64,000 nucleotides of DNA from Mangrovimonas sp. ST2L15 (GTDB taxonomy: Bacteria > Bacteroidota > Bacteroidia > Flavobacteriales > Flavobacteriaceae), in the NCBI RefSeq assembly GCF_001280515.1, contig NZ_LBIQ01000030.1, positions 372,001 to 436,000 on the forward strand. Reading direction: 5' to 3'. Below, piece after piece: positions 1 through 64,000 of this stretch (position 1 is its first letter; every line of letters begins with the position of its first letter). Both the position numbers and the translations under genes were made by a program. A model generated the notes under the pieces. That model saw only the letters and a program-made list of their open reading frames with translations, did not search any database and was not told the origin of the DNA.

Positions 1-25
1 CTCACTACTCAATACTAAAATCTAG

Positions 26-1606
26 TTATGCTCTATATTTTTCTGATAATTCTTTAGCTACTAAAGTTAAGGTATCGATTACCTCATCAGTTAATTTTCC
101 AGCTTTTAAAGAATCCAATACATCTCTATGCTTAGCATTTAAGAACTCTAAATAATCTCTTTCGAATTCCTTTACTTTCTCTACAGGAACATCTCTCAAC
201 AAGTTTTTAGAACCTGCATAGATAATAGCTACCTGATCTTCTACTGTAAATGGATCGTTTTGAGCTTGTTTTAAGATCTCAACGTTACGCTTTCCTTTTT
301 CAATCACATTTAAAGTAGCTGCATCCAAATCAGAACCAAACTTAGCGAAAGCTTCCAATTCACGGAATTGGGCTTGGTCTAATTTCAAGGTACCTGCCAC
401 TTTTTTCATAGATTTAATCTGAGCAGATCCACCTACACGTGATACAGAGATACCAACGTTAATTGCAGGACGTACCCCAGAGTTAAATAAATCTGACTCC
501 AAGAAAATCTGTCCGTCTGTAATCGAAATTACGTTAGTAGGAATATAAGCAGAAACGTCACCAGCTTGTGTTTCAATAATTGGTAAGGCCGTTAAAGAAC
601 CTCCTCCTTTTACAATTGGCTTTAATGATTCTGGTAAATCATTCATTGTTTTTGCGATTTCATCATCAGCAATAACCTTTGCAGCACGCTCTAACAAACG
701 AGAGTGTAAGTAGAAAACGTCTCCTGGATAAGCCTCACGTCCTGGTGGTCTTCTTAATAATAAAGACACCTCACGATAAGCAACCGCTTGCTTAGATAAA
801 TCATCATAGATGATTAAAGCAGGACGACCAGTATCTCTAAAATATTCACCAATTGCAGCTCCTGCGAAAGGTGCATATACCTGCATTGGAGCAGGATCTG
901 ATGCATTTGCAGCAACGATAGTAGTATAAGCTAACGCCCCCTTATCTTCAAGAGTTTTAGCGATGTTAGCAACGGTTGATGCTTTTTGACCAACTGCTAC
1001 ATAAATACAGTAAACAGGCTGTCCAGCATCATAAAATTCCTTTTGATTTAAGATAGTATCAATACAAACTGTTGTTTTACCAGTTTGACGGTCACCAATT
1101 ACCAACTCTCGTTGACCACGTCCTACAGGAATCATGGCATCGATAGACTTAATACCAGTTTGTAATGGCTCATTTACCGGTTGACGGAAAATAACCCCAG
1201 GAGCTTTACGCTCTAAAGGCATCTCATAAGTTTGCCCTTCAATAGCACCTTTACCATCGATTGGGTTACCTAATGTATCAACAACACGACCAACAATACC
1301 TTCACCAACATTGATAGAAGCGATACGATTGGTACGTTTTACAGTTGCTCCTTCTTTAATTTCTTTAGAAGGACCTAACAATACCACACCAACGTTGTCT
1401 TCTTCCAAGTTCAAAACCATTCCTTCAAGGCCTGATTCAAACTCTACTAATTCCCCGTATCCAGCATTTGATAAGCCGTATACACGAGCAATACCATCAC
1501 CAACGGTAAGTACTGTTCCTACTTCATCCAATGAAGCACCTGCTTCAAAACCTGATAGTTGTTGTTTTAAGATTGCTGATATTTCAGCCGGTTTTACTTC
1601 TGCCAT
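26..1606 (-). CDS. atpA: ATP synthase F1 subunit alpha
   Basis: Non-catalytic nucleotide-binding subunit of the F1 head of ATP synthase, on the cytoplasmic face of the inner membrane. The 526-aa protein has the full family length. It shows the P-loop GDRQTGKT at residues 171-178, a Walker B-like strand LIIYDDL at 265-271 and the family signature [10 protein letters not shown] at 380-389, followed by the arginine-finger region SRVGG. It is the last complete gene of the atpB-E-F-H-A operon, 77 nt after atpH. atpG would be expected just beyond the left edge. The beta and epsilon genes are not in the window; in Bacteroidota they commonly sit in a separate atpDC operon. Identification is secure. 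Confidence 0.98.
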
Positions 1607-1683
1607 CTTTTTAATTTATTTAAATCCCTCAACTTTGCTCGGGACATGTATTAGATGTTAGATACCTGTAAGGACCTAACTAT

Positions 1684-2220
1684 TTAATTTAATATAAATT
1701 CTCTTTTAAGTCTGTTTAATTTATTGGCGATACTCGCATTGTATTGAATATCCCCAACTCGTAAAATGAATCCACCAATGATGTCCTCATCCACTATATT
1801 TTTTATCTCTGCTTCCTTCCCGGTCAATTCTTTAACCTTAGCCAACACTTTTGTCTTTATATCATCTGTCATAGGAACAGCTGTAGTTACTTTAGCAACT
1901 TGCATATCATTCAAATGATCAAACAATAAATTGTATTGCACTGCAATTTCATCTAAAAGCGCTATACGTTTATTGGCAATTAAAGTGTCTATTAAATTGC
2001 TTGTACTAGGGGTGATATCTTTGAAAGTACCAACTAGTATCGATTTTTTAATAGCCGATCTAACCACAGGACTTTTAAGCACATTCTTTAGGTCTTTGTT
2101 ATCTGCAATGGTCTTTGAGATTAGTTTCATATCATTGTTTACAACCTCAGTTGTATTTTGATCTTTTGCTAAACTCAAAATGGCTTTTGCGTAACGTGCT
2201 GCTGCTCTAGTTCCTGCCAT
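1684..2220 (-). CDS. atpH: ATP synthase F1 subunit delta
   Basis: Stator subunit (OSCP/delta family) linking the F1 head to the membrane-anchored b subunits. The 178-aa protein has the expected length. The N-terminus (AGTRAAARYAKAILSLA) is the conserved opening helix of the delta family, and the C-terminal IIGGFILRVGDIQYNAS segment matches the family's signature region. It starts 5 nt after the atpF stop codon and is followed by atpA, so it is cotranscribed with both. Identity rests on sequence and position together, since this family is poorly conserved. Confidence 0.95.
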   Translation of the reverse strand: MAGTRAAARYAKAILSLAKDQNTTEVVNNDMKLISKTIADNKDLKNVLKSPVVRSAIKKSILVGTFKDITPSTSNLIDTLIANKRIALLDEIAVQYNLLFDHLNDMQVAKVTTAVPMTDDIKTKVLAKVKELTGKEAEIKNIVDEDIIGGFILRVGDIQYNASIANKLNRLKREFILN

Positions 2221-2225
2221 GGTTA

Positions 2226-2726
2226 TTAATTTAAGGTTGTTTCACCCAACATAGATTCTACCAAATCCATTTGTTTGTCTTTGCTAGACAACTCGCCACG
2301 CACTACTTTCTCAGCAATCTCTAACGACAAAGTGGCCACCTGGTTTTTCAACTCGGTCATAGCTAATCGCTTCTCGCTTTCAATAGCAGATTGTGCGGCC
2401 TCAATCATTTGATTGGCTTGAACTTGTGCTTCATCTTTTGCATCAGCAACCATTTTAGCCTTGATTTCTCTAGCCTCTTTAAGCATTGCCTCACGCTCAG
2501 CTCTAGCTTCTTTTAATAATCTGTCGTTATCTGCTTGAAGGTTTTGCATTTCAAGTTTTGCATTTTCTGCAGCTTTCAATGCATCTTCAATTCCTGATTC
2601 TCTTTTCTCAACAGCATCAAGAATTGGTTTCCAAGCAAATTTTCTCAACAATAATACTAATCCAACAAAAAGCAATAATTGCCAGAAAAATAGTCCGAAT
2701 GAAAATTCATTAATTAACTTATCCAT
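2226..2726 (-). CDS. atpF: ATP synthase F0 subunit b
   Basis: Membrane-anchored peripheral stalk subunit. The 166-aa protein has one N-terminal membrane helix (about residues 8-27, FSFGLFFWQLLLFVGLVLLL). The charged RKFAWKPI junction is typical of subunit b, and the rest is a long Ala/Glu/Lys-rich coiled coil (about residues 35-140) that dimerises and contacts delta. It lies between atpE and atpH. An 81-nt gap containing a stable hairpin separates it from atpE, while atpH follows after 5 nt. Confidence 0.96.
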   Translation of the reverse strand: MDKLINEFSFGLFFWQLLLFVGLVLLLRKFAWKPILDAVEKRESGIEDALKAAENAKLEMQNLQADNDRLLKEARAEREAMLKEAREIKAKMVADAKDEAQVQANQMIEAAQSAIESEKRLAMTELKNQVATLSLEIAEKVVRGELSSKDKQMDLVESMLGETTLN

Positions 2727-2770
2727 TTATATCTCGGTTATATCTAATTAATCCTTTTTTAATAAAACAC

Positions 2771-2795
2771 CAGCTATAACCAACCGTTATAGCTG
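2771..2795 (-). promoter_or_regulatory. Intercistronic hairpin between atpE and atpF
   Basis: A perfect 10-bp inverted repeat (CAGCTATAAC at 2771-2780 and its complement at 2786-2795) with a 5-nt loop sits in the atpE-atpF gap. On the minus (mRNA) strand the next bases are GTGTTTTATT, not a clean U-tract, so it looks more like an RNA processing or stability element, or a leaky terminator, than a full terminator. By inference it could raise atpE output over the downstream genes, fitting the need for many c subunits per complex. Confidence 0.5.
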
Positions 2796-2807
2796 ATGCT
2801 TGTGTTA

Positions 2808-2999
2808 TTATGCCGCGAATAAAGCAGCAAATCCAATACCTTCAATAAGGGCAGCTGCAATAAGCATAGCTGTTTGGATTTTTCCTGAAGCTTCAGGTTG
2901 ACGAGCAATAGCTTCCATAGCTTGTCCACCAATTCTACCGATACCTAAACCAGCACCGATAACAATTAAACCAGCTCCTACAATGTTTGGAATAGTCAT
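2808..2999 (-). CDS. atpE: ATP synthase F0 subunit c
   Basis: Proteolipid that forms the rotating ring of F0. The 63-aa hairpin has two membrane helices (about residues 5-29 and 42-63) joined by the conserved polar loop ARQPE (32-36). The ion-carrying carboxylate is Glu53 in the second helix (ALIEGIGF). The residue after it is Gly rather than the Ser/Thr usual in sodium-binding rings, so proton coupling is more likely; this is inference. The protein is short for the family but complete. It lies between atpB and atpF. Confidence 0.97.
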   Translation of the reverse strand: MTIPNIVGAGLIVIGAGLGIGRIGGQAMEAIARQPEASGKIQTAMLIAAALIEGIGFAALFAA

Positions 3000-3031
3000 A
3001 ATATATATATTAAATAATTAAACATTCAATT

Positions 3032-4153
3032 TTAGTGATCGTCGTGGTGTTCTTCTACAGCCGACCCAAAATACAATGCTGAAAGCATGGTAAAAATATA
3101 GGCCTGCAAAGCAGCAACCAACAACTCTAATAAGGATAAAACAAACGCCAATCCGAAAGACAACGAACTTCCTATCCAGTTTTTAAAGATAAACATCAAA
3201 CCAATGATACTCATCAATACAATGTGACCAGCTGTGATGTTAGCATACAAACGAATCAATAATGAAAACGGTTTGATAAAAGTTCCTAACAATTCAATTG
3301 GTGCTAAAATGATTTTCATTGGAACAGGTACTCCTGGCATCCAGAAAATGTGTTTCCAATAATTTTTGTTACCAGAGAAAGTGGTAATCAAATAGGTTAA
3401 AATTGCTAAAGCAAAAGTCACTGCTATATTGTTAGTAACATTAACTCCTAGCGGCGTTAAACCTAATAGGTTGATAATCCAAATAAAGAAGAACACACTC
3501 AACAAAAAGCTCATGTAACGCTTGTAATGCTTCAACCCAATATTTGGAATAGCAATATCATCACGAATGTAAAGAACTATAGGCTCTAAAAAACGACCCA
3601 TTCCAGATGGAAGCGCTCCTTTTTTATATGATTTTGCCATGGAACTAAACATCCATAGAAGCAAAAGACCTACTATAAAAATGGTAAAGACATTTTTAGT
3701 GATTGATAAATCAAAAGGCTTTGCGTTAGTTGGATGATGGTGGTCATCTAGAGTTATGTCACCTTGTGCATTGGTTTTGTAAACCTTATTATGGTAAAGT
3801 TTGTAATATTCACCTCCTACCTCAGCAACTTCTTCTCCATGATGGAATTTTGAAGACGAGAACACTTTTAATCCCCCATCCCATAAAATAACTGGAAGTG
3901 GGAATCCGATGTGTACTTTTTCTCCCGCATCATTGGTATAAGAATACAAACTAAAATCATGCGAATCTAACAAGTGATGATTTATGTATTCTTTAATCTC
4001 TTTCTTGAGTCCTTCTTTACCCTCAACACCTGGAGCAACTTCTTGAAGTTCCATCTCTTCATGTTGATTTTCACCATGTTGAGCTAACATAGTAGAAAGG
4101 GACAAAGAGGCTATAAAAAACAAAAGCAAACTAAAAACTGACTTTCTTGGCAT
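3032..4153 (-). CDS. atpB: ATP synthase F0 subunit a
   Basis: Stator subunit forming the proton half-channels next to the c ring. The C-terminal half (about residues 155-360) carries the membrane helices, with the essential arginine in LLIRLYANITAGHIVL. The 373-aa protein is about 100 residues longer than E. coli AtpB. The first ~25 residues look like a cleavable signal peptide, followed by an acidic, His-containing periplasmic segment (LDDHHHP and others), an extension typical of Bacteroidota. The C-terminus is also His/Asp-rich (EEHHDDH). It is the first gene of the operon, with a well-formed promoter 35-62 nt upstream. Confidence 0.97.
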   Translation of the reverse strand: MPRKSVFSLLLFFIASLSLSTMLAQHGENQHEEMELQEVAPGVEGKEGLKKEIKEYINHHLLDSHDFSLYSYTNDAGEKVHIGFPLPVILWDGGLKVFSSSKFHHGEEVAEVGGEYYKLYHNKVYKTNAQGDITLDDHHHPTNAKPFDLSITKNVFTIFIVGLLLLWMFSSMAKSYKKGALPSGMGRFLEPIVLYIRDDIAIPNIGLKHYKRYMSFLLSVFFFIWIINLLGLTPLGVNVTNNIAVTFALAILTYLITTFSGNKNYWKHIFWMPGVPVPMKIILAPIELLGTFIKPFSLLIRLYANITAGHIVLMSIIGLMFIFKNWIGSSLSFGLAFVLSLLELLVAALQAYIFTMLSALYFGSAVEEHHDDH

Positions 4154-4187
4154 GTCGAAACAAAAATTGTATCCTTAAAAATTGGTG

Positions 4188-4215
4188 CAAAGGTATGCTT
4201 TTATCTCAAAATCAA
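4188..4215 (-). promoter_or_regulatory. Promoter of the ATP synthase operon
   Basis: On the minus strand the sequence reads TTG-N17-TACCTTTG (TTG at 4213-4215, -7 box at 4188-4195). This matches the Bacteroidota housekeeping consensus TTG-N17-23-TAnnTTTG. The predicted transcription start is about 30 nt before atpB. It separates the atp genes from the preceding membrane-protein genes. Confidence 0.75.
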
Positions 4216-4268
4216 AAAAGAAAATTTTACATTATTTTGGAATGCTTCTTTCACCCCTTAAATTGGGA

Positions 4269-4658
4269 CTAATCTAAACTGTTTAAGAGCCTTACGCCTC
4301 CAAAAGTTTCTGTAATCAAGGAAGTTGCATAGGGAACAAAAAATGAAGTGAACTCCAGAGTCGATACTTCATTGTCGGCATGATAGGCTGGGTAAAAGAG
4401 AATGAAAAAAAAGATAAACTTCAAAAAGCTTCCAAGCATAAATAAAAATCCCAACTGATCTCTGAATTTTTCTTTGAAAAAATACAAACAGAACAGAATC
4501 CCCATGGCCAAACAGGTATTCACGATATAAGCCAAAACAATTTTATGCTCATAAGGTGGCAGCTCCATTTGTTTTAAAACGACTGTATGGATAAAAAAAG
4601 CAATCAACGAGGTGATTGCTATTATTAAAAGGTATATGAATAATCTCTTTTTATTCAT
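4269..4658 (-). CDS. Four-helix membrane protein upstream of atpB (probable DUF6168 family)
   Basis: Small integral membrane protein of 129 aa with about four hydrophobic helices (roughly residues 7-28, 43-61, 71-92 and 104-118) and a Lys/Arg-rich start. I believe it belongs to DUF6168, found in flavobacteria between atpZ and atpB; no molecular function is established. Its position matches that of atpI in other bacteria, suggesting a role in F0 assembly or ion supply, but this is inference. It overlaps the atpZ stop by 8 nt, indicating translational coupling. Confidence 0.75.
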   Translation of the reverse strand: MNKKRLFIYLLIIAITSLIAFFIHTVVLKQMELPPYEHKIVLAYIVNTCLAMGILFCLYFFKEKFRDQLGFLFMLGSFLKFIFFFILFYPAYHADNEVSTLEFTSFFVPYATSLITETFGGVRLLNSLD

Positions 4659-4887
4659 TCAATTTATTAATTTGTTTCAATACCACATAAAGGGAAATAC
4701 CTACTCCCAATAAAGTACAGACAATAAGAAATAACTTGCCACCATCGGTAAATTTGCCATCCAGCCATTTACCCAACAGCACAAACAAATAAATGGTGAT
4801 TCCCATTTGAATGGCAACCCCAGACATGGCAGCCAGATTCTTAAGCTGATTGCCCTTGTTCTTGTTTTCTTTCTTTTGGTTGTCCAC
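4651..4887 (-). CDS. atpZ: AtpZ/AtpI family F0F1 assembly protein
   Basis: Two-helix membrane protein of 78 aa that matches the AtpZ/AtpI family: a charged N-terminus, a first helix (SGVAIQMGITIYLFVLLG), the conserved GKWLDGKF turn, and a second helix ending in a Lys-rich tail. The family is thought to help c-ring assembly or supply ions to ATP synthase. The assigned start is a GTG whose coding region overlaps the end of the bactofilin gene by 47 nt. The only internal ATG is near residue 20, which would remove the basic N-terminus, so the GTG start is preferred though not certain. Confidence 0.85.
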   Translation of the reverse strand: MDNQKKENKNKGNQLKNLAAMSGVAIQMGITIYLFVLLGKWLDGKFTDGGKLFLIVCTLLGVGISLYVVLKQINKLNE

Positions 4888-5272
4888 CTTGGTTAAATTC
4901 CTTTACGGCTCCTTTCATGGCGCAATTTACATTGAAGGTTGCTCCTGGTTCTACAGATAGTTTCCCTAATACCACTTCACCCTCAACATGGGCTGAAGAT
5001 TTAAGATTCAAGGTTCCTGATAAATTTAATTTTCCGGAAAACTTTCCTTCAAAATGTGCATCGGTACCATTTAAGGTTCCTTTAATCAATCCTGATTTTC
5101 CTACCACAACTTTCCCTGGGGTTTTGATATTTCCTTCAACGATACCGTCAATTCTAATATCTCCCTCGCTGGTTAAATCACCAATAATTTTGGTTCCTTT
5201 CGCGACAATGTTTTGATTCGATGATGAATCAAAAGATTGCTTTTCCTTTTTGTTTTCTGAAAACATAGCCAT
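4841..5272 (-). CDS. Bactofilin (polymer-forming cytoskeletal protein)
   Basis: 143-aa bactofilin (DUF583 family). The core, about residues 20-120, is a right-handed beta-helix seen as repeated G-x-hydrophobic turns (IIGDLTSEGDIRIDGIVEGN and on). It is flanked by disordered polar tails, the last rich in Gln, Glu and Lys. Bactofilins self-assemble into membrane-associated filaments that organise envelope synthesis or localise proteins. It starts 7 nt after the PorW stop codon and overlaps atpZ by 47 nt, so it is probably cotranscribed with both. Confidence 0.9.
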   Translation of the reverse strand: MAMFSENKKEKQSFDSSSNQNIVAKGTKIIGDLTSEGDIRIDGIVEGNIKTPGKVVVGKSGLIKGTLNGTDAHFEGKFSGKLNLSGTLNLKSSAHVEGEVVLGKLSVEPGATFNVNCAMKGAVKEFNQGGQPKERKQEQGQSA

Positions 5273-5279
5273 CTTACTT

Positions 5280-7841
5280 TTAGTTATTAGTTTCTAAATA
5301 ATTCAAATAATCATCCATGTTCTTATGAATTTGGATGATTTTATAGTTTGAAGACGAAACTGGGAAAAACTGATGGACAATCTTGTCTTTCTTCCTTTCC
5401 TCAAGCGCTAGGGCAAATCCTTTAGCACCTTCTCTACTCTTCAAACCATGAACTACTACAAAGGTAGTATTGGGGTTATAAATGTCAATGGAAGTGGACA
5501 GTTCAAATACATTAACCTGTTCTACCTCCTTGTCTAATTTCTTTTTAAATGCTTCCAAGGTTTCTGAATCGGCATTGTTGAAATAATACACGATTTTAAA
5601 ATTGGTTTCATTAGCATTTTCAGCGAAATCCTTCACAGCCAATTTAGGCAATACTTCAGTTACCATGCGTTGCGCTTCAATGCCTTCTGGTGTGTTTGAA
5701 TAATTTACTGCCACCTCATTAATACCCTTAGAGTATTTTTCAAATCCATATAAACGTCCTTCTGCTGTGGCTTTTAATATTTCAAACTTCGGCGCCATAG
5801 GATCGCCTTCCAGTTGGGTGATCATTTCAGATGACTTGCCAAGAACTTCTGCATAGTTTTGATCTTGCAACTCTTGGTACAACCTTTCATAAATACTTTC
5901 TGGACTGTTTTCATCCTTTTGGGTTGCCGACTCTGGATTTATCAGTATCGCCGCATATCTTGAATCTGGGTATTCTGAGATAATCTCCTGTTTTATTCTT
6001 TCAGCTTTGGCTGTTTCTTCCAACTCTAGATACACACGATATAAATTGTACTTGGAAGGAAGAATGAGTTTTTCCTCTGGATCACTTTCCAACAAAGCTT
6101 CCAAGCGATTTTCAGAAAGTCGATATTCTTTGAACTTCTCCTTATAAATAATACCCAATTGGTAATAAGCAAAATTGCGTTCTTTGGCAATGCTATCTAT
6201 AGCCGTTTGTTCCACTGGAATTTGCCCAATGTAATAATTAGGGTCAAACATTTCAGTTTCATCAATTGTGGCAACTTCCTCTTCTAACTCTTCGGTATTT
6301 GACGTTCTTAATTGATTGGAAGACCACCTCCAGTTGTCCTCAGGAGCCCTATCTCCCCAAACCTGTCTGAATTCATTTTTCCCAAATGAAATGGTATTTT
6401 GATTGTAGAAATAAAAACTTGAGGCACTTTGTGGATTTGGACCTCTATTGGTTTTACTTACCAAATTATCATTCACAGTAACCAATCCTTGATTGGCCAT
6501 TCTTTCTGCCGCTTCTTGACGTTCCTTTTCTTCTTCAGCTTTCACCTTTAAATTTTCAGTATATTGCGTAAAATATTCCAATCGCTCGGTGTCATTCATA
6601 GCCACCAAGCCTAAAATACTGTCATTTGATTCAGCAATATCCTCATAGAGTATGACATCTTCTAGGTTATCCCTTTTTCTCTTGATAATTCGATAAGGCT
6701 TCTTATTTTTTTCCATGTTCAACATGGTGCTGTCGTAATATAAACCAGCAGTCTTATACTCTGCTTCATCAAAATAATAATCTCCTAAGATTACATAATT
6801 TCTGGCTCTTAGTTTTTTATCTCGGGTAGGCGTTCTTAAAGACTTGTTGTAATATACCAAGGCTAAGGAATCCATTCCTTCTGTCAAAAAGAACTCTCCC
6901 TTTTGGTGATAGATACGATCTAAATAGGGACGGTTTTCACGATTCTCTTCAAGCTTTGTCAATAACTCAAGAAACGCCAATTTATCTCCTTTATCATAAT
7001 CAAAATTCTTGGCCTTTTCCAAATGAGCACTTATATAGTAAATTCTTGGAGTTCTTCTATTCAGTTCAATAACTTGATCAAAGGCAATGTTGGCACTGTC
7101 TTTATACCCCAACTCATTATATAATTGTCCTTGAATAAATCTGTATCGCCCTCGTTCGTCATCATCTTTGGTGCTATTGCTTGCAGTTTCAAGTTGTGTA
7201 ACAGCACTGTCCAAGGATTTGGTATTGATATAGGCTTGTGCCAACATGGAAGTAGCATCTGCCAAATCTTGACCTTGAATATCTTCTTCCAACAACTTTT
7301 TCAAATTCTCAATGGCCAACTCATCATTGTCTAAACGAATATTTGTCTTCTCTCTCCAAATTTTCGCCTGATTGATTTTATCACTAGCTGGATATCTATA
7401 CAATATGTAATTAAAGGCCTGTAAAGCTGGAACAAATCGTTGGTCAAAATAACGGGATTGACCCAACAATAAATAAGCCTCATCCATTTGCGGATTGTAT
7501 TCCTTTCCAGAAATACTCATACTGTGTTTTTGAATGGCAATAATGGCCTTGTCTTCGGCCCTGTTGAAGTTTTCATTTTTGCTTTGACCAGGAAGAATCA
7601 CATCTTCAAAAACCTGCATTCTTTCTACAGGCAATATTTGCCAATAATCATCCTGGTAGGCCGTATTAAGGGTTTTCTTTCCTTCTTCCAACGCCAAATA
7701 ACCATTATATAACGCATTGTATTCTGCAGTTACGGCATGATAATTTCTACTTACAAAACTGTTTTTCTTTCTGGAGCAGGCAGAGAACAATATTGCAATG
7801 GAAAAAAGCCAGATACCTATTTTTACAAAAGAAGTCTTCAA
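5280..7841 (-). CDS. porW: Type IX secretion system lipoprotein PorW/SprE, TPR-containing
   Basis: Large TPR-rich lipoprotein of the PorW/SprE family, required in flavobacteria for type IX secretion and gliding. The start at TTG 7841 gives 853 aa and a clean lipoprotein signal: MKTSFVKIG, a hydrophobic core, and lipobox LFSAC. The motif after the Cys (SRKKNSFVSRNYHAVTAEYN) is characteristic of SprE. TPR-like helical pairs follow (about residues 80-450 and 560-700), with a low-complexity acidic linker between. An upstream in-frame GTG at 7883 would add 14 residues, but it lies inside the terminator hairpin of the previous operon and is rejected. Confidence 0.88.
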   Translation of the reverse strand: MKTSFVKIGIWLFSIAILFSACSRKKNSFVSRNYHAVTAEYNALYNGYLALEEGKKTLNTAYQDDYWQILPVERMQVFEDVILPGQSKNENFNRAEDKAIIAIQKHSMSISGKEYNPQMDEAYLLLGQSRYFDQRFVPALQAFNYILYRYPASDKINQAKIWREKTNIRLDNDELAIENLKKLLEEDIQGQDLADATSMLAQAYINTKSLDSAVTQLETASNSTKDDDERGRYRFIQGQLYNELGYKDSANIAFDQVIELNRRTPRIYYISAHLEKAKNFDYDKGDKLAFLELLTKLEENRENRPYLDRIYHQKGEFFLTEGMDSLALVYYNKSLRTPTRDKKLRARNYVILGDYYFDEAEYKTAGLYYDSTMLNMEKNKKPYRIIKRKRDNLEDVILYEDIAESNDSILGLVAMNDTERLEYFTQYTENLKVKAEEEKERQEAAERMANQGLVTVNDNLVSKTNRGPNPQSASSFYFYNQNTISFGKNEFRQVWGDRAPEDNWRWSSNQLRTSNTEELEEEVATIDETEMFDPNYYIGQIPVEQTAIDSIAKERNFAYYQLGIIYKEKFKEYRLSENRLEALLESDPEEKLILPSKYNLYRVYLELEETAKAERIKQEIISEYPDSRYAAILINPESATQKDENSPESIYERLYQELQDQNYAEVLGKSSEMITQLEGDPMAPKFEILKATAEGRLYGFEKYSKGINEVAVNYSNTPEGIEAQRMVTEVLPKLAVKDFAENANETNFKIVYYFNNADSETLEAFKKKLDKEVEQVNVFELSTSIDIYNPNTTFVVVHGLKSREGAKGFALALEERKKDKIVHQFFPVSSSNYKIIQIHKNMDDYLNYLETNN

Positions 7842-7870
7842 ATGTTGGTTATACTTGGTTATTAAATAAC

Positions 7871-7902
7871 TAAAAACGGCCACACATATTATGTGTAGCC
7901 GT
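7871..7902 (-). terminator. Rho-independent terminator after the ABC transporter gene
   Basis: An inverted repeat pairs 7876-7887 with 7891-7902 (11 pairs, one mismatch, 3-nt loop). On the minus strand it is followed by TTTTTA at 7871-7875. It lies 45-76 nt past the end of the ATP-binding protein gene and before porW. Confidence 0.8.
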
Positions 7903-7946
7903 AAAAATAAGCATCTTTTTGAATTATCTTATAAATTGAATATTAA

Positions 7947-8654
7947 TTAAGCGCTTTCAGTTCCTGAAAAATGGGCTTCCAATTCTTTTAAAGTAGCATC
8001 ACTGGTTACCAAATCCTTAACTATTTCTCCTTTTTCAAGTACTACAATACGCTCACAAACATCAGTAACATGTAAAAGATCATGACTGGAAATCAATACG
8101 GTAACACCTCTTTTTTCAGCTAATTCCTTGATGATGTTTTTGAGTCGAATTTGTGTAGTTGGATCCAAATTGGCAAAAGGCTCATCTAGAATAATCACTT
8201 CTGGATCTCCAATCAAGGCTGCAACAATTCCCGCCTTTTTTTGATTTCCTTTACTTAAATCCCTTAAATATTTCTTCTGCCCTAAGATTTCTCCATGAAA
8301 AAAATCTTCAAACTGGGCCAAAAGCGCATCTACATCTGCTTTGTTTCTTCCTCTTAACTCCCCAATAAAATAGAAATACTCCTCTGGAGTCAAATAACCG
8401 ATTAAGAAACTCTCATCAATAAAGGCCGAAGTAAAAGGCTTCCAATCTTCACTCAAATTCACTTGAATCTCATTGTTCTTAATAAAGCCTGTGGAAGGAT
8501 TAATTAAATCCAACAACAAACTGAAATAGGTGGTTTTACCCGCCCCATTGTTCCCAACCAGACCAAAACTTTGTCCTTTGGGAATATCCAGCTCCTCTAT
8601 TTTTAGAACGGTCTTCTTATTATATGTTTTTGAAAGGTTTGATGTCTGTATCAT
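7947..8654 (-). CDS. ABC transporter ATP-binding protein
   Basis: Cytoplasmic ATPase of 235 aa that would power the adjacent DUF5687 membrane protein. It shows the Walker A motif GNNGAGKTT (about residue 35), signature LSKGNQKK (about 133), Walker B VIILDEPF (about 155) and the switch-region sequence ISSHD (about 188). The signature is LSKGN rather than LSGGQ, which is common in the ABC-2/CcmA-type group. It starts 12 nt after the DUF5687 stop codon. The substrate cannot be read from sequence. Confidence 0.9.
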   Translation of the reverse strand: MIQTSNLSKTYNKKTVLKIEELDIPKGQSFGLVGNNGAGKTTYFSLLLDLINPSTGFIKNNEIQVNLSEDWKPFTSAFIDESFLIGYLTPEEYFYFIGELRGRNKADVDALLAQFEDFFHGEILGQKKYLRDLSKGNQKKAGIVAALIGDPEVIILDEPFANLDPTTQIRLKNIIKELAEKRGVTVLISSHDLLHVTDVCERIVVLEKGEIVKDLVTSDATLKELEAHFSGTESA

Positions 8655-8666
8655 AATTTTGAGGTA

Positions 8667-10151
8667 TTAACTGTCCTGACCAAAGGCACTGATCATTTTA
8701 TATTTTGACTCCAAATATTTTTCCGTTATAAATCGCATTAATTTTTGATGGAACAAGATTCCTATAATTCCCAATATGGCCAACACGGCACAACCCGTCT
8801 CAAAATTGGAAATGGCGTAAACACCACCAAAAATAGCCAGTGGTAATAGCATTAAAGGAATTCCGATAAGCCACTGTACGGCACCTGTTCCTTGGTAATT
8901 AAATGCGGCTCTTTGGCTAAGGTCTATTTTCTTCCTGTTAAACGCCCCTCCAAACAATACCACGTGGGTATTAATCCCAATATTATATAGGGCTGCCGCA
9001 AAATGAGCCAATAAAATTTTCCATCCAAAATATACATAAGGGATACTCAACACAAAAAGAATAATCACACTCATGGCCATAAGGGTAAACTTAGATTTTA
9101 AGTACTGCTCATACTTGATATTTTGGCTCATCAGCAATTTGTAGTAGGCACTATCCCAAGCTGGAATGAATTGGCCAAAACTGATCATAAAAATACCCGT
9201 CACAAAAATCCCTACAAATCCAAAAATCCAAGGCATTTCTTGATAGGTGGGATTGGGATAAAATGCCAAACCATATAGTAATCCAATTATCATTAAAAAA
9301 GCTGAGGATTTAGATCTCTTGTTTCTCCAAATCAGCTTTAAATCCAGTTGCATGAATGGTGCTAAATCACCAAACCTTTTGGTCCAACCTAAATCAGCCA
9401 CATTTACCTCAGCTACCTTGGACTTTAACGAGCTATCCAAATACAATTTTTGTTTTAAAATCTTGAAATTAAAGAGATAAACCCCTACCAAAATCAAAAT
9501 CAAAACTATCAGATAAATGGGTTGATTATATACCGCTGTAATGGCATTCCCCGTGAATTTTGACAGTGAAACAATATCAAAATAATTCAGTGCAAAAAGG
9601 CCTCCAACCAAGACAATAATTGGCAAAAAGGCCAGCTCACTGTCTGACGAAAAACTTTCAATAATGAAATTCAAAAAGTTCATTATTAAGGTCATGATGA
9701 TCATGGCCAAAATCCAAACCAATACCGACACCAATGGGTAATCATTAATAATTAACATGACGCCAAATGGAATGACGGCAAATAATGGCAAGAAATTAAT
9801 AAAAGAAAGTGTCGATTTTCCTAAAACATAATTGACAACCTTACTTCTTTTGACGGGCAATGTCAATAATGGCTTGACACTCATTACTGGCAATTTCTGA
9901 AAAAAGAACCTTATCATAAGCTCAGCCAACCACCAATAAAATAACACGCCATTTACAATAATGAGCGGGTTCTGATCTGGAAACTGCTCTTTAAGAATAG
10001 GATATAAAGCAACACCCATCACCAAAAAGGAAGCCATAAAATATAAAGCCAATAATATCAAAAGGATATTAAGTGCCACACTTTTTTGCCAGTGGGACGA
10101 CCTAAAAAACTGCTTCCATTCAAGATTTAAAAAATGAGAAATTTTCATCAT
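8667..10151 (-). CDS. DUF5687 family ABC transporter permease
   Basis: Integral membrane protein of 494 aa with about twelve hydrophobic segments arranged as two halves, matching DUF5687 of Bacteroidota, which resembles ABC-2 type permeases. The N-terminus (HFLNLEWKQFFRSSHW) is an amphipathic coupling-type stretch typical of such exporters, and a similar one (DLKLIWRNKRSKS) recurs mid-protein. It sits directly upstream of its likely ATPase partner and 15 nt after the DUF2059 gene. Two adjacent ATGs are possible starts. Substrate unknown. Confidence 0.85.
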   Translation of the reverse strand: MMKISHFLNLEWKQFFRSSHWQKSVALNILLILLALYFMASFLVMGVALYPILKEQFPDQNPLIIVNGVLFYWWLAELMIRFFFQKLPVMSVKPLLTLPVKRSKVVNYVLGKSTLSFINFLPLFAVIPFGVMLIINDYPLVSVLVWILAMIIMTLIMNFLNFIIESFSSDSELAFLPIIVLVGGLFALNYFDIVSLSKFTGNAITAVYNQPIYLIVLILILVGVYLFNFKILKQKLYLDSSLKSKVAEVNVADLGWTKRFGDLAPFMQLDLKLIWRNKRSKSSAFLMIIGLLYGLAFYPNPTYQEMPWIFGFVGIFVTGIFMISFGQFIPAWDSAYYKLLMSQNIKYEQYLKSKFTLMAMSVIILFVLSIPYVYFGWKILLAHFAAALYNIGINTHVVLFGGAFNRKKIDLSQRAAFNYQGTGAVQWLIGIPLMLLPLAIFGGVYAISNFETGCAVLAILGIIGILFHQKLMRFITEKYLESKYKMISAFGQDS

Positions 10152-10166
10152 TTGAAAGAGTTGGTT

Positions 10167-10568
10167 CTACATATATTTTTGAGCAATCTGCTGAAGTTTC
10201 ATTCCCCAGCTTTGACCAATGACCATCCCTTTTTGAGATAATTTAGACTGGCTAGCTGATAGTTTTTTACCCAATTCTGTTTGGTAAAATTTATTTAATT
10301 CTACTATTTCTTCTTCTGAAAATTCATTCATGTAAACTTGAGCCAAATCTGTGTACAATTGGTCTAAAGTCCCTTTGGCTTCCTTTAAATAATCAGGCTT
10401 TTTGTCCTCTGGCACCATATTTCCAATTTGGGTAATCACATCCTCAAACATTTGGGTTGCCCCCGTTGCTTTTATTAATTGAATGGTTTGTGATTTTAAA
10501 GAGGCGTCTTCTTGAGCTTGAAGTGAAATAGAGAATACAAGCGCCAATACAAAAAATAGGTTTTTCAT
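10167..10568 (-). CDS. DUF2059 domain-containing exported protein
   Basis: Small secreted protein of 133 aa. A signal peptide (MKNLFFVLALVFSISLQA) is followed by an all-helical DUF2059 domain (about residues 55-130) with the family's FSEEEIVELNKFYQTELGKK motif. Function is unknown; related proteins are periplasmic. It heads the operon containing the DUF5687 permease and ATPase, 15 nt upstream of the permease, so it may be linked to that transporter's role. Confidence 0.85.
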   Translation of the reverse strand: MKNLFFVLALVFSISLQAQEDASLKSQTIQLIKATGATQMFEDVITQIGNMVPEDKKPDYLKEAKGTLDQLYTDLAQVYMNEFSEEEIVELNKFYQTELGKKLSASQSKLSQKGMVIGQSWGMKLQQIAQKYM

Positions 10569-10662
10569 AATTAAATATCAATTGATTAATAGGATTCAAG
10601 TAATGAGTAACAATATTACCAATTTTGTTACAATCACAGTCTTAATTGAGCAGAATGTTCCC

Positions 10663-10670
10663 TATTTTTG
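10663..10670 (+). promoter_or_regulatory. Promoter -7 box of the ferredoxin reductase gene
   Basis: TATTTTTG matches TAnnTTTG exactly. It ends 15 nt before the ATG at 10686 and overlaps the upstream in-frame ATG at 10668, which therefore cannot be the start. No well-spaced -33 TTG is visible. Confidence 0.55.
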
Positions 10671-10685
10671 TGGAAAATTTATTCC

Positions 10686-11747
10686 ATGGAATTTCACAAA
10701 CTATCCATAAAAGATATTCAACGCGTTACTTCTAAATCAGTAGCCGTAAGTTTTCAAATACCTCAAGATTTAAAATCTGTATTTACCTTTCAAGCAGGCC
10801 AATACATTACACTTAAGGCTCAAGTAGACGGTGATGAAGTAAGAAGAGATTATTCTTTATGCTCTTCACCCAAAAGTGGTGAATTAATGGTTGCCATTAA
10901 AGAAGTAGAAGATGGTACCTTTTCAGCATTTGCCAACAACGCCTTAAAAGTAGGGGATGTAATTGAAGTAGCTCCTCCAAGAGGACGCTTTATATTTACG
11001 CCTAATGATAAAATCACCAAAAATATTGCAGCATTTGCTGCAGGAAGTGGAATCACTCCTATCATGAGTATTATTAAATGTGCTTTAGAGGAAGAAGTTC
11101 ACAGTAAAATGGTTTTGGTTTATGGTAATAAATCGACAGATGACACCATGTTTATGGATGAATTGCTTGATTTACAACACCAATTTAGTGAGCGATTAGC
11201 CATTCAATTGGTTTTTAGTCAATCTCCAGAAGATGATGCCATTTTTGGACGCATTGAGAAAAGCACTGTCAATTTGGTCATGAAAAACAAGTATAAGCAC
11301 ATCGATGTAGATGCTTACTATTTATGTGGACCTGAAGGCATGATCTTTACCGTAAAAGATGTCTTGATTGAAAATGGCGCTGATGAAGATCGCATTCATT
11401 ACGAATTGTTTAAAGCAGCCAATTCTGATGAAGTGAATGTAGATTCAGATATTGCCTCTGGAACTGGTAACACTCACGTAACGGTAACTGTTGATGATGA
11501 GGAAATTTCATTTGAAATGTCTCCTAAACAATCCATTTTGGAAGCGGCCTTAGACCATGATGTAGATGCACCATATTCTTGCCAAGGAGGTATTTGCAGT
11601 AGTTGTGTTGCTAGATTGAAAGAAGGAGAGGCTACCATGAGACAAAACAATGTTCTTACGGATAGCGAGATTGCGGAAGGTTTAATTTTAACCTGTCAAG
11701 CTCATCCCACTACTTCCAAAGTAGTCGTTGACTATGACGATATCTAA
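10686..11747 (+). CDS. Ferredoxin--NADP reductase-like oxidoreductase with C-terminal 2Fe-2S domain (PaaE-like)
   Basis: Electron transfer flavoprotein of 353 aa. An N-terminal FAD-binding barrel has the RDYSLCSSP motif near residue 50. An NAD(P)-binding domain follows (AAGSGITPIMSI, and LCGPEGMI near 220). The C-terminus is a plant-type ferredoxin domain with CQGGICSSC and a fourth Cys about 30 residues later (LTCQAHP). This architecture matches PaaE, the reductase of phenylacetyl-CoA epoxidase. No other paa genes are present, so a general NAD(P)H reductase role is as likely. The start at 10686 is chosen because the alternative at 10668 lies in the promoter. Confidence 0.9.
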   Translation: MEFHKLSIKDIQRVTSKSVAVSFQIPQDLKSVFTFQAGQYITLKAQVDGDEVRRDYSLCSSPKSGELMVAIKEVEDGTFSAFANNALKVGDVIEVAPPRGRFIFTPNDKITKNIAAFAAGSGITPIMSIIKCALEEEVHSKMVLVYGNKSTDDTMFMDELLDLQHQFSERLAIQLVFSQSPEDDAIFGRIEKSTVNLVMKNKYKHIDVDAYYLCGPEGMIFTVKDVLIENGADEDRIHYELFKAANSDEVNVDSDIASGTGNTHVTVTVDDEEISFEMSPKQSILEAALDHDVDAPYSCQGGICSSCVARLKEGEATMRQNNVLTDSEIAEGLILTCQAHPTTSKVVVDYDDI

Positions 11748-11770
11748 ATTTAAAAGGGTATTATTGAGAG

Positions 11771-12787
11771 CTAGATAATAGCATTCACTTTGTTGACTAT
11801 TGTTTCTGGCGAGATTGTTCGTGCAGCCTCTTGATAATCTTTTGGATATTTGTTCCCGTAAATCGATGTTGGAATTTGCGGGAACATTTTTCTATTAGGT
11901 ACTAGGGAATAATCTGAAGGTTGATTAAAAGGTGTAAATCCTGCATATGGATGCGTTACTCCCCAAACTGTAATGACTTTAACACCTTTCATCGCTGCCA
12001 AATGACCATTTCCAGAATCCATGGAAATCATGACGTCCAAATTGGAAATCACATCCAGTTCCTCTTGAAACTGAAGCTCCCCTGCTAAATTTATAATGTT
12101 ACTATGAGGGTTTTCTAACTTCTTTAATTGCTTAATTTCATCCTCTCCGCCACCAAACAAAAGCACTTTGTGTTTTTCAGCTAATTTGGAAATTACTTTT
12201 TCCATTAAATCCAAAGGATACATTTTGCCTTTATGAGCAGCAAACGGCGCAATTCCTACCCACTTCAAATGATCCTTTCCAAGTATAGAAAGTACGTTGT
12301 CGTTTAAAGTTTTTCTTTTAGGAAATTGAGGTTTTGACAAATTCAAAGGATAGCCCAAGGTTTCAAAAACATCGCCATATCTCTGAGCAGAAGTTTTTAA
12401 TTGGGAAAAAAGCTTTCCCGCAACCAAAGCTTTCTTTTCTGCCCGTCCTTTATCAATGGCAGCCGACTTAAAATCCATTAAGAAAAATCTTAAAATTTTA
12501 GATCTTAGTACGTTATGAAGGTCGGCAACGGCATCAATTTGATGTTTCCTAAGTTCTCTAGAAAGTTTAAACAAGCCCCACATTCCTTTATGGTTGCCCT
12601 TTAAATCAGCTTCAAAAACCGTAAGATTGGGGATTCCTTCAAATAAGGGACTAAAAAATCCTCGAGTTAAGACGGTTAATCTCAGGTTGGGGTTTTCATT
12701 TACCAACTCTCTGATTACTGGCACAGAAATAGCTACATCACCCATAGCAGATAAACGAATTACCAGAATATGCTTGGGTTTACCCAT
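11771..12787 (-). CDS. Glycosyltransferase family 9 (heptosyltransferase-like)
   Basis: Cytoplasmic sugar transferase of 338 aa in the GT9 family, which includes LPS core heptosyltransferases. The N-terminus ILVIRLSAMGDVAISVPVI is the family hallmark. The C-terminal domain has VISMDSGNGHLAAMKG (about residue 255) and VTVWG-type strands binding the nucleotide sugar. It is 9 nt downstream of the DUF4254 gene, and this pairing recurs in Bacteroidota and suggests a joint role in LPS core or other surface glycan synthesis. It converges with the ferredoxin reductase gene. Confidence 0.9.
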   Translation of the reverse strand: MGKPKHILVIRLSAMGDVAISVPVIRELVNENPNLRLTVLTRGFFSPLFEGIPNLTVFEADLKGNHKGMWGLFKLSRELRKHQIDAVADLHNVLRSKILRFFLMDFKSAAIDKGRAEKKALVAGKLFSQLKTSAQRYGDVFETLGYPLNLSKPQFPKRKTLNDNVLSILGKDHLKWVGIAPFAAHKGKMYPLDLMEKVISKLAEKHKVLLFGGGEDEIKQLKKLENPHSNIINLAGELQFQEELDVISNLDVMISMDSGNGHLAAMKGVKVITVWGVTHPYAGFTPFNQPSDYSLVPNRKMFPQIPTSIYGNKYPKDYQEAARTISPETIVNKVNAII

Positions 12788-12796
12788 ATAAAAGGA

Positions 12797-13408
12797 CTAT
12801 TTATTGGCTGCTCTTAAAACTGGATTTAATTCATCATCGTTGTACATTTTCATTTGTTTATAAACTTTCATGTACTTGTCACCATTAGAAATATCATTCA
12901 ATAAATCATCAATGGCAGTTGATAAATCTGTGCGTTGTTCCAAAAGCACATTTAATTTATTTTGACAGGCTTCCCTATGGGCCTCAGAAGCATCTTCCCT
13001 GTTGGCTTCAACAGCCATGTGATATATTTTCAATGCCAAAATGGAGAGTCTGTCAATTGCCCATGCGGGACTTTCAGAATTAATCTTGGCATCCGATTTT
13101 ACTTGTACATCTTTGTACTTATCTAGAAAATAACTATCAATAAACTCAACCGTATCCGTTCTATCTTGATTGGAAGCATCTATTTTACGCTTTAGCGTCA
13201 AAGCTGCTACCGGGTCAATATTGGGATCCCTAATGATATCCTCGTAAGCCCATTGAACCGTATCAATCCAACATTTCCTGTATAAAAGGTGACCCAATAA
13301 ATCTGATTCTTTATCATACTTATTTTCAAATGGTTGATCTACAGTGTTTTTAACCTTATAGGTTTGAATAGCTTCTTGGAATATTTTGTTAGCTTTATCT
13401 GAAATCAT
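12797..13408 (-). CDS. DUF4254 family protein
   Basis: All-helical protein of 203 aa matching DUF4254, whose members lie next to GT9 glycosyltransferases in Bacteroidota. It contains conserved polar helices (LLGHLLYRKCWIDTVQWAYE; AWAIDRLSILALKIYHM). No enzyme motif is evident. The ATG at 13408 (MISDKANKIF) is preferred. A longer reading to 13513 would pass through a good promoter (13428-13460) and into the divergent upp gene. Confidence 0.85.
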   Translation of the reverse strand: MISDKANKIFQEAIQTYKVKNTVDQPFENKYDKESDLLGHLLYRKCWIDTVQWAYEDIIRDPNIDPVAALTLKRKIDASNQDRTDTVEFIDSYFLDKYKDVQVKSDAKINSESPAWAIDRLSILALKIYHMAVEANREDASEAHREACQNKLNVLLEQRTDLSTAIDDLLNDISNGDKYMKVYKQMKMYNDDELNPVLRAANK

Positions 13409-13427
13409 AACTTCTAAATTATAGATA

Positions 13428-13460
13428 CAAATATACTTCTTATTATTAACTTTACTACAA
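13428..13460 (-). promoter_or_regulatory. Promoter of the DUF4254-GT9 operon
   Basis: The minus strand reads TTG-N22-TATATTTG (TTG at 13458-13460, -7 box at 13428-13435), a full match to the Bacteroidota consensus, about 20 nt before the ATG at 13408. Confidence 0.65.
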
Positions 13461-13479
13461 TCAACAACACGCCTTTGAT

Positions 13480-14139
13480 ATGCAAATTCACGATCTTTCA
13501 AAAACCAACTCACTTCTGAATAAATTTATTTCTGAATTACGAGATGTTTCCATCCAGAAAGATGCCATGAGATTCAGAAGGAATATTGAGCGTGTGGGAG
13601 AAATTCTAGGTTATGAATTAAGTAAAACACTAACCTATTCTAATCAAGAGGTAAGCACACCTTTAGGAACTTCAACAATTTCATTGCCCGATGAAGCCAT
13701 TGTACTTTGTTCCATTTTGAGAGCCGGAATCCCTTTGCACCAAGGCCTTTTAAACTATTTTGACAAAGCCGAAAATGCTTTTATTTCTGCTTACAGACAT
13801 CATAAAGACGATCCTAAATCCTTTGATATCATGGTAGAATATTTAGCTTGCCCAGATTTAGATGGTAAAACACTTATTTTGGCTGATCCTATGCTGGCCA
13901 CAGGACAGAGCATGGTAGCCACATTTGAAGCTTTAAAACCCTTTGGAACTCCCAAAAGCATTCATTTGGTAAGTGTTATAGGAGCCAATGAAGGTTTGAA
14001 TTTCGTCTCAGAACATTTTAATCAAGATGTTCACCTCTGGATCGCTACCGTTGATCAAAAATTAAATGATAATAGCTATATAGTTCCTGGTTTGGGAGAT
14101 GCGGGTGATTTAGCCTTTGGACAAAAACTACAAAATTAA
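13480..14139 (+). CDS. upp: Uracil phosphoribosyltransferase
   Basis: Pyrimidine salvage enzyme that makes UMP from uracil and PRPP in the cytosol. The 219-aa protein has the type I PRPP-binding loop LILADPMLATGQSM (about residue 130), a catalytic-hood region AILRAGIPLHQG-like, and the C-terminal uracil-binding VPGLGDAGDLAFG. It is divergent from DUF4254 with 71 nt between starts. Its 3' end overlaps the convergent DUF6427 gene by 12 nt. Confidence 0.96.
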   Translation: MQIHDLSKTNSLLNKFISELRDVSIQKDAMRFRRNIERVGEILGYELSKTLTYSNQEVSTPLGTSTISLPDEAIVLCSILRAGIPLHQGLLNYFDKAENAFISAYRHHKDDPKSFDIMVEYLACPDLDGKTLILADPMLATGQSMVATFEALKPFGTPKSIHLVSVIGANEGLNFVSEHFNQDVHLWIATVDQKLNDNSYIVPGLGDAGDLAFGQKLQN

Positions 14140-15054
14140 CCCCACCACCGGAGTCAATACCAGAATCCAAACCAATACTTCCTGAAACCATTTTTCATTA
14201 ATGATTTCAAAATAATTAGTAAGAATTATGGATAAAGGCACAAATAAAAAAATGAATTCAGCACCTGTTTTATTTGGAGAAATAATAAGGATTAATATAG
14301 AAATAATCGTAGCAATCAAAATCAAAATAAATGAGGGTTTATAACTCTTGGATTTAGATTTTATATTCCTCACATAATAAAAAAGCGACCAAATAAAATA
14401 GGCTATAATTATGGTAGCAGAGGTAATAATCTGTGGTTTGTTTAAGGTTGAAAAATCTAAACTTATTTGATATGGCATGCTCCACAGGTATTCAGACAAA
14501 TTCATTTGGAAAATAATCATAAATCCTACCGCAATCATAGCTATTGTTAACATGCCTAAGATAGGAATAAACCAATCTTTAATATTTACGATTCTAAAGA
14601 GGAATAAAGCAGCAAAAATAAGAATGAAAAACAACCCAGACCAGAAATAAAACAAGGTGGCAACGCTTATCCATAGAGCCGCGTCAAAGAGCTTTTTCTT
14701 AACCTCCTTTTGAGTTCTTAAACTCACTATTCTACGTAGGGCAAACATCACAAACAAGTTGGCAAAAATCAAATTGGTATCCAAAAAAGTTTGTGGAATC
14801 ATGGTCATAAAGAGGGTGAAAAACAACACCCTGAAACTATTTTTTTTGGTTAGTTTGTTCTTGCTAGTTACAAAGTCAAAAACAAAAACGGTCACCAAAA
14901 CAACACCAAATATGCCGGCTTGTTTAAAAAACTCCAAAAAACCAAAAGGAATATTTGTTAAAAAAAGTTTAGAGATGACAAATGCCACAAGTAGCACCAA
15001 ACTAATGATAACTAGGTGTATAGGCTTTGATTTACTAAAAAAATTGGCAATCAT
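14128..15054 (-). CDS. DUF6427 family polytopic membrane protein
   Basis: Integral membrane protein of 308 aa with about ten hydrophobic segments, matching DUF6427 of flavobacteria (opening MIANFFSKSKPIHL). Function unknown. In related genomes it is found near upp and purD, as here. The ATG at 15054 is chosen because family members begin at this MIA motif; a longer start at 15078 adds only eight residues. It overlaps the upp 3' end by 12 nt in convergent orientation. Confidence 0.8.
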   Translation of the reverse strand: MIANFFSKSKPIHLVIISLVLLVAFVISKLFLTNIPFGFLEFFKQAGIFGVVLVTVFVFDFVTSKNKLTKKNSFRVLFFTLFMTMIPQTFLDTNLIFANLFVMFALRRIVSLRTQKEVKKKLFDAALWISVATLFYFWSGLFFILIFAALFLFRIVNIKDWFIPILGMLTIAMIAVGFMIIFQMNLSEYLWSMPYQISLDFSTLNKPQIITSATIIIAYFIWSLFYYVRNIKSKSKSYKPSFILILIATIISILILIISPNKTGAEFIFLFVPLSIILTNYFEIINEKWFQEVLVWILVLTPVVGLIL

Positions 15055-15144
15055 AAATCTCAGGGTTTTCCAAAACAACTATTGACTATCCTTAGCCAAG
15101 GAATAATTAAAAAACAATCCTTTTAAATTAATTTGAAAAAAATG

Positions 15145-15152
15145 TACTTTTG
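15145..15152 (+). promoter_or_regulatory. Promoter -7 box of the DUF6341 gene
   Basis: TACTTTTG matches TAnnTTTG and ends 18 nt before the ATG at 15171. The TTG at 15150 that would extend the reading frame is part of this box, so the ATG is the real start. Confidence 0.55.
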
Positions 15153-15170
15153 TCAGGTAAATATAAAACT

Positions 15171-15398
15171 ATGAAAGATTTCTTTTACGCGATACAGGAT
15201 TTATTTGTAAATGTTTTGTTTGCTCCATTAGATGCTCTTAGAGCATTAGAGCTTGAAAGTTGGGCTGCTGCAAACACTCTAAATTGGATTTTCATGATTG
15301 TTGGAGCAGTTGCTTTCACATACTGGATGCTACAACTTAAAAAATACAATGATAACAATGAGGAAGATAAATCAATTTCTTCCCATTCTTACCTATAA
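15171..15398 (+). CDS. DUF6341 family small membrane protein
   Basis: Short protein of 75 aa with an amphipathic N-terminus (MKDFFYAIQDLFVNVLFAPLD), one membrane helix (about residues 39-57, NWIFMIVGAVAFTYWMLQL) and an acidic polar tail. It resembles DUF6341, a small flavobacterial membrane protein of unknown function encoded between DUF6427 and purD. Its TAA stop codon abuts the TAG stop of the convergent purD gene with no bases between. Confidence 0.75.
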   Translation: MKDFFYAIQDLFVNVLFAPLDALRALELESWAAANTLNWIFMIVGAVAFTYWMLQLKKYNDNNEEDKSISSHSYL

Positions 15399-16664
15399 AT
15401 CAAATCCGATATCCTTACGATAATACATCTTATCAAAATTTAGTTTTTCTATATTTTGATAAGATTTTTTTAGTGCCTCTTCGTAAGTATTTCCATAGCT
15501 AGTCATAGCTAGTACACGTCCGCCAGAAGTAACTACTTTACCATCTTTTAAAACTGCTCCGGCATGAAAAGGTATGGAACCTTCAATTTCATTCAGTCCT
15601 GTTATTTCTTTACCTTTTTCATAAGCTTCTGGATAACCTCCTGATACGGTCATTACTGTTGTTGCAGCACGCTCATCAATTTCAATTTCAATAGCATCTA
15701 AAGTACCATTAGCCATAGCAACCAACACATCAACCAAATCATTTTTCAGTCTTGGCAAAACAACCTCCGTTTCTGGATCCCCCATTCTCACGTTATATTC
15801 GATAACCTTTGGGTCTTCCCCTACCTTAATCAATCCAATAAATATAAACCCTTGGTAAGGAAGGTTGTCTTTTTGTAGTCCCTCTACGGTAGGCTTAACA
15901 ATTTGACCCTCAATTTTATTCAAAAACGCTTCTGTTGCAAATGGTACTGGAGAAACAGCACCCATTCCTCCTGTATTCAATCCTGTATCACCCTCACCTA
16001 TGCGTTTATAGTCTTTTGCTGTAGGCAAAATCTTGTAATTTTTCCCATCGGTAAGTACAAAACAACTTAATTCGATACCATCCAGGAATTCTTCGATAAC
16101 CACTTTGGAACTGGCATCACCAAATTTGGCGTCAACCAACATGTTTTTCAATTCCGCTTTGGCTTCATCTAAATCGTTTAATATCAAAACCCCTTTTCCG
16201 GCTGCCAGTCCATCTGCTTTAAGAACATACGGAGGATTTAAGGTTTCTAAAAATTTGAAACCTTCTTCTACATTACTGGCATTGAAACTTTCATAGGCTG
16301 CAGTTGGAATCTCATGACGTATCATAAACTCTTTTGCAAACTCTTTACTGCCTTCAAGTTCTGCAGAAGCTTTTACCGGGCCAATAACAGGAATGTTTTT
16401 CAAGACTTCATCATTCAAAAAGAAATCATGAACCCCCTGAACCAAAGGATCTTCTGGCCCAACAACCACCATATCAATTTGCTCTCTTAAAACCAATTCT
16501 TTAATAGCTGGGAAATCGGTCACTCCAATATTCACATTTTCTGCTATGTTTGCCGTACCTGAATTTCCAGGTGCAACAAATAGTTTTTCGCATTTTGGAC
16601 TTTGAGCGATTTTCCAAGCAAAGGTATGTTCTCTACCTCCAGAACCAAGAATTAAAATAGTCAT
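15393..16664 (-). CDS. purD: Phosphoribosylamine--glycine ligase
   Basis: Second enzyme of de novo purine synthesis, joining glycine to 5-phosphoribosylamine with ATP. The 423-aa ATP-grasp protein has the N-terminal ILGSGGREHTFAW motif, the ATP-binding KADGLAAGKGV (about residue 140), and the family signature RMGDPETEVVLPRL (about 285). The start at ATG 16664 is used because it places ILILGSGGREH right at the N-terminus, as in homologues. It is a monocistronic minus-strand gene, divergent from the polysaccharide locus. Confidence 0.97.
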   Translation of the reverse strand: MTILILGSGGREHTFAWKIAQSPKCEKLFVAPGNSGTANIAENVNIGVTDFPAIKELVLREQIDMVVVGPEDPLVQGVHDFFLNDEVLKNIPVIGPVKASAELEGSKEFAKEFMIRHEIPTAAYESFNASNVEEGFKFLETLNPPYVLKADGLAAGKGVLILNDLDEAKAELKNMLVDAKFGDASSKVVIEEFLDGIELSCFVLTDGKNYKILPTAKDYKRIGEGDTGLNTGGMGAVSPVPFATEAFLNKIEGQIVKPTVEGLQKDNLPYQGFIFIGLIKVGEDPKVIEYNVRMGDPETEVVLPRLKNDLVDVLVAMANGTLDAIEIEIDERAATTVMTVSGGYPEAYEKGKEITGLNEIEGSIPFHAGAVLKDGKVVTSGGRVLAMTSYGNTYEEALKKSYQNIEKLNFDKMYYRKDIGFDL

Positions 16665-16682
16665 GATATTTGATGTTTGCTG

Positions 16683-16690
16683 CAAAAATA
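16683..16690 (-). promoter_or_regulatory. Promoter -7 box of purD
   Basis: The minus strand reads TATTTTTG, matching TAnnTTTG, 18 nt before the purD ATG. No -33 TTG at ideal spacing was found. Confidence 0.5.
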
Positions 16691-16747
16691 ATTGCTTTTG
16701 GGCTTAAAAAATAATTATTTTACAAAAACATAAATCCTTTCATCCTC

Positions 16748-18058
16748 TTGAATTTATTTGATCTTTCTTTGAAATTAAATGGCTTTCCATTGCGAAAAGC
16801 CAAGATCAAATTAGACCAAATCCAAAAGTTGGAGGATGAAGCTTTCGAATCATATCTTCAAAAGCGGAAAAAGGACATAGTTACCTACCATTTAGAACAC
16901 AACCCCTTTTACAAACAACTATCTCAAAATGTGGATCCCAATCGTTGGGAAAGCCTTCCAGTTTTAACAAAGAGAGATTTGCAACAGCCTCTAGAAAAAA
17001 GGCTTTCCAAAGGGTTTACCGCAAAAAATGTGTATGTAAATAAGACGTCGGGTTCTTCTGGCGATCCCTTTATTTTTGCAAAGGATAAATTTTGTCATGC
17101 TATGACTTGGGCAGTCATTCAAAATCGATTTGGTTGGTATGGATTGGATTTTAATGTGTCAAAACAGGCTAGGTTTTATGGCATCCCTTTGGACCAAAAA
17201 GGGTATTACAAAGAACGATTTAAAGATTGGTTGAGTAATAGGTATCGATTTTCTGTTTTTGATTTAAGCGATAACGCTCTGAGATTATGCCTTGAGAGAT
17301 TTAGAGAAACTCCATTTGATTACATCAACGGTTATACCTCTTCAATTTTACAATTTGCTAAATTCCTAAGCAAAGAAGGCCTTATTCTTAATTCAATTTG
17401 TCCAAGTCTTAAAGCTTGTATGGTAACTTCAGAAATGCTGTTTGAGGAAGACAAACTGATAATGGAAGCTTCCTTTGGCATCCCTGTAATTAATGAATAT
17501 GGCGCCTCTGAACTTGATTTAATTGCATTTCAAAATCCCAACGATGAATGGCTTTTGAACAGCGAAACCTTATTTGTAGAGGTTTTAAATGATGAAAACA
17601 AACCAGCTAAACCAAACGAAGAAGGCAAAATAGTTATTACGTCTCTTTACAATAAAGCGCATCCCTTCATTAGGTATGAAATTGGAGATTTAGGCATTTT
17701 ATCTGGAGAGAGTTCCTGTAAAAAGCCTATTTTGAAAAAGCTAATTGGACGAACCAATGATATGGTGGTTTTGCCTAGTGGAAAAAAAGCCGCTGGACTA
17801 ACCTTCTATTATGTTACAAAAGCTGTCATTGAAAACGATGGGAATGTGAAGGAATTTGTAGTTGACCAAATAAGTCCCAACACTTTCAAAATCAAATATG
17901 AAAGCACCAAAGATTTGAGCCAAGAGACCAAACAAAATATCGTATTTCAATTGGAAACCTATCTTGAAAAAGGTTTGAGTATTCAATTTGAGCGAAAGGA
18001 AAAAATTAAACGAACAAAATCAGGTAAACTCAAACAGTTTACCTCGCTAGTAAAATAA
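16748..18058 (+). CDS. CapK/PaaK-like adenylate-forming enzyme
   Basis: Adenylate-forming protein of 436 aa in the phenylacetate-CoA ligase (PaaK) superfamily, CapK branch, which is common in capsule and O-antigen loci. The ATP-binding loop is NKTSGSSGDPFIF (about residue 98), with NEYGASEL-type and RYEIGDLG motifs (about residues 250 and 318) matching the superfamily core. The C-terminal RIKRTKSGKLKQF-like segment carries the expected lysine. Its role in the polysaccharide locus, perhaps activating an acyl group, is inferred. The start is a TTG. The wecB gene follows after 3 nt. Confidence 0.82.
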   Translation: MNLFDLSLKLNGFPLRKAKIKLDQIQKLEDEAFESYLQKRKKDIVTYHLEHNPFYKQLSQNVDPNRWESLPVLTKRDLQQPLEKRLSKGFTAKNVYVNKTSGSSGDPFIFAKDKFCHAMTWAVIQNRFGWYGLDFNVSKQARFYGIPLDQKGYYKERFKDWLSNRYRFSVFDLSDNALRLCLERFRETPFDYINGYTSSILQFAKFLSKEGLILNSICPSLKACMVTSEMLFEEDKLIMEASFGIPVINEYGASELDLIAFQNPNDEWLLNSETLFVEVLNDENKPAKPNEEGKIVITSLYNKAHPFIRYEIGDLGILSGESSCKKPILKKLIGRTNDMVVLPSGKKAAGLTFYYVTKAVIENDGNVKEFVVDQISPNTFKIKYESTKDLSQETKQNIVFQLETYLEKGLSIQFERKEKIKRTKSGKLKQFTSLVK

Positions 18059-18061
18059 CAT

Positions 18062-19153
18062 ATGAATATCACAATAGTTGCTGGTGCCCGGCCCAACTTT
18101 ATGAAAATAGCTCCAATAATTGCCGCTATAGAAGAGAAACAAAAAGAGGGATTCAACCTTCAATATAGACTGGTACACACGGGCCAACATTATGATAAAA
18201 ACCTGAGTGATACTTTTTTTGAGGAATTAAACATTCCATATCCTGATATCAATCTAGAGGTTAAAAGCGGAACACAAGCTCAGCAAACAGCTGCCATTAT
18301 GATTGGATTTGAAAATGAGCTTAAAAGGAATCCTTCAGATTTGGTATTAGTAGTAGGCGATGTTACATCTACCATGGCATGTACAATTGTTGCAAAAAAA
18401 GAAGGAGTTAAAGTAGCTCATATCGAAGCCGGAATAAGGTCTGGAGATATGACTATGCCTGAAGAAATCAACAGAATTGTCACTGACAGTTTAACTGATT
18501 ATTTTTTTACTACTTCAACCTATGCTAACCAAAACCTAAAAGCATCTGGAGTTCCTGACCAAGCAATTTATTTTGTTGGAAATGTAATGATTGATACCTT
18601 ACTTAAAAATGAAAAAAGATTTTCAAAACCCGAAATATGGCATTCGCTTGATTTAAAGGATAAGCATTATTTGGTGATGACCATGCATCGACCAAGCAAT
18701 GTGGATGAAGAACATCAACTAGAGAAATTAATTACAACGATCGTTAAAAAAAGTGATCAAACCCCCATTATTTTTCCCGTTCATCCCAGAACTGAAAAAA
18801 TGCTAAAAAACCTTAATCTAGATTTTGAAAAACTGCATTTAGTAGCCCCATTAGGGTATTTGGAATTTAATTATCTCGTAAAACATTCGAAAGGCGTGTT
18901 GACCGACTCGGGGGGCATCACCGAAGAGACCACCGTAATGAATGTTCCTTGCATCACTCTTCGTGAAAACACAGAAAGACCTGAAACTTGTGAATTAGGA
19001 ACCAACATTTTAGTCGGCCATGATCTTTCCAAATTGGATTTAGCATTAGACGATTTGCTTTTCAATAAATGGAAGGAAGGTTCCATTCCAGAGTTATGGG
19101 ACGGAAAAGCTGCAGAACGAATTGTTAATCAAATAATTCAAATACATCTGTAA
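18062..19153 (+). CDS. wecB: UDP-N-acetylglucosamine 2-epimerase (non-hydrolysing)
   Basis: Cytoplasmic enzyme interconverting UDP-GlcNAc and UDP-ManNAc, supplying an amino sugar for the surface polysaccharide. The 363-aa protein shows ARPNFMKIAPI at the N-terminus, the HTGQHYD motif (about residue 40), HIEAGIRSGD (about 120), PEEINR and the C-terminal SGGITEETT nucleotide-binding loop (about 285). A related dideoxy-talose 2-epimerase (FnlC type) has the same fold, so the exact substrate is open. It is translationally linked to its neighbours, with 3-nt gaps on both sides. Confidence 0.92.
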   Translation: MNITIVAGARPNFMKIAPIIAAIEEKQKEGFNLQYRLVHTGQHYDKNLSDTFFEELNIPYPDINLEVKSGTQAQQTAAIMIGFENELKRNPSDLVLVVGDVTSTMACTIVAKKEGVKVAHIEAGIRSGDMTMPEEINRIVTDSLTDYFFTTSTYANQNLKASGVPDQAIYFVGNVMIDTLLKNEKRFSKPEIWHSLDLKDKHYLVMTMHRPSNVDEEHQLEKLITTIVKKSDQTPIIFPVHPRTEKMLKNLNLDFEKLHLVAPLGYLEFNYLVKHSKGVLTDSGGITEETTVMNVPCITLRENTERPETCELGTNILVGHDLSKLDLALDDLLFNKWKEGSIPELWDGKAAERIVNQIIQIHL

Positions 19154-19156
19154 AAC

Positions 19157-20323
19157 GTGAAGGAAATTTGCATTATAACAAACTATTTTCCTCCAGAAAC
19201 AGGTGCGGCTTCCAACAGGATTTTTCAGCTTGCAGAAGGTCTTAAATCCAAAGGATTTGAAACGACTGTTATTTGTCCACTACCCAATTATCCAACCGGA
19301 AAAATATTCGCTGAATATAAAGGCAAATTAAGGCGTCTAGAGGATAATAATGGAATAAATGTATGTCGGCTTTGGATTTTTGCTAGCAATTCCAAAAATA
19401 AGCTCTTACGACTTTTATCGATGCTTTCCTTTAGCTTGAGTTTGATTTGGTTTGCTATTTGGAATAAAATCCCGAAAACGGTCATTGTCCAATCACCACC
19501 CTTATTGGTGGCCTTTACAAGTATGTTCTTTTTAAAAAGTAAAAAAAGAAAATTAATCTTAAACGTAAGTGATTTATGGCCTTTAGCCGGATTAGAACTT
19601 GGTGCTTTTAAAAAAAATCTCAATTACCGCATCCTAGAAAGAATCGAAAAACATAACTACCAAAAGGCCCATTTAATCTTAGGGCAAAGCGAAGAAATTT
19701 TATGTCACATCAAAAAGATATACCCAGAAAAAGAACTGTTCCTATATAGGAATTATCCAAATTTTAAATCACCTTATTTACCCGAAGCTCTTACAGATGA
19801 AGAAAGAAAAATCAAATTAGTTTATGCTGGCCTTCTCGGAATAGCACAAGGCATTTTAAAATTGTGCAACAACCTAGATTACTCCAAAATTGAATTTCAT
19901 ATTTATGGCTCTGGTGCCGAAGAAGATTCAATTAAATCCTTCATTGAAGCAAACAATCATTTACCTATCTTTTTCCATGGATCCTTGTCCAGAGAAAAAT
20001 TACATAAAGAACTTTTGGATTATGATTTGACTATCATTCCATTACTCAACAGAATTTATGGGTCTGTACCTTCAAAAATATTTGAATACGCCAAACTTGG
20101 ACTTCCAATGCTTTATTTTGGAGGTGGCGAAGGTGAAACTATTATAGAAAAAAATTCACTAGGCTGGGTTGTTGAACCCGGTAATTATAGTTTGTTAAAT
20201 GATACGATAAATAACATTCGTCTCAATGTGCTTACTTTGGATAAAAGAAACAATATACAAACGAAGGCCGAAGTTATTTTTGACTATGAAAGACAACTAA
20301 ACGAATTGGTTAAAATAATCTAA
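19157..20323 (+). CDS. Glycosyltransferase family 4 (WbuB-like)
   Basis: Sugar transferase of 388 aa, GT4/GT-B fold. The N-terminus (ICIITNYFPPETGAASNRI) and the PLPNYPTGKIF motif (about residue 43) are typical of the WbuB group, often encoded beside WecB-like epimerases. The donor-site region FEYAKLGLPMLYFGGGEGE (about residue 310) replaces the usual EALACG motif. It starts with GTG, 3 nt after wecB, and overlaps the convergent initiating transferase gene by 4 nt. Confidence 0.87.
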   Translation: MKEICIITNYFPPETGAASNRIFQLAEGLKSKGFETTVICPLPNYPTGKIFAEYKGKLRRLEDNNGINVCRLWIFASNSKNKLLRLLSMLSFSLSLIWFAIWNKIPKTVIVQSPPLLVAFTSMFFLKSKKRKLILNVSDLWPLAGLELGAFKKNLNYRILERIEKHNYQKAHLILGQSEEILCHIKKIYPEKELFLYRNYPNFKSPYLPEALTDEERKIKLVYAGLLGIAQGILKLCNNLDYSKIEFHIYGSGAEEDSIKSFIEANNHLPIFFHGSLSREKLHKELLDYDLTIIPLLNRIYGSVPSKIFEYAKLGLPMLYFGGGEGETIIEKNSLGWVVEPGNYSLLNDTINNIRLNVLTLDKRNNIQTKAEVIFDYERQLNELVKII

Positions 20324-21675
20324 TACGCTTTTTCATCACCTTTAACGGCGCTGATAAAGGTTTTAACTATTATCTTGAGGTCTAATAGAACAGACCAATT
20401 TTCGATGTAAAAAATATCATATCTAACTCTACCTATAATGTCTTTGTCGGTTTCAACCTCCCCCCTAAAACCACTTATTTGAGCTAACCCAGTAATACCT
20501 GGCTTTACGAAATGTCGCACCATGAACTTATCAATCTTTTTTGCATAAATGTTGGTATGGCTCACCATATGGGGTCTTGGGCCCACTACTGACATATCTC
20601 CAAAAAGAACATTGAAAAATTGGGGCAACTCATCAATGCTTGTTTTTCTAATGAATTTACCAACTTTTGTTACCCTGTTGTCACCTCTAGTTGCCTGATA
20701 AAGGTGTGCATCATCATTTGGAGTCATAGATCTAAACTTATAACAATCAAATTCTGTATAGTTAAATCCATTTCTAGACTGTTTAAAGAAGACTGGACCC
20801 CTAGATTCTAATTTAATTAGAATGGCGATAATCGGTGTTAACCAAGAGAGGATAAATACTATCACAAAAGAAGCAAAAAGAATATCAAAAGCGCGTTTAA
20901 GAAATTTGTTGACGGGCTCTTCAATTGGGATATTTCTTAAAGATAAAATAGGGATGTAATCATAATACTCATATCGCAGTTTTTTGGAATAAATATCCTT
21001 ATTGTCCGGTAAAAACTTCAGTATTTTAAGATTGTTATCGGCATAATCGATGACCCTTAAAATTTGATTGTTGGACAATTCGGATATGGAACAATAAATT
21101 TCATCAATTCGCTCTTCGTTCATCAACCTAAAACAAGATTCCAAATCAAAACTCTCCTTGTCCTTTACATTAAATGTTTTTTTGTGGATATAACCATATT
21201 CTGGATTTTGAGTGAAAAATTTCTCAAGTGCAAGTGTTTGTTTGTTTTTCCCTAAGATGATAGTATTTCTGAAATTTCCACCAAAAGCAGATCGATATTT
21301 TTGAAGCAAATAATAAAGAGTAAACTTAAAAAATCCAACTAAAACAAAACAATTGAAAATATATCTGGCAATTGTCAAATGATTTGAATCCAACTCACTG
21401 AAAAACCCAAAAAAGGCAAAAACGATAAGAGTGAATAAAAATATTTGTTTTAATAATAAAGAAAAGATACTAATCTCTCTAGTATACCTATATACCTCAT
21501 AAAAATTTGAAAAAAGAGATAGAATGACCCATGACAAATTGATGTAAATCATGAACGACCAAAAAAATTCTGGTTCGATCATAAAGGAGGCCAAAAAAGA
21601 AATCAACAAAAGATCTATTAGATAAGAAATAGGTCGGATGTATATTGAATATCTTCCGTGTTTAATTGTACTCAC
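20320..21675 (-). CDS. Undecaprenyl-phosphate sugar phosphotransferase (WcaJ/polyprenyl glycosylphosphotransferase)
   Basis: Inner membrane enzyme that starts repeat-unit synthesis by moving a sugar-1-phosphate to undecaprenyl phosphate. The 451-aa protein has four N-terminal membrane helices (about residues 10-115), a Rossmann-like middle domain, a fifth hydrophobic segment (about 265-285) and the catalytic Bac_transf domain: FKQSRNG, CYKFRSM, DELPQFFNVLFGDMSVVGPR. Start codon is GTG. It converges with the WbuB-like gene, with a 4-nt overlap. A dyad-symmetric sequence sits at its predicted transcription start, suggesting separate control. Confidence 0.93.
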   Translation of the reverse strand: MSTIKHGRYSIYIRPISYLIDLLLISFLASFMIEPEFFWSFMIYINLSWVILSLFSNFYEVYRYTREISIFSLLLKQIFLFTLIVFAFFGFFSELDSNHLTIARYIFNCFVLVGFFKFTLYYLLQKYRSAFGGNFRNTIILGKNKQTLALEKFFTQNPEYGYIHKKTFNVKDKESFDLESCFRLMNEERIDEIYCSISELSNNQILRVIDYADNNLKILKFLPDNKDIYSKKLRYEYYDYIPILSLRNIPIEEPVNKFLKRAFDILFASFVIVFILSWLTPIIAILIKLESRGPVFFKQSRNGFNYTEFDCYKFRSMTPNDDAHLYQATRGDNRVTKVGKFIRKTSIDELPQFFNVLFGDMSVVGPRPHMVSHTNIYAKKIDKFMVRHFVKPGITGLAQISGFRGEVETDKDIIGRVRYDIFYIENWSVLLDLKIIVKTFISAVKGDEKAY

Positions 21676-21690
21676 GCAGTGTTATTGGCT

Positions 21691-21715
21691 GTTAGTTATG
21701 TAAAACATAACTAAC
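21691..21715 (-). repeat. Perfect 11-bp inverted repeat at the initiating transferase promoter
   Basis: GTTAGTTATGT at 21691-21701 and its exact complement at 21705-21715 flank an AAA loop. The repeat lies just downstream of the -7 box and covers the predicted transcription start, 16 nt before the GTG start codon. It has no U-tract in either direction, so it is not a terminator. It may be an operator or a 5'-end mRNA hairpin; both are inference. Confidence 0.55.
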
Positions 21716-21722
21716 AAAATTA
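21715..21722 (-). promoter_or_regulatory. Promoter -7 box of the initiating transferase gene
   Basis: The minus strand reads TAATTTTG, matching TAnnTTTG; its last G is the first base of the dyad. No -33 TTG at ideal spacing. Confidence 0.5.
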
Positions 21723-21772
21723 AAATTTATTATGCTGAAATAAGAAAATGTAAAAATAGAACAACTAAAAAA

Positions 21773-22900
21773 TCATATCGAATTAACTTGCTTTAATTTA
21801 AACTCTTGATATTTCTCTTCGACAAAGGTCTTAAATTCATTTTCAAATCGTTTCCTTGAAAATTTCTCAGCATGCTTCCGGATTTCTTCAGGGTTGAATT
21901 TCTTAGTTTCAAAATAATCTATTGCCCCTTTTATACTTTTAATATCTTGGTCTCTAAACAATACTCCGGTTTTATCATGCAGTACAGTCTCATTAATACC
22001 TCCCTTACCCAATCCAATTATTGGAGTTCCACAAGCTTGAGCTTCAACTGGAATAATCCCGAAATCTTCTTCAGCAGCAAAAACAAAGGCTTTTGCAGAG
22101 CTCATGTACTTGTGAAGGTCCGATTGGCTCAAAAAACCTGTAAATTCGATATTGGATTTTGCCATCTTTTTTAAACGCTTCATTTCAGGACCATTTCCCG
22201 AAATAATCAATTTCTTTTCGGGCATTTGGTTAAACGCTCCAATTATTAAATCCATTCTTTTATAGGAAACCAATCTGGAAGCTGTAAAATAGTAATTCTC
22301 TTTGTTGCTATCAACTTTAAAAGATTCCACATCAACAGGAGGATATATTACAATTGACTCTCTATTATATATCTTTTTAATTCTTTTAGCAATATAATGA
22401 GAGTTTGCAATAAAGAAATCGACTCTATTCGAGTTAATCACATCCCAAACTCTAATTTTATGCAAAATATATTTGGCGAAATAAGATTTTAATCCAGAAG
22501 TTAAATTCGCATTTGACAGATACTCATGATAAAAATCCCAAGCATATCTCATAGGCGAATGACAATAACAAATATGAAGTTGGTTATGATTTGTTAACAC
22601 CCCCTTTGATACAGAAGAAGACGAACTTACAACCAAATCATAATTTCTCAAGTCAAATTGCTCTATAGCCATGGGAAAAAAAGGCAAATATCGTCTGTGG
22701 TTCCTTTTTGCTCCTGGAAAATTTTGAATAAAACTCGTATTAACAGGTTTTGATTTCAGAATTGATTTTTTATCGTCATAATTTAAGAAATCGATTAAAG
22801 CAAAATGCTCAAAATCATCATAGACATTGTTCATTGAATGAATGACCTTCTCTGCACCTCCATTTACATAATACCAATCATGAACTAAAGCTTTTTTCAT
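21773..22900 (-). CDS. Glycosyltransferase family 4
   Basis: Sugar transferase of 375 aa with GT-B fold. The N-terminal acceptor domain begins ALVHDWYYVNGGAEKVIHSM. The C-terminal donor domain has the GT4 signature VFAAEEDFGIIPVEAQACGTPIIGLGKGG split around residues 275-300, with the E-x7-E pair in EEDFGIIPVE. The start is 1 nt from the stop of the upstream gene. It is the last gene of the long minus-strand polysaccharide block. Sugar specificity is not predictable. Confidence 0.9.
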   Translation of the reverse strand: MKKALVHDWYYVNGGAEKVIHSMNNVYDDFEHFALIDFLNYDDKKSILKSKPVNTSFIQNFPGAKRNHRRYLPFFPMAIEQFDLRNYDLVVSSSSSVSKGVLTNHNQLHICYCHSPMRYAWDFYHEYLSNANLTSGLKSYFAKYILHKIRVWDVINSNRVDFFIANSHYIAKRIKKIYNRESIVIYPPVDVESFKVDSNKENYYFTASRLVSYKRMDLIIGAFNQMPEKKLIISGNGPEMKRLKKMAKSNIEFTGFLSQSDLHKYMSSAKAFVFAAEEDFGIIPVEAQACGTPIIGLGKGGINETVLHDKTGVLFRDQDIKSIKGAIDYFETKKFNPEEIRKHAEKFSRKRFENEFKTFVEEKYQEFKLKQVNSI

Positions 22901-22901
22901 T

Positions 22902-23966
22902 TCAAGACTTTTTTATTAATTCAAAAATACGGGATTCCATTTTTTCTGATGATACTTTCCAGTCATACTTTTTATAATCCCAATTAATATTTTTGGTGTC
23001 ATTAAGAGTGTCTATTATTTTACTTTTTATGTCAGCTGAATCGTTGGGATTAAAATAAACAATAGAATCTCCACAAATTTCATTAAAGACAGGGAGATTA
23101 GAAGCACAAACCTTTTTTTTGTGAGCTAAAGCCTCAATAATGGGAATACCGAACCCTTCATATAAACTGGGATATACAAATATTTTGCAATTTTGGTATA
23201 ACTCATTTAACTCAAAGTCATCAATATTTTCCATAAATTCAACCCCTTCTACCCCTTCATATTCCATTTTTTTAAAATTTGAAGATTTTTCACCAACAAC
23301 ATATAATTTTAAGTCAGGAATTTGTAAATCAGAATATGCTTGAATTAATCCTTTTAAATTTTTCCTTGGATTAAATGAAGATACTGTCAAGATGTAATCA
23401 TGCTTAATATATTCCTTAACTTTTTGCGAAATTTTATTTTGATTATTTAATTTGGAGTAGTTTATAATATTACTACGAACTCCATTATAAATTACAGTTA
23501 TTTTTTCCTTCGGGATCGAATAATTATTTCGAATCTCTTCCTTAGAAACATAACTTACTGTAAAAATATGTTTTGCTCTTTTGGCTATTAAAGGAATTAG
23601 CCAATTATAATAGGTCGAAAATCTTGAAGAAAACCATTCTGGATGCGTTTTAAATGCCAAATCATGCAAAGTTATAATTTGACTTTTTAAAATTACTGGT
23701 CCCGTATTACAAAATGATAATGCCACACCCTTTTTCTGGATAACATATAATGGAAATATTGTTTGCTCCCACAAATGACCACTTATAAATTTAGGTCCTA
23801 TTTTCTTTACACCTAAAATACTTGCATATTCTTCTTGTATAATATTACATGGAGAAACAAACTCAATATTCAATTTTGATTTTACTAATTCTAAAGAAAT
23901 TTCTATAGCAAATCTTTGTACTCCTGATATTGACTGAGTTAGAAATCTTGAGTTAACTATTATCAT
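22902..23966 (-). CDS. Glycosyltransferase family 4
   Basis: Sugar transferase of 354 aa with GT-B fold. It opens with IIVNSRFLTQSISGVQRFA, typical of the RfaB/GT4 group, with SSFNPRKNLKGLIQAY at the domain junction (about residue 195) and the donor motif FVYPSLYEGFGIPIIEA (about residue 257). The first 14 nt overlap the end of the upstream O-antigen ligase-like gene, indicating coupled translation. The region from about 22.9 to 31 kb looks more AT-rich by eye than flanking housekeeping genes. Confidence 0.9.
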   Translation of the reverse strand: MIIVNSRFLTQSISGVQRFAIEISLELVKSKLNIEFVSPCNIIQEEYASILGVKKIGPKFISGHLWEQTIFPLYVIQKKGVALSFCNTGPVILKSQIITLHDLAFKTHPEWFSSRFSTYYNWLIPLIAKRAKHIFTVSYVSKEEIRNNYSIPKEKITVIYNGVRSNIINYSKLNNQNKISQKVKEYIKHDYILTVSSFNPRKNLKGLIQAYSDLQIPDLKLYVVGEKSSNFKKMEYEGVEGVEFMENIDDFELNELYQNCKIFVYPSLYEGFGIPIIEALAHKKKVCASNLPVFNEICGDSIVYFNPNDSADIKSKIIDTLNDTKNINWDYKKYDWKVSSEKMESRIFELIKKS

Positions 23967-25296
23967 TAAATCTCTTTACGTTAAACAAAAACAAACTGCT
24001 AAAAAAAGCAAAGAACATAACACCATCAGATCTTGATAAAATGTTTTCTGTCAAAGAAACAAGTATAATAATTGAAATAAAATATAGATGTATTTGATTT
24101 ACATTTTCAATTGCTATTCTCCAATGCTGAAATATTAAAATTAAGAATATAAGTAATCCTATAATACCTGAAGCAACAATAAAAAACAAAAATTGATTAT
24201 GTGTATTATAATTATGCCATGTATATATCTTAGCTCCAATTTTATTATTATAGCAAGTATTTAATTCATCTTGAGAGTCACCAACCCCAACTCCAAACAA
24301 TAGATTATCTTTCACAATAGATAACGCACAGGTATATATACCGTTCCTAACATTTACAGACGAATGATTATATGACTTTTCATTTTCCGTAGGCATTTCA
24401 AATTTATAATTAATAACCTCATCAACCCTTACCTTAAAAGGAGTTACACTGAAATAGCCTATTGTTAATAAAAAAATTGTCGTAGCTATAAAAAGTAATT
24501 GTTTTTTAATTTGGACTCTTTTCAATACAACCGCACTATAAAACCCCGCTATCACCAATGAAATTACTGGCATTCTGCTTGATATTATAAATAACCAAAA
24601 CAACAAAACTCCACTAGCAATTAGAACACAAAATCCTATATTTTTTTTTGAACGAATTAAAATTAATCCTTGTTTCACTAGAAAAAATATACTAAAAACA
24701 CCCCATAACCCTTGATAAGTAGGATGCGTATCTACTAATCTTAAAAGAAAACTTCTAAATCTTCTTGTTTTAATTACTGAAACAGTATTCTGATCTATAA
24801 TAAGTTTATCACCAAGTCTATTACTTATAATTTCTTCTTTTGTTAAATCAGCTAATAATATATCTAAGTTAAAGAGAACACAAATTATTTGATAAAAAAC
24901 TAATATTAGGACGGAAATGGAAAATCCCCATAGAATGCGATTTATCATTCTTTTTTCGATCCTCTCCTTGTTTAAATAAAAAATAATTGGAAAAATTACA
25001 AAAGGAAGGATTTGCGTTAAACGTCTTACTCCAACCTCTAGGTTTTCTGAATATAATAATGTTAAACAAAGACATACAAATGGTAATATTGAAAACAATA
25101 AATAAAGTAAGTATTTCTTGTTTAGATTATTTTCATATTTCTTTTTAAAATCAATATTTAAAAGACCAAAAAACACCCATGATATGGTAAGAATACTTCT
25201 CATTCCAAAAGTTAAAATTGGAAAGAGCCCTATTAAATAAGTAATTATTACATAGAAACTAAATATTATATTACTTTTAGGTGTCTTTAAAATCAT
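23953..25296 (-). CDS. O-antigen ligase/polymerase family membrane protein (Wzy_C domain)
   Basis: Polytopic inner membrane protein of 447 aa with about ten to twelve helices. A large periplasmic loop contains the Wzy_C hallmark HNYNTHNQFLFFIVASG near residue 365 and a GVGVGDSQDE motif before it. Members either polymerise lipid-linked repeat units (Wzy) or ligate polymer to lipid A core (WaaL). The start at ATG 25296 is preferred to a TTG two codons upstream. It overlaps the previous gene by 20 nt. A second Wzy-like protein is encoded immediately upstream. Confidence 0.82.
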   Translation of the reverse strand: MILKTPKSNIIFSFYVIITYLIGLFPILTFGMRSILTISWVFFGLLNIDFKKKYENNLNKKYLLYLLFSILPFVCLCLTLLYSENLEVGVRRLTQILPFVIFPIIFYLNKERIEKRMINRILWGFSISVLILVFYQIICVLFNLDILLADLTKEEIISNRLGDKLIIDQNTVSVIKTRRFRSFLLRLVDTHPTYQGLWGVFSIFFLVKQGLILIRSKKNIGFCVLIASGVLLFWLFIISSRMPVISLVIAGFYSAVVLKRVQIKKQLLFIATTIFLLTIGYFSVTPFKVRVDEVINYKFEMPTENEKSYNHSSVNVRNGIYTCALSIVKDNLLFGVGVGDSQDELNTCYNNKIGAKIYTWHNYNTHNQFLFFIVASGIIGLLIFLILIFQHWRIAIENVNQIHLYFISIIILVSLTENILSRSDGVMFFAFFSSLFLFNVKRFNDNS

Positions 25297-26443
25297 TCTC
25301 AACTTTTAGATACATCATTGGTAATAATACAATAAAAGGAATTGCCTGAGTTAAGGTTATAAAAAAGCCAGCGAAAATAACACCAATAATCATTGCTCCT
25401 AATTTTAAGCTATGCTTCGATTTTTCAAAGAAAAACAGCAACCATAAAAAAATACCTATAATCCCTGTTGAGAATAGCATCAATAACCAATAGCTATCCA
25501 AAACAGCCTCTGCCTTTATAGTACCATCTCTAACTGCGGCTCCCATTTCCCCGATTGCTCCTCCAAATAAAGGGTTATATTCTATGTCTATTCTATTTAA
25601 CCATACATCAAACCGAATCCAAATGGATTTCACCGATAAAATGTCAAATTGATTTAAGATTATAAAGAGTATGAATCCCAAAGGGATTAAGTATTTCCCC
25701 ATTTTTAGGGTTCTTTTTAAATTCCTTTCATTACCTAAAAAATTAACGATAAAATAAATTATGAAAGCCAAAAATGCGCTTCTTGTAAATGAAGATACTA
25801 ATAGAAACAGGGCTAAATATTTCTTTTTGGAAAATTCCTTGGTCCGATCCATTAATATATAAGTAAATAGCGCAAAATAGGCTAAGGCTCCAGAACTACC
25901 TACAATTCCTGGTGAACGCCAAAACCTACTAGCAAAATTGCTGATTTGAAATTTGTAAACATCATCTACTCCCCATTGATATCTTCCTACTAGCATCTTC
26001 ATAAAATCTTCGGGACCTAGGTAATAAGTTAAAAAAACAAAAACTAAATTTAGAACTACAAATACGTGTAAACACTTTAAAATAATCTCAAATTGTCTCT
26101 TTGAAATCATTGTTTGGTTATAAATAAATGTTAGTATTACTAACATAAAAACCTCCCTAAAGGTCAGGTAAATACCTGACAAAGTATGGTTATTAAAAAT
26201 TAATAATATAAATAGAAATATCGAGTATAAACTAACTATAAAATCGATTTGACTTATTTCCAGCCTCTTAATAGATTTTATTAAAAAAACAATCAGTATG
26301 AGTAGAAAAGATAACGGATGTAGTACTGATTTAAGTTCCCAAAAACCAAATATGTTAAAAAAGAAATAGGTTAAAACTCCCTGTGTGGAAAACACTTGGG
26401 TCAATATCCCTATAAACATTAAATGATTTAGATTTAGTTTCAA
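25277..26443 (-). CDS. Polytopic membrane protein, probable Wzy polysaccharide polymerase
   Basis: 388-aa membrane protein with about ten to eleven predicted helices. A long periplasmic loop before the last helices (FGGAIGEMGAAVRDG region, about residues 285-315) resembles O-antigen polymerases in layout. Sequence conservation in Wzy is very low, so the call rests on topology and position between glycosyltransferases and beside a flippase locus. The assigned start is TTG at 26443, 5 nt after the upstream gene's stop; an ATG eight codons in (26419) is the alternative. Confidence 0.65.
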   Translation of the reverse strand: MKLNLNHLMFIGILTQVFSTQGVLTYFFFNIFGFWELKSVLHPLSFLLILIVFLIKSIKRLEISQIDFIVSLYSIFLFILLIFNNHTLSGIYLTFREVFMLVILTFIYNQTMISKRQFEIILKCLHVFVVLNLVFVFLTYYLGPEDFMKMLVGRYQWGVDDVYKFQISNFASRFWRSPGIVGSSGALAYFALFTYILMDRTKEFSKKKYLALFLLVSSFTRSAFLAFIIYFIVNFLGNERNLKRTLKMGKYLIPLGFILFIILNQFDILSVKSIWIRFDVWLNRIDIEYNPLFGGAIGEMGAAVRDGTIKAEAVLDSYWLLMLFSTGIIGIFLWLLFFFEKSKHSLKLGAMIIGVIFAGFFITLTQAIPFIVLLPMMYLKVENDFKDT

Positions 26444-26448
26444 TTGGA

Positions 26449-27609
26449 TTAATTTAAAGACAATACCTTTTTATAGGCGTTGATATATTTATCAGTGATT
26501 GTTTTATTGTCAAATTGGTTTAAACTATTGTATATTTCAATCTTGTGCTTGTCTTCTGCAATAAATTCTAAAATAGAATTCATATTCAATTTCTTTACCG
26601 AATTCAATAATGGTATCAATTCGACAAGCCCTCCCTTTTCTGAAACAAAAACAGTTAATCCCATTTGGGCCGCTTCAATAACAACCCTACCAAAAGGTTC
26701 TTCCCATTGTGAAGGGACAATTAGTGCATCTAGTCCTTTATAGAACTCCATGGCATCCACAAAACCTACAAATTCAATTTTTTCATTGGTATAAAAAGAT
26801 TTCAAGTAATCTACATAGTCACTTGAACCTCTTCCTGCTATTTTCAATTTCCAGTCTTGATTTTTCAAATTATCGGAACAAAAAATACCCAACAAGAGCT
26901 CGAGCCCCTTTGCCTCATTTAAGGCTCCTATATATCCAAAAACATTTTGCTTTTTTGTCTTGTTGCTTTTTTCTTTGACATCTATTACCGCATTATAAAT
27001 ATATTCTGTTGGAATATTCTTACTAAGACCTGAGTTCAAGTGTCTTGATACTACATATTTACTTATTCCGATAAAGCGATCTACATTTTTATTTATTTGT
27101 TTAAACTTCCAGTGACTCAAAATAGAACAATCTCTACATAATTTGTCACAGACCTTGCCATTTTTATACAAAGTATTCTTAAAACACATCAAATAATAGT
27201 CCCTTGCAGTGTGTATTATAGGATACTTTTTAGATTTTAGATAACTTAATAGTGAAGTTGAAAAGCCACTTAAATTATTTGTATGAATAATATCTGGTAA
27301 TTCTTCTTTTAAAATTGCGTCAATATTTCTGTTATATAAAGAAAAGTAAGTATCAATGACATGCCAAAATGATTTTTTAAATTTTGAAACAGATTTGTTT
27401 TGAAATGGCCAATATATATTCCTATTAGCTAGATAATATACCTTTATGCCATTTACAATTTGAATTTTGTTTTTATTTGCAGCACTTAAGGATATAACAA
27501 CTGCATTATGCCCTAATTGATGCAACCCCTCTGCTAATAATTGAACCGATTTTTCTGCACCACCCACAAAATGAGGTGCATAAAGTGTATTAATTAAGAC
27601 TACCTTCAA
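26449..27609 (-). CDS. Glycosyltransferase family 4
   Basis: Sugar transferase of about 386 aa. The N-terminal motif KVVLINTLYAPHFVGGAEKS is typical of GT4, and the donor domain has ALIVPSQWEEPFGRVVIEA (about residue 305). An internal Cys-rich patch (CDKLCRDCS, about residue 155) follows the HTARDYYLMC motif and is seen in a subgroup of GT4 enzymes. TTG at 27609 is proposed as start because it places KVVLINTLYAPH at the N-terminus and cuts the overlap with the upstream GT2 gene to 20 nt; ATG 27639 would add ten residues. Confidence 0.85.
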   Translation of the reverse strand: MKVVLINTLYAPHFVGGAEKSVQLLAEGLHQLGHNAVVISLSAANKNKIQIVNGIKVYYLANRNIYWPFQNKSVSKFKKSFWHVIDTYFSLYNRNIDAILKEELPDIIHTNNLSGFSTSLLSYLKSKKYPIIHTARDYYLMCFKNTLYKNGKVCDKLCRDCSILSHWKFKQINKNVDRFIGISKYVVSRHLNSGLSKNIPTEYIYNAVIDVKEKSNKTKKQNVFGYIGALNEAKGLELLLGIFCSDNLKNQDWKLKIAGRGSSDYVDYLKSFYTNEKIEFVGFVDAMEFYKGLDALIVPSQWEEPFGRVVIEAAQMGLTVFVSEKGGLVELIPLLNSVKKLNMNSILEFIAEDKHKIEIYNSLNQFDNKTITDKYINAYKKVLSLN

Positions 27610-28570
27610 AGGTTTTACCAAGATTGTTAGTTTTTGCATGCTTAATAGCCAACAAAAATATCTTAAAGTTTTGACTTAGCCCACAATTAAAAAAAAGAAT
27701 GAAAGTAAAAATGGCAAGGTTAATTGAATACACCGCAGAATTCTTAGTCAAATACCTTTTCTCAAAAATCATTCGATTTCTAATGGTATAATATATTCTA
27801 AACCTAGAGCCTTTACTTATAGTTTGAAAAACCGTTTGGGATGTACTATTTACACTCCATGATTTATCAATATCCCTAACTTTACTGTTAAGTAATAAAA
27901 TGATTTTTTTACTCATTTTGGTAATACGGTAACTCCAGTCATGGTCATCCGAATACAAATAAAACTCCTCGTCAGGAAACCCTATGTCATTTATTAATGA
28001 CTTGTGAAAAAACATGCCTCCATATGGTGCATAAGCAATTCTCCCAGATGTGATCTTACTGTTTAAAGATTCTCGTTTCTTAAATGGTTTTTTTAATTTC
28101 TCCATTAAACTGAATCCATAGAAACTATTTGGTTTACTCAGTACCAAATTTGGGTTCTCACTGAGTATTGCTGTCTTATATTGATAACGATCTGGCCTGT
28201 AAGATAATAAACAAGCCGTTTCATTATCTTTTCTTACCCAATAACTATGTATATTTTCAAGAGCGCCTTCTTCAGGCTCGTTATCATCATCAAGTAACCA
28301 AATATACTCATGCTCTGATTTTTGAAAAACATACTTTAGACCAATTTTAAATGCTTTTGCAGAACCTTCATTAACCGTATTCCAGATAACATGTAAATTA
28401 GGGCTATACTTCGTTTGAAAGTTTTGTAACAAAACTTTACTCTCATTTTCTGAATTATTATCTACAACAACAACTTTGGATACCCTCTCTTTAAAACAAG
28501 TCTCAATTACTCTTTTTAGTAAATGAAATCTATTTGAATATGTAACTATAATTACAGTTGTATTTAACAT
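27590..28570 (-). CDS. Glycosyltransferase family 2
   Basis: Inverting GT-A sugar transferase of 326 aa. It shows the N-terminal TVIIVTYSNRFHLL strand, VVVDNNSEN (about residue 36) and the metal-binding DDDNEPEEGAL region (about residue 95), with a later DHDWSYR (about residue 200) matching rhamnosyltransferase-like GT2 enzymes. A C-terminal hydrophobic stretch (about 285-300) may bind the membrane. Since dTDP-rhamnose genes are in the same locus, rhamnosyl transfer is a reasonable but unproven guess. Confidence 0.88.
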   Translation of the reverse strand: MLNTTVIIVTYSNRFHLLKRVIETCFKERVSKVVVVDNNSENESKVLLQNFQTKYSPNLHVIWNTVNEGSAKAFKIGLKYVFQKSEHEYIWLLDDDNEPEEGALENIHSYWVRKDNETACLLSYRPDRYQYKTAILSENPNLVLSKPNSFYGFSLMEKLKKPFKKRESLNSKITSGRIAYAPYGGMFFHKSLINDIGFPDEEFYLYSDDHDWSYRITKMSKKIILLLNSKVRDIDKSWSVNSTSQTVFQTISKGSRFRIYYTIRNRMIFEKRYLTKNSAVYSINLAIFTFILFFNCGLSQNFKIFLLAIKHAKTNNLGKTFEGSLN

Positions 28571-28573
28571 AAA

Positions 28574-29482
28574 TTATTCCCAAGCCTTTATTTTTTTACC
28601 TAAAACCTTTTCTAATTCATTGATGTCCTCAACAAAGAACCTATTCTTAATCAAATCACGATCATATGGAATTTTCTTTTCAGAATCATTTAGCAACTTT
28701 AAGTTCTTTTTATAAACAAATTGTTTTAAAACAACTCTCAAGTTTTTGGGCAGTACTTGTTTCAAAAAATCCTTGATTTTAGATGGTGTATTTAAAAATT
28801 TTGAGACCCAAAGAAATTTTGCTTTCTCAGCGGGGTTACTTTTTAAATCCAAATTCAATTCCTGATGATTTACACCTAAAAATTCCTGTATTTCATTTAT
28901 TACGATCTCTTTATTAGCCAAAAACTCTTCAAATATAAAAACCCTCACATTGTCTTTAGGGAATTGTTTATAAATGTATTTTAGAGTTCCTGAGTATTGC
29001 CCTCTGGATATATAACCAAAATGGTTTTTTTCAAAATGACCAAGTTCTTCAGACTCATAATCTTTATGATATTTTGGACTTGAAAGCCGCAATGGTTCAT
29101 TTTCAAGAGCATCTAAAAAATCAAACTCTTCATACCCCCTTTTTTTACTCATTAAATAATGAGAAAAAGCTCTTTTAACAGGGTCTCTCAATAAAAAGAT
29201 AATTTTAGTATCTGCTCCAAAACAATCTAAGATCCGGTCAATAGACCTATTTTCAATTTGTAAGTTAGGGTTAATATTTCCAATACACTTTTCATCGTTA
29301 AAAGTTTTGAAATAAGTCTCAAAATAATATTTTAGACCCTTAGCATACACTTCATTTACATCAAAAAAATGAGCCTCTTTTTCAATCGGCAAGTAAATTT
29401 CAGAATGCTGTTTTAAAATATCATGTAAAAGTGTTGTGCCTGCTTTTTGTGCTCCAATACAAAAAAAATGGACTTTATTCAT
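28574..29482 (-). CDS. PAPS-dependent sulfotransferase
   Basis: Sulfotransferase of 302 aa (Sulfotransfer_1/3 superfamily) that would transfer sulfate from PAPS to a glycan hydroxyl. The 5'-phosphosulfate loop is GAQKAGTT at residues 10-17, and the 3'-phosphate-binding motif is FLLRDPVKRAFSHYL (about residue 105). No membrane segment, so it is cytoplasmic and would act on the lipid-linked repeat unit. Its ATG overlaps the upstream gene's stop (ATGA). The nearby cysD, cysN, cysC and cysQ genes supply and recycle the donor, which supports a sulfated polysaccharide product. Confidence 0.9.
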   Translation of the reverse strand: MNKVHFFCIGAQKAGTTLLHDILKQHSEIYLPIEKEAHFFDVNEVYAKGLKYYFETYFKTFNDEKCIGNINPNLQIENRSIDRILDCFGADTKIIFLLRDPVKRAFSHYLMSKKRGYEEFDFLDALENEPLRLSSPKYHKDYESEELGHFEKNHFGYISRGQYSGTLKYIYKQFPKDNVRVFIFEEFLANKEIVINEIQEFLGVNHQELNLDLKSNPAEKAKFLWVSKFLNTPSKIKDFLKQVLPKNLRVVLKQFVYKKNLKLLNDSEKKIPYDRDLIKNRFFVEDINELEKVLGKKIKAWE

Positions 29483-29769
29483 TCTCTAATTCTAATTATT
29501 TTACCCGGTACTCCTCCTACTATTCCATTTCGAGGAACATTTTTAGTTACCACCGCATTTACAGCAATAATAGCACCTTCTTCTATTGTGACTCCTTTGT
29601 TAATAACTATACCGTGTCCTACCCAAAAATTATCTTTAATTGTAATAGGATCTGTAATAATACCTTGTTGTGTCATAGGCTTATTTAGATCCTTAAAGTC
29701 AAGGTCTGTATCTCTAATTGATACTGAATCTGCAATCATAACATTTTTTCCAATCAAATGGTTTGACAT
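29479..29769 (-). pseudogene. Truncated hexapeptide-repeat acetyltransferase (C-terminal part only)
   Basis: The 96-aa frame holds only the C-terminal left-handed beta-helix of a WcaF/maltose O-acetyltransferase-type enzyme: LIGKNVMIADSVSIRDTD, then ITIKDNFWVGHGIVINKGVT and the closing GVPGKIIRIRE. Intact enzymes are usually 180-220 aa. The segment after IRDTD normally holds the catalytic His (as in DTDHS) but here reads LDFKD. The frame is closed upstream by a stop and runs into a sulfotransferase fragment in another frame. It is probably a non-functional remnant, though a short expressed protein cannot be excluded. Confidence 0.75.
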
Positions 29770-29845
29770 CAAAATAATACTCTATACTGGATCCCGCACA
29801 TTTAGGAATATGTAAAAAAATGACTTTATGTTTATGACTTATCAT
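29714..29845 (-). pseudogene. 5' fragment of a second sulfotransferase gene (Sulfotransfer_2-like)
   Basis: A 43-codon frame beginning with ATG overlapping the flippase stop (ATGA) encodes HKVIFLHIPKCAGSSIEYYF, the N-terminal PAPS-binding loop (HIPKCAGSS) of the sulfotransferase family 2. It then runs into sequence coding in another frame for the acetyltransferase remnant and stops at 29714. The rest of the enzyme is missing. The coupled start codon shows this was once a regular member of the operon. A deletion or recombination at about 29760-29775 best explains the structure. Confidence 0.7.
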
Positions 29846-31161
29846 TTGAATAATGGTATTGATAGTATTCCCGTAAACTTTCTGGCAAAATAGACTTTAG
29901 TTATATTTTCTAACGCAATAACCAAACTGGTGGCTGTTGCCGCTCCAATAGCACCAAATTTTTGTATTAAAATAAAATTCAAAAAAATATTAAAAATAGC
30001 ATATCCAGTAGAAATGTAGCTATGAACTTTTCCAAACCCGCATAATATCAATAGTAACCCCGAACACCCAGTGCTAATATTAATTAATTGCCCTAAACCA
30101 AGAATAATTAAAATATTATAAGCTTCTTTGAACTCCACTCCCCAAAGCCCTAATATAGGTTTACCTAATAAAATGAATGCAAATAAAAATAAGATTCCAA
30201 TAGGAACTAAAAATAAGGTAACTCTTTGAACCAAAACTTGTAAGTCACTTTTCTTATTAAGTTCATAAAATGAAGCTATTTTGGGTGCTAACGACGAATT
30301 TGAAACTTGTAAAAAAAACAAAACAAATAACGCTAATCTAGAAGCAACACTGTATAGTCCAACTTCTGCAGAATCACTTAACCAGCCTAACATAATAACA
30401 TCTGTTGAAGTAGATATAATAACCATCGAAGAGACCAATAAAAGTGGTAACGAATCTTTTAGAATAGAAGGGTCATACACTCTTTTATAGTTCTTTTTCC
30501 GAAACAACTTATGCCAATATGCTCTAGCCGAAAAAAAAGTTACTACCTTACCAAGAGCGTAGAGCAAAATAATATTAAGAATGGTAATTTCTACAGCAAA
30601 AATCCAATAAATTATTAATCCTATTCCTATTATTACTGAAGTTAAAACCTCCTTGAGCAAATTACTTTGCCAAACTTTGCGATATCCATTAATACCACTC
30701 GCATATATTTGTCCTATCGTTTGAGGAAGTATTGCACAAAACATAATTAGGAGGGGAGTATAGATGAACTCTGATTCAAAAATTTGTTCAGCTAAATATC
30801 TAGAGCTTAAAATACCTAGAACTATAACAGTAAATGACGAAAACAGGCCTATAATAACACTTGAATAAATATTATTATTAATTGAACTGAAATCTCTTTG
30901 GCTTACTCCAACAGATATGTTTTTAACGAGAACATTATCCAATCCGAGAGTTGAAAATACCATAAGAATTGTTATAATTTGATTAATTAGGTTGATATTC
31001 CCTAATCCTTCAGGTCCCAAAGTCTGACCAATAAAAATACTTACCAACAGTCGTGCAATTATCCCAAAAATTTTTACAATCATAGAATAATAACCCTTAC
31101 TAAATACTTCTTTTGTATGGATATCTAAATTACTTAGCCTTTTCTTCAATCTTATGGGCAT
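29842..31161 (-). CDS. wzx: Wzx-type polysaccharide flippase
   Basis: Integral membrane protein of 439 aa in the MATE/Wzx superfamily with twelve to fourteen predicted helices. The N-terminus (KGYYSMIVKIFGIIARLLVSIFIGQ, spanning about residues 22-46, then LGPEGLGNINL) is typical of Wzx. It would flip undecaprenyl-PP-linked repeat units to the periplasm for polymerisation by the Wzy-like proteins downstream. The ATG at 31161 is preferred; a TTG at 31176 adds five residues. It is the first gene of the distal polysaccharide block, after a gap of about 230 nt with a promoter. Confidence 0.88.
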   Translation of the reverse strand: MPIRLKKRLSNLDIHTKEVFSKGYYSMIVKIFGIIARLLVSIFIGQTLGPEGLGNINLINQIITILMVFSTLGLDNVLVKNISVGVSQRDFSSINNNIYSSVIIGLFSSFTVIVLGILSSRYLAEQIFESEFIYTPLLIMFCAILPQTIGQIYASGINGYRKVWQSNLLKEVLTSVIIGIGLIIYWIFAVEITILNIILLYALGKVVTFFSARAYWHKLFRKKNYKRVYDPSILKDSLPLLLVSSMVIISTSTDVIMLGWLSDSAEVGLYSVASRLALFVLFFLQVSNSSLAPKIASFYELNKKSDLQVLVQRVTLFLVPIGILFLFAFILLGKPILGLWGVEFKEAYNILIILGLGQLINISTGCSGLLLILCGFGKVHSYISTGYAIFNIFLNFILIQKFGAIGAATATSLVIALENITKVYFARKFTGILSIPLFK

Positions 31162-31185
31162 AAAAACGTATAACAATCAAATATT

Positions 31186-31193
31186 CAAAACTA
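31186..31193 (-). promoter_or_regulatory. Promoter -7 box for the flippase and distal polysaccharide genes
   Basis: The minus strand reads TAGTTTTG, matching TAnnTTTG, 24 nt before the flippase ATG. The gap between cysN and wzx (31162-31387) is the longest in the window; apart from this box it shows only an AT-rich dyad (31251-31258 with 31262-31269) and no visible coding remnant. Confidence 0.5.
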
Positions 31194-31387
31194 AAAATTA
31201 TATTCGATTTGATTTTTTAAAAAAGAAAACGGTAATTAACTTAATGAAGCTAATTCTTAGAAAGAATTAAATACTGTAATATAATAGCTATTCTCTTTTC
31301 CTCAGTAATTGATATTTTTAATGACTTTGAGATATGTATTCAAAAAATATTTAATTAATTAATGGCTAGACAATTAACGCTAAAATA

Positions 31388-32641
31388 TCACACCACCATC
31401 CCGGCAGCCACAGTTTCATTAGTTGCATCATCAACCAAAATAATACTTCCAGTCGTTCTATTCTCTCTATATGAATCCACCATCAAAGGTTGGGTAGTAC
31501 GTAGTTTTACTTTACAAATATCATTCATGGTCAACTCCTTGTCATCTTCTTTTCTTTCCAAGGTATTGATATCAATTTTATAGACAACTTCTTTAATCAT
31601 CGCCTTTTGGTCATTTGAAGTGTGTTTTACAGTGTATTTTGCTCTTGGCTTAGCCGGACTGTTATTCAACCAACAAAGCATTACCTCGATGTCCTGACTA
31701 GCCTCAGGCTTATTGTTTGAGCGAACGATCATATCTCCACGACTAATGTCTATATCATCTTCTAAAGTAATGGAAACCGACATGGGCGCAAAAGCTTCAT
31801 TTACGGCACTATCAAAGGTATCTATTGAACGGATTTTGGAAGTAAATCCAGATGGCATCACTGTGACCTCATCACCAGGTCTAAAAACACCACTCGCAAC
31901 ACGTCCTGCATAACCTCTATAGTCCCTAAATTCTCCTTGCTGCGGTCTTAAAACCGTTTGAACAGGGAAACGCGCATCTACTTTATTGATATCACTACTT
32001 ATGTGCATGGTTTCAAGGGTATGTAAAAGAGGTGCGCCTTGATACCAATCCATATGCTCAGATCTGTTCACCACATTGTCTCCCAACAAAGCAGAAATAG
32101 GAATAAATCGAACGTCTTTTACCATCATTTTAGAGGAAAACTCTTCAAATTGCTCAATCACTTTTTGATAAGCATCTTCCTGAAAATCAACTAAATCCAT
32201 TTTGTTGATACACACTATCACATGGGGGATTTGCAATAAAGAGGCAATAAAGGAATGCCTTCTGGTCTGCTCAATAACTCCATGTCTGGCATCGACCAAA
32301 ATAATGGCAGCATTAGCTGTTGAAGCCCCTGTTACCATGTTTCTGGTATATTGAATATGTCCAGGCGTATCGGCTATAATAAACTTACGCTTTGGTGTGG
32401 TAAAATATCTGTAAGCCACATCAATGGTAATTCCTTGTTCCCGTTCATCTCTTAATCCATCTGTAAATAACGCCAAATCAACGCCTTCATGACCTTTTTT
32501 CTTACTCGTGTTCTCAATGGCCTCAAGTTGGTCTTCAAAAATGGACTTTGAATCATATAACAACCTACCGATTAAGGTACTTTTCCCGTCATCAACACTC
32601 CCTGCAGTTGTAAATCTTAATAATTGGTTATTGTCTAACAT
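31388..32641 (-). CDS. cysN: Sulfate adenylyltransferase subunit 1 (GTPase)
   Basis: GTP-hydrolysing subunit of ATP sulfurylase, which with CysD makes adenosine 5'-phosphosulfate (APS). The 417-aa protein shows the P-loop GSVDDGKSTLIGRL (about residue 14), switch II DTPGHIQYTRNM (about 95) and NKMD (about 150), followed by beta-barrel domains 2 and 3 of the EF-Tu type. There is no fused APS kinase; CysC is separate. It is the last gene of the cysQ-DUF2061-cysC-cysD-cysN group, 52 nt after cysD. Confidence 0.96.
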   Translation of the reverse strand: MLDNNQLLRFTTAGSVDDGKSTLIGRLLYDSKSIFEDQLEAIENTSKKKGHEGVDLALFTDGLRDEREQGITIDVAYRYFTTPKRKFIIADTPGHIQYTRNMVTGASTANAAIILVDARHGVIEQTRRHSFIASLLQIPHVIVCINKMDLVDFQEDAYQKVIEQFEEFSSKMMVKDVRFIPISALLGDNVVNRSEHMDWYQGAPLLHTLETMHISSDINKVDARFPVQTVLRPQQGEFRDYRGYAGRVASGVFRPGDEVTVMPSGFTSKIRSIDTFDSAVNEAFAPMSVSITLEDDIDISRGDMIVRSNNKPEASQDIEVMLCWLNNSPAKPRAKYTVKHTSNDQKAMIKEVVYKIDINTLERKEDDKELTMNDICKVKLRTTQPLMVDSYRENRTTGSIILVDDATNETVAAGMVV

Positions 32642-32693
32642 ATATTTTTATTAGTAGTACTATAATTGAATTATAGAATAATTGATGTTTAAT

Positions 32694-33599
32694 TTAAAAA
32701 TACCCTTGACGTTTACGGTCTTCCATAGCGGTTTCAGAACGCTTGTCATCACTTCTGTTCCCTCTTTCTGTTTGTCTCATAGCGGAAACTTCATTGGCAA
32801 TCTTTTCAACGGTATCTGCATCGCTTTCAATACCACCTGTAATAGTAATATCTCCTAAAGTTCTAAAACGTATCTTCTTGACGACTATTTCTTCTGTCTC
32901 TTCAAGCATTAAAAATTCTGAATTGGGTATCCAAGAATTGTTTCTCCAAACACACTCTCTTTCATGAGCAAAGTATAAGGATGGTATTTGAATGTTTTCC
33001 CTTTTTATGTAATTCCAAACGTCCATTTCAGTCCAATTACTGATAGGAAATGCTCTAAAGTGTTCTCCTTCAAAATGCTTGCCATTGAAAATATTCCAAA
33101 GTTCTGGACGTTGGTTTTTAGGATCCCATTGTCCAAAATCATCTCTATGTGAAAAGAAACGTTCTTTTGCTCGTGCCTTTTCTTCATCTCTTCTTCCTCC
33201 ACCTATGGCACAATCTACTTTATGTGTTTCTATGGCATCCAATAAGGTAGTTATCTGAAGTGCATTTCTGGTTGCGTTCTTTCCTCTTTCTTCTGCTACT
33301 CTCCCTTGATCAATTGATTCCTGTACAGAGCCTACAATCAAATTGACACCCAACTCGTCAATCAAATCATCACGAAATTTAATGGTCTCAGGGAAGTTGT
33401 GTCCCGTATCCACATGCATTAAAGCAAAAGGAATTTTACTAGGGTAAAATGCCTTTCTGGCTAAATGCGTCACTACTATCGAATCCTTTCCTCCAGAAAA
33501 AAGAATAACCGGATTTTGAAATTGAGCCCACACTTCACGCAATACAAATATCGCTTCACTCTCTAACTCGTCTAAATAATTTAAATAATACTTACTCAT
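32694..33599 (-). CDS. cysD: Sulfate adenylyltransferase subunit 2
   Basis: Catalytic subunit of ATP sulfurylase, forming APS from ATP and sulfate with CysN. The 301-aa protein has the PP-loop ATP-binding motif ILFSGGKDSIV (about residue 32), followed by the HVDTGHNFPET and GGGRRDEEKARAKER regions typical of CysD, and the C-terminal DRKRQGYF ending. Its ATG overlaps the cysC stop by 4 nt (33596-33599), so the two are translationally coupled. Confidence 0.97.
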   Translation of the reverse strand: MSKYYLNYLDELESEAIFVLREVWAQFQNPVILFSGGKDSIVVTHLARKAFYPSKIPFALMHVDTGHNFPETIKFRDDLIDELGVNLIVGSVQESIDQGRVAEERGKNATRNALQITTLLDAIETHKVDCAIGGGRRDEEKARAKERFFSHRDDFGQWDPKNQRPELWNIFNGKHFEGEHFRAFPISNWTEMDVWNYIKRENIQIPSLYFAHERECVWRNNSWIPNSEFLMLEETEEIVVKKIRFRTLGDITITGGIESDADTVEKIANEVSAMRQTERGNRSDDKRSETAMEDRKRQGYF

Positions 33600-34195
33600 G
33601 ATTGCCTTGACAATTTTGGCGTTATAAATTCAATAATCCTAATGACTGCTTCGTCAACAGATTCTTTTTCCGTTTTTATTTCAATATCGGGATTTTCTGG
33701 GGCCTCATAAGGGGCAGAGATTCCAGTCATATTTTTTATTTCACCGGCTCTTGCCTTCTTGTAGAGTCCTTTCACATCCCTTCGTTCACATTCCTCAACA
33801 CTGGTGTTGATGTAAACCTCAACAAAGTTAACATCTTTGACGATTCTTCTTATGTTATCACGGTCTTTTTTATAGGGCGAAACAAAAGCCGCCAAAACCA
33901 CCAACCCAGCATCTACCATCAAACCTGCCACTTCTGCAATTCTGCGAATATTTTCAGTTCGATCTTCTGGAGAAAAGCTTAAATCATTATTAATTCCCTT
34001 TCTAATGTTATCACCATCAAGAGTATAGGTTTTAATTCCCTTTTCAAATAGTTTTTGCTCTACAACGTTAGCAATTGTCGACTTCCCTGATCCCGAAAGT
34101 CCTGTGAACCACAATAAAAAAGAGTTATGTTTATTCGATGTCCTGCGATCTTCTTGAGACACCTGATATGAGTGGGGTATAATGTTCTCCTTCAT
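33596..34195 (-). CDS. cysC: Adenylylsulfate kinase
   Basis: APS kinase, phosphorylating APS to PAPS, the sulfate donor for sulfotransferases. The 199-aa protein shows the P-loop FTGLSGSGKSTIA (about residue 31), the DGDNIRKGIN motif (about 60) and the conserved GVYKKAR-like loop (here LYKKARAGEIKNMTGIS). No PAPS reductase (cysH) is in the window, so the PAPS made here most plausibly feeds the sulfotransferase in this locus. It starts 14 nt after the DUF2061 gene. Confidence 0.97.
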   Translation of the reverse strand: MKENIIPHSYQVSQEDRRTSNKHNSFLLWFTGLSGSGKSTIANVVEQKLFEKGIKTYTLDGDNIRKGINNDLSFSPEDRTENIRRIAEVAGLMVDAGLVVLAAFVSPYKKDRDNIRRIVKDVNFVEVYINTSVEECERRDVKGLYKKARAGEIKNMTGISAPYEAPENPDIEIKTEKESVDEAVIRIIEFITPKLSRQS

Positions 34196-34209
34196 TTCTT
34201 ATTTCTTTA

Positions 34210-34638
34210 TTAATCAACCTCTCGGTTAGGAAGTCCAAAATTGATGCGATACCAAATTCTTTCATGAAAATAGTATAAAGTCATTTTAGTTAGAACTTCA
34301 GCAAGACCTATTTTTAAACCAGCCATAGGATTTCCAGAAATAATCCAAGCTAAGGTCATAGTATCTATGGTCCCTATCATTCTCCAAGTAATGGTTTTAG
34401 CAATATGTCGTTTCTTGCTTTCCAAACGTCTCCCATCTTTTGAAAGATTGATTTTAAACCAAACTCTTTCATGCAGATAATAAAGGATAGATTTGGTGGT
34501 TACCTCAGCAAAACCTATTTTCAATCCTGTCAAAGGATTTCCTGTTATTAACCAAGAAAGCAGAATGGTATCTAATGTTCCTACCAATCGCCAAGTGATG
34601 GTTTTTGCAATATGTCGTTTATAGGAAACGTCTGCCAT
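34210..34638 (-). CDS. Tandem DUF2061 membrane protein in the sulfate-activation operon
   Basis: 142-aa protein made of two DUF2061 domains in tandem (from about residues 9 and 78). Each carries HIAKTITWR, a hydrophobic helix ending in SGNP or TGNP, LKIG-AEV-TK and a closing YY-HER-W motif. The DNA of the repeats is also close: identical GCAATATGTCGTTT tracts lie at 34400-34413 and 34607-34620, exactly 69 codons apart. DUF2061 function is unknown. Its place between cysQ and cysC suggests a part in sulfate uptake, activation or PAPS use; this is inference. Confidence 0.85.
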   Translation of the reverse strand: MADVSYKRHIAKTITWRLVGTLDTILLSWLITGNPLTGLKIGFAEVTTKSILYYLHERVWFKINLSKDGRRLESKKRHIAKTITWRMIGTIDTMTLAWIISGNPMAGLKIGLAEVLTKMTLYYFHERIWYRINFGLPNREVD

Positions 34639-34641
34639 AAA

Positions 34642-35442
34642 CTATCTACTCACCAAAAAATAACTGTTCAACAAGTTTTCTTTATTGTACTGTAAAGGTT
34701 TATCCGTTTCCTTAGAAATAACCTGTAAGCCAACAGCATTACATATGGCCTGACCTGCTGCTGTGTCCCACTCCATAGTAGGAGCGTATCTTGGGTAAAC
34801 ATCAGCATTCCCCTCTGCCACCAAACAGAATTTTAAAGAACTACCTTTGGAGACAATCTCGACATCCTTGCCTTCATTTTTAAGACACTCGACAAAGTCT
34901 AATGTATCCTGATTCATATGGGAACGACTCCCTACAACTTCAATTTTATTTGACTTTTCAGTCTTTGGACTTAAGGCTCTAGCCTTTATCATTATTTCCT
35001 CAAAAGAAACATCATGAGAGTCAAGCTCAACTTTAAAGGCTTCCTCTTTAGTCACATCAGCAAAATATAACGATTTTACAGCTGGGACATAGATTACCCC
35101 CAATTGTGGTTTCCCCTGTTCTACCAAGGCTATATTAACAGTAAATTCGCCATTACGCTTTATAAATTCTTTGGTCCCATCTACTGGATCAACCACCCAA
35201 CAAGTATCCCATGTTTTCCTTACAGCATAGTCCACTTGTTTATTTTCTTCACTTATGATTGGAATTTCGGTTGGTATTAAAAATGAATTGATGATATCAT
35301 TTGATTGTTTATCAGCTTCTGTTAAGGGAGATTTATCATCCTTATATTCCACATCAAATACAGAATCATAGACTTCCATAATTCTTTCACCCGCCTTTAA
35401 GGAGGCTTCAATAGCTATTTTTAAATGATTATTTATTGACAT
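34642..35442 (-). CDS. cysQ: 3'(2'),5'-bisphosphate nucleotidase
   Basis: Inositol monophosphatase-family phosphatase of about 266 aa that removes PAP, the inhibitory by-product of sulfotransferases, or returns PAPS to APS. It shows metal-binding motifs [11 protein letters not shown] (about residue 33), SEENK and the signature [13 protein letters not shown] (about residue 83), with [10 protein letters not shown] near the C-terminus. The ATG at 35442 (MSINNHLK) is preferred to 35451; either way the start overlaps the end of fcl. It completes a PAPS make-and-recycle set with cysC, cysD and cysN. Confidence 0.93.
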
Positions 35443-36475
35443 ACCAATCATATACTTTTTTAATTCCGTCCTTTAATTCAATTTGATGTTTCCATCCTAG
35501 GCCATTCAGCTTAGAGACATCTGTTAATTTTCTCATGGTTCCATCAGGTTTTTCAGAGTTAAAAACCAACTCTCCGTCAAAACCAATAATTCCTTTTATT
35601 GTTTCTGCCAGTTCCTTTATAGATACTTCCTTACCAGTTCCAATATTAATATGGGTATTTCTGATTTCCTTAGCTCCCTCTGAATAGGTATCTTCAAAAT
35701 TTCTATTTTCCATTATAAAAACACAGGCATCAGCCATGTCCTTTGACCACAAAAATTCCCTCATTGGCTTTCCTGAACCCCAAATCTCTACACTTTTTTC
35801 GCTAATACCAAATTTTGATAGATAGGATTTTGCCTCTTCAATAGAATCCATTTTCAAATCATTTAAAACTTCCTCAATATTTCCGTCATTAAGAAGTTTA
35901 GCTAAATGGATTTTACGTATCAAGGCCGGCAAAACATGAGATTTTTCCAAATCAAAATTATCATTTGGCCCATATAGATTAGTTGGCATAACCGAAATAA
36001 AATTAGTGCCATACTGAATGTTATAACTTTCACACATCTTTATCCCAGCAATCTTAGCAATGGCGTAAGGCTCATTGGTATATTCTAGAGGATCTGTTAG
36101 CAAGTAATCTTCCTTCATGGGTTGTGGGCAATTCTTTGGATAAATACAAGTACTTCCCAAGAACAATAATTTCTTAACTCCATGAACATAACTTTGATGA
36201 ATCACATGATTCTGAATCATCATATTATCATAAATAAATTCAGCTCTATACACATTGTTGGCTATTATTCCACCAACTTTTGCAGCTGCTAAAAAAACGT
36301 ATTCCGGCTTTTCGGTTTCAAAAAATTGCTCGACCCTTTCTTGGTTGGTTAAATCTAGCTCAGCATGGGTTCGAGTAACGATATTGGTATAGCCTTTGTT
36401 TTTTAAATTCTCAAGAATAGCGCTACCTACAAGTCCTCTATGGCCTGCAACATAAATCTTTGAATTCTTGTCCAT
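35429..36475 (-). CDS. fcl: GDP-L-fucose synthase
   Basis: Bifunctional epimerase-reductase making GDP-L-fucose from GDP-4-keto-6-deoxymannose. The 348-aa SDR protein has the NADP-binding [21 protein letters not shown] and the [11 protein letters not shown] catalytic Tyr-Lys (YxxxK). It is longer than the usual 310-320 aa because of an insertion at about residues 195-230 ([20 protein letters not shown] and on), rich in charged residues, placed after the AALIRKIH segment. It follows gmd by 7 nt and overlaps cysQ. Confidence 0.95.
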
Positions 36476-36482
36476 AGACTAA

Positions 36483-37601
36483 TTATTCGAAATAGTTATT
36501 GATTCGGTATCCACCTTCTTGAAGGTATTGCTGCTTCTGCATCAATATAAGATCACTTTGCATCATATCCTCAACTAAAGCAGGTAAATCATATTGAGGC
36601 ACCCAACCAAGCTTTTCCTTGGCCTTTGTTGCATCTCCAATTAATAAATCTACTTCTGTTGGGCGGTAGTATTTTTTGTCAACAGCAACAACTTCTTTTC
36701 CAATTTCCAGTTGATAATCTGGATTAGAGCAAGATTTGATATATCCTTTTTCCTCTGATTCTTCTCCTTTAAATTCCAATTCAACCCCAATATGAGCAAA
36801 ACACATTTTCACAAAATCCCTAACGGTTGTTGTTTTCCCAGTAGCGATTACCCAATCTTCAGCTTCCTCTGCTTGAAGAATCATCCACATCATTCTGATG
36901 TAATCCTTGGCATGTCCCCAATCGCGTTTCGCATCCAAGTTTCCTAAATACATTTTATCCTGTAACCCTAAAGCAATTCGAGAAGTAGCTCTCGTGATTT
37001 TTCTGGTTACAAAAGTTTCTCCTCTTATGGGTGATTCATGATTAAATAAAATCCCATTGCAAGCATACATTCCGTAGGCTTCTCGGTAGTTAACAGTTAT
37101 CCAATACGCATACATTTTGGCAACAGCGTAAGGGCTTCTAGGATAAAAAGGTGTGGTTTCTGTTTGAGGAACTTCCTGCACCTTTCCATATAACTCTGAA
37201 GTTGAAGCTTGGTAAATTCGTGTCTTCTTTTCCAATCCCAAAATTCTAATAGCTTCTAATATCCTTAGTGTTCCAATTCCATCAGCATTAGCCGTATATT
37301 CTGGGGTTTCAAAAGAAACGTGAACATGGCTCATAGCTGCCAAATTGTAAATCTCATCGGGTTGAACCTCTTGGATTATTCGAATTAAATTGGTACTATC
37401 TGTTAGATCTCCGTAATGAAGAAAAAAGTTCCTGTGCTCTTCATGAGGGTCTTGATATAAATGATCTATTCTATCGGTATTGAACAAAGATGATCTTCTT
37501 TTAATACCATGTACAATGTAATCTTTCTTTAAAAGAAATTCACTTAAATAGGCTCCATCTTGTCCAGTAACCCCCGTAATTAATGCTACTTTTTTACTCA
37601 T
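36483..37601 (-). CDS. gmd: GDP-mannose 4,6-dehydratase
   Basis: First committed step to GDP-L-fucose, converting GDP-mannose to its 4-keto-6-deoxy form. The 372-aa SDR protein shows [15 protein letters not shown] at the N-terminus, [14 protein letters not shown] (about residue 133) with the catalytic Thr/Ser-Glu, and the [12 protein letters not shown] YxxxK motif (about 155). It overlaps the rfbD stop by 4 nt and is followed by fcl, its pathway partner. Confidence 0.97.
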
Positions 37602-38458
37602 TTTATTTGATTAATAACTTTATATAAACTATCCCTCCAATAAGGGATTTCAATATTCATTTGTTTTTTGATTTTGGCTTTATCCAAAACACTAAAGCTA
37701 GGTCTTTTTGCCGGAGTTGGATAAGCTTCTGAAGGAATATTTCCAACTTTTATTTTATCATTCCCCTGAATGTCAAAAATCGCCTTAGCGAAATCATACC
37801 AACTAGCAACACCTTCATTACTGAAATGATAAATGCCATATTGCTCTGAATTATTCTTTATAACATCTAAAAGCACAATTGCTAAATCTCCTGCATATGT
37901 AGGCGTTCCTACTTGATCTCCCACCACATTCAATACTTCTCGGTCCTCCCCTAATTTCAACATCGTTTTTAAAAAGTTATGCCCGTATTCCGAATATAAC
38001 CAAGAGGTCCTTATAATGAAATGCTCTTTTAATTTGGCTTGAATTTCAAGTTCTCCTTGAAGCTTTGAATACCCATAAACTCCAAGTGGATTTGTTTGAG
38101 CTTCTTCGGAATAAGGAATAGACTGGCTACCATCAAAAACAAAATCGGTTGAAATATGAATGAGTTTTGACTTATGTACTTGGCATGCCATCGCTAAATT
38201 TTCAGCTCCAAAAGCATTAATTTCATAAGCCATTTTCTCATCACTTTCAGCCTTATCTACGGCAGTATAGGCCGCACAATTGACACACCAACTTATTTGA
38301 TTTGTTTGAAAAAAATCCAAGACATTTTGCTTATTTAAAATATCAAGATCTTGAACATCTGTAAAACAAAATTCAAAATCTGAATAGGAAGCTTGAAGAT
38401 CTTTGATACATTGACCCAATTGCCCGCTAGCTCCTGTAATTAGTACCTTATTCTTCAT
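37598..38458 (-). CDS. rfbD: dTDP-4-dehydrorhamnose reductase
   Basis: Last enzyme of dTDP-L-rhamnose synthesis. The 286-aa SDR-type protein has [13 protein letters not shown] at the N-terminus, [11 protein letters not shown] (about residue 61), STDFVFDG (about 103) and the YGYSKLQGE catalytic Tyr-Lys (about 128). Its start overlaps rfbC by 11 nt. Part of the contiguous rfbB-rfbA-rfbC-rfbD set. Confidence 0.95.
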
Positions 38459-38999
38459 TTAAATATGCTTCAAAAGTTGGTAAAACAAGATCCTTTTCTG
38501 ATAATTGTGCCTGTTCCAAAGGAAATTCCCAATCAATGTTCAATGATTTGTCATTGTATATAATGCCGCCTTCTGATTCTTTATTATAAAAATTATCGCA
38601 CTTATAAGAAAAAATAGCGGTGTCACTAAGCACTATAAAACCATGTGCAAAACCTCGAGGAACAAAGAACTGTTTTTTATTTTGACCAGATAATTTTACG
38701 GAAACATATTCCCCAAAAGTCTCTGAGTTTTTTCTTAAATCAACAGCTACATCCAACACTTCTCCTTGGATTACCCGAACCAATTTGGCTTGGGCAAAAG
38801 CCCCATTTTGAAAGTGTAAGCCCCTTAAGACTCCTTTAGCAGAGAGAGACTCGTTATCTTGAACAAATTTTACCTCTGCACCAATAGTCTCATTAAATTT
38901 TTCTTGGTTAAACGATTCAAAAAAATAGCCTCGTTCATCCTCAAATATCTTTGGTTCAATAACGAAGCATCCTTTTAATTTAGTTTCCTTTCCTATCAC
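38448..38999 (-). CDS. rfbC: dTDP-4-dehydrorhamnose 3,5-epimerase
   Basis: Cupin-fold epimerase of the dTDP-L-rhamnose pathway. The 183-aa protein shows the family's [17 protein letters not shown] opening (about residue 20), the catalytic-His region [19 protein letters not shown] (about 58) and [13 protein letters not shown] (about 113). The start codon is GTG, overlapping the rfbA stop (GTGA). Confidence 0.96.
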
Positions 39000-39868
39000 C
39001 CCTCTTTATGTTTAAGAAGTCCTAACAGATTTTTACCATACCCACTTTTCATTAAGGGCTCTGCCAAATCTTTAAATTCCTGTTCCGTTATAAATCCCAT
39101 TTCAAAAGCTGCTGCCTCGATAGATCCTATTTTCAATCCTTGACGCTCCTCAATCACTTCAACAAATTGAGAGGCTTGCATTAGGGATTGAAAAGTACCC
39201 GTATCTAACCAAGCCGTCCCTCGGTCCAAAATACTCACATGCAAATTACCTTGCTCTAAATAGGCTTTATTGATATCAGTAATTTCCAATTCACCACGGT
39301 GACTGGGTTTGATATTCTTTGCAATTTGAACAACTGAGTTATCATAAAAATAAATCCCCGGAACCGCAAAATTGGATTTTGGGTTTAATGGTTTCTCCTC
39401 AATAGAAATGGCTTGTCCTTCATCATCAAATTCAATAACCCCGTAACGCTCCGGGTCGTGAACGCGATAAGCATATATGACCCCTCCATTAGGGTCATTG
39501 TTGCTTTGAAGTAGGCTAGAAAGACCAGTTCCATAGAAAATATTATCTCCCAATATTAAGGCTACCTTATCATTTCCAATAAAATCAGCTCCAATAATAA
39601 AGGCTTCAGCCAACCCATTTGGAGCTTCCTGAACCGCATATTCAAATCTACAACCATACTTCTTACCATCTCCCAATAAATCTTGAAAAAGAGGTAAATC
39701 TTTAGGTGTAGAAATAATAAGGATTTCCCTTATTCCAGAATATATAAGTGTAGACAACGGATAATATATCATCGGTTTATCATACACGGGCATCAATTGT
39801 TTGCTTACCGAGAGAGTTAAAGGATGTAATCTAGTACCAGAACCACCGGCTAATATGATTCCCTTCAT
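38996..39868 (-). CDS. rfbA: Glucose-1-phosphate thymidylyltransferase
   Basis: Makes dTDP-glucose from glucose-1-phosphate and dTTP, the entry to dTDP-rhamnose. The 290-aa nucleotidyltransferase shows [17 protein letters not shown] at the N-terminus, with [26 protein letters not shown] (about residue 108) and [10 protein letters not shown] (about 160). It overlaps both rfbB (4 nt) and rfbC (4 nt), a tightly coupled set. Confidence 0.97.
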
Positions 39869-40920
39869 GATTGATATTGCTTTTCGTAATACGTTTGATA
39901 TGCTCCACTAGTCACATGGTTCAACCATTCTTGATTAGATAAATACCAATCTATGGTTTTTGAAAGCCCCTCCTCAAATGTCACTGATGGCTCCCATCCT
40001 AATTTCTCATTGATTTTGGAAGCATCAATAGCATATCGTAAATCATGTCCAGGCCTATCTTTAACATAGGTTATTAATTCTTCAGAAGTTCCATTGGCAT
40101 TACCCAATTTTTCGTCCATTTGCTTGCAGAGCAATCTTACCAAATCAATATTCTTCCACTCATTGAAACCTCCTATATTGTAGGTTTCTCCATTTTCGCC
40201 TTCATGAAAAACCAAATCAATAGCCCTAGCATGATCTATGACATAAAGCCAATCTCTTGTGTAATTACCATCACCATAAACTGGTAATGGTTTTTTATTG
40301 ATAATATTATTGATAAATAAAGGAATTAACTTCTCAGGAAATTGATTCTGTCCGTAGTTGTTGGAACAATTTGAAATTACATAAGGCAAATCGTAGGTTT
40401 CCCCATAAGCTCTAACAAAATGATCTGAGCTCGCTTTAGAAGCCGAATATGGTGAGTTTGGAGAATAAGGTGTAATTTCAGTGAACAAGCCGCTTTCCCC
40501 AAGTGTTCCATAAACTTCATCTGTGCTTATATGATAAAATCGTTTTCCATCAAAATCATGCTCCCAAATGCCCTTGAAAGCATTTAAAAGATTTAAGGTC
40601 CCGATAATATTTGTTTTCACAAAAGCCAACGGATCCTTTATAGATCTATCCACATGCGATTCAGCTGCTAAATGAATAACGGAATCAAACTGATATTGTT
40701 TAAATAATTTATTGATAGATTCCTCATCATTGATATCGGCCTTAAGGAAGTGGTAGTTCTCTTCTTCTTCAATATCTTTTAAATTCTCAAGGTTTCCGGC
40801 ATAAGTCAAACTATCCAGATTATAAATTTGATATTCAGGATACTTGTTTACAAACAATCTCACAACGTGAGACCCTATAAAGCCCGCTCCTCCTGTAATT
40901 AGGACATTATTTTTATTCAT
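39865..40920 (-). CDS. rfbB: dTDP-glucose 4,6-dehydratase
   Basis: Second enzyme of the dTDP-rhamnose pathway, NAD-dependent. The 351-aa SDR protein shows [26 protein letters not shown] (about residue 80), HISTDEVYG (about 130) and the catalytic [15 protein letters not shown] (about 160). The ATG at 40920 is preferred to a TTG at 40932. Its 5' end overlaps the Wzz-like gene by 8 nt. Confidence 0.97.
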
Positions 40921-41965
40921 AGGCTTTAGCAAATTTTACCAATCTAGAAGTTAAATAAATGACACATAACATAAGAAATGCCAAAACGGGAAAGATCAGA
41001 GCATATCTATTATACCAATCAGATGTTTTATTCCCAACGTATTGAAATTCAGAAATGACATCAAAAAACACATCTTCTTCTACCTTTCTTTCTTCTAAGC
41101 TTTTCAATGTATTTCTTAACTCTATTTCTTTATTCAATAAATCATATTCTCTAGTATTTGATCTATCCTTGCTAAGTGAAAGTCCTTCGCCCAAAATAAG
41201 TTCAGTACTAGTAGATTTGGAATCTTCTTCTAAAACATTGATATAAATTCTTTGTAGAGAGTCCACCTTAGCCAATTGTTCCAAAATGTTATTCTTTTGA
41301 ATCGTTATTAGGGAATCCCTTTTTCTTTTCTTAGTCTCAGTGTATTCATTAGTAAATGCATTATTTAATCCCTTTTCCAATTTCGGAAAAATATCCTGTC
41401 TTAAAGAAAAAGCTTCGATTTGAAAAATACTGCCGGAATAAACACTTCTATTTTCTATATACTCCTCATAGGAAATCGTCGATGCTCGAGTACTATCCAA
41501 AGACCTAATAAAGCTATCATATTCTTTTATTCTTTCATTTTCAGTTTCTGGACCTGGGCTAATTTCAAAACTTAAAACTTCTTGAGCCTCTTCTTCACTT
41601 AAATCAAAGAAGTTTGAAAAAGTTGCATAGTCCTGATTGTCAATAAGAGCATTATAATAATTGATGTTAGTAACCAATTGATATTTTGAGTCAAAATAAG
41701 GTCTGACTAACATGGATGAAGAATAAACATCTGGAGATATTTTCTCCAATGCAAAACCCAACACTCCAGCTATGACCATTGTCACAACAATAATTTTAAA
41801 ATTGACAATTATTACCTTCAGAGCATAAATAATAACAGAAAAAATTGCCTTAAAAATAGAGCCTATAAACTTGAACAATCTATTAAAGGCATCTCCTATA
41901 AGTTTAAATAATTGTCCTAAATCAACCTCTTCTGTCGATTGGTTGTTTGATGAATTTTCGTTCAT
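40913..41965 (-). CDS. Wzz-like chain-length determinant protein
   Basis: Inner membrane protein of 350 aa with the Wzz/PCP layout: N-terminal membrane helix (about residues 58-77), a long charged, mostly helical periplasmic domain with coiled-coil parts, and a C-terminal helix (about 325-342). An extra hydrophobic amphipathic stretch precedes helix 1 (about residues 28-50). There is no fused tyrosine kinase. It would set polymer length with Wzy. It lies between the 562-aa gene and rfbB and starts the sugar-nucleotide block. Confidence 0.8.
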   Translation of the reverse strand: MNENSSNNQSTEEVDLGQLFKLIGDAFNRLFKFIGSIFKAIFSVIIYALKVIIVNFKIIVVTMVIAGVLGFALEKISPDVYSSSMLVRPYFDSKYQLVTNINYYNALIDNQDYATFSNFFDLSEEEAQEVLSFEISPGPETENERIKEYDSFIRSLDSTRASTISYEEYIENRSVYSGSIFQIEAFSLRQDIFPKLEKGLNNAFTNEYTETKKRKRDSLITIQKNNILEQLAKVDSLQRIYINVLEEDSKSTSTELILGEGLSLSKDRSNTREYDLLNKEIELRNTLKSLEERKVEEDVFFDVISEFQYVGNKTSDWYNRYALIFPVLAFLMLCVIYLTSRLVKFAKAYE

Positions 41966-41975
41966 TAGTTGATCG

Positions 41976-43664
41976 TTAATTTAATATTTGGTGCAAAATT
42001 TTTCTTGTTATTAAATAGGTTGGCTTAACCCCTGTAGTTCCCAAACCTCCTGAAGCCAAAGTACTTCCTGTTTCCAAGGGATTATCACTGGCATAATAGG
42101 CATATCTCACCTTAACATTTGGATTGATACTACCCCTAACTTTGGAAGCTGATTGAATGGCTTTTTGATAGTGAGCTCCTTCCATTTCCAATCCAATGAC
42201 ATTCCATGTAGAATTGTAAAAAAACCTCAAAATGTCCCTGTTTTGAAGAGAGGTACCTAAAACAGTAATCATAGTGCCTTCAAAAACATCAATTCCTTCT
42301 CCTTCTAAATCTGATTTTTTCAATTCATTCTCAAAAGGATAATTATCGGCTGTACCTTCGAAAATATGAGCTGAAGGAATCATTATATCACCTTTACCGC
42401 CTTCTAAAATACCTGCTTTTCCCATGATGGATATAGACTGAACATCAAGATGCTTTTTCTTGCCATTTGGGCTATAAGGCTTCAGCAATTCATCAATTGT
42501 CTCATAAGCCTGCTCTCCAAAAGCATAATCCATCACTAAAATAACAGGTTTATCCTTTAGTATTTTTTCTTCATCTACAGAGATATCCCCATGAGAAAAA
42601 TCCATTTGAGATGTATCAAATAATTGTACATCAATATTGGTTCCAGAAGTATCTTCTATATATATCATTCCTTTTTGCAACGCTTCCTTGAAGATTTTAT
42701 TGCGTAAGGCTTTGTTTTCATTTTTACTGATGTCTTCATAAATTTCAAAAACACCCTTTTTTGCCATGAGTGATTTCAAGGCTGAAGGCGCAAAACATAC
42801 ATTCATGACACTATGCATATTCGCACTAATTATATGAATTGGCCTATCCAATAGTCCTTTTGAGAACATCACTTCCTTGATACGATCTGCCCATATTTCT
42901 CCGTGTATATGATGTCCCAATCGCTCTCTCAATACTGGACTGAAAGTAATGGTTCGTTTATTACCATTGATTTGTTCTTTAATGGCTAGTTTTCCTAACC
43001 AATAAACGATTTGCAACAATCGTTCAGGTTTGCCATCCATCGCAAACTTGTCGTATACGGCCAGTAATTCCTTAAAAGTTCTACCCAAAATATTAGCGGT
43101 GTGGGTAATGGCCACTTCCCGTTCTTCCTGAGTTAACTTTTTCTTTGATAAAACGGCCTTTTCCAACTTTACCCAATCTCTAGTTGTATTGCCACTTTCA
43201 TCAATGAGAACACGCTTACTTATTTTATGAGACTCAACAAATAAAAAGGTTAAATGAGTTAAAATATCATAAATTTCAGAGCGGCCACGAGTGATTTCAA
43301 TGTTCATTTGCTCCTCATCAATCCGGTAACAATTACGTCTTCGTTTGGGAGGAATTATGGGTTTAAAATGAGAATTGGCATAACCCTCATCACTCGTAAG
43401 GTTAATATAAGAACATTCTTCAATCCCATAAGGGAGCCTTTCTATCACATATAACAATCCCTGTAATTCAGCTTTCTCATCTCCAATAGATCCATAAATC
43501 TCAGGTCGTAATAACAACAGAGCCTCCCTAAGGGTCTCTCCAGACACTCCCATTGGTTTATAAAACCCTCTATTGAAAAGATGTCTCATAGTGATGTACA
43601 TCCTTTCAATGGCATTGGAACTCTCCTGAGCCCTAGTTCGTTCGTGCTGATTTAACTTACTCAT
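41976..43664 (-). CDS. Uncharacterised conserved protein (probable DUF6909), nucleoside-phosphorylase-like C-terminus
   Basis: 562-aa soluble protein that I believe matches DUF6909 of Bacteroidota; function unknown. The N-terminal half is mostly helical with an Arg-rich patch (PPKRRRNCYRIDEEQ, about residue 105). The C-terminal third looks enzymatic: VIGLEMEGAHYQKA at about residues 489-502 followed by VRYAYYASDN at 517-526 parallels the Glu-Met-Glu and Arg-x-x-Ser-Asp motifs of the purine nucleoside phosphorylase/MTA nucleosidase fold. I infer a nucleoside- or nucleotide-related enzyme. It has its own promoter and lies 10 nt before the Wzz-like gene. Confidence 0.7.
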   Translation of the reverse strand: MSKLNQHERTRAQESSNAIERMYITMRHLFNRGFYKPMGVSGETLREALLLLRPEIYGSIGDEKAELQGLLYVIERLPYGIEECSYINLTSDEGYANSHFKPIIPPKRRRNCYRIDEEQMNIEITRGRSEIYDILTHLTFLFVESHKISKRVLIDESGNTTRDWVKLEKAVLSKKKLTQEEREVAITHTANILGRTFKELLAVYDKFAMDGKPERLLQIVYWLGKLAIKEQINGNKRTITFSPVLRERLGHHIHGEIWADRIKEVMFSKGLLDRPIHIISANMHSVMNVCFAPSALKSLMAKKGVFEIYEDISKNENKALRNKIFKEALQKGMIYIEDTSGTNIDVQLFDTSQMDFSHGDISVDEEKILKDKPVILVMDYAFGEQAYETIDELLKPYSPNGKKKHLDVQSISIMGKAGILEGGKGDIMIPSAHIFEGTADNYPFENELKKSDLEGEGIDVFEGTMITVLGTSLQNRDILRFFYNSTWNVIGLEMEGAHYQKAIQSASKVRGSINPNVKVRYAYYASDNPLETGSTLASGGLGTTGVKPTYLITRKILHQILN

Positions 43665-43680
43665 AATGAATTTTGGAACG

Positions 43681-43688
43681 CAAATATA
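43681..43688 (-). promoter_or_regulatory. Promoter -7 box of the 562-aa protein gene
   Basis: The minus strand reads TATATTTG, matching TAnnTTTG, 16 nt before the ATG and just past the GH3-family stop codon. It could also serve the downstream polysaccharide genes. Confidence 0.5.
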
Positions 43689-43691
43689 ACA

Positions 43692-45194
43692 CTATTTAAC
43701 CAATATGAATTCTTCAAGAGCATCTGCAATTTTACGATCATTGGATAGTCTAGGAATTTTATTTTGTCCCCCCAACTTTCCTATGGATTTCATGTAATCT
43801 TGAAAACCATTTTTCTTGATTGGCCTAATAACCAAAGGCTTTAGCACCTTTCCAACGATTAAATCATAATAATAGCTGTTTTGATTTTGTAACGCCAAAT
43901 CTATTTTTGATGAAATTACTTCCAGATTGGCAGGAAGCTTCTCAAACTCTATAAACCATTCATGGTATGGTAATCCTGCAGTCGGGTTAATTTGAGGAGC
44001 CACTGTAAATTCAGTGACTTCTATTTGATGAGCATCCATGGCCTCGTTGAGGGCATACTCTACTTCCTTCCCAATAACATGTTCACCAAAAGCGGAGATA
44101 AAATGCTTTATGCGGCCTGATACAATGACCCGATAAGGTTTTATGGAAGTAAATTGAACTGTGTCTCCAATATTATAGGCCCACAATCCAGCATTGGTAG
44201 AAATCAACATAACATAATTGACTCCTATCTCAACATCTTTTAACGTTAATCTTTTTGGGTTCTCATCAAAAAATTCATCAGCTTTTACAAATTCATAGAA
44301 TATTCCAGAATCCAATAATAACAACATCCCCCTTTCTCCCTGTTTATCCTGATAAGCAAAAAAGCCTTCACTGGCAGGGTATAATTCGATACTATCGACT
44401 TTTCGGCCAATAAGATTTTCAAATTTCGTTCGGTAAGGTTCATAATTAACCCCTCCAAAAATAAACAGGTTAAAGTTTGGAAATACTTCACCAACCTTCT
44501 TCCCTGTTTTTTCTATGATCCTTTCAAAATACATCTGTACCCAAGAAGGAATTCCTGAAATTATGGTCATATCCTCAGGAAGTGTTTCTTCTACTATGGC
44601 ATCCACTTTGGTTTCCCAATCTTCAATACAATTGGTCTCCCAACTAGGCATTCTATTCTTCTGCAAATATTTTGGCACATAATGAGCAACTATCCCTGAA
44701 AGACGTCCTAACTGAATACCATTCTTCTCATCCAAAATGGGACTTCCTTGTAAAAAGATCATCTTGCCATCAACAAAAGCTGTATTTCCAGTTTCTGCCA
44801 CATACATCAGAATAGCATTTCTTGCGGCCTCCACATGAAATGGCATGCTTTCCTTTGTTATAGGGATATACTTAGCCCCAGATGTAGTTCCAGATGTTTT
44901 GGCAAAATAAAGGGGCTTGCCTTTCCAAAGTACATTTTCTTCACCTGCAACAACTCTCTCTACATAAGGTTTTAAAGCCTCATAATCTCTTATAGGCACC
45001 CTATTTACAAAATCTTCATGGCTTTTAATCGTCCCAAAATCATGATCTTTTCCAAAAGCAGTTTTCTCTGCTTTTTTTATAAGCTCAAAGAAAACTTTCT
45101 CCTGGGTTTCAATCGGGTTCATGGCCCATTTTTGTACAGACTTATGGACTCTTTTGGCAAATGGCTTAACTAAGGCAGCTTTTAATGAAAACAT
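43692..45194 (-). CDS. GH3 auxin-responsive promoter family protein (acyl-adenylate-forming)
   Basis: 500-aa member of the GH3 family, which in plants joins amino acids to jasmonate or auxin via acyl-adenylates. The bacterial role is unknown. It shows the ATP-binding FAKTSGTTSGAKYIPIT (about residue 95), a YPASEGFFAYQ motif (about 265) and the WAYNIGDTVQF motif (about 340). The C-terminus has the GQNKIPRLSNDR motif with a likely catalytic region. It overlaps the upstream M23 peptidase stop by 1 nt. It is a second adenylate-forming enzyme in the region besides the CapK-like one. Confidence 0.88.
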   Translation of the reverse strand: MFSLKAALVKPFAKRVHKSVQKWAMNPIETQEKVFFELIKKAEKTAFGKDHDFGTIKSHEDFVNRVPIRDYEALKPYVERVVAGEENVLWKGKPLYFAKTSGTTSGAKYIPITKESMPFHVEAARNAILMYVAETGNTAFVDGKMIFLQGSPILDEKNGIQLGRLSGIVAHYVPKYLQKNRMPSWETNCIEDWETKVDAIVEETLPEDMTIISGIPSWVQMYFERIIEKTGKKVGEVFPNFNLFIFGGVNYEPYRTKFENLIGRKVDSIELYPASEGFFAYQDKQGERGMLLLLDSGIFYEFVKADEFFDENPKRLTLKDVEIGVNYVMLISTNAGLWAYNIGDTVQFTSIKPYRVIVSGRIKHFISAFGEHVIGKEVEYALNEAMDAHQIEVTEFTVAPQINPTAGLPYHEWFIEFEKLPANLEVISSKIDLALQNQNSYYYDLIVGKVLKPLVIRPIKKNGFQDYMKSIGKLGGQNKIPRLSNDRKIADALEEFILVK

Positions 45195-46063
45195 TAATTA
45201 AAATCGATAAAATTGGTTGGATTGATCGGGTAGCCATCTTTCCACAGTTCAAAATGTAGGTGAGGTCCCGAACTTAACTCACCTGTATCTCCAATTGTTG
45301 CAATAACCTCTCCTGATTTAACCAACTCACCTTGGGTCTTGTTTAGTGAAGAGTTATGCTTATAAACAGATATTAATCCATTCCCGTGTTCAATAATCAT
45401 GACGTAACCCGTCTCTGCTGTCCATTCAGCAAAAATAACTGTTCCATCTGCCGTTGCTTTAATTGGTGTGTTTTCTGGAGCAATGACATCTATAGCGTAG
45501 TGCTTTTCATCAAAATTATACTCCTGTGAAATGGACCCACTTATAGGAGGGAACAGCACAAAATTAATCGTTGAAGTGGCAGTTTCAAACAAATTGTATT
45601 TGTCTTCTTTCTCAACTTTTAAACGTAGTAAAGAATCCTCTTTGGAAGGTTTCAAATTAATTACAGAAGCATCCAATTTAGCATCTTCAATTGTTGAATC
45701 CCTATTGAATTCTTGAGGACTCACCTCGCCATGAAGTACCTTTCTAATAGACTCAAAATACTTTTCGTTTATGGCCATAAGCCGTTGCAAAGAATCTGTT
45801 TTATAATTCAATTCAACAGCCTTCTCTTTTAAAGCAGTAGAAGAATAGCCTGGAATATATTCTCTGAGAGGTGTAAAAGCAATTAAAAAAATGGTTCCCA
45901 AAACCAAAAAGATGGATGTTAAGGACATCAACACAAAAACATTTAGGCGGTTTAACCTAAAGGATAAGCGCTCTTCAAAAGTATCTTCATTTAAAATAAC
46001 CAGTCGGTACTTGTGAAGTAGCTTCTTCTTTATTTTCTTGGATTTCTTTTTTTCCGCAGTCAT
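45194..46063 (-). CDS. M23 family peptidoglycan endopeptidase-like protein
   Basis: Membrane-anchored murein peptidase of 289 aa. A Lys-rich cytoplasmic N-terminus is followed by one membrane helix (about residues 42-64), a coiled-coil stalk (about 75-100) and a C-terminal LytM/M23 domain (about 175-285). That domain carries the zinc ligands HYAIDVIAP (His, Asp) and HLHFELW (His-x-His). It likely cuts or regulates cutting of peptide cross-links. It is the first gene of the long minus-strand block, with a promoter immediately upstream and a nearly leaderless mRNA. Confidence 0.9.
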   Translation of the reverse strand: MTAEKKKSKKIKKKLLHKYRLVILNEDTFEERLSFRLNRLNVFVLMSLTSIFLVLGTIFLIAFTPLREYIPGYSSTALKEKAVELNYKTDSLQRLMAINEKYFESIRKVLHGEVSPQEFNRDSTIEDAKLDASVINLKPSKEDSLLRLKVEKEDKYNLFETATSTINFVLFPPISGSISQEYNFDEKHYAIDVIAPENTPIKATADGTVIFAEWTAETGYVMIIEHGNGLISVYKHNSSLNKTQGELVKSGEVIATIGDTGELSSGPHLHFELWKDGYPINPTNFIDFN

Positions 46064-46070
46064 TATCTAA

Positions 46071-46078
46071 CAAAATTA
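46071..46078 (-). promoter_or_regulatory. Promoter -7 box of the M23 peptidase gene
   Basis: The minus strand reads TAATTTTG, matching TAnnTTTG, ending 7 nt before the ATG, which predicts a leader of only a few bases. Confidence 0.42.
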
Positions 46079-46152
46079 ATTAAAATAATTCATGGCTATG
46101 TTTAGTTAATGCTAAAGTTGTTATGAAAACGCTTTTATTGAAGTTTAATTAT

Positions 46153-46160
46153 TAAATTTG
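46153..46160 (+). promoter_or_regulatory. Promoter -7 box of tatA
   Basis: TAAATTTG matches TAnnTTTG and ends 20 nt before the tatA ATG at 46181. Confidence 0.5.
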
Positions 46161-46180
46161 CCCCATAAATAATAGATGTT

Positions 46181-46363
46181 ATGATAGCAGCAAGTATTTT
46201 TTTAGCAGTAGGTCCTTGGCAAATCGTTTTAATTGTCTTGATTGTTCTATTGTTATTTGGAGGTAAAAAGATTCCTGAATTGATGAGAGGTTTAGGTAGT
46301 GGAATTAAGGAGTTTAAAGATGCTAGCAAAGATGAAAATGCATCAACAGATAAAAAAGAGTAA
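46181..46363 (+). CDS. tatA: Sec-independent protein translocase subunit TatA
   Basis: Pore-forming component of the twin-arginine export pathway for folded proteins. The 60-aa protein has a short N-terminal membrane helix (about residues 12-26), the conserved FGGKKIPELMRGLGSGIKEF hinge and amphipathic helix, and a charged tail, all typical of TatA/E. No tatC is in the window, as expected for the separate arrangement common in Bacteroidota. It is monocistronic, ending in a strong terminator. An opposite-strand frame over it is only a shadow. Confidence 0.95.
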   Translation: MIAASIFLAVGPWQIVLIVLIVLLLFGGKKIPELMRGLGSGIKEFKDASKDENASTDKKE

Positions 46364-46383
46364 CTACTTTTTTGACCTATAAG

Positions 46384-46415
46384 AAAAATGCCCGACAATT
46401 GTCGGGCATTTTTTT
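46384..46415. terminator. Bidirectional terminator between tatA and the DUF4837 gene
   Basis: A perfect 10-bp stem (AATGCCCGAC at 46387-46396 and its complement at 46401-46410, loop AATT) is flanked by A-runs on the left and T-runs on the right. It therefore works as an intrinsic terminator for tatA on the plus strand and for the convergent DUF4837 gene on the minus strand. Confidence 0.88.
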
Positions 46416-46434
46416 ATTCCATTATTTAAAACTG

Positions 46435-47421
46435 TTACTCCTCATCAAATTTGATGGATCTAATGATTGATTCCAGTTCAAAGACATAATCTCTCTTCTC
46501 TACAGAAGGAGCAAAAACAAAACCTTCTGCAACTAAAAGCCTATTGTGCTCCTTATCGTCTACAATATAGTTGATAAATGGGCCAGCCATAAAATCCTTT
46601 TTCACATCCCACATTCCTTTGGTTTCAATACTTGATTTTCCATCAATACTCGTGTCAAAAATAAAGGGAGCATAAGCATCATCTGTGGTCATGTGGGTTC
46701 CATCCAACCTTCCAGGAATATGAGTTCTTCCAATTGAATCCCTTAGCTTCAAAATATCTCCCACAAGGCTATCTCCCTTTTTAATGGCGCCATAAGGCAA
46801 TTCATAAAGCATTAGGTTTGAGTGCCCTGTGGTAATGTCTTTTCTAATCCAGTAAAAATCATCCTTATCAACCGCTATTCTATAAGCCGATGGAAATGTA
46901 ATAGAGATACCCAATTTCTTTTTGATGGTATTATTGACATTAGGAGATAACTTAATTCGTCGTTGTTGCTCCTTAATTTCTTCCGCCTTAAAAGCCGCTA
47001 TGATATCATCTTCATGACCCTTTATTTGATCTATGATTGCTTCTTTAGTTGGCCCAGTAACCAATACTACTCTTTGAGGTCTGGCATAAACGTCCTTTAA
47101 AATTTTTACGTTAGCCTCTTGGGTTGTTTCAATCTTCAAAACGGTTCTGTTTTGAGTTACAAACCCAGAAAAAACAGCAGGTGGAATTTGATTCATTGTG
47201 AATAAAGGCTCGTCCTGTGGCAAACCATCTACCGGTGCGGCTAAAACATTTCTAATGGTTTCACCAATACTTCCTTCCCAAAAATCATTGCTTAACACCA
47301 CAGAAAGGTGGTTTATTTTTCCTGAAGATTCTGGTAGTACTCTAAAGTTTGAAGATTTTTTTCCATCGCTTTTACAAGAAGCTATCAGTAAAATAGCTAG
47401 GAAATAAATAATTTTTTTCAT
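46435..47421 (-). CDS. DUF4837 family lipoprotein
   Basis: Lipoprotein of 328 aa with signal peptide and lipobox (MKKIIYFLAILLIASCKSDG), matching DUF4837 of Bacteroidota. Function unknown; members are probably attached to the inner or outer membrane facing the periplasm. The mature part contains family segments such as LSVVLSNDFWEGSIGETIR (about residue 38) and FSGFVTQNRTVL. It lies 29 nt downstream of the transglycosylase gene on the same strand and ends at the shared terminator. Confidence 0.85.
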   Translation of the reverse strand: MKKIIYFLAILLIASCKSDGKKSSNFRVLPESSGKINHLSVVLSNDFWEGSIGETIRNVLAAPVDGLPQDEPLFTMNQIPPAVFSGFVTQNRTVLKIETTQEANVKILKDVYARPQRVVLVTGPTKEAIIDQIKGHEDDIIAAFKAEEIKEQQRRIKLSPNVNNTIKKKLGISITFPSAYRIAVDKDDFYWIRKDITTGHSNLMLYELPYGAIKKGDSLVGDILKLRDSIGRTHIPGRLDGTHMTTDDAYAPFIFDTSIDGKSSIETKGMWDVKKDFMAGPFINYIVDDKEHNRLLVAEGFVFAPSVEKRDYVFELESIIRSIKFDEE

Positions 47422-47450
47422 GATGTAGTGTTCAATTTGATGGAACTTGA

Positions 47451-49049
47451 TTACCCTTTACTTATTTTTAATTTCATGCCGGGTTTTAAGTTGTTACCAC
47501 TAATATCGTTCCATTCTTTAATATTATCAACAGAAACTCCAGGAAATTTTTTAGAGATGCTCCACAAAGAGTCTCCTTCCTTAACTACATAGGTTTTAAA
47601 ATCATCTGGAGACTGGGTTTTGGAAGCATTGGTTTTGTTACTATTTGAACTCGTTGGTTTAGAAACCATATTTCCAGGTTTTCTTGGGTAAATGGTTAAC
47701 CTTTGACCAATATTGATGTTATTGCTTCTTAATCCATTCCATTGTTTAATCTGGCTTACCCTAACACCATATTTGCGTGCAATGCGCCCCAAATAATCAC
47801 CACTTCTCACTCGATACGTAACCTTGGCATCAGCTTCAAAAAACTGAGGTAAAGGCTTTTCTCTTTTATTGAATTCAGCTTTGGCAAAACTATAAATGCT
47901 ATCCTCATTGTTTACAAACATCCCTATCGATTTTCGAGGCAGTCGCAAATAGTATTTTTTGCCCTCAATTTTTGGGATGATGTCGAGTTTGTAAGACGGA
48001 TTTAAAAACTGAAGTTCCTCAATGGGTACATCGGTCGTTTCTGAAATTTGATCCAAAGAAATCATGTCTTTCACCAAAACTGTGTCAGTTTCAAAGTAAT
48101 GAAACAAAGGTCTTTCCGATTTAAAACCGTGTTCCTTGGCATATTCAAAAATATACATTGTGGCTAAGAAAGCTGGAACATACCCAGCTGTTTCACGTGG
48201 AAGATTGTGCCTAATATTCCAATAATTGGTATAACCACCCGATCTTCTTATGGCCTTAGAAACGTTCCCAGGCCCCGAATTGTATGCTGCAAGAGCCAAA
48301 TCCCAATCGCCAAAAATACCATATAACTTAGACAAGTATGCCGCCGCTGATTGGGTGGACATAATAGGATCGCTACGCTCATCTACATAACTACTCACAT
48401 CCAAACCATACATCTTTCCAGTGGTAAACATGAATTGCCATAGACCTGTAGCACCCACTCTAGATTTGGCTCGCGGTTTTAAAGCTGATTCCACTATGGA
48501 AAGGTATTTCATTTCTAAAGGAATGTCGTAGTTGTCAAATTCGGCCTCAAACATGGGGAAATAGAAATGACTCAATCCCATAATGCGTTCAAAATAATTC
48601 CTACGATCTTTTAAAAATCTCTTGATAACACTCTCCAAAGACGGATTGTATTCCACATTAAAAGGGGTCTTGGCATTTAGTCTGGCCAATCTAGCCTTTA
48701 GGGTATCTGTAGATAGTTCTGGATAATCTACTGGTTCAAAATCGAGTTCTGAAACGGTTTTATAAATCGTGTCAAAAAGGGTATTGCTATAAAGCTCCTC
48801 CAACCACTTTTTGTCAATGCTCATGGCCAATTCGTGATCTTCCAAATGACCAAAACTCAAAGAATCCTTGACGGGAATGCCTTTTACAAAATGCTTTTTA
48901 CCATCTACAATGGTATCCACATCTAGTCCTTCCATCTCATTTAATTCGGCCTCTGTATATCCTAACTCTTCCCGGTCAACCCGCAAAGAATCTTGACTCC
49001 ACATAAGCTGACCAAAAAATAGCAAACCAAAAAAAATACCGTATTTCAT
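47451..49049 (-). CDS. Lytic transglycosylase with LysM repeats (MltD-like)
   Basis: Secreted murein lytic transglycosylase of 532 aa. The start at ATG 49049 gives a signal peptide (MKYGIFFGLLFFGQLMWSQ). A mixed N-terminal region is followed by the SLT domain with catalytic Glu in YLSIVESALKPRAKS and the GLWQFM and ALAAYNSGPGNV motifs (about residues 190-310). Two LysM domains close the protein (about 415-460 and 485-530). Longer frames begin at a TTG within the pgk terminator and are rejected. A parS-like sequence lies inside the coding region at 48189-48204. Confidence 0.93.
   Translation of the reverse strand: MKYGIFFGLLFFGQLMWSQDSLRVDREELGYTEAELNEMEGLDVDTIVDGKKHFVKGIPVKDSLSFGHLEDHELAMSIDKKWLEELYSNTLFDTIYKTVSELDFEPVDYPELSTDTLKARLARLNAKTPFNVEYNPSLESVIKRFLKDRRNYFERIMGLSHFYFPMFEAEFDNYDIPLEMKYLSIVESALKPRAKSRVGATGLWQFMFTTGKMYGLDVSSYVDERSDPIMSTQSAAAYLSKLYGIFGDWDLALAAYNSGPGNVSKAIRRSGGYTNYWNIRHNLPRETAGYVPAFLATMYIFEYAKEHGFKSERPLFHYFETDTVLVKDMISLDQISETTDVPIEELQFLNPSYKLDIIPKIEGKKYYLRLPRKSIGMFVNNEDSIYSFAKAEFNKREKPLPQFFEADAKVTYRVRSGDYLGRIARKYGVRVSQIKQWNGLRSNNINIGQRLTIYPRKPGNMVSKPTSSNSNKTNASKTQSPDDFKTYVVKEGDSLWSISKKFPGVSVDNIKEWNDISGNNLKPGMKLKISKG
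48189..48204. other. Possible parS-like site inside the transglycosylase gene
   Basis: TGTTTCACGTGGAAGA matches the ParB-binding consensus TGTTNCACGTGNAACA at all fixed positions but one (G for C near the 3' end). Being in coding sequence it could be chance, but two better sites lie 13-15 kb away around mnmG. Confidence 0.3.
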
Positions 49050-49100
49050 AAATGAGTGTTTTGTTTCAAGCATACAACGCCAAAATATTAGAATTCTTAT

Positions 49101-49132
49101 AAAAAACAAATCGGCACAAATTCTGTGCCGAT
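49101..49132 (-). terminator. Rho-independent terminator of pgk
   Basis: A 9-bp perfect stem (49110-49118 with 49124-49132, 5-nt loop) is followed on the minus strand by TTGTTTTTT. It ends transcription of pgk, 12 nt past its stop codon, before the transglycosylase gene. Confidence 0.87.
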
Positions 49133-49144
49133 GTTTACTTAAAT

Positions 49145-50332
49145 CTATTCTAAAATAGCAGCAATACCCGGAAGTGTCTTGCCTTCAAGACTTTCCAACA
49201 TGGCGCCACCACCTGTACTGACATAACTTACTTTGTCTTCAAAACCAAATTGTTTCACTGCAGCAACCGAGTCACCTCCTCCTACTAAAGAGAATGCGCC
49301 ATTTTTAGTGGCTTCAGCAATGGAATTCCCCAATGAAATGGTTCCTTTGGCAAAATTCTCCATTTCAAAAACACCTAAAGGTCCGTTCCATAAAATGGTT
49401 TTACATTGGTTAACAACCTTATCAAAATTCTCTAATGTTTTAGGTCCGGCATCCAAACCTTGCCACCCATCAGGAATTTTATCTACATCAACAATTTGCG
49501 TCTCTGCATTATTAGCAAAATCGTTGGCGGCAATAACATCTACTGGTAAATGAACCTCAACGCCTTTTGCTTTGGCTTGTTTTAAAATATCTAATGCCAA
49601 TTCTTGTTTGTCATCCTCGCATATGGAATCACCAATAGAACCTCCTTGGGCTTTCACAAAAGTATAGGTCATTCCTCCACCAACAATCAGATGGTCTACT
49701 TTATCTAAAATATTTTCTATAATGGTGATTTTTGAAGAAACCTTAGCTCCTCCTAATACAGCTAAAACAGGTTTTTCGCTGTTATTTAAAACCTTGTCAA
49801 TACTGTCTATTTCTTTTTCCATTAAGAAACCAAAGCATTTGCTTTCTGGGAAAAATTGAGCAATAATGGTGGTAGATGCATGAGCTCTATGTGCTGTTCC
49901 AAAAGCATCATTTACATAAAAATCACCCAAGCTCGCCAATTGTTTAGAGAACTCTACATCTCCTGCTGTTTCTTCGGAATGAAAACGTAAATTTTCAAGT
50001 AATAAAATTTCACCTGGCTTTAAGTTTTGAGCAGCTTCTTCAGCTTCTTGCCCTATGCAATTTGATGCAAACTTCACCTCAACACCCAAAATATCTTCAA
50101 CTTTTGGAACAATATGCCTTAAAGAAAACTCATCTTGTGCTCCTTTAGGCCTACCCAAATGAGACATCAAAATACAACTACCACCATCTTCCAAGATTTT
50201 TATAATAGTTGGTTTTGCAGACACAATCCTTGTAGCATCAGTAACCTCAAATTTATCATTTAAGGGAACATTAAAATCGACTCTGATTAAAGCTTTTTTG
50301 CCCTCAAAGTTAAAGTCATTAAGTGTTTTCAT
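49145..50332 (-). CDS. pgk: Phosphoglycerate kinase
   Basis: Glycolytic enzyme transferring phosphate from 1,3-bisphosphoglycerate to ADP. The 395-aa protein has RVDFNVPL near the N-terminus, [10 protein letters not shown] (about residue 56), [11 protein letters not shown] (about 163), [11 protein letters not shown] (about 200) and the C-terminal GGGDSVAAV and [12 protein letters not shown]-binding motifs. Monocistronic, with a promoter 20 nt upstream and an intrinsic terminator. Confidence 0.98.
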
Positions 50333-50352
50333 TTTTTAAAAATTTAGAAACA

Positions 50353-50360
50353 CAAATATA
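50353..50360 (-). promoter_or_regulatory. Promoter -7 box of pgk
   Basis: The minus strand reads TATATTTG, matching TAnnTTTG, 20 nt before the pgk ATG. Confidence 0.55.
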
Positions 50361-50394
50361 ATTCTTTCCTTTCAGAATAAGGATGTAATTCTGT

Positions 50395-50402
50395 TATCTT
50401 TG
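50395..50402 (+). promoter_or_regulatory. Promoter -7 box of holB
   Basis: TATCTTTG matches TAnnTTTG and ends 4 nt before the ATG at 50407, predicting a leaderless or nearly leaderless mRNA. Confidence 0.5.
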
Positions 50403-50406
50403 CCTT

Positions 50407-51561
50407 ATGCAGTTTCGCGAAGTTCTAGGTCAGGAGCACCTAAAAAATCATTTGGTACAAAGTATTGAGAACGGAAGAATTCCGCACGCTCAACTGTTTG
50501 TTGGTCCCGAAGGTTGTGGCACCTTACCTATGTCTATTGCCTATGCCCAATACCTATTATGCCAAAATGTTGAAGGTGAAAATACCGGTGGTAATGAATC
50601 TTGCAATTTAAAATTCAATAACCTCTCCCATCCCGATTTACATTTTGCCTTTCCAGTGGCAGCCAATGACAAGGTTAAAAAGCATCCTGTGTCCAATCAT
50701 TTCATGGAAGAATGGCGCGAACTCTTGAAGGAGCAGCCTTATGGCAACCTGTTTGACTGGTACAAAAAACTCCATATCGAAAATAAACAAGGCCAAATTG
50801 GCGTGGATGAGGCCCTGGAAATTGTAAAGTCGCTTTCGCTTAAATCTTATGAAGGTGGTTATAAAGTGATGATTATTTGGATGGCAGAGAAAATGAACGA
50901 TGCCGCTGCCAATAAACTATTAAAGCTGATAGAAGAACCGCCAAACAAAACGGTTTTTATCTTGATTGCTGAAGACGAAGGACAGATTATAAATACCATT
51001 AGATCCCGCTGTCAGGTATTGCATTTTCCTCCTTTGTCTGAAAATACCATTACCGAAGCCCTTGTGAAAAATTACGATCTTAAAGAAGAGGTCGCTATTA
51101 AAATTGCACATCAAGCTGATGGCAACTATAACAAGGCTTGTGATTTGGTTTATCAAGACAGTGAGGACACCCAATTTGAAACTTGGTTTATTTTTTGGGT
51201 GCGAAGTGCTTTTAGGGCCAAGGGGAACAAAAGTGCCATACACGACTTGATTAGTTGGAGTGAAGAAATTGCCAAAACAGGTCGTGAAACCCAAAAGCAG
51301 TTTTTACACTTTTGTTTGGGCTTTTTTAGACAAGCTATGTTGATGAATTTTAAGGCTCAGGAATTGGTTTACTTGGAAACCCAAACCAAAGGCTTTGATC
51401 TCAGTAAATTTGCGCCCTTTGTACATGAAAACAACATTTTGGATATTTCCAACGAGCTTCAGGACGCCATTTACCATATAGAGCGTAATGGGAACGCTAA
51501 AATTATTCTAACCGACTTATCTATTAAATTGACGCGACTGCTTCATAAAAAGCCAGGGTAA
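50407..51561 (+). CDS. holB: DNA polymerase III clamp-loader subunit delta'
   Basis: Stator subunit of the clamp loader that places the sliding clamp at replication forks. The 384-aa AAA+-fold protein has the opening GQEHLKNHLVQSIENGRIPHA and a degenerate P-loop (GPEGCGTLP, lacking GKT), as expected for delta', which does not hydrolyse ATP. It keeps the NKLLKLIEEPP and SRC arginine-finger motif (IRSRCQVLHF, about residue 200). Cysteines in the 50-75 region may bind zinc as in other clamp-loader subunits. It is divergent from pgk. Confidence 0.92.
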   Translation: MQFREVLGQEHLKNHLVQSIENGRIPHAQLFVGPEGCGTLPMSIAYAQYLLCQNVEGENTGGNESCNLKFNNLSHPDLHFAFPVAANDKVKKHPVSNHFMEEWRELLKEQPYGNLFDWYKKLHIENKQGQIGVDEALEIVKSLSLKSYEGGYKVMIIWMAEKMNDAAANKLLKLIEEPPNKTVFILIAEDEGQIINTIRSRCQVLHFPPLSENTITEALVKNYDLKEEVAIKIAHQADGNYNKACDLVYQDSEDTQFETWFIFWVRSAFRAKGNKSAIHDLISWSEEIAKTGRETQKQFLHFCLGFFRQAMLMNFKAQELVYLETQTKGFDLSKFAPFVHENNILDISNELQDAIYHIERNGNAKIILTDLSIKLTRLLHKKPG

Positions 51562-51618
51562 GAAGTTTATAGCTTTTGGTTCCCTGTATAATCCAATTAA
51601 AAATTGCAACTATAATTT

Positions 51619-52122
51619 CTAATTGTTTATAACATAAATAGTTTTAGAAACAAATGAGCTTCTTTCTAATAACCTTAAGGAATCTTTATAGCTAATCATT
51701 ACTTCATCCTTAATCAACCCTTCCAAATAATATTTTCCAATACTGTCAAAATTCTTGCTAAAATGAATTACTGGATTTCCTGTTTTGATGTCATTCTTAT
51801 TAGGATAAAAAGAATCCTTTTTTTTAGCCACTAACAAATCGTCCTTATTATCAATAACATAATTAGTATTTTTTCTAATATATAACGACACCATTCTAAG
51901 GGTATCATTCCCTTCAAACAAGTTTTTAGTTATAGTATCAAAGCTACTATTGTACTTTACAAATCCCTTAACTTCTTTGTTAATTATAACTGTATCAGGA
52001 AAAAATAATTCTACATAATTTCTCCCTTCGAACTTTTTCTTCTCGTCAATAAACCCGGTCCTTTGTTTACATGATACTATTAGGAAAAACATCAATATTA
52101 ACAAAGCTAATTTATATCTCAT
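51619..52122 (-). CDS. Small uncharacterised lipoprotein
   Basis: Protein of 167 aa with a lipoprotein signal (MRYKLALLILMFFLIVSCKQ) and a mature part of about 148 residues rich in Lys, Asp and beta-forming stretches (NYVELFFPDTVIINKEVKGF; KTIYVINN at the end). I do not recognise the family. The ATG at 52122 is chosen because it puts the lipobox 18 residues from the start; a longer frame to 52200 adds an unlikely Cys/Tyr-rich leader. A promoter-like box lies about 60 nt upstream. It appears monocistronic. Confidence 0.65.
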   Translation of the reverse strand: MRYKLALLILMFFLIVSCKQRTGFIDEKKKFEGRNYVELFFPDTVIINKEVKGFVKYNSSFDTITKNLFEGNDTLRMVSLYIRKNTNYVIDNKDDLLVAKKKDSFYPNKNDIKTGNPVIHFSKNFDSIGKYYLEGLIKDEVMISYKDSLRLLERSSFVSKTIYVINN

Positions 52123-52181
52123 ATTGTAATTATAAAATAGAACACCATACTGACAGTGGAAGTCTTTAACATAAAACAATA

Positions 52182-52189
52182 CAAACTTA
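52182..52189 (-). promoter_or_regulatory. Promoter -7 box of the small lipoprotein gene
   Basis: The minus strand reads TAAGTTTG, matching TAnnTTTG, 59 nt before the ATG. The surrounding 52123-52293 gap shows no other gene. Confidence 0.4.
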
Positions 52190-52293
52190 CACAAAAACAT
52201 GTGTTATCTGTTGTTAGAATTTTGAGAATGGATATAACAGCAATAAGAGAAAAACACTACCTTTTCCAATATTTGTTAAAGAAAATCATTGCA

Positions 52294-54096
52294 TCAAGCC
52301 ATCACCAACTCTGGAATTTCAACAGCGTTTAAATCTTCTTTACAATTTTCCAATTCTTGTATAACTGACTTACCAAGAGCTGATGAAACAAACAACTGTT
52401 GGTAATAAGCAATCCCATCAAACAAATGCGTCTTAAAAGTCGTCCATTTTTTGATTTGCTTGGTCGTTACCTCTAATGACATATCAGCAAGTTCATTTTT
52501 AATATAATCCACATACATCTTGAGTTCCTTAACAAACATATGGGGACGGTTTTTATGCGATAACACCGACTTATAGCCATAAATATGTTGCATCATCTCA
52601 GAAAGCTTCACCTCCTTATCAAAATAGGCCATATTGGGTCCCGGACATATCACTACGCCTTGAGCTTGCCCTTTAATGGGTAGGTTGTTTTCCAAATATG
52701 ACGCATTGGCCAAACCAACACACAAACAAGCCTTTTCGGTGATTTTAGCCTTCGCGCTTTCATAAGCTTCATATGTCAACTCACCCCTTTTAGCTTCTAA
52801 CTCCTCGAGTTTCACATCTTGGTATTTTTTAGATGCCGTACAGGTTCCCTCGGGATCCAACTCTTTACTGAGTGCCAAATATTTTTTAGGACAGGAACTT
52901 CCTGCTTTATGAGCATCAATACGCTGTTGCTTGTAAAACTCGTTGGTTGTACCCTTGATGGTATTAAAGGGAACTCCTAGCGGTGAAATACCGCTTAAAT
53001 GCAAGTCCTCTTCTTGCGCCTCAGCCAACAAATTTCTAGTTTCCTTATCTACCGAAGTGGCTTCGGGCACCAATAAAAATGGAGATCCCCAACCTACTGA
53101 ATCTACTTGATAATGATCCAGTAAAAATTGGTGTTCTTCGGCAGTTCCTACACCCCCTTGTACTGTAATCTTGAGTTCCAATGGTTGCTGAGGAACCGAT
53201 TTGTCCTTCTGACTCAACGAAGCTACCAAAACGGCATGGGTTTCCTGTATCAGTTCGTCTCTTTTCGTTTTGAATTCTTCCAAAATGGGCCCCAATAAAT
53301 AGCCCTCTGTCGCAAAAGCATGTCCTCCACAATTCAAGCCCGATTCAATACGATATTCTGAAACCCAAAGGCCCTTTTTAGCCAAAAACTTCCCTTGAAT
53401 GGTTGCCGACCGGTAATCACTCACCTTCAGAATAATTTTCTTATTCAAAACCCCTTGTTCGTTGGGAAAAAAATCATCAAAGTTTTCAAAATAACTGTAT
53501 AATCTGGGATTCATCCCAGCCGAAAGTACCACAGAAGAATGCAGCCTACTTTGGGCAAACCCTCGAAGGGATGCATGTGCATCATTAAAGGCAACAGGGA
53601 GTTGTTCTCCTTTATTAAAATTATCCTTATCAACCTTGGTCATGATATTCACATCAATATCGCCTGGTTTTAAATGCGCTTCTAAATAATGCTTGATTTG
53701 CTCTTTAAAGGCAGCTCCCTCTTCTAGTAAATGGGTAAGTCCTTCCTTGATACTAGAAGTATTTGGTAAGGTAGCCATAAACTGTTCTAAGGCCGATTTG
53801 CTCTCAATCAATTCTGCTTTGAATTTGGCGAATTTGTCCTTTACAATGGTATCTACTAGATTGAGGTATGACGTCACACGTTGAGCACGGTAATCTTGAG
53901 CTTTTTTTGTGATTTCTTGATAAGGCAGCTGGATCTTTTCGCTGTAAAAAGCGTTCATTCGCTCCATCAACTCATCATCAATGATAGAGATTACCGAGGA
54001 AATGCCGTAATGAGCCACTCTTATGGGGCTGTCTATGGTATAGGATAATCCCATTACAGGAATATGAAAGCTATGGATGGGTTTAGGATTGGTCAT
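52294..54096 (-). CDS. Uncharacterised 600-aa conserved protein, possible FMN/Fe-S TIM-barrel enzyme
   Basis: Large soluble protein whose family I cannot name. The start (IPVMGLSYTIDSPIRVAHYG) resembles the opening strand of FMN-dependent TIM-barrel enzymes such as nitronate monooxygenases. A later segment, LKITVQGGVGTAEEHQFL then VGWGSPFLLVPEA (about residues 310-345), looks like the glycine-rich phosphate-binding end of such barrels. Several cysteines follow (LNCGGHA, SSCPKKY, EGTCTAS, KACLCVG, VVICPGP), which could hold an Fe-S cluster. About residues 45-150 are helical. All functional statements are inference. A 14-bp inverted repeat covers its start codon. Confidence 0.7.
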   Translation of the reverse strand: MTNPKPIHSFHIPVMGLSYTIDSPIRVAHYGISSVISIIDDELMERMNAFYSEKIQLPYQEITKKAQDYRAQRVTSYLNLVDTIVKDKFAKFKAELIESKSALEQFMATLPNTSSIKEGLTHLLEEGAAFKEQIKHYLEAHLKPGDIDVNIMTKVDKDNFNKGEQLPVAFNDAHASLRGFAQSRLHSSVVLSAGMNPRLYSYFENFDDFFPNEQGVLNKKIILKVSDYRSATIQGKFLAKKGLWVSEYRIESGLNCGGHAFATEGYLLGPILEEFKTKRDELIQETHAVLVASLSQKDKSVPQQPLELKITVQGGVGTAEEHQFLLDHYQVDSVGWGSPFLLVPEATSVDKETRNLLAEAQEEDLHLSGISPLGVPFNTIKGTTNEFYKQQRIDAHKAGSSCPKKYLALSKELDPEGTCTASKKYQDVKLEELEAKRGELTYEAYESAKAKITEKACLCVGLANASYLENNLPIKGQAQGVVICPGPNMAYFDKEVKLSEMMQHIYGYKSVLSHKNRPHMFVKELKMYVDYIKNELADMSLEVTTKQIKKWTTFKTHLFDGIAYYQQLFVSSALGKSVIQELENCKEDLNAVEIPELVMA

Positions 54097-54144
54097 CTTT
54101 TAATCTTTAAAATTTAGACAAACCACAAAAATGACCAATCCTAA
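54083..54144 (-). promoter_or_regulatory. Long inverted repeat sequestering the start codon of the 600-aa gene
   Basis: TTAGGATTGGTCAT at 54083-54096 (the complement of the first codons, including the ATG) is the exact reverse complement of ATGACCAATCCTAA at 54131-54144. The 34-nt spacer (54097-54130) holds the ribosome-binding region. If the mRNA begins upstream of 54144, a 14-bp stem buries the start codon, giving possible translational control. If a promoter lies in the spacer, the arms could instead be operators. Confidence 0.5.
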
Positions 54145-54156
54145 GTTAATAAAAGC

Positions 54157-54168
54157 TGACAATTGTCA
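54157..54168. repeat. 12-bp perfect palindrome upstream of the 600-aa gene
   Basis: TGACAATTGTCA is a perfect palindrome, 12 nt beyond the outer arm of the start-codon repeat. It is a candidate binding site for a dimeric regulator; it lacks a U-tract and so is not a terminator. Confidence 0.35.
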
Positions 54169-54211
54169 TGCTAAAGGAAAAATAAAGGAATCTTATTAAT
54201 AAAGATCAAGC

Positions 54212-55054
54212 TTATATATCATGGCATCGTGATGAATATTCATCTATCATGTCGGTATACATTTTTACAAAAAAAGCCGCGTATAACTTATCCTCTTCTT
54301 TTCGCTTGTTTTTCCCGCCTTTGATTGTTTTCAACTTTTGTTTGACCTCTTTCCTGAAGTTTTTGTAATCCTCCTTATGGGCCTTTTGAAACGATTTATC
54401 ATCAAATAAGACCTTTTGTTCTTCCAGATATTCCAAAAAAGCTGGACAATCAGAGCCTGCCATTTCAAAAGATTTCAAGAATTTATCTCCTATTTTTCCT
54501 AAATTGAAGAGGTTGATTCTATTGAAATCTATAGGAATATAGGCGTGTTCTTGATTTTCGTTTTTGATATATGCCAAAACATAAGCCATTTCACAACCCA
54601 TTCCGCTTCCACAATTATAGACCTTAATCCCATATAGATTGATGTCTCCTTCCCGGATAAGGGGTATCATGACCTCTCTATTCAAGTCAACCACTTCCAT
54701 ATTAGAATTGATGGTCTTTACCTTTATTTTTTCATATTTAATGGTATCCTCATCCTTTAATAAGATGGATTGAATGTCCTCTAACATGATATCTTGTTTT
54801 TCCCCTTTTAATTCCTTTACGAAGGTGTAAAACTTCCTATCTAAGTTTGTTCTAGATTCAATAGAAAACTGATAGCCTGAGAACTCCACAGCATTTGGTT
54901 CATCAAAATCCTTGACAAAGCCTCTTAAGGTATTACCATCACTCAATTCTATTTCACAAGGGATGTATTCCTTTTTTGAAAAGTTAAAAACCAATTGGGA
55001 GTAGGTACTGGTCACAAAAAGGAGAAAAACGATTTGGAGCAAAAATTTGTTCAT
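54212..55054 (-). CDS. Uncharacterised exported protein
   Basis: 280-aa protein with an N-terminal signal peptide (MNKFLLQIVFLLFVTSTYSQ). The mature part starts with beta-rich sequence (YIPCEIELSDGNTLRGFVKDF) that resembles small barrel-like repeats seen in exported Bacteroidota proteins. It has a Cys-containing CGSGMGCEMAYVLAYI segment (about residue 150) and a Lys-rich C-terminus (about 230-265). I do not recognise the family. It precedes the 600-aa gene on the same strand with a 115-nt gap containing dyad elements. Confidence 0.6.
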   Translation of the reverse strand: MNKFLLQIVFLLFVTSTYSQLVFNFSKKEYIPCEIELSDGNTLRGFVKDFDEPNAVEFSGYQFSIESRTNLDRKFYTFVKELKGEKQDIMLEDIQSILLKDEDTIKYEKIKVKTINSNMEVVDLNREVMIPLIREGDINLYGIKVYNCGSGMGCEMAYVLAYIKNENQEHAYIPIDFNRINLFNLGKIGDKFLKSFEMAGSDCPAFLEYLEEQKVLFDDKSFQKAHKEDYKNFRKEVKQKLKTIKGGKNKRKEEDKLYAAFFVKMYTDMIDEYSSRCHDI

Positions 55055-55180
55055 GATTTAGTTGGTTTAAGTTTTAAACAAAAAAAGCAACTTTATGGCA
55101 AAAAACAAGAGGTTCTTTTAAAATTGTGAAAGTCAACAATAAGTGACTTCAATCTAAACCATTCCACACTTCCTACAACC

Positions 55181-56026
55181 CTACTCAACCGTATAGCTTC
55201 TTTTATCTACTTCTGTGACTCTAAAATATCCAAAGGCATAATTAGCCGGTTGGGTTTCATTGATGCAATTCCCTTTTACCTGAGCAGCCAAAGAACTAAA
55301 AGGATCACCCTGCGAACTGCTTTGCTCGATTAAAATACGGATGTAATTGTAATATGCTTCAGAAATACCATAAAGGTCTACGGCAACCACATCTCCCGCT
55401 TGAAAGGGACGTTCACCATTGTCCTCATCATCTTGCTTTTCATAAAAATCATGAATCTCATTTCCGTTGACAAACTCATCAGACAAATCGTATAAAGAGG
55501 CATAAGTCTCATAATCGGCCTGATATCGGAATAAATAGTAGTTTTCCTCATCAGCAGGATCAGTAAAATAGACGTTAACCTCCAATAGTTCGTCGTCAAA
55601 TCCGCCTTCCACACTTTGAGTAATATTACTTATTTCCGCCACCGGAGTCATTACTTCTGTGGCCGTGTAGGTTTCTCCTTGATACACCACGGTAAGTTCA
55701 TAGGTGTTACCAATAACGGGAACAAAACTGGATGTTGTATAGGAGCCATCATTCATATCATCAAACATAAAAGTCTCTCCAGAATCAAGGTTTTCAACAA
55801 CTACAGAAGCTCCTGTAACATCCGAGTTACTGGTAGTATCAAAATAGGGTGTTGAAAGTCTTAATTCGATGCTTTGCTCATTACCTGCGGTACCTTTTTC
55901 CCAATCCAAAGAGGCTTCAATGACCAATCGGGTTGCCGCTGTTGGTACATCCACATCAATGACGTCTTCACAGGATACTAACGTTATAAAACCGCTTAAT
56001 AAAATATATAGAATCTTTTTCATCAT
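55181..56026 (-). CDS. DUF4249 family lipoprotein, partner of the TonB-dependent receptor
   Basis: Lipoprotein of about 281 aa matching DUF4249, usually encoded directly after a TonB-dependent receptor in Bacteroidota. The start at ATG 56026 (or 56023) gives a signal peptide with lipobox TLVSC and the family's opening EDVIDVDVP. The mature part is beta-rich with acidic runs (DDELLEVNVYFTDPADEEN). It is probably a surface or periplasmic accessory to the receptor; function unproven. It begins 1 nt after the receptor stop, so the two are coupled. Longer frames to 56092 lie inside the receptor gene and are rejected. Confidence 0.85.
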   Translation of the reverse strand: MMKKILYILLSGFITLVSCEDVIDVDVPTAATRLVIEASLDWEKGTAGNEQSIELRLSTPYFDTTSNSDVTGASVVVENLDSGETFMFDDMNDGSYTTSSFVPVIGNTYELTVVYQGETYTATEVMTPVAEISNITQSVEGGFDDELLEVNVYFTDPADEENYYLFRYQADYETYASLYDLSDEFVNGNEIHDFYEKQDDEDNGERPFQAGDVVAVDLYGISEAYYNYIRILIEQSSSQGDPFSSLAAQVKGNCINETQPANYAFGYFRVTEVDKRSYTVE

Positions 56027-56027
56027 A

Positions 56028-58403
56028 CTAAAATTTAAAATTATAGGAAACCGATGGAATAGCTCCGAAAATGGAAATTCGGGTCGCTTCATTCATACCA
56101 GTTTGTCGGTTCTGACTAAAACTAATCGATGCGGCATTCCTCCTGTTATAGACATTGTAAATTCCAAAAACCCATTCCGATTTCCATTTTCTACCAGCAT
56201 TCTTCCTTGGAGTCAGCGTAGCCGAGAGATCCAAACGGTGGTAAGCAGGCAATCGGTCTTGATTTCGATTGGAATAGCTTGCAATAGATAAACCTTCGTA
56301 CTCATATTGTCCGTTAGGATACGTAACTGGTCGTCCTGTTTGGAAAATAAAATTGGAACTAAAAGTCCATTTATCATTCAGTTTGTACATACCAGTAACC
56401 GAAATATCATGAGTTCGGTCATAAGGCGTGTTGTACCAATCCCCATTGTTTATTCCAGGACCGCCAGCGTTTCCGCCTAAAGTACGTTGCTCAGATTTGG
56501 ATAAAGTATAGGACAACCAACCGGTAAGGTTGCCTTTATTCTTTCTGAACAAGACTTCCAACCCATAGGCACGAGCCTCTCCATTTAATATTTCTGTTTC
56601 TATATTGTTGTTTCCTATTAAATCAGAACCGTCGATATAGTCAATACGGTTGTCTATTTGTTTGTAATAGGTTTCCAGTTCCAGACTAAAGGCATTATCC
56701 ATCAATTTCTTATAATAACCCAAGGCATACTGATGTGATATTTGCGGCTCAACATAAGGGCCACTGGGCGTCCAGACATCTAAAGGCGTTACCGAAGAGG
56801 TATTGGACAAGAGATGTAAATATTGGGTCGATTTGGTGTAACTTGCTTTTAATGCTGTTTGGTCATTCATTTGGTATGACAACCCGATTCTAGGCTCCAA
56901 ATTCCCAAAACTTTTGATGCTTTCCCCTTTTTTGTAATAAGTTTCGCTGGCTACCTCTCCTCTTTCATAAATACCTATTTGGCTGTTATAAACTACCGGA
57001 GCATCGTTTACATACTGTGATATGGGTTGGCCACCTAATCTGGAAAAGTAACTATACCTAAAACCATAGTTTAAATTCAGTTTTTCAGAAAGTTCATGCT
57101 CTGCTCCTACATAAAAAGCACCCTCAAAGGCTCTTTTATCATCCAATTTTAAATAGTTGATGGATGATGTTTCGGAGGTTGGACTCACCTCCCCTGGATT
57201 CAACTTATAACTGATACCGCTAACTCCAAAATCCAACTTCAATCGGTTATTGACATAATAACCAAAATCGTATTTTAAATTATAGTTTTGGATATCTGCC
57301 AACCAATCCAACTCAATAAAATCTAAGATAATGCGATAATCATATTTGCTGTAAATAAGGGACAAGTTGGAAAACAATTTGTCGTTAAAAACATGGTTCC
57401 ATCTTAAATTGCCAGAGATATTTCCATAGTTGTTTTCGATTAAATCAGAAAGGGTAAACCCATCACGACCGAAATATCCTGACAGATACAAGCGATTGTT
57501 TTGATTGAGCTCATAATTGGTCTTTAGGTTTAAATCATAAAAGGATATTTTATCGTCCTGAACATCTTCAATCAAGGGCATAAAGAGATGAGCGTAAGAA
57601 GCGCGACCAGCTACCAAAAAAGACCCTCTTTGGTTGAACAAGGGTGATTCGGCAGACAATCTACTGGAAATCAATCCTATACCTCCATTTAAATCAAACT
57701 CCTTACTATTTCCGTCCTTCTGCCTGACATCCAAAACAGAAGAAATTCTCCCGCCGTATTTCGCTGGAATATCTCCCTTGTAAAGTCTGATATCTTTGAT
57801 CGCATCGGCATTGAATACTGATATAAAGCCGAACAAATGGGACGTATTATAGATAATGGCTTCATCAAGCAAAACCAAGTTTTGATCAGCTGCACCACCA
57901 CGTACATGAAATCCAGCAGAACCTTCGCCATTATTCGTTACTCCCGGAAGCAATTGAATAGATTTAACTACATCTGCCTCACCCATGACAACTGGAATTT
58001 GTTTAATGGTCTTAGCATTAAGTTTGGAAACGCTCATTTGAGGATCTCTTAAACTGATACTCTCTGATTGCTCAGCTTTGATAATAACCTCGTCCAGAGC
58101 TGTGGAGGACTCTTCCAATTCTAAGTTAAAATTTAAATTTTTAGTTAGACTAACTTCCTGCTTAACAGCATTATAACCTATATAAGAGATAGTTAAGGTA
58201 TAATTTCCCGCAGGAGCCTGAAGTGAAAAAAATCCATACTCGTTTGTCGTGGTCCCAAAGTTGGTCCCTTCTAAATAAACGGTGGCGCCCATAAGGGTTT
58301 CACCGTTACTTTGGTCCTTGATTGTGCCACTGATACTATAGGTTTCCTGAGCATGAATTAAGGACGCCATAAATAACAGGCAGATCAATAAAAAGTATTT
58401 CAT
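56028..58403 (-). CDS. TonB-dependent outer membrane receptor with carboxypeptidase-regulatory-like domain
   Basis: Outer membrane receptor of 791 aa for energised uptake of an unknown ligand. A signal peptide (about residues 1-18) is followed by a CarboxypepD_reg domain (about 22-105, with YSISGTIKDQSNGETLMGATV) and a plug domain (about 115-230, GFHVRGGAADQNLVLLDEA). A 22-strand beta-barrel ends in PSVSYNFKF with the C-terminal Phe that aids outer membrane assembly. No SusD partner is present; DUF4249 follows instead. A TAnnTTTG box lies 38-45 nt upstream, and a LytTR regulator is encoded just before. Confidence 0.95.
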   Translation of the reverse strand: MKYFLLICLLFMASLIHAQETYSISGTIKDQSNGETLMGATVYLEGTNFGTTTNEYGFFSLQAPAGNYTLTISYIGYNAVKQEVSLTKNLNFNLELEESSTALDEVIIKAEQSESISLRDPQMSVSKLNAKTIKQIPVVMGEADVVKSIQLLPGVTNNGEGSAGFHVRGGAADQNLVLLDEAIIYNTSHLFGFISVFNADAIKDIRLYKGDIPAKYGGRISSVLDVRQKDGNSKEFDLNGGIGLISSRLSAESPLFNQRGSFLVAGRASYAHLFMPLIEDVQDDKISFYDLNLKTNYELNQNNRLYLSGYFGRDGFTLSDLIENNYGNISGNLRWNHVFNDKLFSNLSLIYSKYDYRIILDFIELDWLADIQNYNLKYDFGYYVNNRLKLDFGVSGISYKLNPGEVSPTSETSSINYLKLDDKRAFEGAFYVGAEHELSEKLNLNYGFRYSYFSRLGGQPISQYVNDAPVVYNSQIGIYERGEVASETYYKKGESIKSFGNLEPRIGLSYQMNDQTALKASYTKSTQYLHLLSNTSSVTPLDVWTPSGPYVEPQISHQYALGYYKKLMDNAFSLELETYYKQIDNRIDYIDGSDLIGNNNIETEILNGEARAYGLEVLFRKNKGNLTGWLSYTLSKSEQRTLGGNAGGPGINNGDWYNTPYDRTHDISVTGMYKLNDKWTFSSNFIFQTGRPVTYPNGQYEYEGLSIASYSNRNQDRLPAYHRLDLSATLTPRKNAGRKWKSEWVFGIYNVYNRRNAASISFSQNRQTGMNEATRISIFGAIPSVSYNFKF

Positions 58404-58440
58404 TAAAATTATTTGATTTTTGATTGATTGTTTATGGTTT

Positions 58441-58448
58441 CAAAACTA
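58441..58448 (-). promoter_or_regulatory. Promoter -7 box of the TonB-dependent receptor gene
   Basis: The minus strand reads TAGTTTTG, matching TAnnTTTG, 37 nt before the ATG, in the 132-nt gap after the LytTR gene. Confidence 0.5.
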
Positions 58449-58535
58449 ACGCAAAGAAACTTGAAATATTTAATGAAAGCCAAGGAATAACAGTCTTTTG
58501 GAGTGAAATATGGTTAATTTGGAGTGAATGATTCC

Positions 58536-59438
58536 CTATCGTAAATTGGTTTCTAGAATTTCCTGTTTCATTTCCTCAGAAAAAGATTTTGAAAGAGGGA
58601 CTTTTAATTCATCATTCCCCTTAAATAAAACAAACTCTTTATTGTTTGATCTTATCACGTGTTCCAGCTGTAGAATATTTACTGCAAACGACCGATGGCA
58701 TTGTTTGATAGGAAGATGTTTTGTTTCAGCCAACAAGTTTTTTAAGCGGTTCCTAATAATATGCTTCCTAACAGTAGAATCTTTCCAAAAATAAATCATA
58801 ACATACTGATTATTAGCCTCTAAGAAAATTAATTGTTTTAAAGGTATGGTAATTTCCAATTGGCCATTTTCATCTTTGAATTCAATCATTTTGGATTCAT
58901 CTGTATTTTTAAACTTGCGTTGATAAGCTATCATTTTACTAGTCAAATCATTAACCTCAATTTTTAATTCTTTAATGACTATAAAAATAATGCTACCAAT
59001 AAAGGGAAACAAAAGTATCACCAGTGCCCTGAAGTAGTTATTCAACTGAAACCAAACATCCATTTCTTGTTCAAAATCATTGCCCAAATCGGGTATAATA
59101 AAAGAAAGTCCGAAGGAAATTACCGTTAAAAGAAAGGCCTCGAAAAGAAACCAAAACAAATATTTTTTAATGGTTACATCATTGAAATTTAAAGCAGGCC
59201 GAAGCAAAAACTGTGATATAGATAACCCAAGAATGGCAGTAAATGCAATAGATAGAAAGAATAGGAATTTACTTAATGGTGTATTTATGGGGTTCTCCAT
59301 TTCTTCATGTATCCCATAAGGTTGAAACAAAATGAGAAATAAATAGGCAAAAATAGCGGATGCCACGATATAAGCCCATTTCCTTGTAGGCGTATTAAAA
59401 TAATGAAAAGGTTGGTTTAAAAATTGATAGATTTTCAT
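58536..59438 (-). CDS. Membrane-bound LytTR family DNA-binding regulator
   Basis: Transcription regulator of 300 aa with four N-terminal membrane helices (about residues 22-40, 55-75, 88-108 and 135-155), a short helical linker, and a C-terminal LytTR domain (about 200-295). That domain contains FLEANNQYVMIYFW, LKNLLAETKHLPIKQCHRSFAVNI and the closing VPLSKSF, all typical. There is no receiver domain, so the membrane part probably senses the signal. It lies upstream of the receptor/DUF4249 pair on the same strand and may control it; this is inference. Confidence 0.9.
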   Translation of the reverse strand: MKIYQFLNQPFHYFNTPTRKWAYIVASAIFAYLFLILFQPYGIHEEMENPINTPLSKFLFFLSIAFTAILGLSISQFLLRPALNFNDVTIKKYLFWFLFEAFLLTVISFGLSFIIPDLGNDFEQEMDVWFQLNNYFRALVILLFPFIGSIIFIVIKELKIEVNDLTSKMIAYQRKFKNTDESKMIEFKDENGQLEITIPLKQLIFLEANNQYVMIYFWKDSTVRKHIIRNRLKNLLAETKHLPIKQCHRSFAVNILQLEHVIRSNNKEFVLFKGNDELKVPLSKSFSEEMKQEILETNLR

Positions 59439-59486
59439 ACCTCATAAAGTCTAGAACTTACAAACTTTACAACATGTTATATTATT

Positions 59487-59515
59487 ATAAAAAAAGCCAG
59501 TATTTAAACTGGCTT
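59487..59515 (-). terminator. Rho-independent terminator of the OmpH/Skp-like gene
   Basis: An 8-bp perfect stem (AAGCCAGT at 59494-59501 with 59508-59515, 6-nt loop) is followed on the minus strand by a T-run (59487-59493). It begins 7 nt after the OmpH-like stop codon. Confidence 0.82.
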
Positions 59516-59521
59516 CTTGTA

Positions 59522-60034
59522 TTACTTTTTATAGGAATCATTCAATTCCTTTAAAACGGCATCGGTTATATCTGTTTCAGCTTTACCAAACAACACACTA
59601 CCTCCTTCATTCTTACCTAAGATAAATGTATAGCCATTTTTCTCTCCATAAGCTTCTACCTTTTTATCAATATTATTGATAAGTGAATCTATTTGAGTGG
59701 TATAATTTCTTTGGATGGCAGCCTGGTCCATTTGGATCTGTTGCTGGATTCTTTGCCATTTTTGACCAAAAATCTGATACTTCTCCTCTTGGGTAGATTG
59801 CGGTGCATTGCCATATTTAAGTTGCACATCCTCAGCTTCGGCTTGATAAACGACATTCAAACTGTCGTTCTTTTTTTGAAAAGCCTGCTTTTCTTTTTCA
59901 AATTGAGCTTCAAGATCCATTTTTTCTTGATACTCATTAATTAATTTACTGTTATCTACAAATCCGATTTTTTGGGATTGATTGCAAGAAGATAACAAAA
60001 TGGCAGAAACAACTACCAAACCAATTTTTTTCAT
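59522..60034 (-). CDS. OmpH/Skp family periplasmic chaperone-like lipoprotein
   Basis: Skp/OmpH-type protein of 170 aa. A lipoprotein signal (MKKIGLVVVSAILLSSC) is followed by IGFVDNSKLINEYQEK, a long Gln/Glu/Lys-rich coiled coil (about residues 35-115) and the C-terminal family motif VEAYGEKNGYTFILGK. The family binds unfolded outer membrane proteins in the periplasm; lipidation is common in Bacteroidota versions. The ATG at 60034 is chosen for the signal peptide. A promoter box lies 22 nt upstream. Confidence 0.87.
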   Translation of the reverse strand: MKKIGLVVVSAILLSSCNQSQKIGFVDNSKLINEYQEKMDLEAQFEKEKQAFQKKNDSLNVVYQAEAEDVQLKYGNAPQSTQEEKYQIFGQKWQRIQQQIQMDQAAIQRNYTTQIDSLINNIDKKVEAYGEKNGYTFILGKNEGGSVLFGKAETDITDAVLKELNDSYKK

Positions 60035-60056
60035 AAACGATTTTATTAGTAAAACA

Positions 60057-60064
60057 CAAATGTA
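60057..60064 (-). promoter_or_regulatory. Promoter -7 box of the OmpH/Skp-like gene
   Basis: The minus strand reads TACATTTG, matching TAnnTTTG, 22 nt before the ATG. Confidence 0.5.
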
Positions 60065-60225
60065 TAAAAGTGGCAATAATTGTATAAAAATTAAAATCAC
60101 TAGTTATATAATAATAATTTATGCAAGCAGCTGAAGCAATAAGAGATATCAATCAAAATTGAATCGCATAAAAGCCAAATAAGCCCGATTCTGCATTTTG
60201 ACGCACCAATAGGCATCTGAACCCT

Positions 60226-60242
60226 AAAAACCCTCTCAGAGG
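60226..60242 (-). terminator. Weak terminator after the methyltransferase gene
   Basis: A short GC-rich stem (60232-60235 with 60239-60242, 3-nt loop) followed on the minus strand by TTTTTAGG lies within 20 nt of the methyltransferase stop codon. The stem is only about 4 bp, so function is doubtful. Confidence 0.35.
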
Positions 60243-60245
60243 CTC

Positions 60246-61112
60246 TTATTTTGAATAATTGGTCTTTTTTAGCACATAAATCAGCGAAGAATATTCCTTT
60301 GAGCTTCTAGCCTTCCAATTTGACTTAAATCCAGTCCAAAATGCCTTAATAGGATTTGATGATCCTGTGAGATATTTTTCCGAAAGCAAACTCACATAAT
60401 AGGAATCAAATTTCATTGGATGAATTTCTGTTACCTGCATATGGTTTTCTTTCGCACATTGAGTTATACTAGTTTTAGAAAAGTGCCAAAGATGTCTAGG
60501 CACATCATAAGCGGCCCAAAACTGTTTGTAATGTTTTGCGTCAAAACTTTTAAAATTGGGAACCGCAATAATTAATGTCCCTTCCTCTTTCAACAACAAG
60601 TTAAATTGCTTCCATTGCAAATCTAGATTTGGCAAATGTTCTAAAACATGCCAAAGGGTAATGACATCAAAACCGGCTTCCTTTTCTTTAACTTTCTCTA
60701 AAGTTTCAAATAGTTCCTTCCCAATTTTATTTTGAGCAATGCTTCGAGCTTGTTGGTTTGGCTCTACACCATAAACATCCCACTGATCTTTTTTGGCAGA
60801 ATTCAAAAAATCTCCCGTACCACATCCAATGTCTAAAAGCTTTTTTTCAGAATTGTGATGTTCATTTATTAATGCTACTTTTTTCTTTAAAGAATATTCA
60901 CGAACCAAATGATATACCTTTTCAAAAAGATTGCGCTTCGAATCGGTATGTGAAATGTAATCTTCACTTTCATAATACCTCCCTAATTCTTCAATCTTTG
61001 GTTGTGGTTTGGTCACCAGCATATCATAATGAGCATCATATTCCAAAGTGAATTCTTCTTGGGAGACCGAATGGTCTTTAACTTTTAATGGCAATTGGGG
61101 AATGGATTTCAT
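60246..61112 (-). CDS. Class I SAM-dependent methyltransferase
   Basis: Cytoplasmic methyltransferase of 288 aa. The SAM-binding motif I is KLLDIGCGTGDFLNSA (about residue 92), followed by VYGVEPNQQA (motif II, about 115) and VITLWHVLEHLPNLD (motif IV, about 155). The layout matches the Methyltransf_23/type 11 group. An N-terminal segment (about residues 15-60) is typical of bacterial members linked to lipid or sugar substrates, but the substrate is unknown. It lies downstream of mnmG, with a parS-like site in the intervening 115 nt. Confidence 0.88.
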   Translation of the reverse strand: MKSIPQLPLKVKDHSVSQEEFTLEYDAHYDMLVTKPQPKIEELGRYYESEDYISHTDSKRNLFEKVYHLVREYSLKKKVALINEHHNSEKKLLDIGCGTGDFLNSAKKDQWDVYGVEPNQQARSIAQNKIGKELFETLEKVKEKEAGFDVITLWHVLEHLPNLDLQWKQFNLLLKEEGTLIIAVPNFKSFDAKHYKQFWAAYDVPRHLWHFSKTSITQCAKENHMQVTEIHPMKFDSYYVSLLSEKYLTGSSNPIKAFWTGFKSNWKARSSKEYSSLIYVLKKTNYSK

Positions 61113-61148
61113 AAAATATTCAACATTTGAAGCATCTTAAAAGTGCTA

Positions 61149-61181
61149 CAAAAGATATCCGGATTTAATAGAAGTTTGCAA
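61149..61181 (-). promoter_or_regulatory. Possible promoter of the methyltransferase gene
   Basis: The minus strand reads TTG-N21-TATCTTTTG (TTG at 61179-61181), one base longer than TAnnTTTG, 36 nt before the ATG. Near match only. Confidence 0.35.
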
Positions 61182-61202
61182 TAAAGTAAATTTTCTTCTT
61201 GG

Positions 61203-61218
61203 TGTTCCACGTGGAACG
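61203..61218. other. parS-like ParB-binding site downstream of mnmG
   Basis: TGTTCCACGTGGAACG matches the palindromic parS consensus TGTTNCACGTGNAACA at all fixed positions except the last base. It lies in the intergenic gap 9 nt past the mnmG stop codon. Together with the site at 63111-63126 it brackets mnmG. Confidence 0.65.
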
Positions 61219-61227
61219 ATTCATAAA

Positions 61228-63105
61228 TTATCGACCCATATAAACCAATAAAACCGAAATATCTGCTGGCGAAACACCACTAATTCTTGAAGCCTGGGAG
61301 ATCGTTACTGGTTGAATTTTGTTCAACTTTTCCCTTGCTTCAAAACTCATAGATTTCAATTGGGAATAGTCAAAATTCTTTGGGATTTTAATATTTTCGA
61401 GCCTTGTCAATTTATCAGCATTGTTCTTTTCCTTTTCGATATAACCAGAGTATTTCACTTGAATTTCGGTTTGCTCTATAACTTCTGAATCCAAATTATT
61501 CTCTTCGATGTACTCAGAAACATCACTAATTCGACGCATATCATCTATCGTGATATTAGGTCTAGCGAATATCTTAAACATTTTATCAGACTGTTTCATC
61601 GGAGCAGAATCCTTAGCTTCCAAAACGGGATTAATGTCTTCTGGCTTGACGCTAGTATCTTTAAAAAATTGAACAAATGCAGATGACATTTCCTTCTTCT
61701 CCTCCATTCTCCTGAGGCGCTTTTCACTGGCCAATCCAATCTCATAACCCTTAGGTGTTAATCTGAAATCAGCATTATCTTGTCTTAATAGAGTACGATA
61801 TTCAGCCCTAGAAGTAAACATACGATAAGGTTCTTCTGTACCTTTTGTTATCAAATCATCTATCAAAACCCCAATATACGCCTCACTCCTACTTAACATA
61901 AAAGGATCCTTTTCCTGAACCTTTAAACTGGCATTAATACCTGCCATCAAACCTTGAGAAGCTGCCTCTTCATAACCCGTAGTTCCGTTAATTTGTCCGG
62001 CAAAATACAACCCAGAAACCAATTTGGTCTCTAAGGTATGTTGCAACTGTGTAGGTGGAAAATAATCATATTCTATTGCGTATCCAGGTCTAAAGAATTT
62101 GACATTCTCAAATCCTGGCACCGAACTCAATGCTTTAAATTGTACGTCCTCTGGCAGCGATGTTGAAAATCCATTCACATAAACCTCTACCGTATTCCAA
62201 CCCTCTGGTTCCACAAAAAGTTGGTGTCGATCCTTGTCAGCAAAACGATTAATTTTATCTTCAATTGAAGGACAATATCTAGGACCTAAACTTTTAATGC
62301 GACCATTGAACATTGGAGATCTATCAAAACCTTCACGTAATAAATCGTGAACTTCTGGACTTGTATAAGTCATATGACAAGACCGCTGATGTGTTAGAGG
62401 TTTGGTGATATCTAGATATGAAAACTTTTCAGGATTGTCATCTCCTGGCTGGTCAATCATTTTAGAATAATCTAAAGATCTTCCATCAACTCTTGGTGGT
62501 GTTCCCGTTTTCATTCTTCCAGAATCAAAACCTAATTGTACCAATTGTTCGGTAATTCCAGTAGCAGCATTTTCCCCAGCTCTTCCTCCCCCAAAATTCT
62601 TTTCACCAATATGAATTAAACCATTCAAAAAGGTACCGTTAGTTAAAACAACTGTTTTGGATTTTATTTCAATACCCAAAGAAGTTTTTACTCCAACAAC
62701 CCCATCACCTTCCAATAATATACCAGACACCATTTCTTGGTAAAAATCCAAATTAGGTGTTTGCTCCAAAAGCATTCTCCAATCCTCAGCAAAACGCATT
62801 CGATCACTTTGCACTCTTGGACTCCACATTGCTGGCCCTTTAGATTTGTTTAGCATCTTAAATTGAATAGCAGAAGTATCACTCACAATCCCACTGTATC
62901 CACCTAAGGCATCAATCTCCCGAACAATTTGACCTTTAGCAATACCACCCATAGCAGGGTTGCACGACATTTGTGCAATATTTTGAAGATTCATTGTAAT
63001 TAGCAGGGTTTTACTACCCATATTAGCAGCAGCAGCAGCAGCTTCACTACCAGCATGACCAGCACCAACTACAATAACATCATATGTATCTCGAAATAAA
63101 CTCAT
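61228..63105 (-). CDS. mnmG: tRNA uridine-5-carboxymethylaminomethyl modification enzyme MnmG (GidA)
   Basis: FAD-dependent enzyme that with MnmE modifies the wobble uridine of certain tRNAs. From ATG 63105 the protein has 625 aa, normal for the family. The FAD-binding motif [19 protein letters not shown] is at the N-terminus. [33 protein letters not shown] and the signature [18 protein letters not shown](S) follow, and the C-terminal helical domain ends in [16 protein letters not shown] longer frame to 63138 would run through a parS-like site and is rejected. Confidence 0.98.
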
Positions 63106-63110
63106 ATTAG

Positions 63111-63126
63111 TGTTCCACGTGAAACA
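63111..63126. other. parS-like ParB-binding site upstream of mnmG
   Basis: TGTTCCACGTGAAACA matches the parS consensus TGTTNCACGTGNAACA at every fixed position. It lies between the mnmG promoter and its ATG. By a simple count of 14 fixed bases, a chance match in 64 kb is very unlikely. In many bacteria gidA/mnmG lies close to the replication origin and parAB. Confidence 0.75.
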
Positions 63127-63153
63127 ATCATGTTTCAATTTTGATTAAGCGTG

Positions 63154-63185
63154 CAAATATAAGGCGAATTATGAGAACTGTGCAA
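63154..63185 (-). promoter_or_regulatory. Promoter of mnmG
   Basis: The minus strand reads TTG-N21-TATATTTG (TTG at 63183-63185, -7 box at 63154-63161), a full consensus match overlapping the end of ybeY. The predicted transcript leader contains the parS-like site. Confidence 0.7.
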
Positions 63186-63588
63186 GCTTCTCTAAACAGT
63201 CATTCTCCTTTTGTCTCATCAAGGCTTTATCACTTTCAGTTTTGTCTTTATATCCACAGTAATGTAAAATACCGTGAATCATAACCCGGGAAAGTTCTTG
63301 ATCAAAACTTACGTCAAAATCAGAGGCATTATCAGCTACTCTTTCAACTGAGATAAAAATATCTCCATGTAATATTTTTCCGACTTTATAATCAAAGCTA
63401 ATGATGTCCGTCAAGGTATCATGATCCAGAAATTCCACGTTTATTTTATGAAGATAATCGTCATCACAAAAAATGTAATTGATATCACCCATAACTAAAC
63501 CCTCACTTTCGATAACACTTTGAATCCATTGAGAGTTCTGTTGTTCATTATCAATTTTAAAATCTGTTTCGTAATTGTAATTAATCAT
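63169..63588 (-). CDS. ybeY: rRNA maturation RNase YbeY
   Basis: Endoribonuclease of 139 aa in 16S rRNA maturation and ribosome quality control. The zinc site motif reads HGILHYCGYKD (about residue 108): the two first His of the H-x3-H-x5-H motif are present, but the third position is Asp instead of His. DIISFDY and HGDIFIS motifs (about 60-80) are typical of the family. The Asp ligand appears in line with Bacteroidota relatives as I recall them. It overlaps the upstream gene by 8 nt. Confidence 0.93.
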   Translation of the reverse strand: MINYNYETDFKIDNEQQNSQWIQSVIESEGLVMGDINYIFCDDDYLHKINVEFLDHDTLTDIISFDYKVGKILHGDIFISVERVADNASDFDVSFDQELSRVMIHGILHYCGYKDKTESDKALMRQKENDCLEKLAQFS

Positions 63589-64000
63589 TAGTTTGCTTAA
63601 AATATTCTTTTACTTTTTTATTATACACAGGCTGTAATGGTAATGCCTGTCTGTTCAAAATTTCATCAGTATTGAAATACTCCTTAGCTGTAGGGATTTT
63701 ATCCTGACTGGTATTTTGATACTGCTTATCATTGGTTTCAGACTCGCGCTTATTTTCCTTTCCTTGTTTGAAGGTAGCATTCTCCATCTTCAACAATTGA
63801 TGTTCAAAACGCTTCATTTGCTCTACTGTTTGTTCTGTAAGTCCTTTATTTAGCAAATCCATTTCAACGTTTTCCATTTGTTTCAGTAAACTATTGCCGT
63901 TAGGATTAATCCCAGCTTCTTTTAAACGATTCTCAAGTTCTTGTCTAATCTGACTTTGTTGCTGATATATTTGAAACAATAATTCGTTTTGCGATTCAGA
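63581..64000 (-). CDS. C-terminal part of a DUF4175-like protein (runs off the window)
   Basis: Partial gene; the frame is open to the right edge at 64000 with no start codon required. The visible 140 residues (ending FKQTND) are Gln/Lys/Glu-rich and helical: LFQIYQQQSQIRQELENRL, then NSLLKQMENVEMDLLNKGLTE and LLKMENATFKQGKENKR. This matches the C-terminus of the large DUF4175 membrane-anchored proteins that precede ybeY in flavobacteria. Function unknown. It overlaps ybeY by 8 nt. Confidence 0.75.
   Translation of the reverse strand, partial: SESQNELLFQIYQQQSQIRQELENRLKEAGINPNGNSLLKQMENVEMDLLNKGLTEQTVEQMKRFEHQLLKMENATFKQGKENKRESETNDKQYQNTSQDKIPTAKEYFNTDEILNRQALPLQPVYNKKVKEYFKQTND

Follow-up and report, generated by a model that had tools for sequence, protein, structure and literature searches.

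Within the window, i.e. the whole 64,000-nucleotide stretch of DNA that was analysed, part of a surface-polysaccharide operon is carried by the minus strand, in the order flippase (31161-29842), scar (the interval under study), sulfotransferase (29482-28574) and glycosyltransferase (28570-27590). The flippase (Wzx-like, Polysacc_synt) is intact, with 439 aa from its ATG and a PF01943 score of 71.6 bits, and so is the sulfotransferase (Sulfotransfer_1, 302 aa, PF00685 at 56 bits). Two short open frames lie between them on the same strand. ORF A (29845-29714) opens with an ATG (29845-29843) overlapped by the flippase TGA (29844-29842) and is 43 codons long plus a stop. Its first 34 codons (29845-29744), MISHKHKVIFLHIPKCAGSSIEYYFDVKPFDWKK, are the start of a Sulfotransfer_2 gene, IPKCAGSS loop included, as judged from the full-length frames of relatives; 9 out-of-frame codons follow, then a TAG which ends at 29714. 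ORF B is open from 29781, has a possible ATG at 29769 and ends at 29479. Its product is LIGKNVMIADSV...GKIIRIRE, the last 92 codons being those of a hexapeptide O-acetyltransferase, and its TGA shares bases with the ATG of the sulfotransferase that follows (ATGA, 29482-29479). Flippase, ORF A, ORF B and sulfotransferase are in this way linked by a chain of overlaps.

The initial annotation of this DNA had described an ATGA overlap between the flippase stop and a short frame, which is found at 29845-29842, then about 30 codons of a sulfotransferase start, of which 34 can be matched to Sulfotransfer_2 genes, and lastly the C-terminal half of an acetyltransferase in another frame, which is there as the 92 codons just mentioned. 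The interval that it had delimited, 29714-29845, does hold ORF A, but it leaves out the end of the acetyltransferase piece, at 29479. The G+C content is 0.34-0.40 in the cys genes versus 0.25-0.33 in the flippase, the scar and the following genes; no step in base composition was found at the scar. Opposite the scar and the acetyltransferase piece, an antisense frame of 122 codons is open on the plus strand (29447-29815); it is most likely a by-product of codon use.

The two gene fragments and their intact relatives

When compared with Pfam, the sulfotransferase piece gave a match to PF03567 (E 0.0014) at 19.3 bits, i.e. below the curated cut-off of 22, as expected because the piece is short. 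In a search of 397 genomes of the family (own genome included) with a threshold of E ≤ 0.001, its 34 aa matched 43 other places in 34 other genomes, the best one with an E value of 4.4e-10 and 70% identity, which rules out a chance similarity. All 43 places are frames of 215-287 aa without internal stops. For the best 12 of the 43, the alignment starts at the first residue and identity is 56-74% over the first 28-34 residues. The own genome contains no close second copy: its next matches have E values of only 0.13 and 0.96. The eight full-length Sulfotransfer_2 genes aligned with the piece encode 226-231 aa, and two of them, L080 and L079, score 55.2 and 55.8 bits, above the PF03567 cut-off. 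With an N-terminus that aligns to intact genes from residue 1, the piece is by descent part of a Sulfotransfer_2 gene. The N-terminal strand and the IPKCAGSS loop are common to the family and to the piece, but only 34 of about 230 residues are kept before the frame is lost, and about 195 are absent. Two attributes expected of a working enzyme of this family are lacking, namely a score above the gathering cut-off and the full domain of about 230 residues.

ORF B is above the Pfam cut-off for PF00132 (32.5 bits, cut-off 27). Its best NCBIfam match is WbbJ (PRK09677), aligned at profile positions 87-184 of 192 (E 1.5e-16), with 60.5 bits for a whole-protein cut-off of 243. These matches indicate that ORF B descends from a left-handed beta-helix O-acetyltransferase of the WbbJ/Maa/LacA (maltose-type) group. 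The 92-residue fragment matches 35 of the 397 family genomes, own included, at E 1e-15 or better. In this family search six other genomes are set apart by 60-73% identity to the fragment, the remaining matches being at 49% or less. Three genus searches gave five more loci: one new among 23 genomes, one new among 10 and three new among 71, each total counting the genome already known. The intact relatives are 11 in number and 184-190 aa long, against 92 residues in the window; those of G384 and G797 are near-copies (99% identical). Among named genome contigs searched with the fragment there were 8 loci, the best at 73% and the other 7 at 33-55% over 48-92 residues; among viral contigs none was found.

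According to a passage of the NeuO structure paper (PMC3046976), every member crystallised so far has its catalytic histidine in a protruding loop, plus a conserved tryptophan where acetyl-CoA is used. The column at the catalytic position, which aligns with the His of solved acetyltransferases in all 5 of the alignments shown, contains His in the 11 relatives and Leu in the window; the Trp is kept in 12 out of 12 sequences, window included. The window piece thus has in common with the WbbJ / maltose O-acetyltransferase group the C-terminal hexapeptide coils and the conserved Trp, but its first half is absent and its catalytic-position His is replaced. Compared with what a working O-acetyltransferase should display, the Trp is in place, and the His and the length of about 185 residues are not. 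Departures at otherwise invariant positions were also counted. The window sequence departs at 5 of the 42 columns which are invariant in the other 11, and those 11, pooled and treated by the same rule, depart at 8 of 415, with at most 2 each (Fisher p 0.0038, a value to be taken as a guide only, since the rows are related and not independent).

Other observations were counted against decay, the retention of the Trp among them. The 92 codons of the fragment contain no stop and no frameshift, which is weak evidence because only 29 of the 828 possible single-base changes would create a stop. The end branch of the fragment (0.73; median 0.51, longest 0.75) is unexceptional in length and speaks against strong decay. 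Relative to the fit to the neighbouring sulfotransferase, the identities of the fragment are lower in 9 of 10 comparisons, but in 7 of 10 they stay within one standard deviation of it. On the basis of these sequence comparisons, both fragments are most likely dead, neither of them specifying a working enzyme, and a young scar is what fits best.

The junction

Homology to the sulfotransferase reaches 29744 and homology to the acetyltransferase begins at about 29754, which places the join within 29755-29744. The deletion point proposed initially, at about 29760-29775, has to be moved accordingly. The 12 bases in question (29755-29744, minus strand), GATTGGAAAAAA, can be read as part of both genes, as D-W-K-K in the sulfotransferase and as (L)-I-G-K-N in the acetyltransferase; a run of six A is present at the junction. 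Where homology ends in the window, the closest-looking Sulfotransfer_2 relative goes on with WKKPNYEVLYGWCPKR. At the protein level, the sulfotransferase relatives have W-K-K-P-N-Y-E (L080) or something similar, and the window turns instead to C-Y-D-C. On the other side, the acetyltransferase match starts at I-G-K-N-V-M-I-A.

Joining at a short shared run is plausible from the sequence. When 88 extant gene pairs (8 sulfotransferases x 11 acetyltransferases) were compared within both sites, the number of shared bases had a median of 6 and a maximum of 8, an example being ATTGGAAA at the junction register, so that short-homology joining is suggested and not proven; over their whole length, six gene pairs have no shared run longer than 9-11 bases. 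The run shared by the ancestral genes may have been shorter than 12 bases. Long or terminal repeats at the junction could be ruled out, as only weak repeats of 16-29 nt exist in 28500-32700; a 19-nt copy at 29769-29787 was taken as due to chance.

Very probably, an illegitimate recombination within a surface-polysaccharide operon fused two broken gene ends and left the interval as its scar. What is directly observed is both halves, full-length relatives for each of them, where the join lies and, in relatives, the gene order flippase - acetyltransferase - sulfotransferase. In the mechanism that we envisage, two unrelated sequences would have come together at GATTGGAAAAAA, where they shared 12 bases or fewer; the Sulfotransfer_2 gene would thereby have lost its last codons, about 195 of them, and the O-acetyltransferase gene its first ones, roughly 90-100. 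The downstream part of the operon would still be read thanks to the start/stop overlaps at either end. The proposal of a recombination scar with two incomplete genes, already made in the initial annotation, is well supported.

Gene order in relatives and history of the scar

Ten of the 11 intact acetyltransferase genes lie directly between a flippase and a sulfotransferase gene, i.e. between the two neighbours found in the window (identified by similarity to the window proteins, with confirmation by Pfam for G835). In none of the 10 loci is there a gene between flippase and acetyltransferase, and the sulfotransferase that comes next is related to the Sulfotransfer_1 gene of the window. The best match overall is G835, at 74% for the acetyltransferase piece and 56% for the sulfotransferase in the same position. 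The eleventh locus, in G364, has the order ABC-transporter gene with a Wzt_C domain, acetyltransferase, Sulfotransfer_2 gene.

For the Sulfotransfer_2 genes, 29 of the 43 places were compared together with their surroundings, up to 1.5 kb of flanking DNA per side. A flippase directly upstream was seen in none of the 25 loci with a resolved upstream neighbour (L007, L014, L015 and L030 being left out of this count): a Pfam scan of 19 of the neighbours gave no flippase, and 6 more are of the Sulfotransfer_1 type with a flippase before them. No match to a hexapeptide family was obtained for the 28 downstream neighbours scanned with Pfam. The order flippase - Sulfotransfer_1 - Sulfotransfer_2 is shared by L013, L020, L023, L026, L028 and L031 and constitutes a recurrent sulfation module; the flippases of these six loci are 70-100% identical to the two reference flippases of the group. 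Among the loci examined, there was neither one with both full genes in the order of the window nor a donor with a flippase directly before a Sulfotransfer_2 gene. The expectation that relatives would carry two full genes in place of the scar is therefore borne out for the acetyltransferase (10 of 11 loci) and not for the sulfotransferase (no flippase directly upstream in the 25 resolved loci).

The other species of the genus, three in number, were compared downstream of cysN. Two of them, G255 and G028, have a flippase followed by a sulfotransferase. The third, G397, keeps the order flippase - acetyltransferase-like gene (146 aa, 32%) - sulfotransferase. An orthologue at 60% or above is absent from this place in the three species. 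A separate cluster of G255 (L089:4545-8346) contains, within 4 kb, an acetyltransferase-like gene (40%) followed in order by flippase, glycosyltransferase and Sulfotransfer_2-like genes, and the two kinds of enzymes do therefore meet in one cluster. At the DNA level the scar was matched in one of the four genomes of the genus, the own one, and no match was found on plasmids searched with the scar and flippase DNA. Family-wide matches to both pieces gave no second copy of the scar outside the own genome, since in other genomes they lie in long frames (215-287 aa, and at least 171 aa).

Two variations were observed nearby. A small gene of 170-188 aa, lipoprotein-like by eye, sits between cysN and the flippase in G267, G346, G278, G754, G255 and G028; in the window the corresponding place (31162-31387, about 226 bases) has no long frame on that strand. 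Two extra genes are inserted between cysD and cysN in G346 (L075:1774-4674) and G397 (L111:12634-15468); the first one in G346 is an MBOAT O-acyltransferase (113 bits), and those of G397 look alike by eye. The cysD-cysN gap may also take up modification genes.

Two histories of the scar, about as likely as each other, can be proposed. According to the first, to which we give an even chance, a cassette made of a foreign flippase and the start of a sulfotransferase gene arrived at the locus, its right end joining illegitimately inside a resident acetyltransferase gene; its other end may have paired in the conserved cysN. The flippase itself suggests that it arrived from elsewhere together with the sulfotransferase start. 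Its closest relatives in the family search (best 4 candidates per genome) are those of G260 (41% identity) and G223 (35%). In the tree it groups with these two (support 100/100), apart from the 10 flippases adjacent to an intact acetyltransferase, to which it is 22-27% identical (the G835 flippase has a long branch and its position is unsure). The acetyltransferase is absent beside the flippases of both G260 and G223. The contrast between this tree and the repeated acetyltransferase-sulfotransferase order argues for an arrival, but flippases are diverse even among the 10 intact loci (23-93% identity), and a sliding-identity scan of cysC, cysD and cysN did not reveal any clear recombination breakpoint. 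Nor was a donor found when the flippase was searched at family and order level, where the best 4 candidates per genome were scored; the order-level search returned 1 of 376 genomes, the own one; the genus of G260 gave 1 of 2 genomes, G260 itself, and that of G223 gave 1 of 5, G223 itself. That the window is devoid of the small gene found after cysN in six relatives is another argument for arrival, a weak one because 4 of the 10 acetyltransferase loci (G384, G797, G835 and G810) are also without it.

The second history, which has somewhat less than an even chance, is a deletion in place: flippase, sulfotransferase, acetyltransferase and sulfotransferase genes would once have stood in a row and the middle would have been lost between short direct repeats. 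The start/stop overlaps at both ends of the scar do resemble an old operon, and both kinds of enzymes share a cluster in G364 and also in G255, where the acetyltransferase is a more distant one. Yet the required order exists in none of the 11 acetyltransferase loci and in none of the 25 resolved Sulfotransfer_2 loci, and the flippase of the window is not of the acetyltransferase-adjacent kind, so that a deletion in place would need an earlier exchange as well.

It is improbable that the short frames are functional, whether as a small fusion protein that slippage on the A run would produce, or as a relay taking ribosomes from the flippase to the sulfotransferase. The chain of overlaps from one neighbour to the other and the six A at the junction would suit such a role; against it, all matches in other genomes are in long frames and the His of the catalytic position is lost. 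The relay proper, in which ribosomes would pass from the flippase to ORF A, to ORF B (which starts inside ORF A) and, via the ATGA, to the sulfotransferase, and which would be the reason for the persistence of the scar, is likewise improbable; if true, it would mean that dead fragments keep the downstream gene coupled after the loss of both enzymes. Least probable of all is a false joining of two places by the assembler: the genome is a draft of 56 contigs, but the contig is 1.96 Mb long, the flanking order fits that of relatives, the usual assembly words are far longer than the 12-base shared run, and a query of 1,761 bases spanning the junction found a single matching site in the own genome (with 40 of 91 first-look candidates scored), which rules out a repeat-mediated assembly join.

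The glycan and known parallels

As to the product of the cluster, the other sulfotransferase (Sulfotransfer_1, 29482-28574), cysD, cysN and cysC are intact. The 31388-40932 region of the window contains genes for sulfate activation and PAP recycling (cysN, cysD, cysC and cysQ); it also contains genes for GDP-fucose (gmd above its cut-off, and a GDP-fucose synthase match below its own) and rmlA/rmlB. Such a set of genes suggests that the polysaccharide is sulfated and contains fucose together with a dTDP-sugar, for example rhamnose. Sulfation of the glycan has probably been retained, because an intact sulfotransferase remains together with cysN, cysD, cysC and cysQ. The loss of one O-acetyl group is plausible. 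That the ancestral glycan was more heavily sulfated, as first proposed, does not follow, as the Sulfotransfer_2 gene may have been cut on arrival; lost sulfation is a weaker idea than lost acetylation because a working Sulfotransfer_2 gene at the locus is an assumption.

Gene remnants are known in O-antigen clusters, an example given in a passage of PMC3715488 being the wzy remnants of Salmonella groups B1 and D1. As described there, these are partial genes left by deletion or recombination, with intact copies in relatives, and the same is seen in the window; the difference is that the window joins pieces of two different modifying genes and belongs to another bacterial family. For the effect on the glycan, a parallel is the natural loss of the capsule O-acetyltransferase WciG in pneumococcus serotype 20C, reported in PMC11705870, where losing one O-acetyltransferase gene can change the surface glycan, as we envisage for the window. 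The WciG effect was demonstrated by structure and gene removal, according to the same paper, whereas the present case, in another organism and with another enzyme, is proposed from the sequence.

To conclude, the scar is clear but ordinary, such remnants being already known in surface-polysaccharide loci. One practical consequence is for annotation: the two short frames should not be labelled sulfotransferase and acetyltransferase. The locus is a clean example, readable within 12 bases, of a sulfated-polysaccharide cluster changing its set of modifying enzymes. If strains differ at the scar, they would provide a natural test of the role of O-acetylation of the glycan.
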